Below are positions 1-39,940 of a stretch of 39,940 nt of DNA, piece by piece. The notes beneath the pieces were generated by a model. The model saw only the letters and a program-made list of their open reading frames with translations. It was not told where the DNA came from and made no database searches. This DNA is from Nitrospirota bacterium (lineage in GTDB: Bacteria > Nitrospirota > Thermodesulfovibrionia > Thermodesulfovibrionales > JdFR-88), in NCBI GenBank assembly GCA_021789735.1, contig JAJYJB010000013.1:1-39940 (forward strand). The letters run 5' to 3'. A program made the translations under genes and the position numbers. Each line of letters begins with the position of its first letter. Position 1 is the first letter of the stretch.

Positions 1-4
1 TTTC

Positions 5-33
5 GGGCCGGACGATATCCGGCCCTTTTTTTT
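5..33 (+). terminator. Rho-independent terminator
   Basis: A perfect 8-bp stem, GGGCCGGA and TCCGGCCC, encloses a 5-base loop and is followed by eight T residues on the plus strand. It would end a plus-strand gene lying left of the window. On the minus strand the hairpin is not followed by T residues, so it is unlikely to serve leuB. Confidence 0.85.
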
Positions 34-151
34 GCTCTGAGAGCACAAAAAAATTCACACAATCTATTCATTTAATCTTCAATTTTCCTTCAAAGTGTTG
101 GGGTAAATTTGAAAGCGGAAAGAGCGACAGGCTTTTTTCCTCCCTGACTCG

Positions 152-200
152 GGCCAGGGCCCCCGGAATAAAGGAACGGGGGCCCGGCCTTTTGTTTTTG
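152..200 (+). terminator. GC-rich hairpin followed by T-rich tract
   Basis: A 9-bp perfect stem (GGGCCCCCG at 157-165 with CGGGGGCCC at 177-185) is extended by a GGCC/GGCC outer stem past a bulged A. TTTTGTTTTT follows on the plus strand. It lies just beyond the minus-strand leuB stop, but its T tract is on the plus side. It may therefore be a second plus-strand terminator or a two-way barrier between the left-hand transcript and leuB. Nothing else is seen in bases 34-220. Confidence 0.6.
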
Positions 201-220
201 CCCTTTTCGTTTTTTCCGGT

Positions 221-1285
221 CTAGATGCCGGCGGCGAGTTTCGCGGCGAGGTCGCCGACTTCCGTCGTGCTCATGCCCATTTTGCCCGCGGCCAGACTTT
301 TTATGTGTTTTCCCGTGACCTGCATCACGGCGGCCTCTATCGCCATGGCCGCATCCGTCTGGCCAAGGTGCTCAAGCATCATCCCGCCCGCGCTGATGGC
401 GGCAAGCGGGTTTATGACGTTCTGTCCCTTGTACTTGGGGGCCGAACCGCCGATGGGCTCGAACATGGAGACCCCCGCGGGATTGATGTTGCCCCCCGCC
501 GCGATGCCCATGCCGCCCTGTATCATTGCGCCAAGGTCAGTGATGATATCGCCGAACATGTTGTCCGTGACAACGACGTCGAACCACTCCGGGTTTTTGA
601 CAAACCACATGGTTATGGCGTCCACATGGGCGTAGTCCGTCTTTACGTCCGGGTACTCCGGCGCGATTTCCCTGAAAGTCCTCTCCCAGAGGTCAAAGGC
701 ATAGGTGAGCACGTTTGTCTTTCCGCAAAGGGTAAGTTTTTTGCGCCTGTTTCTTTTCTGCGTATATTCAAACGCATACCTCAGGCACCTCTCGACGCCT
801 TTCCTTGTGTTTATCGACTCCTGAATGGCCACCTCGTCCGGCGTGCCTTTTTTAAGCGTGCCGCCCGCCCCCGTGTACAGCCCTTCGGAGTTTTCCCTCA
901 CAACGACGAGGTCTATGTCGTCCGGGCCCTTCCCCTTGAGCGGGCAGTCCACGCCGGGGTAGAGTTTTATCGGGCGCAGGTTGATGTACTGGTCCAGCTT
1001 GAAGCGCAGCTCAAGCAGGATGCCTTTTTCAAGGATGCCCGGCTTCACGTCCGGGTGCCCTATGGCCCCGAGATATATCGCGTCGAATTTTTTAAGCTCT
1101 TCTAGGGCGCCTGCGGGCAGCGTCTCCCCGGTCCTCAGGTAGCGCTCTCCGCCAAAATCGAAGTTCGTGTACCCCAGCTTGAAGTCGAAGCGGCCGGCAA
1201 CCGCGTTTAACGTCTTTATGCCTTCGGCTATCACCTCTGGGCCGGTGCCGTCACCGGGTATAAGAGCGATGTTGTAAGATTTCAT
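221..1285 (-). CDS. leuB: 3-isopropylmalate dehydrogenase
   Basis: This 354-residue protein belongs to the isocitrate/isopropylmalate dehydrogenase family. It oxidises and decarboxylates 3-isopropylmalate with NAD+ in cytosolic leucine synthesis. Visible hallmarks are the N-terminal [10 protein letters not shown] motif, [13 protein letters not shown] (substrate Arg residues), [11 protein letters not shown], the [11 protein letters not shown] metal-binding segment with its Asp residues, and the C-terminal [16 protein letters not shown] nucleotide site. The length is normal for LeuB. It lies 27 bases downstream of leuD on the same strand, so the two are probably cotranscribed. Related isocitrate or tartrate dehydrogenases share the fold; the leuD neighbour favours LeuB. 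Confidence 0.93.
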
Positions 1286-1312
1286 GTCGTATCTCCTTGT
1301 CTGTGATTTTTT

Positions 1313-1807
1313 CTATTTGCGCCCGGCCAGTTTTTTCTTCGTCCACTCCACAAGTCCGCCCGCGCTGACAAGCTCCCGCATGAAAGGCGGTATGGGGCTG
1401 GAGCTGTAGGTCTTGCCGCCAGCCAGGATTGTGCCCTTGTCCGTGTCTATCTCTATGACACTGCCCTCCTGCACGTTCTCAAAGAGCTCAGGGCATTCGA
1501 AGATGGGCAGCCCTATGTTGAAAGAGTTCCTGAAGAATATGCGGGCAAAGCTCTTGGCCACAACGGTGCTTATCCCTGCGGTCTTTATGGCCAGCGGGGC
1601 GTGCTCCCTTGAAGAGCCGCAGCCAAAGTTCTTGCCGGCCACGATGATGTCCCCGGGCCTGACCTTGCCCGGGAAATCCTTGTCTGCGTCCTCCATCACG
1701 TGCCTGGCAAGCTCCGCCGGGTCGGAGGTGTTAAGATACCTTGCCGGTATTATCGCGTCCGTGTCCACATCGTCACCGAATTTCCAGACCTTCCCTTTTA
1801 TGACCAT
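1313..1807 (-). CDS. leuD: 3-isopropylmalate dehydratase small subunit
   Basis: This is the small swivelling subunit of isopropylmalate isomerase, which works with LeuC to convert 2- to 3-isopropylmalate. The archaeal/thermophile-type LeuD pattern is clear: [22 protein letters not shown] at the N-terminus (about residues 3-24), then [14 protein letters not shown] and [18 protein letters not shown]. An ATG at 1828 is also in frame, but the ATG at 1807 follows a GGAGG at 1823-1819 and gives the family's normal N-terminus, so 1807 is preferred (164 residues). No leuC or leuA is present next to it; the next gene upstream is an unrelated redox subunit across a large hairpin. Homoaconitase small subunits look similar. 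Confidence 0.9.
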
Positions 1808-1842
1808 TTTTCGAGAAACCTCCACCATAGGAATAAATGAGA

Positions 1843-1872
1843 ATTGTATAACAGAGGCGGGAATCGAAGCAA
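1843..1872 (-). promoter_or_regulatory. Candidate promoter for leuD-leuB
   Basis: On the minus strand TTGCTT (1872-1867) and TACAAT (1848-1843) are separated by 18 bases. A start near 1836 would give a leader of about 30 bases before the leuD ATG at 1807. The -35 box is only a partial match. Confidence 0.4.
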
Positions 1873-1951
1873 GCCGGACGCGGCCATTTTATTTTTAAAG
1901 GCCCCGCCATCCCTCCGCCCCCGCATAAAACTGAATGGCCGTTTTTGAAAT

Positions 1952-2001
1952 GCCGGAGGCTGGCGAAAAAACCTTTTAGGTTTTTTTAACCAGCCCCCGG
2001 C
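1952..2001 (-). terminator. Long two-tier hairpin after the redox operon
   Basis: A 12-bp stem (1952-1963 with 1990-2001, one A/C mismatch) encloses a second A/T-rich stem, AAAAAACC with GGTTTTTT. It lies 46 bases beyond the stop of the NuoG-like gene and upstream of leuD. It probably ends the nine-gene minus-strand operon. The T runs are inside the hairpin rather than after it, so it may be a transcript-end or processing structure rather than a textbook terminator. Confidence 0.55.
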
Positions 2002-2047
2002 ACTCTGATTTTCTTTTCCCGGTCTGCGGTTCCCGGCCTTCTTCAGC

Positions 2048-4495
2048 TCACGCCGCTTCCACTTTCACCGCCACTGTCGGCGCTTCACCGTTTTTCGAGG
2101 GCACGGTGAGCAGGTTCACCTTGGCGTGGGCAAAGTGCACCGGAGCAAATACCATCCCCTGCGGGACCTCCTCGGTGACCCTGGCCTTAAGGTAAATTGC
2201 CTCCCCGCTTCGTCCGCTAATCTTGACGAAACTCTCGTTGTATATGCCGCGGGCACCCGCATCCGCCGGGTTTATCTGGAGGCAGGCATCAGGGGCGGCG
2301 GAGTCCAGGTTGTTGGATATGGTGGTGAGGCTCCCCGAATGCTGCATGAGGTTGCCGGTGGCGAAGATGAACGGATAGCCTTCATCGGCGGGCTCCCTCA
2401 TCTCCTGCTGCACGGGCGAGAGCGCCGGATGGGCCTGCCCCCCATCGTGGGGCAGTTCCAGGAGCGCCCTCGCGGAAAGGCTGGCAAAGCTTTTTGCGTC
2501 CAGGTCGGTATTCATCAACCTGCCGATGTTTCTGAGTATCTTCCAGTCCGGCATGGCGGCCCCCGTTTCCGGCAGGCATTTGTTGATCTTTTGCGGCTTG
2601 CCGGTCATCCCCATGAAGGTCCCGTCCTTTTCCCCCCAGCCGGATGCCGGGAGCACGACATGGGCAAGCTTTGCCGTGGCGGTCATCATTATGTCCTGGA
2701 CGATGAGCAGTTCCAGGCCGCCAAGCGTGTCCATGACCCTGGCCGTGTCAGGGAACGTGACAGCCGGGTTCTCGCCCATTATGTACATCGCCTTCATCCG
2801 TCCCCCGTACATCATTGCCATGGCGTCAAGGCCCGTCCCGGGGCCTTCCAGGGCCAGATGTGTCCCCATGGTGTTTGCGAATTCAGGCGGCAGGCCCAGG
2901 GCCTCAGGCCCCCTGCCAAGCAGGATCGCCAGGTCCATGAGGGCAAGCGCCGTGCCTTCTCCCTTCGTGTTCTCGGAGCTTCCGAAACACGCCATGAGCA
3001 TCGGGTTCTTTGCGGCCGCAAGCGCGCGGGCCGTCTCCCTGACGCCCTGTTCGGACACGCCGGCAACGCCCGCGGCCGCAGAGGGGCTGTATTTCTCAAG
3101 GGCTTTTTTGATCTCCTCAAACCCCTTTACATCTTCGGCCTTTTTGTCGTGCAGGCCTTCTTCGATGAGGGCGCTCATGATGCCGTTCACAAGGGCAACG
3201 CCGGTTGCGGGCCTTATGCGCAGCCACTGGGAGCTCCACCTCGCGAGCTTGGTCTCCCTCGGGTCGGCCACTATGAGGGCCGCCCTGAAATCCCTGCGGG
3301 CCGCAAGGGCCTTGAGGCCGTAGACGGGATGTGTGGAGGTGAGGTCTGACTCCAAGACGAAAATCGCATCGGACCTGAGTGGCGCGTCGAGGTCCATGAA
3401 GAGCCTGTCCATGCCAAATGCCTTTTTGAGAGCCTCCACCTGCTTGGAATAGCCGAGCCTCGTCCTTGAGTCCACATTTGTGGAGCCCACGGCAAGCTCC
3501 ATGAACTTTTTGAGCATGTAGTTGTCTTCCACCGAGCAGCGCTCGGAGCCCAGAGCGCCTATGGCCTGCGGGCCGTGGGCCGCCTTTACCTCGGAAAGCC
3601 TCCCAGCCACAAACTCAAGGGCCTCCTGCCAGGTGGCGGGCTCAAGCCTGCCCTCCTTCCGGACAAGCGGCGTTGTGAGCCTGCGCTCCGATTCTATGAA
3701 GTCGAACCCGAACCTGCCCCTGGGGCAGAGGTCCCCCTTGCTCACTCCGGCCCCGTCCCTGCCCCTTGCGCGCAGGATGTGCCCGTCCCTGATGCTGAGG
3801 ACGGAGGTGCACCCGACGGAGCAGTATGGGCAGATGTTCTCCTGCTCGTCCATCAGCCATACCCTGGAACGGAACTTGTAAGGCTTTACCCCCAGGGCGC
3901 CCACCGGACAGGAATCAACGCACTGGCCGCAGAACTCGCAGTCCAGCGTTTCCTCGAACGCGGGGCTTACCTTTGTCCTGAACCCCCTGCCGATAAGGTT
4001 TATGGCGCCCACGCCCTGGTGCTCCTTGCAGATCCTTACGCACTTGCCGCACAGGATGCACCTGTTTGGGTTCCTTTCTATGAGGGGCGCGGCGGTTGAC
4101 TCCGGCTCGTGCTTCCTCTCGTCGGAAAACCTGCTTGCCACAGGTCCGTACTTGAAGGCCAGGTCCTGCAGGTCGCATTCCCCCGCCTTGTCGCATACGG
4201 GGCAGTCAAGCGGATGATGGATGAGCAGCAGCTCAAGGACGGTCCTTCTTGCCTTCTCCAGCTTGGGCGTCTCCGTATGGATGACCATCCCCGGCTCCGC
4301 CGGCGTGGAGCAGGAGGCAAGAAGCTTTTTTTGCCCCTCCACCTCCACCAGGCAGAGACGGCAGCCGCCGTATGGCGTCAGCCTCCTGTCCCAGCAGAGG
4401 TGCGGTATGTATATCCCGTTTGCAAGGGCGGCCTGCAAGATGGTGGTCTTGGGCTCCGCCTGTATGTTTTTCCCGTTTATGACGAACTCTATCAT
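2048..4495 (-). CDS. NuoG-like iron-sulfur/molybdopterin-fold subunit
   Basis: This 815-residue electron-transfer subunit has the NuoG/formate-dehydrogenase layout. The order is a [2Fe-2S] domain (C34, C45, C48, C62), a His-Cys [4Fe-4S] site (H94, C98, C101, C107), two [4Fe-4S] ferredoxin motifs (C146-C156 and C186-C196), a molybdopterin-type [4Fe-4S] site (C222, C225, C229, C257), a molybdopterin oxidoreductase fold and a C-terminal dinucleotide-binding domain. Where catalytic formate dehydrogenases carry the Cys/Sec ligand, this protein reads DSRTRLGYS with Gly at about residue 348, so it is probably not a Mo/W catalyst. No [FeFe]-hydrogenase H-cluster motif is present. A longer frame runs upstream to 4840, but that part is a shadow of the preceding gene. 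The ATG at 4495 overlaps that gene's stop as ATGA, showing tight coupling to the NuoF-like subunit. Confidence 0.85.
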   Translation of the reverse strand: MIEFVINGKNIQAEPKTTILQAALANGIYIPHLCWDRRLTPYGGCRLCLVEVEGQKKLLASCSTPAEPGMVIHTETPKLEKARRTVLELLLIHHPLDCPVCDKAGECDLQDLAFKYGPVASRFSDERKHEPESTAAPLIERNPNRCILCGKCVRICKEHQGVGAINLIGRGFRTKVSPAFEETLDCEFCGQCVDSCPVGALGVKPYKFRSRVWLMDEQENICPYCSVGCTSVLSIRDGHILRARGRDGAGVSKGDLCPRGRFGFDFIESERRLTTPLVRKEGRLEPATWQEALEFVAGRLSEVKAAHGPQAIGALGSERCSVEDNYMLKKFMELAVGSTNVDSRTRLGYSKQVEALKKAFGMDRLFMDLDAPLRSDAIFVLESDLTSTHPVYGLKALAARRDFRAALIVADPRETKLARWSSQWLRIRPATGVALVNGIMSALIEEGLHDKKAEDVKGFEEIKKALEKYSPSAAAGVAGVSEQGVRETARALAAAKNPMLMACFGSSENTKGEGTALALMDLAILLGRGPEALGLPPEFANTMGTHLALEGPGTGLDAMAMMYGGRMKAMYIMGENPAVTFPDTARVMDTLGGLELLIVQDIMMTATAKLAHVVLPASGWGEKDGTFMGMTGKPQKINKCLPETGAAMPDWKILRNIGRLMNTDLDAKSFASLSARALLELPHDGGQAHPALSPVQQEMREPADEGYPFIFATGNLMQHSGSLTTISNNLDSAAPDACLQINPADAGARGIYNESFVKISGRSGEAIYLKARVTEEVPQGMVFAPVHFAHAKVNLLTVPSKNGEAPTVAVKVEAA

Positions 4496-6339
4496 CTCGT
4501 CTCTACTCCTTTGGCCTTTTCTATCAGTTCCTTGCCCAGTCTGCCGGGGCCCGCCTTGAGCGCGCCGAACTTGCACGCCTCGTAGCAGGAGCGGCATTTT
4601 ACGCACAGGCTCTGGTCTATGACGTGCGGTTTCTTCTTTTCTCCGGACACCGCTTTCTGAGGGCAGACCCGCACGCACGCGCCGCAGCCCTTGCAGGTCT
4701 CCGGGTCTACGTAGAAGGTGACAAGGGGCCTGCAGACGCCGGCCTTGCACCACCCCTCCCGGATATGGGACTCGTATTCGTCCCTGAAGTATTTTATGGT
4801 GGAGAGCACGGGGTTCGGGGCCGTCTGGCCAAGGCCGCACAACGATGTGTTTATGATGTCCTGGGCAAGGTCTGCCAGGAGCTCTATGTCGCCCTCTTTT
4901 CCCCTCCCCTCGGTTATGTCCACAAGCTTGTCATGCATGACCTTTGTCCCAATCCGGCAGGGGGGGCATTTGCCGCAGGACTCGTCCGTGGTGAACTCCA
5001 GGAAGAACTTGGCCACGCTCACCATGCAGTTGTAGTCGTCTATGACCACCATGCCGCCAGAACCCACGATGGCGCCCGTCTGCATGATGTCCTCGTAGGT
5101 GACGGGTGTGTCCAGCAGGGATTCCGGAATGCAGCCGCCCGAAGGGCCGCCAAGCTGCACCGCCTTGTACTTTCTGCCCTTCTTCATCCCGCCGCCGATA
5201 TCGAATATGACCTTTCTGAGCGGTATGCCCATGGGCACTTCAATAAGGCCAATGTTGTTTATGGCCCCCGTGAGCGCGAAGACCTTCGTGCCGGTCGACT
5301 TTTCCGTGCCCAGGCTCTTGAACCATTGGGCGCCTTTCAGTATTATGGACGGTATGTTGGCGTAGGTCTCCACGTTATTGAGGACCGTGGGTTTTTTCCA
5401 CAGGCCCTGCGAGGCGGGAAAAGGCGGCCTTGGTATGGGCATGCCGCGCTTGCCCTCAAGGGAGCGCATGAGCGCAGTCTCCTCGCCGCAGACGAACGCC
5501 CCCGCCCCCTGGTATATCTCTATATCCAGGTTGAAGCCGGTGCCCAGGATGTCCTCGCCCAGAAGCCCGTATGCTCTTGCGTCGTCTATGGCCCTCTGTA
5601 GCCTCTGGACCGCAAGCGGGTATTCGGCCCTTACATAAATATATCCCTTGCTGGCCCCGATGGCCTTTGCCCCTATTATCATGCCCTCAAGGACGACGTG
5701 CGGGTCCGCCTCCATGATGCTCCTGTCCATGAACGCTCCCGGGTCTCCCTCGTCCCCGTTGCACAGGATGTATTTAAGCGGGCCGGGCACCCTGGAGCAG
5801 AGCTCCCACTTGAGGCCCGTGGGAAAGCCGGCGCCCCCTCTGCCCCTGAGACCCGATGCCTTGATCTCCGCTATTATCTCTTCCGGGGTCATGCCGGAGA
5901 GCGCCTTGGCCGCCGCCTGGTAGCCGTCCCTCGCAATGTATTCCTCTATCTTCTCCGGGTCTATGAGCCCCTTGTTCTTAAGGGCCCTGAGCACCTGGAG
6001 GTTGAAAAAAGGTATCTCGCTCATGACGGGCAGGATCTTTTTCTTCTCCGGCTCCTTGTACATGAGCCTCTGGACCGGCCTGCCTTTAAGAAGATGCTCC
6101 TCGACTATCTCCGGGACGTCCGCCGGGGTGAGCTTTTCATAGAAAGTGCCGTCAGGGTAGACGGTCATTATGGGGCCCTCGGCGCAGAAGCCGTTGCAGC
6201 CGGTTATGACTATGCTTATCTCTTTTTCGAGCCCCCGGGCAAGGAGCTCGGCCTCTAGGGCCTGCTTCACCTTGAGCCCGCCGCTCGCGATGCAGCCCGT
6301 CCCTCCGCATATCATCAGGTTAGCCCTGAACTTGTCCAT
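4492..6339 (-). CDS. NuoF/HndC-like NAD(P)H-oxidising flavoprotein subunit
   Basis: This 615-residue subunit has the HndC/HydB domain order. A thioredoxin-like [2Fe-2S] domain comes first (C11, C16, C48, C52). The NuoF core follows, with the glycine-rich GLRGRGGAGFPTG loop, the NGDEGDPGAF flavin segment and the GAFVCGEETAL segment. Next are a [4Fe-4S] site (ESCGKCPPCR plus a later Cys in SLCGLGQTAPNP) and a C-terminal pair of ferredoxin motifs (CKGCGACVRVCP and CVKCRSCYEACKFG). Such subunits bind FMN and NAD(P)H and pass electrons to ferredoxin-like clusters; in hydrogenases of this type they are the site of electron bifurcation. A GGAGG lies 11 bases before the ATG. It is cotranscribed with the HndB-like gene upstream and the NuoG-like gene downstream. 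Confidence 0.9.
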   Translation of the reverse strand: MDKFRANLMICGGTGCIASGGLKVKQALEAELLARGLEKEISIVITGCNGFCAEGPIMTVYPDGTFYEKLTPADVPEIVEEHLLKGRPVQRLMYKEPEKKKILPVMSEIPFFNLQVLRALKNKGLIDPEKIEEYIARDGYQAAAKALSGMTPEEIIAEIKASGLRGRGGAGFPTGLKWELCSRVPGPLKYILCNGDEGDPGAFMDRSIMEADPHVVLEGMIIGAKAIGASKGYIYVRAEYPLAVQRLQRAIDDARAYGLLGEDILGTGFNLDIEIYQGAGAFVCGEETALMRSLEGKRGMPIPRPPFPASQGLWKKPTVLNNVETYANIPSIILKGAQWFKSLGTEKSTGTKVFALTGAINNIGLIEVPMGIPLRKVIFDIGGGMKKGRKYKAVQLGGPSGGCIPESLLDTPVTYEDIMQTGAIVGSGGMVVIDDYNCMVSVAKFFLEFTTDESCGKCPPCRIGTKVMHDKLVDITEGRGKEGDIELLADLAQDIINTSLCGLGQTAPNPVLSTIKYFRDEYESHIREGWCKAGVCRPLVTFYVDPETCKGCGACVRVCPQKAVSGEKKKPHVIDQSLCVKCRSCYEACKFGALKAGPGRLGKELIEKAKGVETR

Positions 6340-6389
6340 CTTTATGGTTCCTCCAACAAGGGAAAAATCGGTTTCTGTCTATATTTTTT

Positions 6390-6773
6390 TCAATAAGAGG
6401 TCTCGTTGCCCATCACCAGGGCGTATTCCAGAACGGCGTTGCCCCCCTGGATGTGCTCGGCGAATATCCTCCTCATCTTTTCCGCGTCCAGCTGGCAGTA
6501 TTTGACAGGCGCCTGGCCCACGAGCTCCACCGTGGCCATGGGCTCCTTGCTGCAAAGCCCCGCGCAGCCAGATGCCGTGACCACGACGTCCTTGACGCCG
6601 GCCTGCGCGAGGGCCTCAACGAGGGCGCTCATTACTTCCCTGGCCCCGGCGGCTATCCCGCATGTGCCCATGTGTATGGTCACTTTCGCCCTGTAGCTGC
6701 CGTGCCTAAGGGTGAAGGTGGCCTCATACTTCTCCTTGATCTTTTTCAGGTCGTCTATGGTCAGCTTTTGCAT
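6390..6773 (-). CDS. HndB-like thioredoxin-fold [2Fe-2S] ferredoxin subunit
   Basis: This small subunit (127 residues) has a thioredoxin-like [2Fe-2S] fold, related to HndB of NADP-reducing hydrogenases. The signature HMGTCGIAAGA (C38) and ASGCAGLCSKEP (C70, C74) is visible, with another Cys at 93. The first cluster Cys of the canonical motif is His here, as is usual in HndB as I remember the family. A strong AGGAGG sits upstream of the ATG. Its place between the NuoE fusion and the NuoF gene matches the gene order of hnd-type operons. It probably acts as an electron carrier or assembly/structural subunit of the complex. Confidence 0.85.
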   Translation of the reverse strand: MQKLTIDDLKKIKEKYEATFTLRHGSYRAKVTIHMGTCGIAAGAREVMSALVEALAQAGVKDVVVTASGCAGLCSKEPMATVELVGQAPVKYCQLDAEKMRRIFAEHIQGGNAVLEYALVMGNETSY

Positions 6774-6849
6774 GAAAAAACGCCTCCTTTTGGGCTGCGG
6801 CCCAGTTTTTTCCTGCCGCTCTCATCATTGTTCGTATTTGGGCAAGCCC

Positions 6850-7710
6850 TCATTGTTCGTATTGGGCCAGTATGTCCAGCGTCTTCACCGGGTTCACGGA
6901 ACCGTGGGTGTCCTTGTCCACCACGACCACCGGGGCAAGACCGCATGCACCAAGGCACCTTACGCTCTCGAGCGAGAATTTCTTGTCGGCCGTGACCTCC
7001 CCGATGTCTATCTGCAGATGCTCCTTGAGCCTCGCCAGTATCTCCTCCGCCCTTTTCACGTAGCACGCGGTGCCCAGGCAGACCCTTACGTTGTGTTTGC
7101 CCTTGGGCTTCATCGTGAAAAAAGAATAGAAGGAGACCACCCCGTGCACTTCGCTTACCGGCACATTCAGCCCGCGGGCTATGTGCCTCTGCACTACGGG
7201 CGGCAGGTAGCCCACAAGCTCCTGCGCTTCCTGGAGCACCGGGATAAGGCTCCCCGGCCTGTCCTTGTGCTTGTCTATTATCGCGGTCAGCTTTTCGGCC
7301 ATGTCCCCGGTGAAATCCTGCGCTTCCGCCTTCGCCGATTTCTTCCTCACCTCCATTGCCTTTGCGGCGGTCTCCACGAGAAGCGACGGAGAAAACGGCT
7401 TGGGCAGGTAGTCTATGATGCCCAGGGTGAGGGCCTCTTTTATGCTCTCCTGCGACGGGTGCCCGGTAATGAGCACGACGCATATCTCCGGGTTTTTGGA
7501 CCTGAGCCTCCGCATGAACTCCATCCCGTCCATGCCGGGCATCTTTATATCGGTTATGACAAGGTCGTAAGGTTTTGCGCCTTCGAGCATCTCGATGGCC
7601 CTGAGGGCCGAAAGCGCGGTGCTCACATCGTACCCCTCCGGCTTCAGTATGCGCTCACAGCTTTTAAGCACCACTTCCTCGTCATCGACAACCAGAATGC
7701 TGCCTTTCAT
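6850..7710 (-). CDS. Response-regulator receiver fused to NuoE/HndA [2Fe-2S] subunit
   Basis: This is a 286-residue two-domain protein. Residues 1-120 form a CheY-like receiver with the acidic pair D9/D10, phosphoacceptor D54 in LVITDIKMPGMDG, T82 and K104. Residues 135-286 form a complete NuoE/HndA domain with [2Fe-2S] ligands C211 and C216 (CLGTAC) and C252 and C256 (CLGAC). The NuoE part is the partner that electrically completes NuoF-type flavoproteins. A normal NuoE begins roughly at residue 135, so the receiver is a true N-terminal addition rather than a frame artefact: one frame covers both domains, and GGAGG precedes the ATG. Phosphorylation could alter assembly or electron flow; this is inference. 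No DNA-binding domain is present. Confidence 0.88.
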   Translation of the reverse strand: MKGSILVVDDEEVVLKSCERILKPEGYDVSTALSALRAIEMLEGAKPYDLVITDIKMPGMDGMEFMRRLRSKNPEICVVLITGHPSQESIKEALTLGIIDYLPKPFSPSLLVETAAKAMEVRKKSAKAEAQDFTGDMAEKLTAIIDKHKDRPGSLIPVLQEAQELVGYLPPVVQRHIARGLNVPVSEVHGVVSFYSFFTMKPKGKHNVRVCLGTACYVKRAEEILARLKEHLQIDIGEVTADKKFSLESVRCLGACGLAPVVVVDKDTHGSVNPVKTLDILAQYEQ

Positions 7711-7746
7711 TTCACTAAAATCCTCCTTGAACAGATAAAGGGGTCA

Positions 7747-8358
7747 TTAAATCCTATTATGACTCTTTGCCGTTATCTTTGCCTGCTGTCTGCCCTGGGC
7801 GATGGCGCGGTTTATGGAGTCCTTTACCAGAAGCAGTATCTCAGGCAGGTTCACGGGCGTATCTCCAAGCTCCTCCACAAGCGCCCCGGAATCAAACCCG
7901 CAATGGAAGCCGCCGCCCGTCTCCCCGCTGTTGATGACGTCATAGAACAGGACGTATCTTATCTCCGGGTGGCCGCACATCAGCGAGAGCATGGTGGCCC
8001 CCAGGTCCCCCAGCGGTTTTCTGTCCACATGGCTGTGCCTGAAGGAGGCCAATAGCGTGGTGCCCCGGCCCGGCTCCGAATCCAGCCGGAACTCCCCGCC
8101 GCATTCCAGGGCCGCCTGCTTGAGCAGCGGTATCCCCAGCCCGAAACGCTTCCCGTTTTTCCGGTCTTCCCATGAAGTAAAGAACGGGTCCTCCGCCCTG
8201 GGCAGGACCTCGCCGTCCATGCCCCGGCCGTTGTCCTCCACGCTGAGCGAATAGATGTCCCTGGCCAGGTCCTCCTCTATCCGTATGACTATCCTTGTGG
8301 CCCCGGCGTTTATCGAGTTTTCAGCGATGTCCAGGATATGCAGCGAAAGGTCTTCCAT
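7747..8358 (-). CDS. GHKL (HATPase) protein of redox operon
   Basis: This 203-residue ATP-binding protein has the GHKL N box (LDIAENSINAGA), G1 box (DNGRGMD), and G2 region (GKRFGLGIPLLKQ). It lacks a dimerisation/phosphoacceptor His domain, so it is not a full histidine kinase. The C-terminal 100 residues are specific to this family and hold HCGFDSG and LPEILLLVKDSI. The frame runs up to 8403, but the ATG at 8358 follows the upstream stop by one base and gives the usual start MEDLSLHILD. Similar single-HATPase proteins sit in bifurcating hydrogenase operons. It may phosphorylate the adjacent receiver domains or Ser/Thr residues; neither is shown by the sequence. Confidence 0.82.
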   Translation of the reverse strand: MEDLSLHILDIAENSINAGATRIVIRIEEDLARDIYSLSVEDNGRGMDGEVLPRAEDPFFTSWEDRKNGKRFGLGIPLLKQAALECGGEFRLDSEPGRGTTLLASFRHSHVDRKPLGDLGATMLSLMCGHPEIRYVLFYDVINSGETGGGFHCGFDSGALVEELGDTPVNLPEILLLVKDSINRAIAQGRQQAKITAKSHNRI

Positions 8359-8359
8359 T

Positions 8360-9103
8360 TCAGTCAAAAACCGCCTTTCTTCCGTCTGCCTCTTTGAGGG
8401 CAAGGGCTATTTCCTTCAGGCTTGCCTCCTCAATCAGAAATCTTGTCCTTTTCCGTCCGATGTCCTCAAGCCTGTGGGCATCGGAGAAGCGGAGCCCCCG
8501 GGACTGCCTTTCTCCCTCTCCGCAGAGCTCGACCGCATCGAAGGCCAGGTCTTCCGGAATGAAGCCAAGCTGGGAAGTGACGCTGAAGGAACCCCGGTCG
8601 GCATGGCTTGCCACCGCCACCCCGCCAAGGCCGTGGATGGCCTCCACCAGGCGCGAAAGCCTTATGCCCGTGGCCCCAGCAAGGAGCCTGCCGCAAAATC
8701 CCATTACCTCGTCCTCCTCGTTGACCAGCACCTGCCCGAACGGCGGGAGGCCTGCCGCCCGGCTGCCGCCTGCGGGTTTTCCCCCGTAAAGACCGTCCAG
8801 CCCGCTGTAGACCTCCTCCTGCATCCTGAAGGCGGCCTCAAGCGTATCAAAAAGGGCAAGCACATGGACCTCTTCCATTGAGGTTATCTCCATTGCGGGC
8901 ACCAGGAAGACGCCTGTCCTCAGGGCGGCCCTGGCTGCGGCCTCCAGGTTTTCGCAGGAGTTGTGGTCCGCGATGGCCACTATGTCCAGCCCCGCCTCCG
9001 CGGCCCTGCGCATGATCCTTACCGGCGTCATGTCCAGCTCCGCGCATGGAGACAGACAGCTGTGTATGTGCAGGTCTGCGGTGAAGAGGCGTTGAGCTGT
9101 CAC
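8360..9103 (-). CDS. PHP-domain metal-dependent phosphoesterase
   Basis: This 247-residue PHP protein has the metal-binding motifs DLHIHS (D10, H12, H14), ADHNS (D46, H47), E72, H80 in EEVHVLALF, and ASHADRGS. PHP proteins hydrolyse phosphoesters with two or three metal ions; the substrate here is unknown. The start is a GTG that overlaps the preceding stop as GTGA. PHP genes recur beside [FeFe]-hydrogenase and NuoEF operons, and this one lies between the DRTGG and HATPase genes, so a role in maturation or in nucleotide/phosphate signalling for the complex is possible but inferred. Confidence 0.85.
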   Translation of the reverse strand: MTAQRLFTADLHIHSCLSPCAELDMTPVRIMRRAAEAGLDIVAIADHNSCENLEAAARAALRTGVFLVPAMEITSMEEVHVLALFDTLEAAFRMQEEVYSGLDGLYGGKPAGGSRAAGLPPFGQVLVNEEDEVMGFCGRLLAGATGIRLSRLVEAIHGLGGVAVASHADRGSFSVTSQLGFIPEDLAFDAVELCGEGERQSRGLRFSDAHRLEDIGRKRTRFLIEEASLKEIALALKEADGRKAVFD

Positions 9104-9444
9104 CTTTCCTCATTTTTCAAAAGAAGATTGTAGAGCATCCCGACCATATCATAGGTCTGAAGGGGGGTGCTCATTACCGGTATGCATTCCGAGGCGGCCT
9201 TCTCCAGGGTCTCCTCCTCGATCTGCTTGCCGCCCGTCACTATTATCCCGGAGAGGCCCTTTATGGCGGCAACCGCCGCCACGTTCGGATGTGTCTGCCT
9301 CGTTATCCAGATGTTGCCTTCCTTGCCGTTTGCAAGGACGTCGGAGAGCATGTCGCTTGCATAGCAGCCGTTTACGGCCGCCTCGACGCAGCCGTTGTTT
9401 TTAAGGTCCAGGCCAAGCCTGGTTATGAGTTCCTGTACCGTCAT
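9100..9444 (-). CDS. DRTGG-domain protein
   Basis: This 114-residue protein resembles the stand-alone DRTGG domain, which is otherwise found next to CBS domains or in phosphotransacetylase-like proteins. Recognisable parts are the N-terminal VQELITRLGLDL, the central AASDVLANG-like segment, WITRQTHPNVAAVA, GIIVTGGKQI and the C-terminal PLQTYDMVGMLYNLL. It lacks catalytic motifs and is likely a ligand- or protein-binding module. AGGCAGG precedes the ATG. It sits 20 bases after the RsbW-like gene and overlaps the PHP gene. Confidence 0.75.
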   Translation of the reverse strand: MTVQELITRLGLDLKNNGCVEAAVNGCYASDMLSDVLANGKEGNIWITRQTHPNVAAVAAIKGLSGIIVTGGKQIEEETLEKAASECIPVMSTPLQTYDMVGMLYNLLLKNEER

Positions 9445-9464
9445 TTATTCCTGCCTTGCATTTT

Positions 9465-9926
9465 TCAAGATGGTGATGCCAGATTTATTGTGATCTCGAG
9501 CGTCGTGCCTTCGCCGGGCACAGAATCTATCACAAGAGCGTCGGCGTTCTTTTTTATGTTGGGCAGGCCCATGCCGCTGCCCCAGCCGAATTCCCTGGCC
9601 CAGTCGGGCGCGGTCGTGTAGCCTTCCTTCATGGCAAGCCCGACGTCCGCAATGCCCGGCCCCATGTCGGTGACCGTTATCGTAAGGACATCGCCCTCTA
9701 TCAGGTAATGCAGGCTCCCCGCCACGGCATGGATTATGACGTTTATCTCCGCCTCGAAGGCGCAGATGGCCGCCCGCCTGATTACCTGGGCCGGCACGCC
9801 GAGGGCCGCAAGCTCCGAGCGCAGGCTCTTTGAGCCGGCCCCGGCATCTGAAAAATCCCCGCCGTTCAGCGGGAAGTAGATGTCCTGCCCGCCGCCAGGG
9901 CCTTCTTTTTTGCCTCCGTGCGCCAT
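9465..9926 (-). CDS. RsbW-like anti-sigma/serine kinase ATPase
   Basis: This 153-residue GHKL ATPase has an N box (EAEINVIIHA), a G1 box (TDMGPGI) and a G2 box (GSGMGLPNIKKNAD), in the arrangement of RsbW/SpoIIAB-type serine kinases and anti-sigma factors. The frame is open back to 9995, but the ATG at 9926 lies 5 bases after the preceding stop and removes residues that are the shadow of the upstream gene. Its partner, an anti-sigma antagonist or a sigma factor, is not in the window. In this operon it may act on the receiver or NuoE-fusion proteins instead. Confidence 0.8.
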   Translation of the reverse strand: MAHGGKKEGPGGGQDIYFPLNGGDFSDAGAGSKSLRSELAALGVPAQVIRRAAICAFEAEINVIIHAVAGSLHYLIEGDVLTITVTDMGPGIADVGLAMKEGYTTAPDWAREFGWGSGMGLPNIKKNADALVIDSVPGEGTTLEITINLASPS

Positions 9927-9931
9927 GGCCG

Positions 9932-10705
9932 TTAAACGCCCGCGCCGGTGGTTTTTACACGAAGAAGCCATACAAGCCAGTTTTCCTGAAGACATTCCTG
10001 CACAAAGCCGGGCAGCGTCTCATTCACCCTCTCGTTCCTGCCCGTCACAATGCCGCTCATGGGGGACTTGAGCTCTATTATCTTTCCTTCGCCAAGCAGC
10101 ACCCTTGCGAAGGTCTCTCCGGAGATGACCTCGGGCTGGTCTATAAGGTCTATATAAAGGAGGTGTCCGCCAAGGTACCACTGCCTCACATCAAAGCCTA
10201 TCTCCCAGCCGCCCTGGACAGGCCTCGCCCATATCCCGTCCTTGTAATAGATGGCCCGCTCGTCAAGCTCGGAGGCCACCGTCACATACTGCCTGAACTG
10301 GTCTATGAAGGCCTTGCGCAGTATCCAGCCCCTTTTATCGAAAACCTTCGCGGCGATGTTTTTCATGAACTCGGGTGTGAAGGGTTTTTCAAGGAACTCA
10401 AAGGCGCCGAGCCTGACGGCCTCCTTGGCGTCTTCGAGAGTGGGGTATCCGGTTATCATCACTACGTCCGTCCCCGGCTGGACGACCCGGGCCTCCCCCA
10501 GAACCTCGATCCCGTGCACATCGGGCAGCCTGATGTCCGATATGAGGAGGTCCACCTCTTCGGAGCCCAGCCTCTTTATGGCCTCGGCCCCGCTGGTGAC
10601 CGTGTTTACCGTGTAGCCTTCCGCCCCCAGTATCCTTTTGCAGCTAAGTCCCACTACGGGGTCGTCATCCACAACCAGTATCTTTTTCTTTTTGACAGCT
10701 GACAT
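9932..10705 (-). CDS. Receiver domain fused to glycine-cleavage-H-like domain
   Basis: This 257-residue protein has a CheY-like receiver at residues 7-125, with D13/D14, phosphoacceptor D57 (LLISDIRLPD), T85 and K107. The C-terminal part (about 150-250) reads like the H protein of the glycine cleavage system: RQWYLGGHLLYIDL, then ELKSPMSGIVTGRNE, then LPGFVQECLQENWLVWL. In true H proteins a Lys seven residues before the Ser of SPxSG carries lipoate. Here Lys208 is six before it, so lipoylation needs a one-residue shift and is uncertain. A GTG at 10711 is also in frame, but the AGGAGG at 10719-10714 is spaced 8 bases from the ATG at 10705. It is the first gene of the operon and has no DNA-binding domain. 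Confidence 0.83.
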   Translation of the reverse strand: MSAVKKKKILVVDDDPVVGLSCKRILGAEGYTVNTVTSGAEAIKRLGSEEVDLLISDIRLPDVHGIEVLGEARVVQPGTDVVMITGYPTLEDAKEAVRLGAFEFLEKPFTPEFMKNIAAKVFDKRGWILRKAFIDQFRQYVTVASELDERAIYYKDGIWARPVQGGWEIGFDVRQWYLGGHLLYIDLIDQPEVISGETFARVLLGEGKIIELKSPMSGIVTGRNERVNETLPGFVQECLQENWLVWLLRVKTTGAGV

Positions 10706-10740
10706 CGACACGACCTCCTTTTATTAAAACATAAATCATA

Positions 10741-10757
10741 AAGCAATATGTGTGCCC
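10741..10757 (-). promoter_or_regulatory. Sigma-54-type (-24/-12) promoter
   Basis: On the minus strand GGGCACACATATTGCTT matches the sigma-54 pattern TGGCACR-N4-TTGCW with GG and GC exactly 10 bases apart. A start about 12 bases further on leaves a leader of about 25 bases before the ATG at 10705. It would drive the nine-gene redox operon and implies an activator of the NtrC type, which is not encoded in this window. Confidence 0.62.
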
Positions 10758-10818
10758 GAAATGCAAGTGGTTGTTTTTAAATTAAACACAGGTAAGGACA
10801 GGAGGACTTTTGGCCCCG

Positions 10819-10841
10819 GGTGTATGGATTTATAATACACC
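10819..10841 (+). promoter_or_regulatory. Promoter -10 box inside an inverted repeat
   Basis: The perfect 7-bp inverted repeat GGTGTAT-N9-ATACACC overlaps a consensus TATAAT (10831-10836) on the plus strand. No good -35 is visible; TTGGCC is 15 bases upstream. The repeat could be the operator of a repressor or activator controlling the next two genes. Confidence 0.45.
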
Positions 10842-10879
10842 TGGCTGTTTTATACTACATGATGCCTGCCGATGACAGG

Positions 10880-11335
10880 ATGAAGACAGAAACAAAAACA
10901 GAGGCAAAAAAACCCGAAGGCCTGGCCCGCCTCATGGCGGAGTCTTTTGAAAGACTGAGCCCTTATATAGAAAGGCACACGGCAGAGGTCTGCCCCGGCT
11001 GCAAAAAGGTCTGCTGCGCAAACAAGCACGGCACGCCGGAGCGGGAGGACTATTTGTTTTACCTGGCGCTTGGCGCGCAGGCGAAGCCCGCAAGCGGTGC
11101 TGCGGATGAGGTATGCAGCCTGCTTGAGGTTTCCGGCTGCGCCCTTCCCAGGTGGAGGCGGCCTTTCAGGTGCACATGGTATTTCTGCGAGCCGCTTCTG
11201 GATTCCATGCGTCTGGGAAACGGCAGGCAGTACAGGCTTTTTGTGGCGGAGCTGGCCCGGCTCGTGGAGCTCCGGGCAATGCTTATCGATTTTTTCCCCA
11301 GCGCACCCGGGAAGGCGGAGGGCCCCGGCAAATGA
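10880..11335 (+). CDS. Cys-rich protein with CxxCxxxCC motif, unknown function
   Basis: I do not recognise the family with certainty. The protein (about 151 residues) has a CPGCKKVCC cluster near its N-terminus followed by a conserved-looking REDYLFYLALG. A second group lies at SGCALP and FRCTWYFCEPL. The pattern recalls YkgJ-type zinc/iron-chelating proteins. The frame extends to 10820, but that position lies upstream of the likely transcription start; ATG codons at 10859, 10862 and 10880 are candidates, and 10880 precedes the typical charged N-terminus. It overlaps the next gene by ATGA, so it is translationally coupled to the DUF401 permease. Confidence 0.6.
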   Translation: MKTETKTEAKKPEGLARLMAESFERLSPYIERHTAEVCPGCKKVCCANKHGTPEREDYLFYLALGAQAKPASGAADEVCSLLEVSGCALPRWRRPFRCTWYFCEPLLDSMRLGNGRQYRLFVAELARLVELRAMLIDFFPSAPGKAEGPGK

Positions 11336-12564
11336 AGGACCTCGTAAGGATACTGGCCGTGCTCGTTTTTCTGATCGTTCTTGTAAGAAAGAAAGTCCGG
11401 GCGGGGACGGTGCTTCTCCTTGGCTCCCTTTTGCTTGCGCTCCTTTATCTTATGCCGGTGCGCTCAGTGCTTTCCGCCCTGAAAACGGCGCTGATAACAA
11501 ACCCCGATACCTGGAAGGTGGCCCTGGCCCTTACCGCGATACGGGGGTTTGAGCTTGTCCTCAGGGAAAAAAAGATACTGGAGGGGATGATGAACTCCTC
11601 GAAGGCGTTTCTGAGGGGCAAGAGGGCGCTCATCGCATCCATGCCGCTTCTCATAGGAACCCTGCCGGCCATGGGGGGCGCATATTTCTCCGCGCCCATG
11701 GTCGAGGAGGCGTCCAGGGGGCTGGGGCTTCCGGCGGAGCAGAAGGGGTTTTTGAACTACTGGTTCAGGCACCCCTGGGAATACGTGCTGCCCCTTTATC
11801 CGGGAATCGTCCTTGCCGGGGCGGTTACGGGAATAAAGCTGCCCCTTCTCATGTTTTACAACCTGCCATACGCCCTTGGGGTTGCAGCAACGGGCTTTGT
11901 ATTCGGGCTCAGGGACATCGGCGGCAGGCCGTCAGGGCAAAAAAAACAGGAAAAGCCAAAAAAGCAAAAGGGCTTTAAAAACAAAAACTTTGCTTTTTCG
12001 CTCCTGAACTTTCTGCCCATCTTTTCCATATTGGCCATGGTGATAATTTTCGGGATGGAGTTCCAGTGGGCGATCCTTGCCGCCCTCGCGGGCCTGTTCG
12101 TTTTTTACCGTTACGGCCCGGCCGAGGTATGGAGGACGGCCGTGCACTCGCTGTCCGTGGATGTCCTGCTCCTGATAGCCGGGGTCATGGTATTCAAGCA
12201 GGTCCTCATAAGCTCGGGTGCGGTTGCCAACCTGGGACGCTTTCTGGTGGAGGAAAGGATCCCGCTTATGGCCCTGCTTTTCGCCCTGCCTTTCCTGGCG
12301 GGCCTGCTGACCGGCCATACGATGGCGTTCGTGGGGGCGACATTTCCGCTTTTAATGGCCCTGCCGGGTGGAAGCGCGCCGCATGCCATATCCTTTGCCT
12401 TCGCCTGCGGCTTCCTGGGGGTGCTGCTAAGCCCGGTGCACGTATGCCTGATACTCTCAAGGGAATACTTCAAGGCGGACCTCTGGGGCATGTACAAAAG
12501 GTCCATCCCGGCGGCGGTGGCGGTGTTCGCGGTGGCCGCGGCGGAGTACCTCATAGTCAGGTAG
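11332..12564 (+). CDS. DUF401-family integral membrane protein
   Basis: This 410-residue, highly hydrophobic protein has about ten predicted membrane segments and a charged, Lys-rich cytoplasmic loop ([17 protein letters not shown]) in the middle. The repeated features [17 protein letters not shown] in the first half and [17 protein letters not shown] in the second half are typical of the DUF401 and ion-transporter superfamily proteins. It is probably a transporter of an unknown organic anion. The frame is open from 11152, but residues before the ATG at 11332 are a shadow of the upstream gene; ATGA overlap supports 11332. Confidence 0.8.
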
Positions 12565-12628
12565 CGCGGTCCGCGGCCCATTTTGCCTTTTCACCCCTGC
12601 GGAGACCGAAAACAGGCGGGCCGGCGCG

Positions 12629-12658
12629 TTTACATTTGATTTTGTTTTGTGCTATGGT
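12629..12658 (+). promoter_or_regulatory. Candidate promoter for argG
   Basis: TTTACA (12629-12634) and TATGGT (12653-12658) are 18 bases apart. Transcription would start near 12665, at the first base of the structured leader, about 93 bases before the argG ATG. Confidence 0.45.
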
Positions 12659-12665
12659 TTTTTTT

Positions 12666-12712
12666 GCCTTGTTTGCGCCTTTTCCCCCGGGCAAGGCACA
12701 GGGGAAAGGCGG
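12666..12712 (+). promoter_or_regulatory. Possible pseudoknot in the argG leader
   Basis: Two interleaved stems can form. Stem A pairs GCCTTG (12666-12671) with CAAGGC (12692-12697). Stem B pairs CGCCTTTTCCCC (12676-12687) with GGGGAAAGGCG (12701-12711) around one bulged T. The order A5-B5-A3-B3 is that of an H-type pseudoknot or of two mutually exclusive hairpins. An A-rich stretch and the argG ribosome-binding site follow. No known riboswitch class is recognised. Confidence 0.4.
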
Positions 12713-12757
12713 AAAAATAAAAAAATAAAAAATTTTCTTTTTTCGAAAGGACGCACG

Positions 12758-13951
12758 ATGAAAATAGTGCTTGCATATTCCGGGGGGCTTGACACCTCGG
12801 TTGCCATCAAATGGCTCAAGGACACATATGGGGCGGAGGTCATCGCATTCTGCGCGGACCTGGGACAGGAGGAGGAGCTTGGCGGCCTGGACGGCAAGGC
12901 GCTTAAGACCGGGGCCTCGAAGGTGTACATAGAGGACCTGAGGGAGGAGTTCGTGCGCGACTATGTCTTCCCCATGCTCCGGGCAAACGCTGTTTACGAG
13001 GGCTCCTATCTCCTGGGCACTTCCATAGCGCGGCCCCTCATAGCCAAAAGGCTGATAGAGATAGCCGGCAAGGAAGGGGCCGGGGCGGTTGCCCACGGGG
13101 CCACCGGCAAGGGAAATGACCAGGTGCGCTTCGAGCTTACCTGCTATGCCCTGAACCCGGCCATCAAGATAATAGCGCCGTGGAGGGTCTGGCCCTTCAA
13201 GTCCCGCCAGGGCCTCATTGAATACGCCTCCGCAAACGGCATCCCGGTGACGGCGACGAAGGAAAAACCCTACAGCACGGACAGAAACCTGTTCCATATC
13301 AGCTATGAGGGCGGCGTCCTTGAAGACCCCTGGGCCGCGCCCCCGCCGGACATGTACACCATGGCGGTGCCGCCCGAGAAGGCCCCAGACGCCCCGAGGA
13401 CCATAGAGGTCGAATACGACAGAGGGAATCCAGTTGCGGTGGACGGCAAAAAGATGGGCCCGTTTGAGATATTGAGGACCCTGAACGGCATCGCCGGGGA
13501 AAACGGCATAGGCCGTGTGGACCTGGTTGAAAACCGCTTTGTAGGCATGAAGTCCAGAGGGGTGTATGAGACCCCCGGAGGCACGGTGCTGCACGCGGCG
13601 CACAGGGCTGTGGAGTCCATAACGATGGACAGGGAGTCCCTCCACCAGAGGGACGCGCTTGTTCCCAAGTACGCCGAGCTTGTCTATAACGGTTTCTGGT
13701 TCTCACCGGAAAGGCGGCTCCTGCAGGGGCTCATGGACCAGGCGCAGGAGAATGTTACAGGCACGGCCAGGCTGAAACTCTACAAGGGCGGCCTCACCGT
13801 CACCGGCAGAAAATCCCCCAGGAGCCTTTACCATCCGGACCTGGCGACCTTCGAGGAGGAAAACATCTACGACCAGAAGGACGCGGAGGGCTTTATCAAG
13901 CTGAACGCCCTAAGGCTGAGGGTGGAAAAGCTCCTGCGTCCCGGGTCCTGA
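12758..13951 (+). CDS. argG: Argininosuccinate synthase
   Basis: This 397-residue enzyme joins citrulline and aspartate with ATP to form argininosuccinate in arginine synthesis. It shows the N-terminal pyrophosphatase-type P-loop [25 protein letters not shown] substrate segment ([15 protein letters not shown]), and [15 protein letters not shown] C-terminal region ([10 protein letters not shown]). The frame is open from 12647, but the ATG at 12758 has AAAGGA 7 bases upstream and gives the family start. It has its own promoter and a structured leader; no other arg genes are nearby. Confidence 0.96.
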
Positions 13952-13985
13952 GAGATGTTTGCTTTGTCTCCATTCATTTGAAAGT

Positions 13986-15155
13986 ATGAACGCAAAGACG
14001 CAGAAGGCCAGGGAGATTGAATTTCTTGTGGCCCTGGCTTCCATACCGGACATAGGGCCGCTGACCATAAAGAAGCTGATCGCCTCCTTCGGGAGCGCCA
14101 GGGCGGTGTTCGAGGCCCCGAAGGAACGGCTTTTGGCCTCTGGCATTGGCCAAAAGAGGGCCGGCGGCATATCAGGGTTTTCGGGATGGGAGGACGTCCG
14201 CGGCATGCTTGAGCGCGCAGGCCGGGCCGGGATAAAGGTCCTCGCTGCCGGCTCCGCGGAGTACCCGGCTCCGCTCATGGACATACCCGACTACCCGCCC
14301 GTCCTTTACATGAAGGGGGATGTCCTCGAGGAGGACAAATTCGCCATCGGCATTGTCGGGACCAGGACGCCCACCCACTACGGCAGGCTTCATGCCGAAA
14401 ACATAGCCGCCGGTCTGGCAAAAAAGGGTTTTACCATAGTAAGCGGGCTGGCAAGGGGGATAGACTCGGCGGCCCACAAGGGCGCGCTCAGGGCGGGCGG
14501 AAGGAGCATAGGCGTCATGGGCTCCGGCCTGGATGTGCCTTACCCGCCTGAAAATCATGCCCTGATGCAGAGCCTGGCCTCATCCGGCGCCGTGCTGAGC
14601 GAGTTCCCGCCAGGCACCGGGCCCAGCAGGGAGAACTTTCCAAGGAGAAACCGGATCATAAGCGCGCTTTCGCTGGGAGTGCTCGTTGTGGAGGCCGGCA
14701 AGGGCAGCGGCTCCCTGATCACGGCCAATTGCGCGCTTGAGCAGGGCAAGGAGGTCTTCGCGGTGCCGGGCAACATAAGCTCATCGGTCTCAAGCGGCAC
14801 CAACGAGCTCATAAAGAACGGGGCAAAGATGGTCACCGGCATAGATGACATCATAGAGGAGCTTGCCCCGGTTCTGAAGGGGTTTTTGGATCTGGACCGC
14901 TTGAGCTCAGGAAACGGGCGGGCCCCCTCGGCGGAGGCGCTATGGCAGGGGCCCGCAAGACAGGGGCAGCTTAAGACCTCGCTAGACCCCGGGGAAAGGC
15001 GGGTTGTGGAGGCGCTTGGCCCGGAGCCGGTGCACATAGATGAGCTAGCCAGGCAGCTTGGCATGGGGGCGCCTCAGATAATGGGCCTTCTTCTTCATCT
15101 GGAACTCAAGGGAATTGTGAAGCAGGCTGCTGGAAAAAAATTCTTTATCTGCTAA
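13986..15155 (+). CDS. dprA: DNA-processing protein A
   Basis: DprA/Smf (389 residues) binds incoming single-stranded DNA and loads RecA during transformation. The N-terminal helix-hairpin-helix region (IPDIGPLTIKKLI), the Rossmann-like core with GIVGTRTPTHYGR, SGLARGIDSAAHKGAL, GSGLDVPYPPEN, FPRRNRIISALS and GSGSLITA, and a C-terminal winged-helix domain (HIDELARQLGM) are all present. A TTG at 13959 is an alternative start; the ATG at 13986 is preferred because it leaves a normal N-terminus. It lies 34 bases after argG. Confidence 0.95.
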   Translation: MNAKTQKAREIEFLVALASIPDIGPLTIKKLIASFGSARAVFEAPKERLLASGIGQKRAGGISGFSGWEDVRGMLERAGRAGIKVLAAGSAEYPAPLMDIPDYPPVLYMKGDVLEEDKFAIGIVGTRTPTHYGRLHAENIAAGLAKKGFTIVSGLARGIDSAAHKGALRAGGRSIGVMGSGLDVPYPPENHALMQSLASSGAVLSEFPPGTGPSRENFPRRNRIISALSLGVLVVEAGKGSGSLITANCALEQGKEVFAVPGNISSSVSSGTNELIKNGAKMVTGIDDIIEELAPVLKGFLDLDRLSSGNGRAPSAEALWQGPARQGQLKTSLDPGERRVVEALGPEPVHIDELARQLGMGAPQIMGLLLHLELKGIVKQAAGKKFFIC

Positions 15156-15176
15156 AATGCGTGAAAGGCGACTTTT

Positions 15177-15212
15177 TTGCCTGCGGTCCGTGCTTCACGG
15201 ACCATCAGGCAA
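15177..15212 (+). terminator. Strong hairpin between dprA and topA
   Basis: Two stacked perfect stems form: TTGCCTG with CAGGCAA outside, and GGTCCGTG with CACGGACC inside around a 3-base loop. TAAAAAATTTTT follows, and TTTTTT precedes it. The lack of a clean T tract directly after the stem makes it either a weak terminator for dprA or a leader structure for topA. Confidence 0.5.
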
Positions 15213-15274
15213 TAAAAAATTTTTAAAAATAATTTGTTTCTTTCAATATAGTTGAAGGACTGGAGAGCCAGGAT

Positions 15275-17596
15275 ATGAGTTTTCTTGTAATCGTAGAGTC
15301 GCCCGCAAAGGCGCGCACGCTGAACAAGATCCTCGGAAAGGAATTTTCCGTTAAGGCGTCCGTAGGGCATATAAAGGACCTGCCGGAGAAGGAACTGGGC
15401 GTTGACAAGGAAAGGGATTTTGAGCCCAGGTATGTGATAATCCCGGGGAAAGAGAAAGTGGTAAGGGAGCTCAAGGCGGCCTCGAAGAAGGCCGAAAAGG
15501 TGTTCCTGGCCCCGGACCCGGACCGAGAGGGAGAGGCCATCGCGTACCATATCGCCTCGGAGCTGGGCGACGGAAAAGGCAGCAAGGCCAAAGACAAAAA
15601 ACTCTACAGGGTCAGCTTCCACGAGATCACCGAAAAGGCGGTGAGGGAGGCGATGGAGCACCCGGGAGAGATAGACGCCCACATGGTCGATGCCCAGCAG
15701 GCAAGGAGGGTGCTCGACCGGCTTGTGGGCTATGAGCTTTCCCCCCTGCTTTGGAGAAAGGTAAGGAAGGGGCTTAGCGCCGGGCGGGTGCAGTCGGTCG
15801 CGGTAAGGCTGGTGGTCGAGCGGGAGCGCGAGATAGAGGGGTTCAAGCAGGAGGAATACTGGTCCGTCGAGGGCATGTTCGCTCCGTCGAAGGATTTTCC
15901 TGAAAAAGCAGGCGCAGGTTTTTCCGCGAGGCTGCACACGCTGCACGGAGAGCCTGTCATTGAGCGGAACACGAGGACGGGAGAGAAGAAGTTTCTCCTT
16001 CGCACCGAGGAGGAGGCCCGGAGGGCGGCGGAGTTCGCCAGGGGCCTTGATTATGTGCTTGCCGGGGTCGAAAAAAAGCTCAGGAAGCGTTCCCCCGCGC
16101 CCCCCTTCATAACAAGCACGCTTCAGCAGGAGGCCTTCCAGCGCCTGCAGTTCTCGGCCAAAAAGACCATGGTCCTTGCCCAGCAGCTATATGAGGGCAT
16201 AGAGCTGGGCGAGGAGGGCTCCGTCGGCCTCATCACATACATGAGGACCGATTCGGTGAACGTGGCCCAGGAGGCGCAGCAGTGGTCCAGGGATCTGATA
16301 TCCGCCCGCTTCGGGGAAAAATATCTGCCTGAAAAACCCCCTAAATACAAGAGCAAGGCATCTGCGCAGGAGGCCCACGAGGCCATAAGGCCAACGTACA
16401 TGGAAAGGTCTCCGGAGGCGGTGAAGCCGTTTCTGTCAAAGGACCAGATCAGGCTCTACAGCCTCATCTGGAACAGGTTCCTGGCAAGCCAGATGGCACA
16501 CGCGCAGCTTGAGCAGACCGCGTTTACCATCTCCTCCACAGGAGATGGCAAAGAGGAAAAAGAAAAAAATGCGGCCGTCTTCAAGGCAAGCGGGACGGTC
16601 GTCAGGTTCGACGGGTTTTTGACCCTTTACAAGGACATCGCCAGCGAGGAGGAAGAGGGGCTTCTTCCCCCCCTGGAGGAAAACGAGGCGCTGAAACTCC
16701 TGGAGCTGAGGCCGGACCAGCATTTCACGCAGCCGCCGCCAAGGTACACCGAGGCAAGCCTCGTAAAGACCCTAGAGGAAAAGGGCATAGGGCGGCCCAG
16801 CACCTATGCGGCCATACTCTCGACCATTCAGGACAGGAAATATGTCACCAAGGAGGCGGGGAAGTTCAAGCCAACCGACCTGGGCGTCCTGGTAAATGAC
16901 CTTCTCGTGGAAAAGTTCCCTGAGCTCATGGACGTGGGCTTTACGGCCCGGATGGAAGACGAGCTGGACCAGATCGAGCAGGGCAAGATGAAGTGGCCCA
17001 AGGTGATAAGGGATTTTTATCAGCCCTTCAGCCAAGACCTTGAGACGGCCCTGAAGACGCCCGGCAAGGTGCGGCCCGAAGACGTCATGACGGAGGAGAA
17101 ATGTGAAAGCTGCGGGCTGCCGATGGTGAAGAGGTGGGGCAGGCACGGGTGGTTCCTGGCCTGCAGCGGCTACCCCGCTTGCCGCTTCACCCGTCCGCTT
17201 GATGGAGAGAAGCAGGCCGTGGAGCAGACAAGCGAGGTCTGCGAAAAATGCGGCGCCCCTATGGTGCTGCGCACCGGGAGGTTCGGAAAATTCCTTGCCT
17301 GCTCAAAATACCCTGAATGCAAGACCACCAAGCCCGTGTCCCTTGGCGTAAAGTGCCCTCTGGATGGCGGCGACGTCGTGGAGCGCCGCTCCAAGAAAGG
17401 GAGGCTCTTTTACAGCTGCGGCAACTATCCCAACTGCAAGTTCATATCGTGGTACCGCCCCGTGAACCGGGCCTGCCCCGCCTGCGGCAGCCCTTATCTT
17501 CTTGAGAAAAGGAGCAGGGAGGGCGCCACGGTATTCTGCCCGGAGAAGAGCTGCGGCTTCAAGGAAGAAAAAAGGGAGGAAACCTCCGGGGAGTAA
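15275..17596 (+). CDS. topA: DNA topoisomerase I (type IA)
   Basis: This 773-residue enzyme relaxes negatively supercoiled DNA. The TOPRIM domain has E8 in IVESPAKA and the acidic cluster APDPDREGE (D81, D83, E85). The catalytic tyrosine is Y322 in GLITYMRTDS. Four C-terminal zinc ribbons follow: CESCG, CEKCG, CPLDGG (with only part of the usual Cys set) and CPACG, each ending near CxxxxxC-type pairs. A GGAGAGCCAGGA lies before the ATG. The stop shares TAATG with the next gene's start. Confidence 0.96.
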   Translation: MSFLVIVESPAKARTLNKILGKEFSVKASVGHIKDLPEKELGVDKERDFEPRYVIIPGKEKVVRELKAASKKAEKVFLAPDPDREGEAIAYHIASELGDGKGSKAKDKKLYRVSFHEITEKAVREAMEHPGEIDAHMVDAQQARRVLDRLVGYELSPLLWRKVRKGLSAGRVQSVAVRLVVEREREIEGFKQEEYWSVEGMFAPSKDFPEKAGAGFSARLHTLHGEPVIERNTRTGEKKFLLRTEEEARRAAEFARGLDYVLAGVEKKLRKRSPAPPFITSTLQQEAFQRLQFSAKKTMVLAQQLYEGIELGEEGSVGLITYMRTDSVNVAQEAQQWSRDLISARFGEKYLPEKPPKYKSKASAQEAHEAIRPTYMERSPEAVKPFLSKDQIRLYSLIWNRFLASQMAHAQLEQTAFTISSTGDGKEEKEKNAAVFKASGTVVRFDGFLTLYKDIASEEEEGLLPPLEENEALKLLELRPDQHFTQPPPRYTEASLVKTLEEKGIGRPSTYAAILSTIQDRKYVTKEAGKFKPTDLGVLVNDLLVEKFPELMDVGFTARMEDELDQIEQGKMKWPKVIRDFYQPFSQDLETALKTPGKVRPEDVMTEEKCESCGLPMVKRWGRHGWFLACSGYPACRFTRPLDGEKQAVEQTSEVCEKCGAPMVLRTGRFGKFLACSKYPECKTTKPVSLGVKCPLDGGDVVERRSKKGRLFYSCGNYPNCKFISWYRPVNRACPACGSPYLLEKRSREGATVFCPEKSCGFKEEKREETSGE

Positions 17597-18264
17597 TGGC
17601 CGGTTTCCTGGCAGCAAAAAGGCCGGCGAAGCCCCCTTTTTTGATCGGCATATGCGGGGCCGGAAGCGGCTCCGGCAAGACCGCCATGGCCGAGGAGCTC
17701 CTGAGCGAGGCCGCGCGGCGCGGCGTGCCGGAGGTCAAGGCCTCCGCTTCGCACGACAATTTCAGGGAAACGCCTGGCGGCTCAGGACATCCGGCCGCAG
17801 GCCCCTGGGGGGCCATCAAGTTCACGAAGACGGGCATCTATACCTCCGTAGTGACCAGTCCCGAAGTCCTGCGTGAAGAAGGAAAAGACACTGCCAGGGT
17901 GCTTAAGGCCGGGGCCGTCCGCGCGGTCTGGGTCAGCAGCCCCGGCGGGGCCGACCTGGAAGAGGCCCTCCGCATGGCAATGGATCATCTGGAGGGGTGC
18001 AGCGTGGTCCTCGTGGAAGGCAACAGCGCCGTTGAGCTTTTAAAGCCCGATATTGTAATATTTATGAGCGCCTCTTTTTTCAAAAGCGGGGCGGAGGCCG
18101 CCCTGCGCGGGGCCGATATAGTGTTCCGGCCCGAAGGGGCCTGCATCCCCGCGGAGATCATAAGAAAAGACGCGGTCTTCTGCGGCAGCTTGGAGTTATG
18201 CGCGGATGAGGTGTTCAAGCGCATGCCTGGAATAGATGGGAAGGGGACTGTTACGGAAGACTGA
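17596..18264 (+). CDS. MobB-like P-loop NTPase
   Basis: This 222-residue protein has a Walker A motif, GAGSGSGKT, at about residues 21-29, followed by the KASASHDNF, KFTKTGIYTSVV, GKDTARVLKAGAVRAVWV and VLVEGNS segments. These resemble molybdopterin-guanine dinucleotide synthesis protein B, in which a GTP-binding P-loop precedes an HxxF and an aGA block. The P-loop family call is firm; the MobB role is tentative. It is coupled to topA by TAATG and to the next gene by TGATG. A link to molybdenum enzymes would fit the redox genes at 2-10 kb only if the NuoG-like fold binds cofactor. Confidence 0.65.
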   Translation: MAGFLAAKRPAKPPFLIGICGAGSGSGKTAMAEELLSEAARRGVPEVKASASHDNFRETPGGSGHPAAGPWGAIKFTKTGIYTSVVTSPEVLREEGKDTARVLKAGAVRAVWVSSPGGADLEEALRMAMDHLEGCSVVLVEGNSAVELLKPDIVIFMSASFFKSGAEAALRGADIVFRPEGACIPAEIIRKDAVFCGSLELCADEVFKRMPGIDGKGTVTED

Positions 18265-19079
18265 TGGGCTCAATAATATTTGACATAAGCCTCGCCTTTT
18301 ATTTCTGCGCGATGCTTTTCTCCTTCCTGGACCTCTCAAGAAGCACAAAGACCTTCCCAAAGCTCATGCTGCTATCGGCGGCCATCGGCTTTGGTTTCCA
18401 CACGGTCTACATCTTTTACAGGGGTTTTTCCATGGGGCATGTGCCTTTCGTAGACCCCAGGGAGGCGACATCTTTTTTTGCATGGTGCATATTCCTGCTT
18501 TTTTTCATCCTGGAGTACCGTTACAAGCTGGGGCTCCTGGGTTCTTTCATAACGCCCATGGCCTTTCTCCTGATGTTCGTCTCGTTCATCCTGCCCCCGG
18601 AGGCGAAGCCGCTGCCCCCGATGCTAAGGAGCGATTGGCTGGGGGTGCACACCGTCTTTGCCTTTTTGGCCAACGCGGCATTTGCGCTGGCCGCAGGGGT
18701 GGGGGTCATGTACCTGGTGCAGGAGCATTATGTGAAGAGCAAGCGGCTTGGGGGACTGTTCTCACGGCTCCCGTCCCTTCATATGCTTGACGAGATCAAC
18801 TACAGGCTGGTTACCGTTGGGTTTCCCCTCTTCACGGTCGCGATAATAAGCGGCTCCATATGGGCGGACAACGCCTGGGGCAGTTACATAAGCTGGGAAC
18901 CCAGGCAGGTATGGGCCCTGGTCACCTGGCTTATCTTCGGCATCGTGCTGCACGCCAGGCTCCAGCGGGGCTGGCGCGGCAAGAGGGCGGCGGCCCTTTC
19001 CATCCTGGGCTTTCTGACCATCATCGGGGCCTTTGCCGGGTTGGCCCTACTGCAGAAGGGGCAGCATGTTTTTCTATGA
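18264..19079 (+). CDS. CcsA/HemX-type cytochrome c assembly membrane protein
   Basis: This 271-residue protein has eight predicted membrane segments and the tryptophan-rich WWD signature, SIWADNAWGSYISWEPRQVW, in the second half. Conserved His residues lie near GHVPFVDPREATSF, VHTVFAFLAN and VLHARL. This family carries haem across the membrane for attachment to apocytochromes (system II); members next to hemA are often called HemX. TGATG overlap with the MobB-like gene and 12 bases to hemA put it in the haem operon. Confidence 0.82.
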   Translation: MGSIIFDISLAFYFCAMLFSFLDLSRSTKTFPKLMLLSAAIGFGFHTVYIFYRGFSMGHVPFVDPREATSFFAWCIFLLFFILEYRYKLGLLGSFITPMAFLLMFVSFILPPEAKPLPPMLRSDWLGVHTVFAFLANAAFALAAGVGVMYLVQEHYVKSKRLGGLFSRLPSLHMLDEINYRLVTVGFPLFTVAIISGSIWADNAWGSYISWEPRQVWALVTWLIFGIVLHARLQRGWRGKRAAALSILGFLTIIGAFAGLALLQKGQHVFL

Positions 19080-19091
19080 GGGCTGCCTTTC

Positions 19092-20351
19092 ATGAAGGTT
19101 CTTGTTGCGGGATTAAACCACAAGAGCGCTGACGTAGAGGTAAGGGAGAAGCTGGCCTTTACCGGAGAGAAGATGGGGCAGGGCCTGGAGGCCCTGCTGG
19201 CACTGTCCCGGGTGAAAGAGGCCATGATAATCTCCACCTGCAACCGTGTGGAGATATACATGGGCGTCGATGAGCCGGAGGAGGCCACCCGCCAGGTAAA
19301 GCGTTTCATAAGCTCCTTCCATTCCATACCGGAGGGGCTTCTTGACAAGGCCCTTTATTTCCATACGGATTCCGAGGCTGTAAGGCACATCTTCCGCGTG
19401 GCCTCGAGCCTGGACTCCATGGTGGTTGGAGAGCCCCAGATACTGGGGCAGGTCAAGGACTCCTTCCAGCTTGCCCTGGACAGGAAGACAACGGGCGTGC
19501 TTATGAACAAGCTCATGAAAAAGGCCATCTCGGTGGCCAAAAGGGTGCGCACGGAGACCAGGGTCGCCGAGAACGCCGTCTCCATAAGTTTTGCCGCCGT
19601 GGAGCTTGCAAGGAAGATATTCAACGACCTGGTGGACAAGTCCGTCCTGCTGCTTGGCGCGGGAGAGATGGCGGAGCTGGCCGCGCGGCACCTGATGAAC
19701 AACGGGGTAAAGGAGATAGTGGTGGCCAACAGGACCTACGAAAGGGGATGCGAGCTTGCCCAGGACTTCAAGGGCAGGGCGGTGCCTTTTTCGGGCTTCA
19801 AGGACGAGATGGTCCGCTCGGACATTGTGCTTTGCTCCACGGGGGCCCCAAATTACGTTGTGTTCAAGCAGGACCTCCATAACATAATGAAGGAGCGCAA
19901 GCAGCGCCCCGTTTTCCTGATAGACATATCGGTGCCCAGGAACATCGACCCTAAGATAAACGGCCTGGAAAACGTCTACCTGTACGACGTGGACGACCTC
20001 CAGGGGGTTGTGGACTCGAACAAAAACGAGCGGAACAAGGAGGCGCAGAAGGCCGAGGACATCATAAGCGGCGAGGTGGAGGTGTTTGAGCGCTGGGTGG
20101 CTTCCCTCCAGAGCATACCCACCGTGGTGGCCCTGAGGCAGAAGGCCCAGAGGATAAGCGAGGCGGAGCTCGAGAGGCTGTTTAACCGGCTGGAGCTCGA
20201 TGAGAGGCAGCAGGGCGCCGTCCGGCAGATGGCTTCGGCCATCGTCAACAAGCTTATCCATTCACCCACGGCCGCCCTCAAGGAAGACGTCGAGGAGAGG
20301 GACCAAGTTGTAGCCATGATTAGAAAACTCTACGACCTGAACGGAGACTGA
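19092..20351 (+). CDS. hemA: Glutamyl-tRNA reductase
   Basis: This enzyme (419 residues) reduces glutamyl-tRNA to glutamate-1-semialdehyde, the first step of the C5 route to tetrapyrroles. The catalytic Cys is C50 in STCNRVEIY. The LDSMVVGEPQILGQVK block, the NADPH-binding VLLLGAGEMAEL and the VANRTYERG segment are visible, and a long C-terminal dimerisation helix follows. It is followed by hemC directly at the stop codon, with no gap. Confidence 0.96.
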   Translation: MKVLVAGLNHKSADVEVREKLAFTGEKMGQGLEALLALSRVKEAMIISTCNRVEIYMGVDEPEEATRQVKRFISSFHSIPEGLLDKALYFHTDSEAVRHIFRVASSLDSMVVGEPQILGQVKDSFQLALDRKTTGVLMNKLMKKAISVAKRVRTETRVAENAVSISFAAVELARKIFNDLVDKSVLLLGAGEMAELAARHLMNNGVKEIVVANRTYERGCELAQDFKGRAVPFSGFKDEMVRSDIVLCSTGAPNYVVFKQDLHNIMKERKQRPVFLIDISVPRNIDPKINGLENVYLYDVDDLQGVVDSNKNERNKEAQKAEDIISGEVEVFERWVASLQSIPTVVALRQKAQRISEAELERLFNRLELDERQQGAVRQMASAIVNKLIHSPTAALKEDVEERDQVVAMIRKLYDLNGD

Positions 20352-21323
20352 ATGAAAAAGCTGGTCATCGGAACACGCGGCAGCAAACTCGCCCTCTGGC
20401 AGGCCCGGTGGGTTGAATCCGAGCTCAAGAAACTGGAGCCGTCCCTTGAGATCGAGCTTAACATAATAAAGACGACCGGAGACAAGATACTGGATGTGGC
20501 GCTCGCGCAGGTGGGCGGGAAGGGGCTTTTCGTCAAGGAGATAGAGGAAGCGCTGCTCGAACGGAGGGCGGACATTGCCGTGCACAGCATGAAGGACGTG
20601 CCGACGGAACTGCCCTGCGAGCTCCACCTTGCGGCTATCTGCAAGCGGGAAAACCCGGGAGACGCCTTTGTCTGCGGGAAGAGAAGGAACATTAAAAGGC
20701 TTGCGGACCTGCCCGAAGGCGCGCACATAGGCACAAGCAGCCTCAGGCGCACCTGCCAGCTCCTTAAGTCGAGGCCGGACCTCAGGATAAGCAGCCTCAG
20801 AGGGAACCTGGACACAAGGCTCAGGAAACTGGACGAGGGGGAATACGACGCCATCGTGCTTGCGGTTGCCGGGATGAAGCGGCTCGGGTTCGAGGACAGG
20901 ATAACGGAGGCCATTCCTGCCGATGTCATGCTGCCCGCGATAGGGCAGGGGGCGGTGGGCATAGAGTGCAGGCGCGAGGACCCGGAGGTGAACGGGCTTG
21001 TTGCCCGCCTGAACCACCATGAGACCGCTGTTGCCGTAAGGGCGGAGAGGGCATTCCTTCTCAGGCTCGAGGGGGGCTGCCAGGTGCCGATAGCCGCATA
21101 CGCCAGGTTCGATTCCACCGGGAAAAAGCTCATCATGGACGGCCTGGTCGGAGACCCTTCCGGCTCCAGGACGATAAAGGAGGGCGTTGAAGGCGACCCG
21201 GCCGGGGCCGAAAGCCTGGGCATAGGACTTGCCGAATCCCTTATTAAACAGGGGGCGGGAGAGATACTTGCCCGTGTCTACGGCAAAGATATACCCTCCG
21301 TTGGAAACGATATCGCCACATAG
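20352..21323 (+). CDS. hemC: Porphobilinogen deaminase
   Basis: Hydroxymethylbilane synthase (323 residues) polymerises four porphobilinogen units. The N-terminal GTRGSKLALWQA, the VHSMKDVPTELP segment with catalytic Asp82, the GTSSLRRTCQL arginine region and C243 in LEGGCQVP, which holds the dipyrromethane cofactor, are present. The gene is complete. The usual hemD neighbour is missing; nadD follows by a one-base overlap. Confidence 0.96.
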   Translation: MKKLVIGTRGSKLALWQARWVESELKKLEPSLEIELNIIKTTGDKILDVALAQVGGKGLFVKEIEEALLERRADIAVHSMKDVPTELPCELHLAAICKRENPGDAFVCGKRRNIKRLADLPEGAHIGTSSLRRTCQLLKSRPDLRISSLRGNLDTRLRKLDEGEYDAIVLAVAGMKRLGFEDRITEAIPADVMLPAIGQGAVGIECRREDPEVNGLVARLNHHETAVAVRAERAFLLRLEGGCQVPIAAYARFDSTGKKLIMDGLVGDPSGSRTIKEGVEGDPAGAESLGIGLAESLIKQGAGEILARVYGKDIPSVGNDIAT

Positions 21324-22072
21324 TGGAGAGGGGACAGGAAAAACAGCAAGGAAAACGGAGGCCGGAAAAAAGGCTGAAGGAGCGGAAAAGGCCATCCGGC
21401 ATTGGCATAATCGGCGGCACGTTCAATCCCGTGCACCTGGGCCACCTGAGGGTGGCCGAAGAGGTGAGGGAGACAATGGGGCTTGAAAAGGTGCTGTTTG
21501 TGCCTGCCGGCACCCCGCCCCTGAAGGGCAGCTCCGGGCTGGTCCCCGCGCGCAAGCGGCTGGAAATGGTGAAGCTGGCCGTGGCGGGCAACCCCTTCTT
21601 TGAGGCCTCGGACCTTGAGTGCGGCAAGCCCGGCCCTTCCTACACGGTAAACACCATTGAAAAGCTTTCGGAAATGCATCCGGGGCGCAGGCTTTTTTTT
21701 ATCACCGGGACCGACGTTTTCCTGGACCTTCATCTGTGGTGGAGGCCGGACAGGCTTATCGAGCTTGCGGACTTCGTGGTAGTGTCGCGGCCCGGCTATA
21801 CCTTCGCGGGCGTGCCCGGTTCGCCTTTTGTCCTTAAGGAGAAAGACCTGTCAAAAAAGAAAAGGCAGATAGCCGCCCTCGAGGCGCAACCGACAGGCAG
21901 GCCGGTGCGGCTGAGGCTCGCAAGCGGCAGGGTGCTGCACCTTGTAAAGGTGACGGGGCTTGATATAGCGGCAAGGCAGATAAGGGCGCTGCTTAAGGCC
22001 GGCAGAAGTCCCAGATACCTGTTGCCAGAACAAGTCCTATCTTTTATAATTCAGAACAAAATAAAATTTTGA
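21323..22072 (+). CDS. nadD: Nicotinate-nucleotide adenylyltransferase
   Basis: NadD adenylates nicotinate mononucleotide in NAD synthesis. The nucleotidyltransferase motifs GGTFNPVHLGHL, SYTVNTIEKL, ITGTDVFLDLHLWW and a C-terminal RxxLKAGRSPRYLLP (an ISSTxxR-like position) are clear. The GTG start at 21323, sharing one base with the hemC stop, gives a 26-residue, Lys/Arg-rich N-terminal extension before IGIIGGTFNP. No better start lies between it and the first motif, so the extension may be real or the true start may be a rare codon. Confidence 0.93.
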   Translation: MERGQEKQQGKRRPEKRLKERKRPSGIGIIGGTFNPVHLGHLRVAEEVRETMGLEKVLFVPAGTPPLKGSSGLVPARKRLEMVKLAVAGNPFFEASDLECGKPGPSYTVNTIEKLSEMHPGRRLFFITGTDVFLDLHLWWRPDRLIELADFVVVSRPGYTFAGVPGSPFVLKEKDLSKKKRQIAALEAQPTGRPVRLRLASGRVLHLVKVTGLDIAARQIRALLKAGRSPRYLLPEQVLSFIIQNKIKF

Positions 22073-22115
22073 TTTTTTTTGATTTTTGATTTCAGACCTT
22101 CAGGCGGGTAAATTT

Positions 22116-22529
22116 TTGACACAGGTTAAAAACAAGAAAGAGGATCTGGACAGCAAGGGCAAGGCGCTCCTCATAGCGGGGCTTGCCGCCGACAAGAAGG
22201 CATCGGACGTGACGGTGCTGGACATGGAGGGGCTGACCTCGTTCACCGAGTATTTTGTGATCTGCTCAGGCACGAGCTCCACCCAGGTGAAGACCATCTC
22301 CGACCATATCGTGGAGACGCTCAAGGCCAGGGGCATAAGGCCGATGGGGGTGGAGGGGGTCTCGAACGCCAAATGGATACTCATAGACTTTGCGGACGTT
22401 GTGGTGCACATCTTCGATGAGGAGACCAGGGCCTTCTACGAGTTGGAGAAGCTCTGGCTCGATGCCCCGCACCTGGAGGCGCCGGGCGGCCCAGGGGCCC
22501 CGGCGGACGAAGCCGGGAAGCAGGGATGA
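22116..22529 (+). CDS. rsfS: Ribosomal silencing factor RsfS
   Basis: This protein (Iojap/RsfS family, 137 residues) binds L14 and blocks subunit joining during starvation. The core VLDMEGLTSFTEYFVI and the C-terminal KWILIDFADVVVHIF are diagnostic. A TTG at 22086 opens the frame, but the TTG at 22116 has AGGCGGG 7 bases upstream and is preferred. It overlaps rlmH by ATGA. The C-terminus has a Pro/Gly/Ala-rich tail. Confidence 0.9.
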   Translation: MTQVKNKKEDLDSKGKALLIAGLAADKKASDVTVLDMEGLTSFTEYFVICSGTSSTQVKTISDHIVETLKARGIRPMGVEGVSNAKWILIDFADVVVHIFDEETRAFYELEKLWLDAPHLEAPGGPGAPADEAGKQG

Positions 22530-23005
22530 AGATAAGCCTCTTCTGGGTTGGCAGGACCAGGGAGAAGTTCATAAAAGAGGCCATAAAAAAGTATATTAAG
22601 GACATCGGGACGATGGCGGACATAGAGGTCATGGAGATAAAAGAGGAAAAAGGCGCGGGGCCGGATGGCCGGGGCGCGTTTTTTTCTGCGGGGCTGCGCA
22701 GGGAAGGCGAAAGGATACTCAGGCAGGCCGGGGATTTTTTCATCCTGCTCGATGAGGCCGGAAAGAAGATGAGCTCCGTGGAGTTTGCGGAGCTGCTCCG
22801 GGAGCGGCTCCTGGACAGGGGGGCCACTTGCCGGTTCGTCGTGGGCGGGCCCTTCGGCGTTTCCTCCCAGGTGAAGGAGGCCGCCTCCATGAGGCTTTCT
22901 CTCTCTCCGATGACATTTCCCCACGAGCTGGCCAGGGTGGTGCTCCTTGAGCAGATCTACCGCGGGCTAAGCATCATAAAAGGCAGGGGGTACCATCACG
23001 CCTAG
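22526..23005 (+). CDS. rlmH: 23S rRNA pseudouridine-1915 N3-methyltransferase
   Basis: A SPOUT-class methyltransferase (159 residues) that modifies helix 69 of 23S rRNA. The trefoil-knot motifs VVGGPFGVSSQV and LSLSPMTFPHELARVVLLEQ are present, with the YRGLSIIKGRGYHH C-terminus. It is coupled to rsfS by ATGA, which is a common pairing. Confidence 0.94.
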   Translation: MKISLFWVGRTREKFIKEAIKKYIKDIGTMADIEVMEIKEEKGAGPDGRGAFFSAGLRREGERILRQAGDFFILLDEAGKKMSSVEFAELLRERLLDRGATCRFVVGGPFGVSSQVKEAASMRLSLSPMTFPHELARVVLLEQIYRGLSIIKGRGYHHA

Positions 23006-23008
23006 GCC

Positions 23009-24316
23009 ATGAGCAAGATATCGGTTTTCATACTGGCGGTCTTTTTTGGCGTTGTGGCCCTGTTTTCCATCTACAACTACGATACCACGCTGATACATGT
23101 TCCCTTTTCCGGCACGTACTCGGTTCCAAAGATCGGGCTTATCCTTTTCTCCGTGATCTCGGGGGTCTTCCTGATGCTCATCCTTGTTGCGCTCAGGGAC
23201 ACCAGGCGCTACATAGACAACTATAGCCACGTCAAAAGGCAGAAAAAAGAGGAGTGGCTTGAGGGGCTTTATTCGAAGGCCATAAACCAGATACTGGCAA
23301 ACAACAGGGAGGGGGCAAGGGAGATACTGGAGACCATACTGGGCCAGGCCCCGGAGCATACGGACGCCCTTCTGAGGATGGGGGACATATACGCCTTTTC
23401 CAGCCAGCATGAAAAGGCAGCGGAGCACTACAAACGCGCGCTTGCCTCATCCGATGGGAAGAGCATGGAAGCGCTCCTCCTGCTCGAGCAGGAGATGGAG
23501 GCCCTTTCCAGATGGGACAGCGCTCTCAATTACGCGGAGCAGATACTGGAGCAGGACCCGGAAAACCTTTCCGCCCTTGAAAGGAAACGCTCCATCCTTG
23601 AGAAGATGGAGCGCTGGGCGGACCTGGTGGAGGTGCAAAGGGCGATACTCAAACTGGAGCACCTGCCTGAGCGCAAGGCCGAGGAGGCGAGACTGAGCGG
23701 ATACAGGTATGAGCACGCAAGGCAGCTGCTTGAGGCAAACGACCTGGAGCGTTCGGGGAAACTGTTCAGGATGGTGCTCAAGTACGAAAAGGAGTTCATA
23801 CCTTCCTACCTTGGAGCGGCTGAAGTGCTCCTGGGCCAGGGAGAAGACGAGCAGGCGGTGGAATTTCTGGAGAGGGGCTATGCCCAGACCTGTTCCGTCA
23901 TCCTGCTTGCGAGGCTTGAGGACCTGCTTATAAACAAAGGGGAGCCGGAGCGGATAATCAAGCTCTACCAAAACACCCTTATCGGCAATCCGAACGACTC
24001 GCTCCTTAAATTCCTGATGGCCAAGCTTTACTACCGCCTTGAGATGATCGACGACGCCCTTGAAAGCCTGAAGGGGCTTGAGTCCGTCGAGAACTACCCC
24101 GCCGTCAGCAGCCTCATGGGGGAGCTCTACATGAGGCGCGAACGCTATGAAAAGGCCGCCCGCGCCTTCAAAAAGGCGGCCGAGATGCAGCCCAGCAGGC
24201 TTTTCTACAGCTGCAGCTCCTGCGGGCACCTCTCCGCGGAATGGTCCGGCAGGTGCCCCGGATGCGGTAAATGGAACTCCTACAGGTTTGATATCTATGG
24301 AAGAAGCAAGCTTTAA
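23009..24316 (+). CDS. LapA/LapB-like membrane TPR protein with rubredoxin-type tail
   Basis: This 435-residue protein has two N-terminal membrane segments (about 5-25 and 41-63), like the small LapA (DUF1049) domain. It continues into TPR repeats (about 85-405) and a C-terminal Cys4 zinc/rubredoxin-like knuckle with CSSCG and CPGCGKW. LapB (YciM) in E. coli controls LpxC and lipopolysaccharide synthesis and has the same TPR plus rubredoxin layout after one membrane segment. The fusion with a LapA-like module is visible in a single frame. Its role here may be envelope assembly or quality control. The next gene begins 20 bases before its stop. Confidence 0.8.
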   Translation: MSKISVFILAVFFGVVALFSIYNYDTTLIHVPFSGTYSVPKIGLILFSVISGVFLMLILVALRDTRRYIDNYSHVKRQKKEEWLEGLYSKAINQILANNREGAREILETILGQAPEHTDALLRMGDIYAFSSQHEKAAEHYKRALASSDGKSMEALLLLEQEMEALSRWDSALNYAEQILEQDPENLSALERKRSILEKMERWADLVEVQRAILKLEHLPERKAEEARLSGYRYEHARQLLEANDLERSGKLFRMVLKYEKEFIPSYLGAAEVLLGQGEDEQAVEFLERGYAQTCSVILLARLEDLLINKGEPERIIKLYQNTLIGNPNDSLLKFLMAKLYYRLEMIDDALESLKGLESVENYPAVSSLMGELYMRRERYEKAARAFKKAAEMQPSRLFYSCSSCGHLSAEWSGRCPGCGKWNSYRFDIYGRSKL

Positions 24317-24941
24317 AGATAAAAAAAGCGCTGTAGTCCTGGACACAAGCCTCTTTGTGAACCCGGACGTGAGGCGCAGTTTTGGCCCGAACCCCACGGC
24401 GGCGCTTGAGAACTTCCTCGGGCTTGCCTCCCAGGCGACCGCCTTTGAGTTCTATATGCCGCCCTCCATCTTCAATGAGCTTAAGAATTTCATCGAGCCG
24501 GAGAAGATACCAGGAGAACTGTTCGTGTACCTGCACCAGAAATCGCCAAAGAAGTTCGAGCTCACCACGCCGGCCTACCTGCTTTACGAGCTGGTGGAGG
24601 ACATCAGGGAGCGGGTGAACCGCGGCCTAAGGCTGGCGGAGCGCGCGGCCAGAAACCCGGAGGGCAGGGGGGTGGACGAGATCGTGCAGGACCTCCGGCG
24701 CAAGTACCGGGAGGCGCTGCGCGAGGGAATCATAGACAGCAAGGAGGACGTGGACCTTGTCCTTCTGGCCATGGAGCTGAACGGGCTTCTGGTCTCAGCC
24801 GACCAGGGGATCATAAAATGGGCGGACAAGCTGGGGATAAGATGGCTGGTGCCGGAGAAGTTCAAGCAGTACATGGAAGGCCTCATAAAAAAGACAAAAA
24901 GCCTTTCCCTTGCGGAAAGCGTGGAGGAAAAGGCCGACTAG
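24297..24941 (+). CDS. RNA ligase partner protein (PIN-like)
   Basis: This 214-residue protein matches my memory of the RNA-ligase-partner family, a PIN-type fold with acidic residues in SAVVLDTSLFVNPD (D16), EDVDLVLLAME and SADQGIIKWAD. The name comes from frequent co-occurrence with a Pab1020-type RNA ligase, which is not in this window. It starts inside the end of the LapB-like gene, in another frame; the longer frame up to 24147 is a shadow. Its exact activity is unknown; PIN proteins are usually RNases. A terminator follows the gene. Confidence 0.72.
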   Translation: MEEASFKDKKSAVVLDTSLFVNPDVRRSFGPNPTAALENFLGLASQATAFEFYMPPSIFNELKNFIEPEKIPGELFVYLHQKSPKKFELTTPAYLLYELVEDIRERVNRGLRLAERAARNPEGRGVDEIVQDLRRKYREALREGIIDSKEDVDLVLLAMELNGLLVSADQGIIKWADKLGIRWLVPEKFKQYMEGLIKKTKSLSLAESVEEKAD

Positions 24942-24976
24942 ACACGGCAGAAGCCGGCATCCGGTGACTTAACAGG

Positions 24977-25028
24977 TCCGCCCCCATTTCCCGGAGAGAG
25001 ATAAAGGAATGGGGGTGGATTTTTTATT
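24977..25028 (+). terminator. Rho-independent terminator after the housekeeping run
   Basis: A 12-bp stem (24977-24988 with 25008-25019, one G-T pair) has a 19-base loop and is followed by TTTTTTATTTTTT. It ends the plus-strand unit and also faces the 3' end of a minus-strand gene. Confidence 0.85.
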
Positions 25029-25063
25029 TTTTGGCCTTTTCGCGGGACATTTTCCCAGCCCGG

Positions 25064-25507
25064 CTATGCCTCTTTGGCCTTCCTCCATCCGGCCTGGGCC
25101 AGTCGCCCCATGCGGCCGACCGCCCATTTCCTGAACTCAAGCACGTATTTTTGCCTGTCCTCGCTGCAGAGCCTGAGAAGCTCCGCCTTTTCCGCCGCCG
25201 AGTCCTCCACGTCCCCCGGATAGACACCTTTCCAGGTGCAGTACCCTTCGTCAAACAGGAATCCGGGGGTGAGGTCCTGCCGTGGCAGGGACTTTTTCGA
25301 TAAAACGGCGAACCTGGCTATCTCCATGTCGTAGTCGATGACCCAGCCGTTGTCCGCTATCATCGTGGAGGCGTCCACGGCCAGTCCGGCTGAACACTCC
25401 GGGCAATAAAGCCCCCTTATTATCTCCACCGGCATCGCGTCGTCCCTGAGGTTGAAACTGGCAGCCGCCTTCCCGCAACTGCACGGTATCTTGTGGTCCA
25501 GACACAT
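25064..25507 (-). CDS. Small Cys-rich protein of unknown function
   Basis: I do not recognise this 147-residue protein. Its N-terminal part contains CSCGK and CPEC pairs that could bind one metal ion, followed by ADNGWVIDYDMEIARFAVLS. The C-terminal half is helical and rich in charged residues. The ATG at 25507 follows GGAGG by 10 bases; the frame upstream to 25573 is part of the fur gene in another frame. It lies 8 bases behind fur on the same strand, so it may share its regulation by metal or oxidative stress. Confidence 0.65.
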   Translation of the reverse strand: MCLDHKIPCSCGKAAASFNLRDDAMPVEIIRGLYCPECSAGLAVDASTMIADNGWVIDYDMEIARFAVLSKKSLPRQDLTPGFLFDEGYCTWKGVYPGDVEDSAAEKAELLRLCSEDRQKYVLEFRKWAVGRMGRLAQAGWRKAKEA

Positions 25508-25515
25508 ATTTTCTT

Positions 25516-25965
25516 TTACCTCCTTGCAGGGGCTTTTTCTTTTTTGCTTTTTTTGTCTCTGCATTCGGGGCAATGACCATAGAACTCGATGTGGTTGCCC
25601 GTGATCTCGTAGCCAAAGGTGTCCGGCACCTCGAGGTCAAACTCATGGTCTATATCGCTTACACGCTTGCAGTCCAGGCAGATAAGGTGATGATGGGCCC
25701 TGGTGTCCGGGTCGTACCTTTTTTTGGAGGGGTCTATGGTGAGCTCAAGGAGCTTCCCTTTGTCCCTCAGTGAGGCAAGGGTGTTGTAGACCGTGGCCAG
25801 CGACATGCCGGGGAACCGCCTGGACACGGCCGCGTATATGTCCTCGGCCGAGGGGTGGGCGGTGTTTCCGTCCAGGTAGCCCAGTATCGCCATCCTCTGG
25901 GGCGTGAGCTTCAGCCCCAGCTCCCTGCATATGTCCTGCGCTCTGGCATGCTCTTTTTCTCTCAT
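25516..25965 (-). CDS. Fur-family regulator, PerR-like
   Basis: This 149-residue protein has the Fur winged-helix DNA-binding domain (LKLTPQRMAILGYL, HPSAEDIYAAV, SLATVYNTLASL) and a metal-binding C-terminus with AHHHLICLDCKRVSDI and a second CxxC, HCPEC. The four Cys are those of the structural zinc site. PerR-type members sense peroxide through a bound iron. The ATG at 25965 has no ribosome-binding site, but a good promoter places the transcript start at or one to two bases before it, which suggests a leaderless mRNA. The next possible start is too far inside the DNA-binding domain. Confidence 0.87.
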   Translation of the reverse strand: MREKEHARAQDICRELGLKLTPQRMAILGYLDGNTAHPSAEDIYAAVSRRFPGMSLATVYNTLASLRDKGKLLELTIDPSKKRYDPDTRAHHHLICLDCKRVSDIDHEFDLEVPDTFGYEITGNHIEFYGHCPECRDKKSKKEKAPARR

Positions 25966-26002
25966 TTAGATTAATTCTAAATTGATAACCGTTTCTTGTC
26001 AA
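25966..26002 (-). promoter_or_regulatory. Promoter with overlapping Per/Fur box for the fur gene
   Basis: On the minus strand TTGACA (26002-25997), a 17-base spacer and TAGAAT (25979-25974) form a near-consensus sigma-70 promoter. The palindrome at 25966-25980 (TTAGA-N5-TCTAA) matches the PerR box TTATAATnATTATAA at 11 of 14 positions and covers the -10 and start region, as expected for autoregulation. The initiation site would be within one or two bases of the ATG at 25965. Confidence 0.7.
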
Positions 26003-26111
26003 GTGGATATCATTTTCCCCTTTAAAAGCACTCCGAACCTGCTAGAATTTTTTAAAGGCAAAGGAAGTGTTTCATTTTTCACACAATTACTTTGCAAGGA
26101 GGCGCGCAAAA

Positions 26112-27326
26112 ATGGTTTTATCTGCCGGGAGATACGAGTATGTCATCATAGGCGCGGGGCTAGCCGGGGCCTCTGCCATCGGCGGGATAAGGGAAATCGA
26201 CGGAAACGGGCCCATCCTCCTAATGGGGGCTGAAAAGCATCTCCCTTACGACCGCCCCCCCCTTTCCAAAAAACTGTGGTCCGGAAAGAAAAAAGTAGAG
26301 GAGATATTCATAAAAGACCGGAAGTATTATGAGGAAAACGGCGTGACCCTGCTTGAAGGCAGGAAAGCGGTATCGGTCGACCCGGTGGGGAAAACTGTAA
26401 CCGATGAAAAAGGCGGCAGGCATTCATACAAAAAACTGCTCATAGCCACAGGCGGCGCGCCACGCAGGCTCCCCATCCCGGGCGGCCAAACGGAGGGCAT
26501 CTGTTATTTCAGGACGCTCGATGACTACCTGGCAGCAAGGGAAACGAGCCGGAAAACAGGCCTGGCCGCGCTGGTGATAGGCGGAGGCTTCATCGGCTCC
26601 GAGATCGCGGCGGCCCTGAGCGTAAACGGCGTGAAGGTGACGATGCTTTTCCCGGAAGGGCACATCGCAAGCAGGGTCTTCCCGGCGTATCTGGGCAAGG
26701 CCGTGCAGGAGGAGTTCATCAGGAAGGGCGTAACGGTGCTGAATGAGGACAGGCCGGCCTCGATAGAGAAAAAAAGGGACGGGTTCCTTGTCCGCACGGC
26801 GGGCGGCAGGGCGCTGGAAGCGGGGATGCTGATAGCCGGCATCGGGATATCGCCTGAAACGGCCCTCGCGGAAAGCGCCTCTCTTAAGCTGGAAGACGGC
26901 ATCGCCGTGAACGAATACCTGGAGACCTCGGCCCCGGACATATACGCGGCCGGGGACAACGCGCACTTCCCCTATATTGCGCTTGGCAAAAGGATGCGCG
27001 TGGAGCACTGGGACAACGCCCTGAACCAGGGCAGGCAGGCCGGCAGGAACATGGCGGGCGCGCATGAGCCTTATGATTATATGCCGTATTTCTTCTCCGA
27101 CCTGTTCGAGTTCGGCTATGAGGCGGTCGGGGAGGTGGACGCCTCCCTTGAGACTTATGCGGACTGGACGGAGGAGAACAGGAAAGGCACGGTTTATTAC
27201 CTCAGGGACGGCGTGGTGCGCGGCGCGATGATGTGCGGCGTATGGGGGAAAGTGGAGCAGGCCCGGGAGCTTATAAAAAAGAGGGAGCGTGCGGACCGGC
27301 TGGGCCTGAGCGGGGCCATCAGGTAG
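26112..27326 (+). CDS. FAD/NAD(P)-dependent oxidoreductase (AIF/ferredoxin-reductase type)
   Basis: This 404-residue flavoprotein has two Rossmann folds: the FAD site YVIIGAGLAGASA at the start, the NAD(P)H site ALVIGGGFIGSEIA near residue 165, and the C-terminal FAD motif IYAAGDNAHF. It lacks a CxxxxC redox-active pair and so is of the ferredoxin-reductase or apoptosis-inducing-factor type rather than disulfide-reductase type. The frame starts at 26067, but the ATG at 26112 has AGGAGG 10 bases upstream. It is divergent from the fur gene, so peroxide or iron control is possible. The nearby Per box lies on the far side of the fur promoter. Confidence 0.88.
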   Translation: MVLSAGRYEYVIIGAGLAGASAIGGIREIDGNGPILLMGAEKHLPYDRPPLSKKLWSGKKKVEEIFIKDRKYYEENGVTLLEGRKAVSVDPVGKTVTDEKGGRHSYKKLLIATGGAPRRLPIPGGQTEGICYFRTLDDYLAARETSRKTGLAALVIGGGFIGSEIAAALSVNGVKVTMLFPEGHIASRVFPAYLGKAVQEEFIRKGVTVLNEDRPASIEKKRDGFLVRTAGGRALEAGMLIAGIGISPETALAESASLKLEDGIAVNEYLETSAPDIYAAGDNAHFPYIALGKRMRVEHWDNALNQGRQAGRNMAGAHEPYDYMPYFFSDLFEFGYEAVGEVDASLETYADWTEENRKGTVYYLRDGVVRGAMMCGVWGKVEQARELIKKRERADRLGLSGAIR

Positions 27327-27374
27327 AAAATCCCGGCCATGGCCGCGCAGGCAGCGCAGGCGGCCGGATTTTTT
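27327..27374 (+). terminator. Hairpin terminator after the FAD oxidoreductase
   Basis: AATCCcGGCC (27329-27338) pairs with GGCCGGATT (27362-27370) around one bulged C, and T residues run from 27369 to 27374. The loop is long (23 bases). It separates the oxidoreductase from the pterin operon. Confidence 0.6.
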
Positions 27375-27438
27375 GCGGGCATTTTAAAAAAAAAGGCCCG
27401 CGGACACATAAATGATGTCCATGGGCGGAGGTGTGAAG

Positions 27439-27765
27439 ATGGAGTTTCTCAAGGAAAAGTGCGAACCCAGGGAAAAATGCCTTTCACCGCTTTCAGAAGA
27501 GGAGGCAGCCGGGCTTTTGAAGGAAGTCCCGGAGTGGGGGATAACGGACGGACGGCTGCAGAGGGAATTCAGGTTCCGTGATTTCCAGGGTGCGATGGAC
27601 TTCGTGAACGAGGTGGCGCGGCTTGCCCGGGAGCAGGACCACCATCCGGACATTCACGTCTTCTATAACAGGGTGGTCCTCTCGTTTTACACCCACAAGG
27701 CAAACGCGCTTACAAAAAACGACTTCATAATGGCGGCCAGAATAAAGGAGATCGAAAGGTCCTGA
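27439..27765 (+). CDS. phhB: Pterin-4a-carbinolamine dehydratase
   Basis: A 108-residue PCD/DCoH family enzyme with the core AREQDHHPDIHVFYNRV and SFYTHKANALTKNDF. It dehydrates 4a-hydroxytetrahydropterins formed by pterin-dependent hydroxylases. The frame opens at 27412, but GGAGGT lies 6 bases before the ATG at 27439. No phenylalanine hydroxylase is present in the window; in bacteria this family has also been linked to molybdenum enzymes and pterin recycling. It overlaps the next gene at its stop. Confidence 0.87.
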   Translation: MEFLKEKCEPREKCLSPLSEEEAAGLLKEVPEWGITDGRLQREFRFRDFQGAMDFVNEVARLAREQDHHPDIHVFYNRVVLSFYTHKANALTKNDFIMAARIKEIERS

Positions 27766-28520
27766 GGCCTGATAAAGAAAACTTCCTGCGGGGCAAGACC
27801 GCGATCGTCACAGGGGCGGCAAGGCGGATAGGCCGGGCCATGAGCCTTGCGCTTGCGCAGGCCGGGGCGGACATGATAGTCCACGACCACCAGTCGCTCC
27901 GTGGGGAGTGCGAAAGGCTCTGCGATGAGATAGACCGCTTCGGCGTCAGGTCGAGGATCATCACGGCCGATTTCGAGGCGGAGGCGGACTATGGGCGGCT
28001 TATCGGCAAGGCTGCCGAGGTCACCGGCAGGCTCGATGTGCTCATAAACAACGCGGCAATTTTCGGGGAGGATTCCCTTGGCGGCGCGGATTTTGGCGGG
28101 CTCACGCGCCACATGCAGATAAACGCCTGGGCGCCGCTTGTCCTGGGCAGGGATTTCGCGCGGCTTGCCACGAAGGGGCAGATAATAAACATCCTGGACA
28201 CCCGGGCAAGCGGGCCTTTTCTTTACGACCTGAAGCATGTCTCCTATGTCCTCAGCAAGCACTGCCTGCGCGTCCTTACGGGGATGATGGCGCTTGAGTT
28301 CGCCCCGGGAATAAGAGTGAATGCCATCGCCCCCGGCCTGATACTTCCGCCGCCCGGAAAGGATGAGGGCTATTTGCAGGAGATGGCCCGTAAAGTGCCC
28401 CTCAAGATGCACGGGGCGCCTGAAAATATCACGGACGCGGTGCTTTTTCTGCTTGGCAACGATTTCATGACCGGCCAGGTCATAAGCGTCGATGGCGGCC
28501 GCCACCTGGGGGAGTTTTAA
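27762..28520 (+). CDS. SDR-family oxidoreductase, likely pteridine/dihydromonapterin reductase
   Basis: The first ATG (27840) would remove the cofactor-binding motif. Upstream in the same frame is TGAARRIG (residues 17-24), the TGX3RXG form typical of pteridine reductases and FolM rather than of ordinary SDRs (TGX3GXG). The only plausible start is a CTG at 27762, which overlaps the PCD stop as CTGA. No ATG, GTG or TTG exists in this frame before the motif. The 252-residue protein has NNAA at 96-99, Asp146 in place of the usual Ser, and Y162-x3-K166. Its place beside folB, folK and folE supports a dihydropterin reductase. A G in the start codon cannot be assigned from sequence alone. Confidence 0.75.
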   Translation: MRPDKENFLRGKTAIVTGAARRIGRAMSLALAQAGADMIVHDHQSLRGECERLCDEIDRFGVRSRIITADFEAEADYGRLIGKAAEVTGRLDVLINNAAIFGEDSLGGADFGGLTRHMQINAWAPLVLGRDFARLATKGQIINILDTRASGPFLYDLKHVSYVLSKHCLRVLTGMMALEFAPGIRVNAIAPGLILPPPGKDEGYLQEMARKVPLKMHGAPENITDAVLFLLGNDFMTGQVISVDGGRHLGEF

Positions 28521-28524
28521 TGCA

Positions 28525-28884
28525 ATGGACCGGATAGTGATAAGCGGCCTGCTCGTCCGCTGCGTCATAGGAGTGAGCGATGAGGAGCGCAGGGAAAAGC
28601 AGGACGTGCTCATAAACGTTTCCCTTTATGCGGACCTCGGCAAGGCGGGCACGAGCGACCGGTTCGAGGACGCCGTGGATTACCGCGCGATCAAAAAGGA
28701 AATAATGGGGATGGCCGAAAATTCAAGTTATCATCTTGTCGAAGCGCTGGCGGAGGCGGTGGCCGGGGTCTGTCTCGGGCATGCGGGCGTGGTGCAGGTC
28801 CGGGTGAGAGTGGACAAGCCTTCGGCCCTCAGGTTCGCAAGGAGCGTGGGGGTCGAGATAACCAGGCCGCGTACGCTCCTTTAG
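28525..28884 (+). CDS. folB: Dihydroneopterin aldolase
   Basis: A 119-residue FolB with IVISGLLVRCVIGVSDEERREKQ at the start (E22-type acid residue region), VDYRAIKKEI and the C-terminal VDKPSALRFARSVGVEI. It cleaves dihydroneopterin to 6-hydroxymethyl-dihydropterin and glycolaldehyde. The frame opens at 28492; GGGGGAG lies 10 bases before the ATG at 28525, which gives the normal N-terminus. Confidence 0.92.
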   Translation: MDRIVISGLLVRCVIGVSDEERREKQDVLINVSLYADLGKAGTSDRFEDAVDYRAIKKEIMGMAENSSYHLVEALAEAVAGVCLGHAGVVQVRVRVDKPSALRFARSVGVEITRPRTLL

Positions 28885-28887
28885 GGA

Positions 28888-29442
28888 ATGGCCAGGGCCT
28901 ACATAGGCATAGGGTCCAACATCGAGCCCGCTGAAAACATAAGAAAGGCCCTGAGGGCCCTCTGCCTGCGCGCCTCCGTAAAAAAGATATCCACCGTCTA
29001 CCGCACGCCCGCCGAGGGAAAGCCCGGGAAAAAACAAAAACGGCCTTTTTTCTATAACCTGGTTGTCGAGGTCGAGACGCAGCTGCCGCCAGGGGAGCTT
29101 AAATTTGGCATCTTGCGGCCCATAGAGCGCTTGCTGGGCAGGAAGAGGACGAAGGACAAGTCCGCCGACCGCACCATAGACCTGGACCTTCTTCTTTATG
29201 ATGAAGTGGTCTTGAGGGGTTCTTCTGGCCGCCTGAACATCCCCGACCCGCAGATAGAGCTGAGGGCGTTCGTCGCCCTGCCGCTTGAGGAGCTTTCTCC
29301 GCGGCTGAGGCTGCCGGGCTCCGGCCGGCCGATCGCCGGGATCGCCGCGTCCCTGGACAAAAGCGCCATGGAGCCGCTCAGGGAATACACGGGAACGTTA
29401 AGAAGGGAGATATGCCAAAAACATGGACATGGAGAAGGTTAA
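28888..29442 (+). CDS. folK: 6-hydroxymethyl-7,8-dihydropterin pyrophosphokinase
   Basis: A 184-residue HPPK that transfers pyrophosphate from ATP to the pterin. [28 protein letters not shown] and the ATP/metal loop [11 protein letters not shown] are present. The gene begins 3 bases after folB and runs 20 bases into folE. The basic insertion [10 protein letters not shown] is unusual in length but lies in a variable loop. Confidence 0.92.
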
Positions 29443-29989
29443 AAGGCTTACGAGGGAGCTTCTCATTGAAGTAGGGGAGGACCCGGAGCGCGAAGGGTTG
29501 CTGGAGACCCCCCGGCGGATCGCGGAATCGCTTAAATTCCTGACCTCCGGCTATGGGCAGAACATCGGTGAGCTTATCCACGGGGCCTGTTTCAGGCAGG
29601 AGACCACGAGCATGATAATCGAGCGCAATATAGAGGTATACAGCCTGTGCGAGCACCACATGCTCCCTTTTTTCGGCCGCTGCCATATCGGCTATATCCC
29701 GAGGGGCAAGGTGTTTGGCATAAGCAAGCTTGCCCGCCTTGTGGACATGTTCTCCAGGCGGCTCCAGATACAGGAGCGGCTGACCGAGCAGATCGCCTAC
29801 GCGATCCAGAATTCCATCAAGGCCGACGGGGTTGGCGTGATGATCGAGGCAAGGCACCTCTGCATGATGATGCGGGGCGTTGAGAAACAGAACTCCGTGC
29901 TCCTGACCTCGTCGCTGCTTGGCGTCTTCCGTAGCAACCCCTCCACCCGCCAGGAGTTCCTGTCGCTTGTGTCGAGGCCGACGGTCTGA
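29423..29989 (+). CDS. folE: GTP cyclohydrolase I
   Basis: A 188-residue FolE that opens the folate/pterin pathway by converting GTP to dihydroneopterin triphosphate. Zinc ligands are C76 and H79 in SLCEHHM and C147 in HLCMMMRG. The ERxTEQIA block and the C-terminal [13 protein letters not shown] are typical. It begins inside the end of folK. Its stop is 11 bases from the convergent DUF1634 gene, with no hairpin in between. Confidence 0.95.
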
Positions 29990-30000
29990 AAAGGGTCAAA

Positions 30001-30405
30001 TTAAAAATGCCCGCCCGACAGGCTGAAGACCAGCACCGAGAGGACAAAGGCGGTGACCATGACATAAAGCAGGTCGCGCTGGAGGGCAAAAGCCAGTATG
30101 CTGAAGGCGACCCGGGCAACCGGCGTGGATATCAGGAGCAGAAGGCCCAGCTCTATAAGGCCCTGTCCGCGCAGGGAAGCGGCGTCACGCATGATGCCGC
30201 CCAGGCTGCGCAGCTGTGAAGGCTCTCCCCGGAATATCTTGTAGCTGGCGGCGGTCCGGCCGTATTTGGCCAGGTAGACCATCCCTCCGGCCAGCACCGT
30301 GAACGCCGCTATCAGGACCCCGGCCCAAAGCAGGTGGCCTATGATGCGCCCTATCTGCCGGTCCGACCACAGGAAATTCCCCTTTTTCTTTTCAGTGGCC
30401 GTCAT
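30001..30405 (-). CDS. DUF1634 membrane protein
   Basis: A 134-residue protein with three predicted membrane segments (about 22-44, 80-102 and 108-130). It resembles DUF1634 family proteins that occur next to TSUP permeases. It overlaps the upstream TSUP gene by ATGA and may be its accessory subunit. Function is unknown. Confidence 0.72.
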   Translation of the reverse strand: MTATEKKKGNFLWSDRQIGRIIGHLLWAGVLIAAFTVLAGGMVYLAKYGRTAASYKIFRGEPSQLRSLGGIMRDAASLRGQGLIELGLLLLISTPVARVAFSILAFALQRDLLYVMVTAFVLSVLVFSLSGGHF

Positions 30406-31238
30406 AGTTTTCCAGTTACCCCCCTGTATATCATCTCGAACGCAAGGACAAGGATGATCAGGCTGAACAGGCGGCGCAAAGCCGGAGTGGATGCCCTGGC
30501 GAGCGCCCTGGAGCCAAGATACGCGCCTGCAAGCACGCCCAGCATTACGGGGAAGGCCAGGCCAGGGGCTATATAACCGCGGTTCAGATAGACCCCGGCG
30601 CTTGCCGCCGCCGTCACCCCGATCATAAAATTGCTGGTCGTCGTGGAGACCTTGAATGGTATGCGCATCATCTTGTCCATCGCTATCACCTTGACTACGC
30701 CCGCCCCTATGCCCAGCAGGCCGGAGACGGTCCCTGCGCCAAACATCATGGCGAAACCGGCGGGGACGTTGTGCACATAGTAGTCCCTGCCGCCCTCCGG
30801 CGTGGGATAACTGGAGTTCATCTTCAGATAGGTCGCGATGCTGTCCATGCGGGAATCCGAAGGGGTGGGGCGCGGCGGCCTTACCGATGTAATGGCGGAA
30901 TAGAGCAGCAGCACGCCAAATATTATGGCTATGGACGAGGTGGGTATCTTCTGGGCAAGAAACGCGCCCGCAAGGGCGCCAAGCGTGGTCGCTATCTCCA
31001 GGAACATCCCGATCCTGATATTGCTTTGCCCCTCTTTTACATAAGAGGACGCCGCGCCCGAAGATGTGGCGATAACGGATATCAGCGAAGCGCCGATGGC
31101 ATAGCGGATGTTGACGCCAAAACCCAGGGCCAGCAAAGGCACGATCACAACGCCGCCGCCCAGTCCCGTCAGCGCGCCGAAAAAGCCCGCCACCAGGGAA
31201 CCGGCCCAGAGCAGGACAGTGAAATCGGATGTGCTCAT
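30402..31238 (-). CDS. TSUP-family permease (TauE/SafE type)
   Basis: A 278-residue integral membrane protein with about eight membrane segments. Glycine-rich motifs GALTGLGGGVVIVPLL and GAGTVSGLLGIGAGVVKV repeat in the two halves, as in sulfite/sulfonate exporters of the TSUP family. The true substrate may be an organic acid or a sulfur anion. It is cotranscribed with the DUF1634 gene. Confidence 0.85.
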   Translation of the reverse strand: MSTSDFTVLLWAGSLVAGFFGALTGLGGGVVIVPLLALGFGVNIRYAIGASLISVIATSSGAASSYVKEGQSNIRIGMFLEIATTLGALAGAFLAQKIPTSSIAIIFGVLLLYSAITSVRPPRPTPSDSRMDSIATYLKMNSSYPTPEGGRDYYVHNVPAGFAMMFGAGTVSGLLGIGAGVVKVIAMDKMMRIPFKVSTTTSNFMIGVTAAASAGVYLNRGYIAPGLAFPVMLGVLAGAYLGSRALARASTPALRRLFSLIILVLAFEMIYRGVTGKL

Positions 31239-31313
31239 TGAATCGATTTTATCAGGATAGGGCTCTAAAGCCTATAGGGTTTGCTGAAATATCTTTATGA
31301 GACCCCTGGCAAG

Positions 31314-32849
31314 CTAATGTGCTGTGATCCCTTCGCATTCCCTTTTTATTCCGTCCAGAAGGCCCCCTATCTGCTCCGATACGCTTTCCATTTCCAGATA
31401 TGCCTGCTGCGCCTTTGCCTTTTCGCCCGCATTGCAGGCCCGGACGGCCTCTTTTGCCAGTGAGTGTATCTTTGAGTGCGGGCCGTCCATTTCCCTGAAA
31501 TTGCGCATCTGGCCGCACATCCTCATCCCCTCTCCAAAATACCACTGGCCGAACCTGCAGTTATGGTGGTCTGGCAGCTGCGAAGGGTCCATGGAGATGT
31601 CTCCCTTCAGGCAGGCCGCTATCTTGCCCGTGAACACCCTGTGGTCGGTCTTTGCCGTGTCCAGTATCATCAGCTCGCTGCCCCTCGTCCTGAATGCCGC
31701 CGTGGAGTTCCTCAGTTCCTCCACGACCTTTGTGAGGGAATTCACCTCGTGCATGACATCGTCCGACATTTTCTGCGTATCGGAGGATATCCTCGAGGTT
31801 TTTTCAATGTTTCTGGCCACTTCTTCCGATACCGCCGACTGCTCCTCAACGGCGCTGGCAATGCCGGTTATCTCGTCCTTTACCATCTGCACGTCCTGCA
31901 CTATGTGGTCCAGCGAGCCCCCGACCTTCATGATGTAATCCCGCGCCTTGGTCACTTCGCCGGAGGCCTCGGTCATGCTGCGCGCCGTCTCGGAGGATTC
32001 CATCTGGATGGCGCCTATCTTTTCGGAGACCTCCACCGTCGCCCGTATCGTCCTTTCGGCCAGCTTTCTTACCTCGTCGGCGACAACGGCAAAGCCCCTG
32101 CCCTGTTCCCCGGCCCTTGCGGCCTCGATCGCCGCGTTAAGCGCCAGGAGATTTGTCTGGTCCGCTATTTCCTTGATCACGGTCACGATGTCGCCTATCT
32201 CGGCCGCCCTTGCATTTAACTTTTCCACCATCGAGGCCAGGTCCAGCGTTGAATCATATACCCTGTTTACGGCCTCCACCGCGCCCGAGGCTATCCCGTT
32301 GCCATCATTTGCGGTGTTCATTGCCGCTTCAGATCTTCCGGTGGCTGAAGAGGCGTTCTTTGCAATATCTATTATCGTCTGGCTCATCTCCTCCGCCGCC
32401 ACGGCTATCTGGTGGGCCTGCGAGGACTGCTCCAGTGCCCCCCCGGCCATCCTTTCCGCCCTGGCCCTTAAAACATCTACCGCGGATATCACATTGTTGC
32501 CAGACAAGGTTATTTTGTTCAGGGTCTCGCTGAATGAGGAGGCCATGCCATCCACCGCACAAGCCAGGACGCCTATCTCATCACCTTTCCCGCCGGGGGC
32601 CGGCTCGACCCTCAGATTGCCTTTCGATATCTCCTCGATATTGTTTTTGAGCCTGTCCAGGGGGGAAGCCATTTTCTTTTGTCCGATCATCCAGATGACG
32701 GCCAGACCGGCAAAGTCAAGGGCAAAAAAGGCCATTTGCGCCATATTGGCCTGCGCCCCTGCCCTGCGCCTGAAGAAAACCAGGGTGTCCAGAAAAGACA
32801 AGGCCAGAAGCGCAAGCACCGTTATCCTGAGTCTTAAGTTGATCTTCAT
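31314..32849 (-). CDS. Methyl-accepting chemotaxis protein with CZB domain
   Basis: This 511-residue protein has two membrane segments close together (about 8-25 and 38-56) and so no periplasmic sensor domain. A HAMP-like linker follows, then the MCP signalling tip with [19 protein letters not shown] (about residues 240-260), and a C-terminal zinc-binding CZB domain with [11 protein letters not shown] and conserved His residues (about 400-500). Sensing is therefore probably cytoplasmic, of zinc or oxidant/chlorine-type signals as reported for CZB receptors. A GAGGATG lies before the ATG at 32849. Confidence 0.9.
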
Positions 32850-32898
32850 GGTTTTAATCTCATCCTCTCGAAAAAAATTTTTAAATGTGTGTCCCTTT

Positions 32899-32951
32899 AT
32901 TATCTAATCGACATAATTATTAGATTTCTTAAATTTTGAATTTTAGATAAT
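32899..32951. repeat. AT-rich inverted repeat upstream of the chemoreceptor
   Basis: ATTATCTAA (32899-32907) and TTAGATAAT (32943-32951) form a 9-bp perfect inverted repeat 35 bases apart in an AT-rich stretch of about 100 bases (32880-33010). It may be a promoter/operator region between the divided kinase and receptor genes. No gene is seen in 32850-33123. Confidence 0.4.
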
Positions 32952-33123
32952 CTTATAAATTTAACAAATTTAATAACAATGAAACTCTTTAATTTGCTTT
33001 CTTTTAGTGCGGGAAAGGACCGTATCCTTGAATCCTGAAGGCCGGCCTGTGGTGAAAGGCAGGCCGCCGGGCCGCGAAAATAAAAGGCAGGCAAGGCGCA
33101 GCAGGGCACCGGTTGCGCGCCGG

Positions 33124-34920
33124 TCAGCCTGGAGCAGCCGGGACGGTAAAATAGAACGTGGAACCCTTGCCTGGCTCCGATTCCACCCATATGCGGCCGC
33201 CCATGCGCTCGACGATCCTTTTGCAGATGGCAAGCCCTATTCCGGTGCCTTCGTATTGCGCGCCTGCAGAAACCCGCTGAAAGAGCCCGAAAATCCTCTC
33301 ATGGTGCCCTTGAGGGATGCCGATGCCGTTGTCTTTTACCGAAAAAAGCCATTCATGGTCTTTTCTGACAGCGCTTATCTCGATGCGGGGCGGCTCTTTG
33401 CCACTGAATTTTATCGAATTTGATATCAGGTTCTGAAAAAGCCGTATCATCATGGTTGGGTCGCCATTGACCATTTTTGGCAGCGTGTCCCTGACTATGG
33501 TGCAGCCGGCCCGTTCACAATCCACCTTGAGCCCGTCTTCGACCGCATCCAGGACCTCGGTGAGGTCCACGGGCGCAGAGGCTTTCTCGGCCCCGGCAAC
33601 CCCAAGGCGCGCATAGGCCAGCAGCCCGGTTATAAGATTTTGCATTCTGAAGGCGGAGCCAAGTGCTCCGTCTATCAGCTTGAGCGATTCAGGGTCCAGC
33701 TCCCCGATGTTCCGCCGTTTGAACAGTTTAAGGCCGGCTGCCAGAGAGATGATCGGGCTCCTTAGGTCATGGGAAGCCGCGTAAGCGAACTGCTCCAGCT
33801 CGCGATTGCTCTCTTCAAGGTTTTTCTCCATCAGCTTGCGCCGGGAAATGTCCCTGACTATGCCCACCGCGCTCCACCTGTCTTTCAGCGTCAATGCCGC
33901 AAGCGAAAGCTCAGCGGGGAATTCCGTCCCGTCCTTCCTTTTTGCCTCGATCTCGTATATCTTTCCTATGAATTTGCCTTCACCTGTTGGCCGGAACGCC
34001 CCAAATCCCTTTTCGAAATCACCGGCATAACGCCTGGGCATGATAAAAGAGTGCAGGTCCCTTCCCAGGACCTCCTCGCTCGAATACCCGAACATTTTTT
34101 CCGCCGCCTGGTTCCAGAATGTCGTATTTCCGTCATTATCGATCAGGATGACCGCGTCAAGCGCCGCCGAGGCCATACTGTGCAGGCGTCTCTCGCTCTC
34201 CCTGAGGGCGTCTTCGGCGGCCTTGCGCCTCGTGATGTCGCGGGTTATGCCAAGGAGCGCCATGATCTCATCCTTCTCGTTGCGGAGCGGGACCGCGTGC
34301 GTCTCCAGCCAGAGCTTTCTGCCCTTAAGGCCCGTCACCATGAACTCAAGCTCCCCTGATATCCCGCTAAAGACGTTTTCGGTGAGCTTCCTGAATGCGG
34401 CCCGGTGCTCGGGTACAACGGAAGAGTAAATGGGTTTGCCTTTTACCTTGTCCAGGGAACCGGCTTGCAGCATGGCAAGCCCGGCTGGGTTCATTGTGAT
34501 GAGAGACCCGTCCCGGGCGATCAGCTTAACGCATTCAGGCTCGGTATCGATGATGGCGCGGAGGAACCTTTCCTTTTCCCTGAGGGTCTGCTCGGCCTTT
34601 TCAAGCCCGGTGGCGGAGGACTGTATCTTGGCGATCGTAACGCGGGAGAGGTCTATCACAATAAAGACAAAAAAAGCCCCGCCCATGAACACGAGGCCGG
34701 CAACCAGCTCGATGGGGAACCTGATGCGCTCCACGAGGACAAAAACAAAAAAAAGATAGCCTGCCAGAAAAAGGGCCATCAGCGCGATCATCGTGCGCCA
34801 GCGGCGGCGCAACCCGGGAGGGACCACGCTGTCGGCCTTCCCTCCCTGCAGGATGGCGGCGGACATAAGGACGGCGCCGGAGAGAACAAGCAGGCTGGCT
34901 ATGATGGTTGAGGCCGTCAC
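33124..34920 (-). CDS. Membrane PAS-domain sensor histidine kinase
   Basis: This 598-residue kinase has three N-terminal membrane segments (about 5-24, 43-63 and 68-90), two PAS domains (about 118-235 and 243-362), a HisKA dimerisation domain with the phospho-His at H384 in [11 protein letters not shown], and a C-terminal HATPase domain with [18 protein letters not shown] and [10 protein letters not shown] boxes. The start is a GTG with GAGGTG upstream. No response regulator is beside it. It could phosphorylate the orphan receivers at 7 and 10 kb, which is speculation. Confidence 0.9.
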
Positions 34921-34945
34921 TGAAAAAAAACACCTCTGTTTTTAA

Positions 34946-34991
34946 TTTAACATTTCGGCATGCCTGCATTCCCGTTTGCCTAAATGTTAAA
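34946..34991. repeat. 10-bp inverted repeat between kinase and nuoEF
   Basis: TTTAACATTT (34946-34955) and AAATGTTAAA (34982-34991) form a perfect 10-bp inverted repeat, with an inner GGCA/TGCC extension, and 26 bases between the arms. It lies between the minus-strand kinase start (34920) and the plus-strand nuoE (35313). It may be a shared operator. The rest of 34921-35312 shows no gene; the plus-strand frame upstream of 35313 is GC-rich, without good codon signals. Confidence 0.45.
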
Positions 34992-35312
34992 ATGAGACAG
35001 GCATGAGGCTTTTTTCAGCAAATGCCAGAGAGGTAATTTAGACGGACAGACGGAAACTTCAGACTTTCATCCTCTACGGAACTCCCCGCCCTGGATGTGC
35101 CGGCCTTAACCAGAAGACCCTAGATGTGCCTTCCGGCTTTGTTCCATCCGATGGAAACGGGCCCGGCGAAACGTTTTTTTGCTTTTTCCCCCGGCCGGCC
35201 CGGCATTCTTGCGGCGTCCGGGCGGGAAGCCTTTCCTTTTTCCATGGGGCGCCGGACGGTCCCTCCGCGGAGGATGAGGTCGCCTGTCAGCAAGGAGGTC
35301 TTTGGCAAAAAA

Positions 35313-35834
35313 ATGCAAAAGGAAAAAACCGGGAAACAGAAAAAACTTGACGGCGCGGATGTAAAGAAGCTGGAGGACATCTGCGCGCGGCACCGGAAGG
35401 AAAAAGGCGCCGTTATTTCCATACTCCAGGAGATACAGGACTTGTTCGGCTACATACCTGAGGACTGCATCAATTTTGTCGCAGACAGGCTTGAGATGCC
35501 TGAGGGCCATTTTTATGGTGTGGCCACTTTCTACTCCCAGTTCCATTTCGAGCCGAGGGGGAAAAACATAATAACCGTCTGTTGCGGGACGGCCTGCCAC
35601 GTAAAGGGCTCTGGGAACCTCATAAGCCTGCTGGACAGGGAGCTGGGAATCCCGGAGGGGCAGGAGACCTCGGCGGACCTGAATTTCACTCTGGAGAAGG
35701 TCAACTGCGTGGGGGCATGCTCCATTGCTCCGGTCGTTATCATAAACAAAACTGTCCATGGAAAGACGAATGCTGACAGGTTGACAAAAGAGGTAAAAAA
35801 GCTGAGAGGCGGCGAAGATGGGAAACAAGGCTGA
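35313..35834 (+). CDS. NuoE/HndA-like [2Fe-2S] subunit
   Basis: This 173-residue protein is an ordinary NuoE with a thioredoxin-like [2Fe-2S] domain; its ligands are C90 and C95 (CCGTAC) and C132 and C136 (CVGAC). It has no receiver domain, unlike the paralogue at 6.8-7.7 kb. The frame is open from 35124 and an ATG at 35274 exists, but AGGAGG lies 14 bases before the ATG at 35313 and sits directly against none of the others at good spacing. The stop lies 17 bases inside the NuoF gene. Confidence 0.85.
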   Translation: MQKEKTGKQKKLDGADVKKLEDICARHRKEKGAVISILQEIQDLFGYIPEDCINFVADRLEMPEGHFYGVATFYSQFHFEPRGKNIITVCCGTACHVKGSGNLISLLDRELGIPEGQETSADLNFTLEKVNCVGACSIAPVVIINKTVHGKTNADRLTKEVKKLRGGEDGKQG

Positions 35835-37653
35835 GAAAATAGAAATAAAGGTTTGCATGGGGCCTGTCGGCATCACCGCGGGCGGCCCGGCGGTGCTGGA
35901 CGCCTTCGGTGAGGAGCTCGGGCGCGCCGGCGTTGCGGCCAGGCTCGAAAAGAACTGCACAAGGCACAAGGTGGGCTGCAAGGGCTTTTGTTCCAGGGAC
36001 GTCCTTGTGGACGTGGTAATAGACGGGCGCAGGACGACTTACCAGTACGTAAAACCCCATATGGTGGCCAGGATCGTGCAGGAGCATATAATCGGCGGCG
36101 TGCCCGTTGCCGGCTGGGAGGTCGACGACGAGTACCGCGCATTCCACGGCAGGCAGGTGAAGGTGGTCCTGTCCGATTGCGGCGAGATCGACCCTGAAGA
36201 TATAGAAGCCTATATGGAGGTGGGCGGGTATGGGGCTGCCAGACAGGCTCTGGCCGGGATGGCTCCGGAAGAGGTGATAGAGGCGGTAAAGAGGTCGGGG
36301 CTCAGGGGCAGAGGCGGGGCCGGTTTTCCCACCGGCCTGAAATGGGAAGCGGCAAGAAACCAGCCCCCCGGCCTGAAATACCTCATCTGCAACGCCGATG
36401 AAGGGGACCCGGGGGCCTTCATGGACCGCGCCGTCCTCGAGGGCAACCCGCATTCCGTCCTGGAGGGCATGATAGTGGCCGCGTATGCCGTCGGCTCGGA
36501 GGAAGGGTATGTGTACATAAGGGCGGAATACCCGCTTGCCGTCGAGCGTCTGAAGAAGGCCATCGGGCAGGCCCGCGAAAAGGGCTTTCTCGGGAGAGAC
36601 ATCATGGGGACGGGCCTGAATTTCGACATCAAGGTGAAGCTGGGTGCCGGCGCGTTCGTGTGCGGAGAGGAGACCGCCCTGATAGCGAGCATAGAGGGAC
36701 AGCGGGGCATGCCGAGGGCCAAGCCGCCGTTTCCCGTCGTAAGCGGCCTCTGGGGGAGGCCGACAGTGATAAACAACGTGGAGACCCTTGCAAACATCCC
36801 TTACATAATAAGGCGCGGGGCGGAATGGTTTTCCGCCATGGGCACCGAAAGGTCGAAAGGGACGAAAGTCTTCGCGCTGACCGGGAAGATCAGGAACACG
36901 GGCCTTATAGAGGTCCCCATGGGGATGAGCATGAGGGACATAATCTTTTCAATAGGGGGAGGGATAGGGGGCGGCAAGAAGTTCAAGGCCGTGCAGGTCG
37001 GGGGGCCTTCCGGAGGCTGCATCCCTGAGAGCCACCTTGACGTCAGGGTCTGTTACGAAAACCTGATGAAGCTGGGGGCCATAATGGGCTCGGGCGGCAT
37101 GATCGTCCTTGATGAGGACGTCTGTATGGTGGAGATGGCGAAATACTTCCTCAACTTCACCCAGTCGGAGTCCTGCGGGAAGTGCGTGCCATGCCGTGTC
37201 GGGACTAAAAGGCTCTACGAGATACTGGACCGCATCACGAAAGGAGAAGGCAAAGAGGGCGACCTTGCTCTCCTGGAGGAGTTTTCGAAGGACGTGAAAC
37301 TGGCCTCCCTTTGCGGGCTCGGCCAGACCGCGCCCAACCCTGTGTTAAGCGTGCTCCAGTATTTCCGGCCCGAATTCGAGGCCCACATACTGGAGAAAAA
37401 ATGCCCCGCAAAGGCCTGCAAGCCGCTCATCGCCTACCGCATAAGCAAGGAGCGGTGCAAGGGGTGCGGGGCATGTGCAAGGGTCTGCCCTGTTTCAGCC
37501 ATCAGCGGCCGGCTGAAGGAGGCCCATTCCATAAGCCAGGGCATATGCGCCAAATGCGGCGGTTGCTTCGACGTTTGCAAATTCGGGGCCGTCCGGAAGG
37601 CCAATAAGCCCGGATCGTTAAAAAAATCAAAAGAGAAAGGGCCCGTTTCCTGA
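35818..37653 (+). CDS. NuoF/HndC-like flavoprotein subunit, second copy
   Basis: A 611-residue paralogue of the protein at 4.5-6.3 kb. The NuoF core (GLRGRGGAGFPTG, NADEGDPGAF, GAFVCGEETAL), the ESCGKCVPCR cluster and the C-terminal double ferredoxin (CKGCGACARVCP and CAKCGGCFDVCKFG) are all intact. The N-terminal [2Fe-2S] domain has C13, C54 and C58, but Gly18 occupies the position of the second Cys of the CxxxxC pair, so this cluster may be altered or absent. There is no NuoG or hydrogenase gene after it: the next element is an IS. Its partner must be elsewhere or lost. Confidence 0.88.
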   Translation: MGNKAEKIEIKVCMGPVGITAGGPAVLDAFGEELGRAGVAARLEKNCTRHKVGCKGFCSRDVLVDVVIDGRRTTYQYVKPHMVARIVQEHIIGGVPVAGWEVDDEYRAFHGRQVKVVLSDCGEIDPEDIEAYMEVGGYGAARQALAGMAPEEVIEAVKRSGLRGRGGAGFPTGLKWEAARNQPPGLKYLICNADEGDPGAFMDRAVLEGNPHSVLEGMIVAAYAVGSEEGYVYIRAEYPLAVERLKKAIGQAREKGFLGRDIMGTGLNFDIKVKLGAGAFVCGEETALIASIEGQRGMPRAKPPFPVVSGLWGRPTVINNVETLANIPYIIRRGAEWFSAMGTERSKGTKVFALTGKIRNTGLIEVPMGMSMRDIIFSIGGGIGGGKKFKAVQVGGPSGGCIPESHLDVRVCYENLMKLGAIMGSGGMIVLDEDVCMVEMAKYFLNFTQSESCGKCVPCRVGTKRLYEILDRITKGEGKEGDLALLEEFSKDVKLASLCGLGQTAPNPVLSVLQYFRPEFEAHILEKKCPAKACKPLIAYRISKERCKGCGACARVCPVSAISGRLKEAHSISQGICAKCGGCFDVCKFGAVRKANKPGSLKKSKEKGPVS

Positions 37654-37803
37654 TAAAGCGGGACCCGCCGCAACAAGGCTCTTTTATGGAAAATGTTTAA
37701 AAAAAGAGGACTTGCATGCGTTTTTTACCCGGGAGGCGTTCTTCCCGATGACCGCCCGTCCAGCGCCCCAAAAATAATCTATAAAATTTAAGTTTTTTTA
37801 TAA

Positions 37804-37825
37804 GGCTCTACAGGGTTTCCTGTGG
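37804..37825 (+). repeat. IS left inverted repeat
   Basis: The outer end begins GGCTCTACAGGG; the transposase stop lies inside this repeat. Three mismatches to the right end, at positions 7, 16 and 17. Confidence 0.88.
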
Positions 37826-39040
37826 GTAAAGGTCGAGCTTCCCGCAGAAAAACAGGATGGCAACCCTGTAGTTTTCAAAGTTCCTGAACCCGCGAGCTGC
37901 TGACTTCACCTGTTGAATCCTGCTGTTTATTCCTTCGACTGCCGCATTCGTAATATGATGTTTCAGGTACGTGAGAATATTATCCAAATGCCGCTTCAGC
38001 ATCTTCGCCACTTTCGTTATCGGCTTCAGTCTTGAATGCGTTGCCCACAAGTACCATTTCCGGAAATAATTCCTTGCGGCCTTCTTGTAAGTGAACCCCC
38101 ACAGGTCAGCAAACATCTCCTTGATCGCCCACGCCCTCCCAACCTTCAGGTCTTGATCCCTCAGTTCTTTGAACATGCTTTTCTGATCGGGGCTCCAGTT
38201 CTCCGGTGTCGTCAGCCATAAATACTTTGTCCCCTTCAGCACATCTGAGCCGTCCTTTAACAGGGCCTTATTCTCGGCCTTCCGTACCGCATCCACGGCT
38301 TCTCCGAGATATTTGGCGATATGAAACTTATCGTGCACAATATCGGCCTCCGGCAACAGAGACTGCACAGCGTTTATATAGGGTTCCCACATGTCCATAG
38401 CCACTGCCACAATCTCCTGGCGCTGCTCATCAGGAATGCTCTCAAGCAACCCCTTTAGAGAATCCTCTTTCCGGTCCCGCGCCACATCCAGCACCCGTCT
38501 CTCGTCCAGATCGCAGAGAAGAGTGGCGTACCGGTGCCCTTTCAGAAAGCTCTTTTCATCCACCCCGATCCGCTTCAGGGCGGCGGTCTCTCTTCTCTGA
38601 AGCCCTCTACGGACGGCCTTCTCCTGGATCAGATGTATCTCATCCCAACTGAGCTTTAAAAGCTCCTTTGCCTTCGTCTGGTTCAGGCAGCCCAGTAGCA
38701 CATCGATTGACAACCTTTCAAACAAGGCCGTAAACCTCGAATTGCCTTCAGCCCACGGCACATTGATGCTCTTTACCCCGTGCTCGGCGCATTCGATGCG
38801 CGGAATCCGGCAATGGAGGATTGTTTGAAACTGCATGGTGTCCAGATGCCGCCATTGGCGCTCCTCACGGTGATCATAGATTCTGCACAGCTCCCCGCAT
38901 TCCGGGCATGGCGCCTTCTGATCCAAGGGCCAGGTGATCCATAGGTCTACCCTTAACCCCGAAAAGTCCACCTTGATCTCCGACACAGCCCACGGCTCCT
39001 TCAATCCCAACAACTGCCGGTAAAGCTCTTTATCCTGCAT
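37808..39040 (-). CDS. ISL3-family transposase
   Basis: A full 410-residue transposase. The N-terminal zinc-finger region has CPECGELC and later C and H residues. The likely DDE catalytic residues are D161 in RIGVDEKSF, D216 in VAVAMDMWEPY and E369 in NAAVEGINSRIQ. GGAGG lies 8 bases before the ATG. No frame break is seen. Confidence 0.92.
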   Translation of the reverse strand: MQDKELYRQLLGLKEPWAVSEIKVDFSGLRVDLWITWPLDQKAPCPECGELCRIYDHREERQWRHLDTMQFQTILHCRIPRIECAEHGVKSINVPWAEGNSRFTALFERLSIDVLLGCLNQTKAKELLKLSWDEIHLIQEKAVRRGLQRRETAALKRIGVDEKSFLKGHRYATLLCDLDERRVLDVARDRKEDSLKGLLESIPDEQRQEIVAVAMDMWEPYINAVQSLLPEADIVHDKFHIAKYLGEAVDAVRKAENKALLKDGSDVLKGTKYLWLTTPENWSPDQKSMFKELRDQDLKVGRAWAIKEMFADLWGFTYKKAARNYFRKWYLWATHSRLKPITKVAKMLKRHLDNILTYLKHHITNAAVEGINSRIQQVKSAARGFRNFENYRVAILFFCGKLDLYPQETL

Positions 39041-39114
39041 CCTCTATCCCTCCCGGAGATTCGTTTGAAGGATAGATTGCGGGATATCAGGCCCTCATTT
39101 CAACCCCTCCGCTA

Positions 39115-39136
39115 CCACACAAAACCCTGAAGAGCC
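39115..39136 (-). repeat. IS right inverted repeat
   Basis: Read on the minus strand it begins GGCTCTTCAGGG. It lies 75 bases upstream of the transposase start, so the promoter is probably in 39041-39114. Confidence 0.88.
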
Positions 39137-39571
39137 TGAAATATAAATTCCAATTGTCTATCGTATCAACAATCATATTTGATCCCGCCAGTTCCCGCCC
39201 ATTTTCTGGATATTATACTATTTTGGCATTGCCGCATTCCCAAAGCCGAGAACCGCGGTACCCTTTTTTTGTTTTTGCTGCCTGGTATCCCGGTATTTCG
39301 GCTGAGGATTTCAAGTAAAAACATGGCTGGTTGGAAGATTAGGGGCTTGGCATAATAGGTCCAGGACCGGGACATGAGCGGCCGCTTACATTTTTTGCAT
39401 AGTTTGCCCAAAAGTCTGCATCTGCAGAGATACACGATTATGTGGATTACCGAAAGAGAGAGGGCTGCGTTTCTCACGTCAAACAATTAAAAGTCATTAT
39501 GGCTGCTGCCGGCAATTGCCCACAAAAAATGCTGTCATGATGGAGTATAATGAATCACTAGCAAATAGCAG
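39137..39571. other. Non-coding stretch beside the IS
   Basis: I see no convincing gene here. A 106-residue minus-strand frame (39166-39486) has no recognisable domain, an odd composition and no good ribosome-binding site. Base composition is more AT-rich than in the first 37 kb. This may be a remnant of older mobile DNA. Confidence 0.4.
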
Positions 39572-39940
39572 ATGCAGAAAAGAGAAAAAACTTTGTTATT
39601 CGATGCGTACATTTTTATTGACTGGAGCGCAACGAATGGACTGAACCCGATGGCGCCTGCCGCGGATTCACTCTGGGTCGGCGAATTGTTATCCGCTAAA
39701 GCTCCGAACGTTGTTGAGACATACCATCGGAGTCGTCAAGATGTTATCGCCCACATTCTTGGCAAGCTGCGTCATCATAAAAATGAAAACCGGCGAGTTC
39801 TGGTTGGATTCGATTTCCCTTATGGGTATCCTCATGGATGCGCACAGGCTCTAAATATGAATAATGGCGAGCCATGGCTTAATATCTGGCAGTGTCTTTC
39901 AGACATAATTGGGGATGATGATTTGAATCAAAATAATAGA
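39572..39940 (+). CDS. DUF429-like protein, cut by the window edge
   Basis: An open frame of 123 codons runs from an ATG at 39572 to the window end with no stop. It starts MQKREKTLLFDAYIFIDWSA and continues with DSLWVGELL, VLVGFDFPYGYPHG and WLNIWQCLSDII, followed by an Asn-rich end. The WSA and GFDFPYGYP blocks recall RNase H-like DUF429-type proteins, some annotated as cofactor-biosynthesis proteins. A stop lies two codons upstream of the ATG. The codon choice (GAT, AAT, TTA) differs from the genes before the IS, which suggests transfer. Confidence 0.6.
   Translation, partial: MQKREKTLLFDAYIFIDWSATNGLNPMAPAADSLWVGELLSAKAPNVVETYHRSRQDVIAHILGKLRHHKNENRRVLVGFDFPYGYPHGCAQALNMNNGEPWLNIWQCLSDIIGDDDLNQNNR

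Follow-up and report, generated by a model that had tools for sequence, protein, structure and literature searches.

The closest described systems belong to the Bfu family of enzymes. The study of Schut et al. (2022, PMC9304861) presents Nuo-Bfu as a predicted 14-subunit bifurcating complex I and describes Type 1 Fdh-Bfu as a prediction as well. For the NiFe-Bfu of Acetomicrobium mobile (7t2r), the same study assigns the role of an electron hub to a BfuA that has no active site (PMC9304861). According to Losey et al. (2020, PMC7311640), bifurcating and NADH-only beta subunits differ in four traits: extra Fe-S sites, an Ala/Glu together with a Met near the NADH site, a Phe near the FMN and the motif GGPSG.

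Here, we analysed a window of 39,940 nucleotides from a Nitrospirota bacterium, which carries a nine-gene operon with a bifurcating-type NuoF, a NuoG-like end subunit that has lost the formate site and a set of signalling genes, two of them receiver fusions. In some relatives these genes stand beside or inside the nuo operon of respiratory complex I and might thus provide this proton pump with an additional, regulated entry for electrons.

A nine-gene operon of signalling and redox proteins

Nine open reading frames follow each other on the minus strand (10705-2048), and the successive gaps of 5, 20, -4, 1, 36, 76, 50 and -4 bases, none wider than 76 bases, suggest that they are cotranscribed. 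The first one starts with an ATG at 10705, preceded by AAGGAGG, and encodes a receiver with a GcvH-like domain (9932..10705; PF00072, 2.5e-26; GCV_H, E=0.0058, under the cut-off). Behind it come GHKL1, an anti-sigma-F/RsbW-like ATPase (9465..9926; PF13581, 2.1e-7; PF02518, 1.5e-6; TIGR01925, 1.1e-12, under the cut-off), whose frame is open to 9995 and for which the ATG at 9926 was taken as start, a DRTGG-domain protein (9100..9444; PF07085, 6.7e-8), a PHP-domain putative phosphoesterase (8360..9103; PF02811, 2.5e-5, just under the cut-off; PF13263, 1.4e-4) and a second GHKL ATPase, GHKL2 (7747..8358; PF02518, 4.5e-16). The redox part consists of a receiver fused to a NuoE/HndA (BfuC) [2Fe-2S] subunit (6850..7710; PF00072, 1.1e-29, and PF01257, 3.8e-50), an HndB-like [2Fe-2S] protein (6390..6773; NF041612, 5.8e-7, under the cut-off; PF01257, 0.0034, weak), NuoF/HydB (BfuB; 4492..6339) with an N-terminal [2Fe-2S] site, the FMN/NADH domain, SLBB, NADH_4Fe-4S and two C-terminal [4Fe-4S] sites, and the NuoG/FdhA-like end subunit (BfuA; 2048..4495), which starts at the ATG at 4495, not at the GTG at 4840, and combines 19 Fe-S-type cysteines with a molybdopterin-type domain. 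An inverted repeat 3' of the last stop on the same strand (about 1951..2002), found by eye, is possibly a terminator; it was absent from the output of a pattern scan whose promoter and terminator counts were near those of shuffled sequences. The operon is flanked by leuB/leuD-like genes on one side and by a YkgJ-like gene and argG-, dprA- and topA-like genes on the other, all named by eye from their translations.

The named close relatives are Nitrospirota MAGs, and the nearest locus (L003, 93% in NuoG) comes from a Nitrospirae MAG. Six other loci (L003, L004, L005, L007, L037, L049) have all nine genes in an identical order, and a further one (L027) shows this order together with an extra kinase and receiver protein. 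Since the identical order recurs in the six loci and the receiver-NuoE fusion is recurrent too, the arrangement is not due to chance. Besides, Pfam and NCBIfam searches confirmed the gene set and the identities proposed in the earlier note, the support for the PHP and HndB proteins being weak, as well as its two receiver fusions, whose phosphorylation residues are conserved.

NuoF carries the traits of bifurcating subunits

Over nearly its whole length, NuoF matches both HydB of an iron hydrogenase (7q4v_B, 837 bits) and subunit B of a NiFe hydrogenase (7t2r_B, 832 bits). For the comparison with the BfuB domain definition, which is given in InterPro names, we assumed that these names correspond to Pfam entries. 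NuoF then contains PF01512, PF10589 and PF00037, together with PF10531 (SLBB) at E 3.6e-4, the NuoE-type subunit contains PF01257 as expected for BfuC, and the end subunit shows PF13510, PF00111, PF00037 and other domains of BfuA. Apart from the SLBB domain, which stays under the Pfam cut-off, the predicted product of the operon is thus a BfuABC enzyme by the domain definition of Schut et al. (2022, PMC9304861).

In addition, NuoF of the window shows all four traits listed by Losey et al. (A/M, F, GGPSG and extra Fe-S sites). All 51 NuoF rows of group A, as we call the paralog group of the window's NuoG-like subunit, have both C-terminal 4Fe-4S patterns; 49 of them have the F, 46 have A/M and GGPSG, and 43 show the 2Fe-2S pattern at the N-terminus. 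Five of these NuoFs have neither the NADH-loop motif nor GGPSG (L030, L036, L041, L046, L071), and in two others the F is replaced by Y (L026, L047). Four complex I NuoFs of about 420 aa from group A genomes carry the Y in every case and GGPSG in none, with T/K in three and the fourth unread. This sequence evidence is in favour of the bifurcating or NAD(P)H:ferredoxin-type enzyme envisaged in the earlier note, and electron bifurcation itself would be the expected activity of the module.

The end subunit has lost the formate site

An alignment of the window's end subunit with the 120 homologs listed, out of 7506 found, comprises 121 sequences. All 121 keep the 19 Fe-S-type cysteines, and all 121 have Gly in the Mo/W-ligand column. 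A second alignment covered 52 NuoG rows of group A, which represent the window and 50 loci, one of them twice (L034), with the partial NuoGs of L046, L053, L055 and L071 left out. Here, Gly occupies the ligand position, where formate dehydrogenases have Sec/Cys, in 52/52 ORFs, the neighbouring His is changed to Tyr/Phe in 51/52, and the catalytic Arg333 is found in none, being mostly Ala/Pro/Ser; Arg460 and Arg581 are lost, too. The set of residues typical of formate dehydrogenases and Fdh-Bfu, namely the Sec/Cys ligand, the adjacent His and the catalytic Arg, is therefore not in place. The next matches (group B; 36-40% identity, 26 loci) have a formate dehydrogenase motif with an in-frame TGA (Sec) at the ligand in 24 loci and a Cys in one (L063). 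The remaining one (L054) has neither and is probably a complex I NuoG because NuoH comes next. In seven assemblies, matched by their record titles, both groups occur together (BMS3Bbin05, HyVt-545, S139_46, Ru_enrich_NS, SJ299, nDJH14bin7, nDJH5bin4), and the group B member is the Sec type in all of them (L065, L081, L068, L082, L074, L064, L067). Considering the Gly at the ligand and the co-occurrence with a seleno-formate dehydrogenase paralog, we assign the end subunit to a paralog group of its own that is long-lived; judged by its motif, it is not a formate dehydrogenase. A conserved Mo ligand in close relatives, which the earlier note had named as evidence against its interpretation, was looked for and not found in either alignment.

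Other assignments were likewise considered. In the Pfam search, the end subunit gave no match to the H-cluster domain Fe_hyd_lg_C, which confirms that the last gene has no H-cluster motifs and led us to reject a hydrogenase identity for this subunit. With TIGR01973 (complex I NuoG) it scores 450.3 bits, below the curated cut-off of 470.05. AlphaFold models the subunit with mediocre confidence (mean pLDDT 65.5, and <50 for residues 82-276).

Receiver domains and accompanying signalling proteins

In 41 aligned rows of the receiver-NuoE protein, conservation reaches at least 90% for D9, D10, D54, T82 and K104 as well as for four Cys. The receiver therefore looks phosphate-competent, as it has the acidic pair, Asp54 as phospho-Asp, Thr82 and Lys104 of two-component receivers. 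Of the 54 group A loci examined, 45 show a NuoE, and in 41 of these it is fused to the receiver; none of the 20 group B loci with a NuoE has the fusion. At the level of phyla, a search of 148 Nitrospirota genomes (the phylum of G006) gave 38 matches in 36 genomes, with the receiver covered in 27 of the 38. In 297 genomes from the phylum of L078, which we take to be Desulfobacterota, 79 genomes matched at E <= 1e-45, with scoring of the top 8 candidates of each genome, and no match began before residue 69; the sole match starting there (G229) has an internal stop. Two matches, both without receiver, were obtained in 198 genomes from the phylum of L073, so that fusions were seen in one of the three phyla sampled.

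The receiver-GcvH protein keeps D56, T84 and K106 (numbered from 10702) invariant in 23 rows of alignment A2, and, in the alignment as read by eye, a Gly seems to stand where the lipoyl lysine would be. Its 120 homologs listed of 646 cover 93-100%, many of them have a precomputed PF01597 assignment, and their named sources are Nitrospirota or a subgroup thereof, with one labelled 'Alphaproteobacteria'. By sequence, the protein looks lineage-bound. All 50 matches listed by Foldseek for its AlphaFold model (mean pLDDT 79.8) are receiver proteins. Among the further signalling genes, the PHP protein shows H12, H14, H47, H80, H167, D208 and H210 in at least 90% of 19 rows, and a membrane histidine kinase heads the cassette of DRTGG, GHKL and PHP genes in eight relatives (L010, L027, L039, L044, L048, L052, G002, G001). 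The one kinase scanned for domains (L179, in G001) contains HAMP, HisKA and HATPase.

The accessory cassette has several kinds of companions

A search seeded with GHKL2 found the cassette in 62 of the 297 genomes in the phylum of L078, and 20 of these places were opened. The cassette, whole or partial, is followed by complex I genes in five of them (L199, L204, L205, L206, L211) and probably in a sixth at a contig end (L198), and by a Sec-containing formate dehydrogenase, each with an in-frame TGA in the motif, in three (L197, L207, L208). It precedes an [FeFe]-hydrogenase in one place (L213; Fe_hyd_lg_C, 4.5e-103) and a fused methylmalonyl-CoA-mutase-like protein in four (L201, L203, L209, L210), adjoins other NuoG-like proteins in three (L196, L202, L212) and stands without an assigned companion in the last three (L195, L200, L214). 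In other Nitrospirota (G066 and G049; L175-L178), it is part of a complex I operon with the order nuoC, nuoD, cassette, NuoE, HndB, NuoF, NuoG, NuoH, NuoI, and two more genomes (G083 and G058; L167, L169, L170) agree with this order as far as it was read, one locus (N_L169) being classed as a complex I module from a NuoI-like ORF alone. Taken over both phyla, the cassette, whole or partial, lies 5' of NuoE-HndB-NuoF-NuoG-NuoH-NuoI in seven loci (L176, L177, L199, L204, L205, L206, L211).

With companions of several kinds, the end gene varies between genomes, as the earlier note had proposed to check, and hydrogenase is merely one kind. The cassette is not hydrogenase-specific. The idea of a NuoG-like subunit 'in place of hydrogenase' is therefore not supported: the cassette also accompanies complex I, Sec-containing formate dehydrogenases and other genes, and in the NuoF tree the nearest kin are complex I modules.

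Connection to complex I

This kinship is based on quick IQ-TREE runs with SH-aLRT support only. The NuoF tree places group A together with the complex I modules that bear a cassette (support 85), within a clade (support 99) of all cassette-bearing NuoFs except O_L212; the Fdh-type NuoFs lie apart from it, as does the second NuoF of the window. The complex I modules do not form a single resolved group (support 21). Three NuoFs (B_L060, B_L077, O_L212) stand apart from the other groups in this tree, in which long branches were flagged. The NuoG tree adds no support for a kinship with complex I, as group A falls outside both the complex I modules and the formate dehydrogenases (85-88).

With regard to gene neighbourhood, complex I genes are visible in four of the 54 group A loci (L027, L039, L044, L048), 38 of the 54 having more than 1 kb upstream. 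In L027/L224, the group A set is embedded between nuoA-D and nuoE-F-G-H-I, and in the other three the sensor kinase is divergent from nuoA. Two genomes were opened on purpose: in G002 (L223), nuoA-F is divergent from a kinase-led cassette that leads to L045, with some unassigned ORFs in between, one on the other strand, and in G001 (L179) the cassette is divergent from nuoABCDE, with the group A NuoEFG located elsewhere (L031). In total, the operon or its cassette is thus found beside or inside a nuo operon in six relatives. Two loci (L010, L052) have a kinase-led cassette with no complex I gene alongside, and the listed ORFs of the window, read by eye, include no nuo gene, membrane arm included, beside the operon. 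The gene cluster of a Nuo-Bfu was accordingly not seen in the window; it is present in L027/L224, with adjacency in the others.

Most of these organisms have a separate NADH input, as 15 of 17 genomes examined contain their own NuoD-E-F cluster, and the module would therefore be redundant there. For this reason, we rejected the general rule that the operon supplies the NADH module wherever complex I has no EFG of its own. There are indeed nuo clusters without F and G, in G001 (which has E), G015, G008 and G010 (L179-L182) and in the genome of L044 (L225), where only a cNMP-binding protein and no EFG lies between nuoD and nuoH. The cluster in the genome of L039 (L226) is a full nuoABCDEFGHI. 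For Thermodesulfovibrio N1, both complex I clusters are reported to be devoid of NuoEFG (PMC5165239).

Discussion

Our observations concern the sequence, the cofactor ligands and their conservation, the lost formate site and the gene neighbourhood. From these, a picture emerges to which we give about even chances: the operon would encode a soluble, phospho-switched module of BfuABC type for NAD(H)/ferredoxin exchange, with an Fe-S relay as end subunit and a partner for which the complex I membrane arm is the likeliest candidate. NuoE, NuoF and NuoG together with HndB would exchange electrons with NAD(H) and ferredoxin via the bifurcating-type NuoF, and the NuoG-like subunit, having lost the formate active site, would pass electrons on to a partner encoded elsewhere. 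If this partner is the membrane arm, as we infer, the module would open a second entry, one that uses ferredoxin, in addition to the ordinary NuoEFG, which takes NADH only, although neighbouring genes are not a proof of docking. The receiver on NuoE might act as the switch. Its phosphate would come from a sensor kinase, the gene of which stands first in the cassette of several relatives, its tuning might be the task of the GHKL and PHP proteins, and phosphorylation might set either the activity or the docking of the module. More tentatively, and as a claim that we would put clearly below even chances, complex I might have two interchangeable inputs, the NADH-only NuoEFG and the bifurcating module, the latter toggled in its activity or its attachment to the membrane arm by phosphorylation of the receiver in NuoE. 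The connection to complex I was absent from the earlier note and is new here.

Alternatively, the module might be a Bfu hub to which a different soluble partner, encoded at another site, would dock, similar to the H-cluster-less HydA of the Acetomicrobium NiFe-Bfu. The end subunit aligns with 7t2r_A over residues 8-653 (235 bits), NuoF reaches the 832 bits with 7t2r_B mentioned above, and the hub role of the Acetomicrobium HydA has been described (PMC9304861). However, among the ORFs that recur beside at least three group A loci, several of them named by eye, no hydrogenase or other redox partner was recognised; the recurrent neighbours that can be named are FdhD, genes of signalling and housekeeping and, in part of the genomes, of complex I, and we regard this possibility as unlikely.

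Arsenite oxidase binds its pterin without a protein ligand. The end subunit of a Bfu enzyme might do the same and turn over a third substrate of uncertain identity, which we consider quite unlikely. Such a role would fit the pterin-type fold, the nine family-specific near-invariant positions of group A and the 74 of 178 invariant positions of formate dehydrogenases that at least 80% of group A retain, but the number is nearly as high (68/178) in eight complex I NuoGs from group A genomes, and the changed pocket positions are only weakly, and not clearly, more conserved than the background (permutation p about 0.10). An FdhD gene follows downstream in 6/54 group A loci, at a distance of 91-1813 bases, which could mean a working Mo/W cofactor and would speak against a relay, yet the seleno-formate dehydrogenase in seven of these assemblies could account for it. 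The replacement of the Sec/Cys by Gly and of the His by Tyr/Phe in 51/52 ORFs, as well as the loss of Arg333, Arg460 and Arg581, further argue against substrate turnover. An ordinary NAD-linked formate dehydrogenase or a decaying copy of one is highly improbable even though the best PDB matches are NAD-dependent formate dehydrogenases, since the ligand is lost in every one of the 121 and 52 aligned sequences, the genes are full-length and conserved, and a separate Sec-containing paralog exists in seven of the same assemblies.

A receiver that is part of a bifurcating core, is kept throughout a lineage and is linked to complex I by gene neighbourhood in several genomes would open a way to test whether a two-component system controls electron bifurcation directly. 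Judging from the cassette survey, the DRTGG/GHKL/PHP set seems to accompany BfuABC-type modules frequently, with end genes of different kinds, and would not be a hydrogenase accessory; this gives these genes a shared BfuABC context. In the titles and abstracts of the open-access literature, we found no description of the receiver-NuoE fusion or the cassette, and the open-access literature listings contained neither the receiver-GcvH companion nor the Gly-type end subunit as a distinct conserved branch.

Comparison with known systems

The described enzymes share parts of this architecture. In the [FeFe]-hydrogenase HydABC, the NuoE-HndB-NuoF core is the same, and in one place (L213) the cassette is also located 5' of HydA, whereas the end subunit of the window has no H-cluster domain. 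The NiFe-Bfu of Acetomicrobium mobile resembles it in a BfuA without active site, but the operon of the window has no NiFe subunits. Type 1 Fdh-Bfu, represented here by group B, likewise combines NuoE, NuoF and a NuoG with pterin domain and has a similar set of clusters. In contrast to it, group A is without the Sec/Cys ligand, the His and the Arg, and no cassette gene was recognised in the 26 group B loci, nor a receiver fusion in the 20 with a NuoE. The likeness to Nuo-Bfu consists of a BfuABC core related to complex I-linked modules and of genes that lie in or beside nuo operons in six relatives. Nevertheless, the operon of the window is separate, it includes the receiver-NuoE and the receiver-GcvH proteins, and 15 of 17 relatives keep a NuoD-E-F of their own.

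Discussion

In some genomes of the phylum of locus L078, which we take to be Desulfobacterota, the cassette of DRTGG, GHKL and PHP genes precedes a fused B12-binding/MeaB/methylmalonyl-CoA-mutase protein (L201, L203, L209, L210) rather than a redox module.

The window itself carries a second NuoE gene together with a bifurcating-type NuoF gene (35124-37653), followed on the opposite strand by an ISL3-type transposase (37808-39040). In the NuoF tree, this second pair places with Fdh-type beta subunits, and the ORFs listed for the window include no recognised gene for an FDH alpha subunit. Among the loci with a NuoG-like end subunit of the window's type (group A), the NADH-binding DEGDPGAFMDR loop is absent from the NuoFs of L030, L036, L041, L046 and L071, which are possibly an NADH-independent version; the placement of L071 is unsure because of its long branch. 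Frames of ~780-807 aa with a NuoF domain recur in many of the 17 group A genomes examined.

Domain fusions also occur. By eye, the NuoG-like proteins of L196 and L202 contain a C-terminal NuoE-like domain. A GltD-like Fer4_20/Pyr_redox_2 domain lies at the NuoF C-terminus in L196, L197 and L213 (by Pfam), L202 and L212 (by eye) and L208 (by length). Among hydrogenases, some BfuB subunits, the NuoF counterparts, are described with a C-terminal FAD domain (PMC11406978).
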